From assembly GCA_002841685.1 (NCBI GenBank), contig PHAM01000072.1, forward strand, positions 1-7,328: a DNA stretch of 7,328 nt, read 5' to 3'. Shown here piece after piece: positions 1 through 7,328 of the stretch. A program made the position numbers and the translations under genes. The stretch's first letter is position 1. Every line of letters starts with the position of its first letter. The DNA is from Elusimicrobia bacterium HGW-Elusimicrobia-2. Lineage in GTDB: Bacteria; CG03. Under the pieces are notes generated by a model. That model searched no databases. It had not been told where the DNA came from and worked only from the letters and a program-made list of their open reading frames with translations.

Positions 1-127
1 AAAAAATTTGCAGTTCAGGTGCCTTTCAATTTGCTATAAAAATTGTAAATTGCTACGATTTGGCTGGCGAAAGTAGAGAATCGCTCAATTTAGGTAAAAA
101 TCTTTTTGCAGCAAGGGCGCGCGTTAT

Positions 128-156
128 TTGAATAATATCCGGCAATGTGCTAATAT
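128..156 (+). promoter_or_regulatory. Candidate sigma70 promoter of the ilvC-leuB operon
   Basis: A -35-like TTGAAT at 128-133 is followed after 17 bases by TAATAT at 151-156. TGC directly before the -10 gives an extended -10 element. Each hexamer matches the consensus at four of six positions. Transcription would start near 163, leaving a leader of about 27 bases, too short for a T-box or an attenuator. The inverted repeat TTATT-tg-AATAA (124-135) covers the -35 and could be a repressor site, which is inference only. A second, weaker candidate is the extended -10 TGCTATAAA at 32-40, which has no good -35. Confidence 0.5.
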
Positions 157-189
157 TCCAACTGGATAAAAAGAAACGGAGGTTTTAAA

Positions 190-1182
190 ATGGCAAAGAT
201 TTATTATGACAAGGATGCAAGTTTGTCGGCGTTGAAAGGTAAAACTGTGGCTGTCATAGGTTACGGTTCTCAGGGGCACGCGCAGGCGCAGAATCTCAGG
301 GATTCGGGCGTTAACGTCATCGTCGCTGACCTGCCCGGTTCCGACAATTTTGAACAGGCAAAGAAAGACGGCTTCAAACCCGTCACCTGCGCGGAAGCGG
401 TCAAAAAAGCTTTCTGGGTGCAGATGCTCGTTCCCGACGAGCTCCAGGCTATAATTTATAAAAACGATGTTGAGCCCAATTTAAAAAAAGGTATGGTTCT
501 GGGTTTTTCCCACGGATTCAACATACGCTTCGGCCAGATAAAGCCGCCGAAAACGATTGATGTCGTGATGGTCGCCCCGAAAGGGCCCGGTCATCTTGTC
601 AGGGATGTGTATGCCGCCGGCGGCGGCGTGCCGAATCTCATAGCCGTTCATCAGAACGTGTCCAAAAAAGCCAAACAGCTGGCGCTGGCCTATTCAAAAG
701 GGATAGGCGGCACCCGTGCCGGTACACTGGAGACGACTTTTTCAGAAGAGACGGAAACGGATCTTTTCGGCGAGCAGGTCGTCCTCTGCGGCGGCGTTGT
801 GGAGCTGGTCAAGGCCGGATTTGAGACTCTCGTTGAGGCGGGGTACCAGCCGGAGATCGCATATTTTGAATGTTTCCACGAGCTCAAGCTCATCGTCGAT
901 CTTATGCACACGAAAGGCATAGGCTGGATGAACTATTCCATCTCCGACACCGCCGAATACGGCGAATATTCAAGAGGCCCGAGGATAATAACTGACGAGA
1001 CGAAGAAAGAGATGAAAAAGATCCTCAGGGAAATCGTCTCCGGCGAATTCGCGAAAGAATGGCTGCTTGAAAACAGAGTCGGCCGTCCCGTGTTCAATCA
1101 GGCGAGAAAGGAAAGCTTTGAGCTTAAGATAGAGGAAGTGGGCGGCAAACTCCGAAAGATGATGCGCTGGCTGAAAAAATAG
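190..1182 (+). CDS. ilvC: Ketol-acid reductoisomerase, class I, probably NADH-preferring
   Basis: Converts 2-acetolactate (or 2-aceto-2-hydroxybutyrate) to the dihydroxy acid by Mg-dependent alkyl migration and NAD(P)H reduction. It is a cytosolic step of valine, leucine and isoleucine synthesis. At 330 residues it has the usual class I (short) length. The Rossmann motif GYGSQG is at 24-29, the catalytic His at 108 (SHGF), and the metal and substrate residues D191, E195, E227, E231 and S252 are all present. The start is set by GGAGG at 178-182, seven bases before the ATG. The cofactor loop is unusual: after strand beta-2 it reads ADLPGSDNF (46-54), with D47 at the strand end, L48 where NADPH enzymes usually have Arg, and N53 where they usually have Ser. 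Acidic residues here are typical of NADH-using enzymes, so NADH preference is inferred. It is the first gene of the operon. The identity is secure; the cofactor is not. Confidence 0.97.
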
Positions 1183-1188
1183 ATCCGG

Positions 1189-1830
1189 ATGCGGGTTTCA
1201 AAAGAAGTCATACCGGTGCTGCTGCCGCTGGGCGCCGTTTTCGCGGTTTTGGTTGTGCCTCTGTTTCTGCCGGTGAAAAAGGAGCTGCTGTCAAGCTGGA
1301 ACTTTTACGCGGCGGCGCTTGTTTTTGCCGTCGCTTTGTGGACGCTGTGGTTTTTCAGGGATCCCAATATAAAAGTCAACGCCTCAGACGCGCACATCCT
1401 CTCTCCGGCTTCCGGACGCGTGATGTCCATCGAGGAAACAGACCGTGGTACAAAAGTTGTGCGGATTTTTATGAATGTGTGCAGCTACCACATCCAGCGC
1501 GCGCCTTACGGCGGCACGGTTAGGATGATAACTTATACGCACGGAAGTTTTATCAATGCCGCGAAGAGCGACGCGCACATCAAAAACGAGAGAAACGAAG
1601 TGCTGTTTGACACTCCCCGCGGCGTCATAGCCGTCACGCAGATCGTCGGTTCCATAGCCCGGCGGATACTCTGCTGGAAAAAAGAGGGTGAGAAGATCTC
1701 GCAGGGCGAAAAGTTCGGCATGATAAAGTTCGGCTCCCAGGTGGATTGCGAATTCCCCGCTTCGTGCGAAGTGCTGGTGAAGGAGCGCGACAGCCTTGAC
1801 TGCGCGCGTTCGGTGATAGCGAAATGGTGA
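1189..1830 (+). CDS. psd: Phosphatidylserine decarboxylase proenzyme, short type
   Basis: Pyruvoyl-dependent enzyme that decarboxylates phosphatidylserine to phosphatidylethanolamine at the membrane. Two hydrophobic stretches (about 7-28 and 38-56) lead to the family motif FFRDP (55-59). The His motif YHIQRAP is at 100-106, NERNEV at 133-138, and the self-cleavage site is in KFGSQVD. Cleavage between G182 and S183 would give a beta chain of 182 residues and an alpha chain of 31 residues whose Ser becomes the pyruvoyl group. At 213 residues it matches the short (archaeal/rhizobial) form. The usual SPADG motif reads SPASG, so the conserved Asp of the proposed Asp-His-Ser processing triad is S75. 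The gene begins six bases after the ilvC stop with only a weak ribosome site, so translation probably depends on ilvC. It overlaps pssA, whose product makes its substrate. The family assignment is firm; full self-processing is less certain because of S75. Confidence 0.93.
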   Translation: MRVSKEVIPVLLPLGAVFAVLVVPLFLPVKKELLSSWNFYAAALVFAVALWTLWFFRDPNIKVNASDAHILSPASGRVMSIEETDRGTKVVRIFMNVCSYHIQRAPYGGTVRMITYTHGSFINAAKSDAHIKNERNEVLFDTPRGVIAVTQIVGSIARRILCWKKEGEKISQGEKFGMIKFGSQVDCEFPASCEVLVKERDSLDCARSVIAKW

Positions 1831-2585
1831 TCAAAAGATTCAGGACGGGGATATATCTTCCCAGCGTTTTCACGGCGATCAATATCGGCTGCGGTTTTAT
1901 GTCGGTTATCTTCGCCCTTCAGGAGAAATATTCTCTGGCCGCCTGGCTCATCGTTATAGGATGGGTGATGGATTCCATGGATGGTCATCTGGCTCGCATG
2001 ACAAACACCGGCTCCAAATTCGGTGTGGAGTTTGACAGCATAGCGGATATGGTTTCTTTCGGCATGGCCCCGGCTCTGCTTGTGTGGATATACTACCTCA
2101 AGGATTTTCGCCTCGGCTGGGCTGTCTGCCTTTTGTTTGTGCTGACCGCGGCGATCCGCCTGGCGCGTTTTAACACTTCCGCTTCCTCTGAAGAGAAATC
2201 GACTTATTTTGAGGGCCTTCCGTCACCGGCGGCCGCGGGAATACTGGCTGCTTTTGTTCTGCTGATGGAAATATACAAGGCGGATTCCCCAAAACGGAGT
2301 TTCAGGTTTCTTGTTGAAAGAGCGCCGCTTTTCGCTCACATCCTGCCGTTTATAATAATTCTTATCTCATTCCTGATGCTGACAAAACTGAGATACCCCC
2401 ACGGAACCAGATTCAAACTCACGGGTATGCTGCCTATGAGGGTTTTCATAATAACGATCGTGTGGCTGGTGCTTTTCGTGATGTATCCGGAAAGCATTAT
2501 ATCGTTGATGCTGATAGCCTATCTGCTCTACGGATTGCTGGATATTGTCATCAGGACAATCAGGATGAGGAAGGAAAGGTCCTGA
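1824..2585 (+). CDS. pssA: CDP-diacylglycerol-serine O-phosphatidyltransferase (PssA, CDP-alcohol phosphotransferase family)
   Basis: Integral membrane enzyme that transfers the phosphatidyl group from CDP-diacylglycerol to L-serine, giving phosphatidylserine for Psd. The CDP-alcohol phosphotransferase signature DGxxAR-x8-Gxxx-DxxxD is exact: D53, G54, A57, R58, G67, D71 and D75, preceded by D50. The PssA-specific blocks RLARFN (112-117) and FEGLPSPAAAG (129-139) separate it from PgsA and from choline enzymes. Several hydrophobic segments follow (about 12-31, 36-50, 78-94, 96-113, 171-187, 205-221 and 224-243), with a basic tail. At 253 residues it is the Bacillus/archaeal-like type, unrelated to the PLD-like PssA of E. 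coli. The ATG overlaps the psd stop by seven bases and has no clear Shine-Dalgarno. GTG at 1827 would give the classic 4-base GTGA overlap and is an equally good start. Either implies translational coupling with psd. Confidence 0.94.
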   Translation: MVIKRFRTGIYLPSVFTAINIGCGFMSVIFALQEKYSLAAWLIVIGWVMDSMDGHLARMTNTGSKFGVEFDSIADMVSFGMAPALLVWIYYLKDFRLGWAVCLLFVLTAAIRLARFNTSASSEEKSTYFEGLPSPAAAGILAAFVLLMEIYKADSPKRSFRFLVERAPLFAHILPFIIILISFLMLTKLRYPHGTRFKLTGMLPMRVFIITIVWLVLFVMYPESIISLMLIAYLLYGLLDIVIRTIRMRKERS

Positions 2586-4090
2586 TGTCCGGAAAAATAA
2601 TCATATTTGACACGACTCTGCGCGACGGCGAGCAGTCACCGGGGGCGTCGCTTACGAGCGACCAGAAACTCATAATAGCGCGCGAGCTCGAGAAGATGAA
2701 AGTGGATGTTATAGAGGCCGGTTTCGCCATATCCTCACCCGACGATTATAAGAGCATAGAAAGGATTTCATCCGTGATGAAGAATGTGACGGTGTGTTCG
2801 CTCGCGCGGGCCGTTGAAAAAGATATCACCGCCGCCGCCGGCGCCCTTTCCAGCGCCCGGCATAAACGCATACACACTTTTATTGCCACCTCTCCCGTGC
2901 ACATGAAATACAAGCTCAGAATGTCAAAAGCCGAGGTTGTTTCAAATGCCGTGGGAGCGGTAAAACTGGCGCGCGGATATTGCGATGAGGTGGAATTCTC
3001 CTGCGAGGACGCCACCAGGAGCGATAAAAAATTCCTCCGCGAAATAATTGAAAAAGTCATATCCGCCGGAGCCGGTATAATAAACATTCCCGATACCGTT
3101 GGTTATGCCTATCCGGAAGAGATGGGAAAACTCATAAGCTACCTTCTGTCCAATGTGAAGAATTCGCACAAAGCCGTTTTTTCGGTGCACTGCCACAATG
3201 ACCTGGGCCTGGGCACTGCAAATTCCCTGGCGGCGGTTATCGCCGGAGCCGGCCAGGTGGAATGCACTATAAACGGCCTGGGCGAACGCGCCGGGAACGC
3301 GGCTCTGGAAGAAATAGTCATGGCCCTGAAAGTGCGTTTCCCGAAGATAAAAACCGGCGTTGACACTCACGCGATAGCGCGCGTGTCGGGGATGGTCTCG
3401 CACATGACCGGCATCGCCGTTCAGCCGAATAAAGCCGTTGTCGGAGCAAATGCTTTCGCCCATGAGGCCGGCATCCATCAGGACGGCGTGCTCAAAAAAG
3501 CCCAGACATACGAGATAATGAAGCCGGAAGATGTGGGGATATCGGGTTCGCTTCTCGTTCTCGGAAAGCATTCCGGCCGCGCGGCCCTGGATAAAAAGCT
3601 GAAAGATCTCGGTTTTCAGATCGGAAAAGACAAACTTAATGAGATATTTGTCGAGTTTAAAAAGCTGGCCGACAAAAAGAAAAAGGTTTATGACGAAGAT
3701 ATAATAGCGCTCATAGAAAAGGACATGGGCAGAAGAGACGGCTTTGAGCTGAAAAATTTTGAGGTGCACACCACCCCGTCCGGCTCAAAGGGAAAGGTTA
3801 CGCTCAAAAAAGGCGGAAAGATATTCAGGAGTGAGGCCTCCGGCGACGGGCCCGTCGACAGCGTGCTCAAGGCGGTGGAGGCGGTCAGCGGCAGGAAGGG
3901 GAAACTCACTGATTATCATGTGAAGTCCATTACCGTAGGAAAAGACGCGCAGGGCGAGGTGCGGCTCCGGGCGGCTTTCGGAAAAAAAGTGTTCGCGGGC
4001 GTCTCATCATCCACGGATATAATAGAGGCATCCATACTGGCATACCTTTCCGCTCTTAACAAACTTGAATTGCGGAATATCAAAGGATGA
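2585..4090 (+). CDS. leuA: 2-isopropylmalate synthase
   Basis: Condenses acetyl-CoA with 2-ketoisovalerate to 2-isopropylmalate, the committed and usually leucine-inhibited step of leucine synthesis. The TIM-barrel domain carries FDTTLRDGEQSPG (8-20), HCHNDLGLGTANS (202-214) and GERAGNAALEE (233-243). The metal ligands D14, H202, H204 and N238 are visible. GANAFAHEAGIHQDG (287-301) and GKHSGRAAL (327-335) mark the linker subdomains. Residues from about 390 to the end form the LeuA dimer regulatory domain that binds leucine, so feedback control is likely. At 501 residues it is of normal bacterial length. The start chosen is the ATG at 2585, which shares one base with the pssA stop (TGATG) and follows an AGGAAGGAAAGG purine stretch. 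The same frame is open upstream to 2462, but that part lies inside pssA and is not family-like. The common EFSPEDA block reads EFSCEDA (137-143), a minor change. Homocitrate or citramalate synthase is less likely given leuCDB next door. Confidence 0.96.
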   Translation: MSGKIIIFDTTLRDGEQSPGASLTSDQKLIIARELEKMKVDVIEAGFAISSPDDYKSIERISSVMKNVTVCSLARAVEKDITAAAGALSSARHKRIHTFIATSPVHMKYKLRMSKAEVVSNAVGAVKLARGYCDEVEFSCEDATRSDKKFLREIIEKVISAGAGIINIPDTVGYAYPEEMGKLISYLLSNVKNSHKAVFSVHCHNDLGLGTANSLAAVIAGAGQVECTINGLGERAGNAALEEIVMALKVRFPKIKTGVDTHAIARVSGMVSHMTGIAVQPNKAVVGANAFAHEAGIHQDGVLKKAQTYEIMKPEDVGISGSLLVLGKHSGRAALDKKLKDLGFQIGKDKLNEIFVEFKKLADKKKKVYDEDIIALIEKDMGRRDGFELKNFEVHTTPSGSKGKVTLKKGGKIFRSEASGDGPVDSVLKAVEAVSGRKGKLTDYHVKSITVGKDAQGEVRLRAAFGKKVFAGVSSSTDIIEASILAYLSALNKLELRNIKG

Positions 4091-4093
4091 TCT

Positions 4094-5332
4094 ATGAATT
4101 ACGTTGAAAACATTCTATCGCACGCCTCGGGAAGGAAAAGCACCTCCGCCGGGGAATATATAGAGGCCCGCTGCGACACGGTTCTGATGAACGATGTGAC
4201 GGGGCCTTTGGCGGTGAAAGAATTCCTCAAAAGAGGAAAGAAGATAAAGAACCCCGGCTCGGTTGTGATCGTCTGCGATCACTTCACGCCCAATAAAGAC
4301 ATCAAATCCGCTGAAAATGTGAAATTCCTGAGGGATTTCGCTAAAAAGCAGAAGATAAGATTTTTTGAGATCGGCGACGGCGGCGTCGAGCATGTCATTC
4401 TGCCGGAGAAAGGAATCGTCAAGCCCGGCGACGTTGTCATAGGCGCGGATTCTCACACCTGCACATACGGGGCGCTGGGCGCTTTTTCCACAGGCGTCGG
4501 TTCCACCGATGCGGCTTTCGCCATGCTCACCGGAAAGATCTGGTTCATGGTGCCGGAGGTCATGGAATTTGTTTACAGCGGAAAAAAAGGAAAATTCATA
4601 ACAGGCAAGGATCTTATTCTCCTGACCATCGGGAAGATAGGCGTAAACGGCGCGAATTACAAAGCCATGAAATTCGCGGGGCCGGTCATACGCGCTCTTT
4701 CAATGGATGAGAGATTCACCATGTGCAACATGGCCATTGAGGCCGGCGGAAAAGCCGGTTTTGTCGTGCCTGATAAAAAAACCGCGGAGTATATTAAGGG
4801 GCGTCCGGGTAAGAAGGCCAGGGTTTTCGCCGACGGAGCTTCGGCTCAGACACTCAAAATGGATATAAGCTCCGTTAAGCCTCTTGTCGCCGCGCCGCAT
4901 CTTCCCGATAAAGTCGGGCCCGCCGCGAAAATGAATAAAGTGAAAATAGACCAGGCCGTCATAGGTTCCTGCACAAACGGCAGGATAAGCGATTTCGCGC
5001 AGGCGGCGAAGATAATGAAAGGCAGGAAGATAAGCGCCGGATTGCGCTGTATAATCCTGCCCGGCAGTCAGCAAGTCTATGCCGAGGCCTTGAAGAAAGG
5101 TTACATAGAGACATTTCTGAAAGCGGGATGCGTTATAGCGCCGCCCACCTGCGGGCCGTGCCTGGGCGGCCACATGGGGATACTCGCCGGCGGAGAAACG
5201 GCGATATCCACGACCAACAGGAATTTTGTCGGCAGGATGGGGGCCACCAGCTCCCGTGTGTATCTTGCCTCGCCCTACACGGCGGCCGCCTCGGCGCTCA
5301 GGGGGCGTATAATATCGCCGGAACAGCTTTAG
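4094..5332 (+). CDS. leuC: 3-isopropylmalate dehydratase large subunit
   Basis: Large subunit of the iron-sulfur isomerase that interconverts 2- and 3-isopropylmalate, working with LeuD. It belongs to the aconitase family. The three 4Fe-4S ligands are visible: C293 in SCTNGR and C353 and C356 in CGPCLGGH. The family blocks GADSHTCTYGALGAFSTGVGS (118-137) and NRNFVGRMG (375-383) are intact. At 412 residues it is the short, archaeal-like LeuC2/HacA type rather than the roughly 466-residue enterobacterial type. AAAGGA at 4082-4087, six bases ahead, supports the ATG. It begins three bases after the leuA stop. In archaea this family also includes homoaconitases, but leuA and leuB on either side make isopropylmalate the expected substrate. 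The fold and cluster are certain and the substrate is likely. Confidence 0.95.
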   Translation: MNYVENILSHASGRKSTSAGEYIEARCDTVLMNDVTGPLAVKEFLKRGKKIKNPGSVVIVCDHFTPNKDIKSAENVKFLRDFAKKQKIRFFEIGDGGVEHVILPEKGIVKPGDVVIGADSHTCTYGALGAFSTGVGSTDAAFAMLTGKIWFMVPEVMEFVYSGKKGKFITGKDLILLTIGKIGVNGANYKAMKFAGPVIRALSMDERFTMCNMAIEAGGKAGFVVPDKKTAEYIKGRPGKKARVFADGASAQTLKMDISSVKPLVAAPHLPDKVGPAAKMNKVKIDQAVIGSCTNGRISDFAQAAKIMKGRKISAGLRCIILPGSQQVYAEALKKGYIETFLKAGCVIAPPTCGPCLGGHMGILAGGETAISTTNRNFVGRMGATSSRVYLASPYTAAASALRGRIISPEQL

Positions 5333-5352
5333 GGATTTAAAACGGAGAGAAA

Positions 5353-5847
5353 ATGAAAAATATTATCAAAGGCCGCGCTTATGTCGTCGGGGATTCGGTA
5401 GATACGGATGTGATAATACCGGCGCGGTTTCTCACGACGGACAATGCGAATGAACTGGCCGCGCACTGTATGGAGGACCTGGATAAAGATTTCAGCAAAA
5501 AGGTGAAGACGGGCGATATCATCGTCGCCGGAGACAACTTCGGCTGCGGCTCATCGCGCGAACACGCGCCCATAGCCATAAAGGCATCGGGCATCTCGGC
5601 CGTTATAGCCAAATCCTTCGCGCGTATTTTTCTGCGCAACTGCATAAACATAGGCCTCATGGTTTTTGTCTGTGACATGAAAAAAGACACCCGCCCGGGC
5701 GATGAGATAACGGTTGACATGCAGAAGGGCGAGATCGCCAACGCCCGCACGAAAAAGATTTATCAGGTGAAGCCCGTCCCGGAATTCATAAAGAAAATAG
5801 TGTCCTCCGGCGGCCTTCTGAATTATGCCGTTCAAAGGAGAAAATGA
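5353..5847 (+). CDS. leuD: 3-isopropylmalate dehydratase small subunit
   Basis: Small (swivel-domain) subunit that completes the isopropylmalate isomerase active site with LeuC. It shows [11 protein letters not shown] (17-27), with the loop that shapes substrate choice, HCMEDLD (38-44), [12 protein letters not shown] (62-73) and [11 protein letters not shown] (83-93). At 164 residues it is the short archaeal-like form, matching the short LeuC, rather than the roughly 200-residue enterobacterial form. In this family the usual loop is often ARYL; here it is ARFL, a mild change. The gene starts 20 bases after the leuC stop, and GGAGAG at 5344-5349 serves as its ribosome site. Its TGA stop is one base before the leuB ATG, and its final codons contain the leuB Shine-Dalgarno, so the two are probably coupled. 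Confidence 0.95.
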
Positions 5848-5848
5848 G

Positions 5849-6904
5849 ATGAAGAAACACAAGATAGCGGTTATAGGCGGAGACGGAACAGGGCCTGAAG
5901 TTGTAGCTGAAGGTCTGAAAGTCCTTAAAGCGGCCTCAAAAAAGTTCGGCTTTGAGTATGAGACGACAATGCTGGACTGGGGCGGCGAGAGATATATGAA
6001 GACAGGCAAAATGATGCCTGACGACGGGATAGAAACGCTGAAAAAATTTGACGCCATATATCTGGGCGCTGTTGGACATCCGGAAGTGAAACCCGGGATT
6101 CTTGAAAAAGGACTGCTGCTTCGCATGAGGTTTGAGCTTGAGCAATATATTAATCTGCGGCCAGTGAAACTTTATCCCGGCGTGTGGACGCCCATAAAAG
6201 ACAAAGGCCCGGATGAGATAGACTATGTTGTCGTGAGGGAAAACAACGAGGGGCTCTACACGGGCATGGGCGAGTTCAAAAACAAGGGAACAAAAGATGA
6301 AATCGCTCTGCAAACATCATACAATACGAGAGCGGGGGTTGAACGGTGCATAAGATACGCTTTTGAATTCACCAGAAAAAGAAACAAGAGAAAACAGCTC
6401 ACGCTCTGCGGAAAGACAAATGTTCTCACCTACGCGTGGGATCTATGGGAAAGGACTTTCTATGAGGTCGCCAAGGAATACAGCGATATAAAAACAGATT
6501 ATACGCATGTTGACGCCACCTGTATGTGGATGGTGAAAAACCCGGAATGGTTTGACGTTATCGTCACGGACAACATGTTCGGCGACATAATCACCGATCT
6601 CGCGGCGATGACGCAGGGCGGAATGGGAATCGCCGCCGGAGGAAACATTAATCCGGAGGGCGTGTCCATGTTCGAGCCCATAGGCGGTTCCGCGCCCAAA
6701 TACACGGGTAAAAATGTGATCAATCCACTGGCCGCGATATGTTCGCTCGGGATGCTGCTTTCAAACATCGGCGAAGAAGAAGCCGCGGTCGCCGTTGAAA
6801 AAGCGGTGATGAGGGCCACGGCCGGAAAGATCAAATCCATGTCGGCAGGCAAAATGGGCATGGGCACGACGGAAGTCGGCGATTACATAGCAAGCCTCAT
6901 CTGA
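5849..6904 (+). CDS. leuB: 3-isopropylmalate dehydrogenase (isocitrate/isopropylmalate dehydrogenase family), probably NADP+-using
   Basis: Expected to oxidise and decarboxylate 3-isopropylmalate to 2-ketoisocaproate. The substrate arginines R94 and R104 (in NLRP) and R130, catalytic Y137 and K189, and metal ligands D222, D246 and D250 are all visible in family order. GGDGTGPEV is at 10-18. Classic LeuB has RELTGGIYFG; this one has RENNEGLYTG, as in archaeal LeuB, IDH and tartrate/malate dehydrogenases. The nucleotide motif EPVHGSAPD is changed to EPIGGSAPKY (276-285). The usual His is Gly and the NAD-selecting Asp is Lys followed by Tyr, as in NADP-dependent E. coli isocitrate dehydrogenase. 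NADP+ preference is therefore inferred. The start at 5849 is set by AAAGGAG (5834-5840) eight bases upstream; an in-frame ATG at 5825 lies inside leuD and has no ribosome site. At 351 residues it has normal length. The LeuB role rests mainly on the operon; isocitrate, malate or tartrate activity cannot be excluded from sequence. Confidence 0.88.
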   Translation: MKKHKIAVIGGDGTGPEVVAEGLKVLKAASKKFGFEYETTMLDWGGERYMKTGKMMPDDGIETLKKFDAIYLGAVGHPEVKPGILEKGLLLRMRFELEQYINLRPVKLYPGVWTPIKDKGPDEIDYVVVRENNEGLYTGMGEFKNKGTKDEIALQTSYNTRAGVERCIRYAFEFTRKRNKRKQLTLCGKTNVLTYAWDLWERTFYEVAKEYSDIKTDYTHVDATCMWMVKNPEWFDVIVTDNMFGDIITDLAAMTQGGMGIAAGGNINPEGVSMFEPIGGSAPKYTGKNVINPLAAICSLGMLLSNIGEEEAAVAVEKAVMRATAGKIKSMSAGKMGMGTTEVGDYIASLI

Positions 6905-6921
6905 GTGCCGCGGCCCTTTGT

Positions 6922-6950
6922 TTGACAAAAACGCGCAATTGTGAGACAAT
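6922..6950 (+). promoter_or_regulatory. Promoter of the antitoxin gene
   Basis: A perfect -35 TTGACA (6922-6927), a 17-base spacer and GACAAT (6945-6950) make a strong sigma70-type promoter. TGA just before the -10 fits the extended TGn element. Transcription would start near 6957, within the operator repeats. The promoter begins only 18 bases after the leuB stop, so the locus has its own expression although readthrough from leuB is possible. Confidence 0.75.
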
Positions 6951-6952
6951 GA

Positions 6953-6970
6953 TGTACATAAAGATGTACG
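6953..6970 (+). promoter_or_regulatory. Probable YefM-type operator (two TGTACA-like repeats)
   Basis: TGTACA (6953-6958), inside the 8-base palindrome ATGTACAT, and TGTACG (6965-6970) lie 12 bases apart, each within a GATGTAC direct repeat (6951-6957 and 6963-6969). They cover the predicted transcription start. The E. coli yefM-yoeB operator is known to consist of a long and a short repeat with the core TGTACA, bound by YefM. The antitoxin encoded just downstream is of that family, so self-repression from this site is a strong inference. Confidence 0.7.
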
Positions 6971-6988
6971 TTTTAAGGGAGGTATGAT

Positions 6989-7249
6989 ATGACGACACTC
7001 ACAGCCACGGATGCCCGCCGCGAGTTTTTTGATATTATCAGCGGCGCGGCAAAAAGCCACAAAATATACAGGATCAGTCACCGCAAGGGCGCGACGGTGC
7101 TTATGTCCGAAGAGGACTATGAAAGCCTGATAGAATCGCTGGAGCTTCTTTCTATTCCCGGCTTCAGGGCGAGTATGAAAAAGTCTGTTCGCCAAATGAA
7201 AAAAGGCGAGACATTTTCCTTTGAAGAGGTGTTATATGCAACGCATTAA
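6989..7249 (+). CDS. Antitoxin, Phd/YefM family
   Basis: An 86-residue protein of the YefM/Phd antitoxin family, which binds DNA through an N-terminal dimer fold and neutralises a RelE-like Txe/YoeB RNase through its C-terminal part. The opening TTLTATDARREFFDIIS (2-18), the basic ISHRKGATVLMSEEDYESL (29-47) and the ELLSIPG block (52-58) are typical of the subgroup that pairs with Txe-type toxins. The C-terminal tail is charged, as expected for a flexible toxin-binding segment. AAGGGAGG (6975-6982), six bases ahead, is a strong ribosome site. The gene has its own promoter and a TGTACA operator, so autoregulation is expected. The partner toxin should overlap the 3' end, but only broken frames are found there. 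It is probably an orphan antitoxin that could now act only as a DNA-binding repressor or as protection against related toxins. Confidence 0.9.
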   Translation: MTTLTATDARREFFDIISGAAKSHKIYRISHRKGATVLMSEEDYESLIESLELLSIPGFRASMKKSVRQMKKGETFSFEEVLYATH

Positions 7250-7328
7250 ATAGATGCGCATAAGGATTTAAGGGTTTCATTAGGATGATCCCATTGGGTA
7301 AACTGATTTATAAGGGCTTTTTCGAGAA
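7236..7328 (+). pseudogene. Probable remnant of a Txe/YoeB-type toxin gene (cut by window end)
   Basis: The ATG at 7236 overlaps the antitoxin end by 14 bases, the normal arrangement for the toxin partner, but its frame stops after MQRIK. A shifted frame at 7253-7285 reads DAHKDLRVSLG, like the AxKDxKK block near residue 10 of Txe toxins. At 7300-7328 the frame reads KLIYKGFFE, and another frame reads TDL-stop-GLFRE. Together these resemble the toxin block EKLxGDLKGYxSRR that normally lies some 40 codons further on. This suggests a small deletion near the start plus an internal deletion. No open frame longer than about 15 codons fits. The matches are short and from memory, so chance similarity remains possible. 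Confidence 0.4.

Follow-up and report, generated by a model that had tools for sequence, protein, structure and literature searches.

A class I ketol-acid reductoisomerase with a predicted NADH-type cofactor loop, and a possible opposite change in LeuB, in a leucine operon of an Elusimicrobia bacterium

The loop between strand beta2 and helix alphaB is the only part of ketol-acid reductoisomerases (KARIs) that contacts the adenosine 2' group of the cofactor, and it is therefore the proper place to read cofactor preference; the 2'-phosphate is bound by an Arg at position 2 of the loop and by Ser residues at its positions 5 and 7 (PMC5940873). The kinetic reference used in this study is the loop table of that paper (Table 3), which compiles published KARI values. 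NADPH-preferring loops in the table include LRPGSRN, LRKGSNS, LREGSSS and LEREGNS; bispecific loops are LERQGDS, LEREGKS, LDDKSPH and one 12-residue loop; and NADH-preferring loops are DIPSSEN (74-fold), ETEILGGNKNPS (152-fold), LPEWDKAT and QLEGDAY. DIPSSEN is the loop of the Thermacetogenium phaeum enzyme (Tp-KARI), which has a KM(NADH) of <1 uM and is 74 times as efficient with NADH as with NADPH (values of Brinkmann-Chen et al. 2014, as given in PMC5940873), and ETEILGGNKNPS that of an enzyme from an uncultured archaeon (Ua-KARI, PDB 4xdy). These two are the only natural loops in the table with an acidic residue at position 1; both enzymes prefer NADH, and no such loop occurs among the NADPH-preferring or bispecific enzymes. 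This is suggestive of a rule, resting on two table cases, by which an acidic first loop residue would predict NADH preference.

A pair of cofactor-discriminating residues is described for the superfamily that holds the isocitrate dehydrogenases (IDHs) and the 3-isopropylmalate dehydrogenases (IPMDHs, LeuB). In the IDHs, K344 together with Y345 is the classification criterion for NADP use, and K344D/Y345I converts the E. coli enzyme to NAD (PMC3521221). E. coli IPMDH was turned to NADP via K100R, A229T, D236R, L248M, D289K, I290Y, A296V and G337Y (Miller et al. 2006, as quoted in PMC5817062).

The window, i.e., the whole stretch of DNA analysed here, is an entire contig of 7,328 bases from a 1.78 Mb draft genome that is 96% complete. 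The following features were assigned:

190-1182, plus strand: ilvC, class I KARI of 330 aa, single copy in the genome (family models, alignment)
259-276, plus strand: Rossmann dinucleotide-binding glycine motif G24-Y-G-S-Q-G29 of IlvC (alignment)
328-351, plus strand: beta2-alphaB cofactor selectivity loop D47-L-P-G-S-D-N53 plus F54 of IlvC, predicted to be of the NADH type (translation, comparison, model)
1189-1830, plus strand: psd, phosphatidylserine decarboxylase family, between ilvC and the leu genes (family models)
1824-2585, plus strand: pssA, CDP-diacylglycerol-serine O-phosphatidyltransferase (family models)
2582-4090, plus strand: leuA, 2-isopropylmalate synthase with allosteric domain (family models)
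4094-5332, plus strand: leuC, isopropylmalate isomerase large subunit (family models)
5353-5847, plus strand: leuD, isopropylmalate isomerase small subunit (family models)
5849-6904, plus strand: leuB, 3-isopropylmalate dehydrogenase of the PRK03437 type, in a reading frame open from 5825 (family models, solved relatives)
6686-6727, plus strand: LeuB cofactor loop GSAPKYTGKNVINP with Lys284-Tyr285, a putative NADP-type pair (alignment, solved relatives)

The gene order ilvC, psd, pssA, leuA, leuC, leuD, leuB is kept in three related loci (L005, L007 and L008), of which L005 and L008 were labelled Elusimicrobia by their submitters. The leuA frame opens at 2462, and a start near 2582 is the better fit to the family models. 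The phospholipid genes psd and pssA (1189-2585) separate ilvC from leuA, in the same order in L007, and ilvC-psd-pssA recurs in L012 and L013. Directly after leuB, at 6989-7249, lies a gene for a Phd/YefM-type antitoxin (PF02604), and the contig stops before a full toxin gene. No Rfam match to a riboswitch or leader RNA was found within the 7,328-nt window.

IlvC is an intact, ordinary class I KARI. Its frame begins with ATG and matches the KARI models over the full length (NF004017, 537 bits, cut-off 336), with PF07991 (KARI_N) at residues 15-178 and a single PF01450 (KARI_C) at residues 184-327, the domain content that defines class I. IlvC has the Mg2+-binding and catalytic residues D191, E227 and E231, numbered as in PMC5940873 and PMC8615647, and also E195 and S252, which we take to be catalytic or metal-site residues as well; none of the five varies across an alignment of 34 sequences. 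Bases 328-351 (GACCTGCCCGGTTCCGACAATTTT) translate to DLPGSDNF, residues 47-54, so that the loop read at this place from the sequence alone is confirmed, with a loop length of 7; a frame or coordinate error behind it was excluded by rechecking the open reading frame and these bases. The 96% complete draft yielded no further KARI of the usual cofactor type.

In the AlphaFold model of IlvC (mean pLDDT 93.4), strand beta2 spans residues 42-46 and helix alphaB begins at residue 52, and in a Foldseek search with this model solved KARIs matched the whole chain, including 4xdy and 8k32, the latter solved with NADH. D47 is the first residue after beta2 in the model; if the Rossmann unit is numbered from T19 (its glycines being residues 24, 26 and 29 of IlvC), D47 becomes residue 29 of that unit, the place taken by the acidic residue in classical NAD-binding folds. 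In the model, D47 thus provides an acidic residue at the loop position that is predicted to face the adenosine 2' group, as expected of an NADH-type enzyme. Positions 2, 5 and 7 of the loop are L48, S51 and N53, i.e., the Arg is gone, the last Ser is replaced, and Ser51 is retained.

Compared at the loop level, the nearest table entry to DLPGSDN is the DIPSSEN of Tp-KARI, with only conservative or small changes (I/L, S/G and E/D). Both loops have seven residues with Asp first, a hydrophobic residue second, then Pro, Ser at position 5, an acidic residue at 6 and Asn at 7, and both have kept the Ser at position 5 while the Arg and the last Ser are gone; Tp-KARI belongs to another phylum and is the one of the two with measured kinetics. 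Ua-KARI likewise has an acidic first loop residue and the same fold (TM-score 0.94), but its loop has 12 residues instead of 7 and its identity to IlvC is ~50%. The canonical NADPH-dependent KARIs of Slackia exigua and spinach share the fold, the catalytic residues and the loop length of 7 with IlvC, whereas their loops read LR-E/K-GS-S/N-S, with Arg and two Ser on the 2'-phosphate, against D, L, S and N at positions 1, 2, 5 and 7 here. An alignment with known NADPH enzymes did not group DLPGSDN with LRPGSRN, LRKGSNS or LREGSSS, in line with what the sequence-only reading had supposed.

We consider it probable, at about 0.86, that IlvC is a class I KARI whose loop has changed to the NADH type and which reduces its substrates with NADH, a kinetic preference that we infer from the loop and the model. 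This had been proposed from the letters of the sequence, and it is supported by a loop nearly identical to the measured loop of Tp-KARI, by the placement of D47 and by conservation. The two free hydroxyls (2' and 3') of the NADH adenosine ribose would donate hydrogen bonds to D47, a role already suggested for this residue that fits its site right after beta2, and D47 would exclude the 2'-phosphate of NADPH; with Arg48 and the final Ser of the loop gone, ligands of the phosphate would be missing. With these contacts gained and these ligands lost, IlvC would therefore reduce acetolactate and acetohydroxybutyrate with hydride from NADH. The further proposal that D52 repels a phosphate is weak: D52 is not conserved, starts helix alphaB in the model, and is probably not a determinant. 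As the main determinant it was rejected, since position 6 varies among 95 acidic-loop relatives (P 28, D 16, E 15, A 11, K 10).

Some features of the loop run counter to NADH use. Ser51 is retained as in NADPH enzymes, yet it is also present in Tp-KARI. As the Hydrogenobaculum KARI (LDDKSPH) demonstrates, a loop with acidic residues can make the enzyme bispecific, and an IlvC that works with similar efficiency on NADH and NADPH, like the KARIs of Ignisphaera, Metallosphaera and Hydrogenobaculum, would be in keeping with Ser51 and with the bispecific enzymes that have an acid at loop position 2 or 3; it is nevertheless unlikely, as the bispecific enzymes of the table all have Leu at position 1, several with a loop Arg, and both enzymes with an acid at position 1 prefer NADH, 74- and 152-fold (PMC5940873, Table 3). 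An IlvC that still prefers NADPH, with the phosphate bound through S51, N53 and amides of the helix alphaB backbone, could point to the retained S51 and to the Meiothermus ruber KARI, which prefers NADPH with a loop ending in N at the position of N53, but is very improbable given a loop with no Arg or Lys left and two acidic residues, and given that no measured NADPH-preferring loop begins with D or E (PMC5940873, Table 3).

The predicted use of NADH by IlvC is also consistent with how the loop is conserved. Between the window and a congeneric genome (L085), 129 ilvC codons differ synonymously and 18 non-synonymously. Despite this synonymous drift, the four genomes of the genus all encode the same eight loop residues, and because these stay constant while several loop codons differ, the conservation goes beyond chance. 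Within the phylum, each of the 13 genomes with a readable loop has D or E as its first residue, counted in a 16-genome set that does not seem to include the loci labelled Endomicrobia and Elusimicrobia. The first loop residue is D or E as well in the class I KARIs of 35 of 120 other bacterial families (29%, from a sample that favours query-like sequences and is not a census), typically as E-L-x-G-T-x-N-Y. Natural NADH-preferring KARIs had been called rare; among environmental genomes, acidic loops of this kind are not. If sequence predicts function, the spread of acidic loops contradicts the published view that native NADH-utilising KARIs are enzymes of extremophiles.

Arg at loop position 2 is found in 0 of the 95 acidic loops versus 79 of 109 non-acidic relatives. 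Asn at position 7 (N53) occurs in 75 and Thr or Ser at position 5 (residue 51) in 86 of the 95 acidic-loop relatives, and by this comparison of sequences the two are conserved partners of the acidic first residue. A tree of 73 close relatives, built with the loop columns left out, shows nine changes to or from the acidic state, and well-supported branches require at least five of them. A telling pair, both from Elusimicrobiota, is L006 with EKEGSDN versus L009 with QREGSDN; several such close pairs offer material on how a cofactor switch evolves. IlvC would add to a known but little-measured kind of enzyme, the NADH-preferring class I KARI, for which the survey suggests a large pool of candidates, acidic-loop KARIs being common in uncultured bacterial phyla. 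A third loop type, VRxGGRG, with Val-Arg and without Ser, is present in five Elusimicrobiota loci (L019, L021, L031, L040 and L051), and the KARI of L067 has a beta2-alphaB loop of 15 residues (QRPPQKAAGPSAGGN), which exceeds the usual 6, 7 or 12.

The LeuB encoded in this operon scores above the curated cut-off of the IPMDH model NF002898 (519 bits, cut-off 393), its nearest solved relative is 1w0d, a 3-isopropylmalate dehydrogenase, and leuA, leuC and leuD adjoin leuB in the window and in related loci. Its substrate helix has Leu-Leu and not Ser-x-Asn, a difference that we take to distinguish IPMDHs from IDHs. The sole paralogue in the genome was rejected as a second LeuB, being of the isocitrate dehydrogenase type, with an isocitrate-type substrate motif and a gene beside aconitase. 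In place of the Asp-Ile pair of NAD-using IPMDHs, LeuB has Lys-Tyr, which bears on the cofactor and not on IPMDH membership. The cofactor loop is GSAPDIAG in solved LeuBs and GSAPKYAGKNVINP in the Thermus IDH 2d1c, presumably an NADP-dependent enzyme, and it is the latter that the GSAPKYTGKNVINP of LeuB matches, Lys-Tyr pair included. By sequence, LeuB thus carries the Lys-Tyr that is the mark of predicted NADP-dependent members of the IDH/IPMDH superfamily.

Among the changes quoted for the engineered E. coli IPMDH, only the equivalents of D289K and I290Y are clearly present in LeuB; opposite D236 it has Asn instead of Arg, and opposite A296 it has Ile. Of the further phosphate ligands in E. 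coli IDH, Arg292 (the D236 position) is thus matched by Asn in LeuB, and the region of Tyr391/Arg395 aligns ambiguously and has a conserved Lys-rich segment. The LeuB branch has its own conserved basic segment, KS.xAGKMG, near where IDH binds phosphate. LeuB is thus like the engineered enzyme in having Lys-Tyr at the D289-I290 positions, and unlike it in being natural, in having no equivalent of D236R and in having a branch-specific basic motif in place of the G337 segment (changes as quoted from Miller et al. 2006 in PMC5817062). Because the other engineered positions are unmatched, NADP use by LeuB is less certain than NADH use by IlvC.

The association between the two enzymes was examined across genomes with a readable LeuB. 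A Lys-Tyr LeuB is present in 32 of 41 genomes with an acidic KARI versus 13 of 38 with a non-acidic one (Fisher p = 1e-4, ancestry not accounted for). For a phylogenetic test of the association, branches with good support offered no more than 3-4 independent pairs, and common ancestry may be the source of the association. In cis, 13 loci, the window included, have an acidic KARI with a LeuB in reach, and 12 of these 13 have a basic residue at the first pair position. In two Dehalococcoidia loci (L060 and L078) Arg-Arg or Lys-Arg takes the place of Asp-Ile, in a LeuB of the classical branch, ~36-38% identical, within an ilvC-leuACDB operon; a basic pair in a different LeuB branch hints at a second origin. 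A third Dehalococcoidia locus (L079) has a classical-branch LeuB with Arg-Arg next to a KARI with a Ser-Arg loop, again in an ilvC-leuACDB operon.

NADP+ use by LeuB would extend the explanation given for IlvC, is held at lower confidence and lies outside the figure given above. We regard as tentative, at somewhat short of even odds, a reciprocal swap in which KARI exchanged NADPH for NADH and LeuB exchanged NAD+ for NADP+; one hydride per leucine would then pass from NADH to NADP+, and the Lys-Tyr LeuBs would be natural NADP-dependent IPMDHs. Such enzymes are reportedly held by Dean and colleagues not to exist. If LeuB uses NADP+, it would return NADPH by oxidative decarboxylation, the driving step, and leucine synthesis would then be a small transhydrogenation that spends NADH and returns NADPH. 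It is possible, though rather doubtful, that Lys-Tyr does not confer NADP dependence and is a lineage mark of the branch, LeuB being NAD-dependent or bispecific. The few clear equivalents among the engineered changes (D289K and I290Y, with Asn at D236 and Ile at A296; list as quoted in PMC5817062) and the 13 genomes that combine Lys-Tyr with a non-acidic KARI loop point that way, whereas the standing of K344/Y345 as an NADP criterion in IDHs (PMC3521221), the match to GSAPKYAGKNVINP of 2d1c and the basic KS.xAGKMG segment near the IDH phosphate site argue against it.

Returning to the proposed swap, a search of the 96% complete draft did not find zwf (glucose-6-phosphate dehydrogenase), PntB or COX1 (haem-copper oxidase), and a search for NfnB/GltA-like proteins gave only matches below the cut-off. 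The apparent absence of zwf, PntB and COX1 fits an anaerobe with few classical NADPH sources, which favours NADH use by IlvC as well; transhydrogenation by the leucine route would be useful to such a host, though it may have other sources of NADPH. An NADP-dependent LeuB would make the operon a natural exception to the view that IPMDH is tied to NAD, and a biosynthetic route of transhydrogenation. The paired change in LeuB is likely the more surprising part to specialists, as opposite swaps in one operon would be unusual. The Lys-Tyr branch of LeuB (PRK03437 type) is large and extends across many bacterial families; within it, the pair is Ala-Phe in L014 and Asp-Phe in L307, both from genomes with acidic KARI loops.
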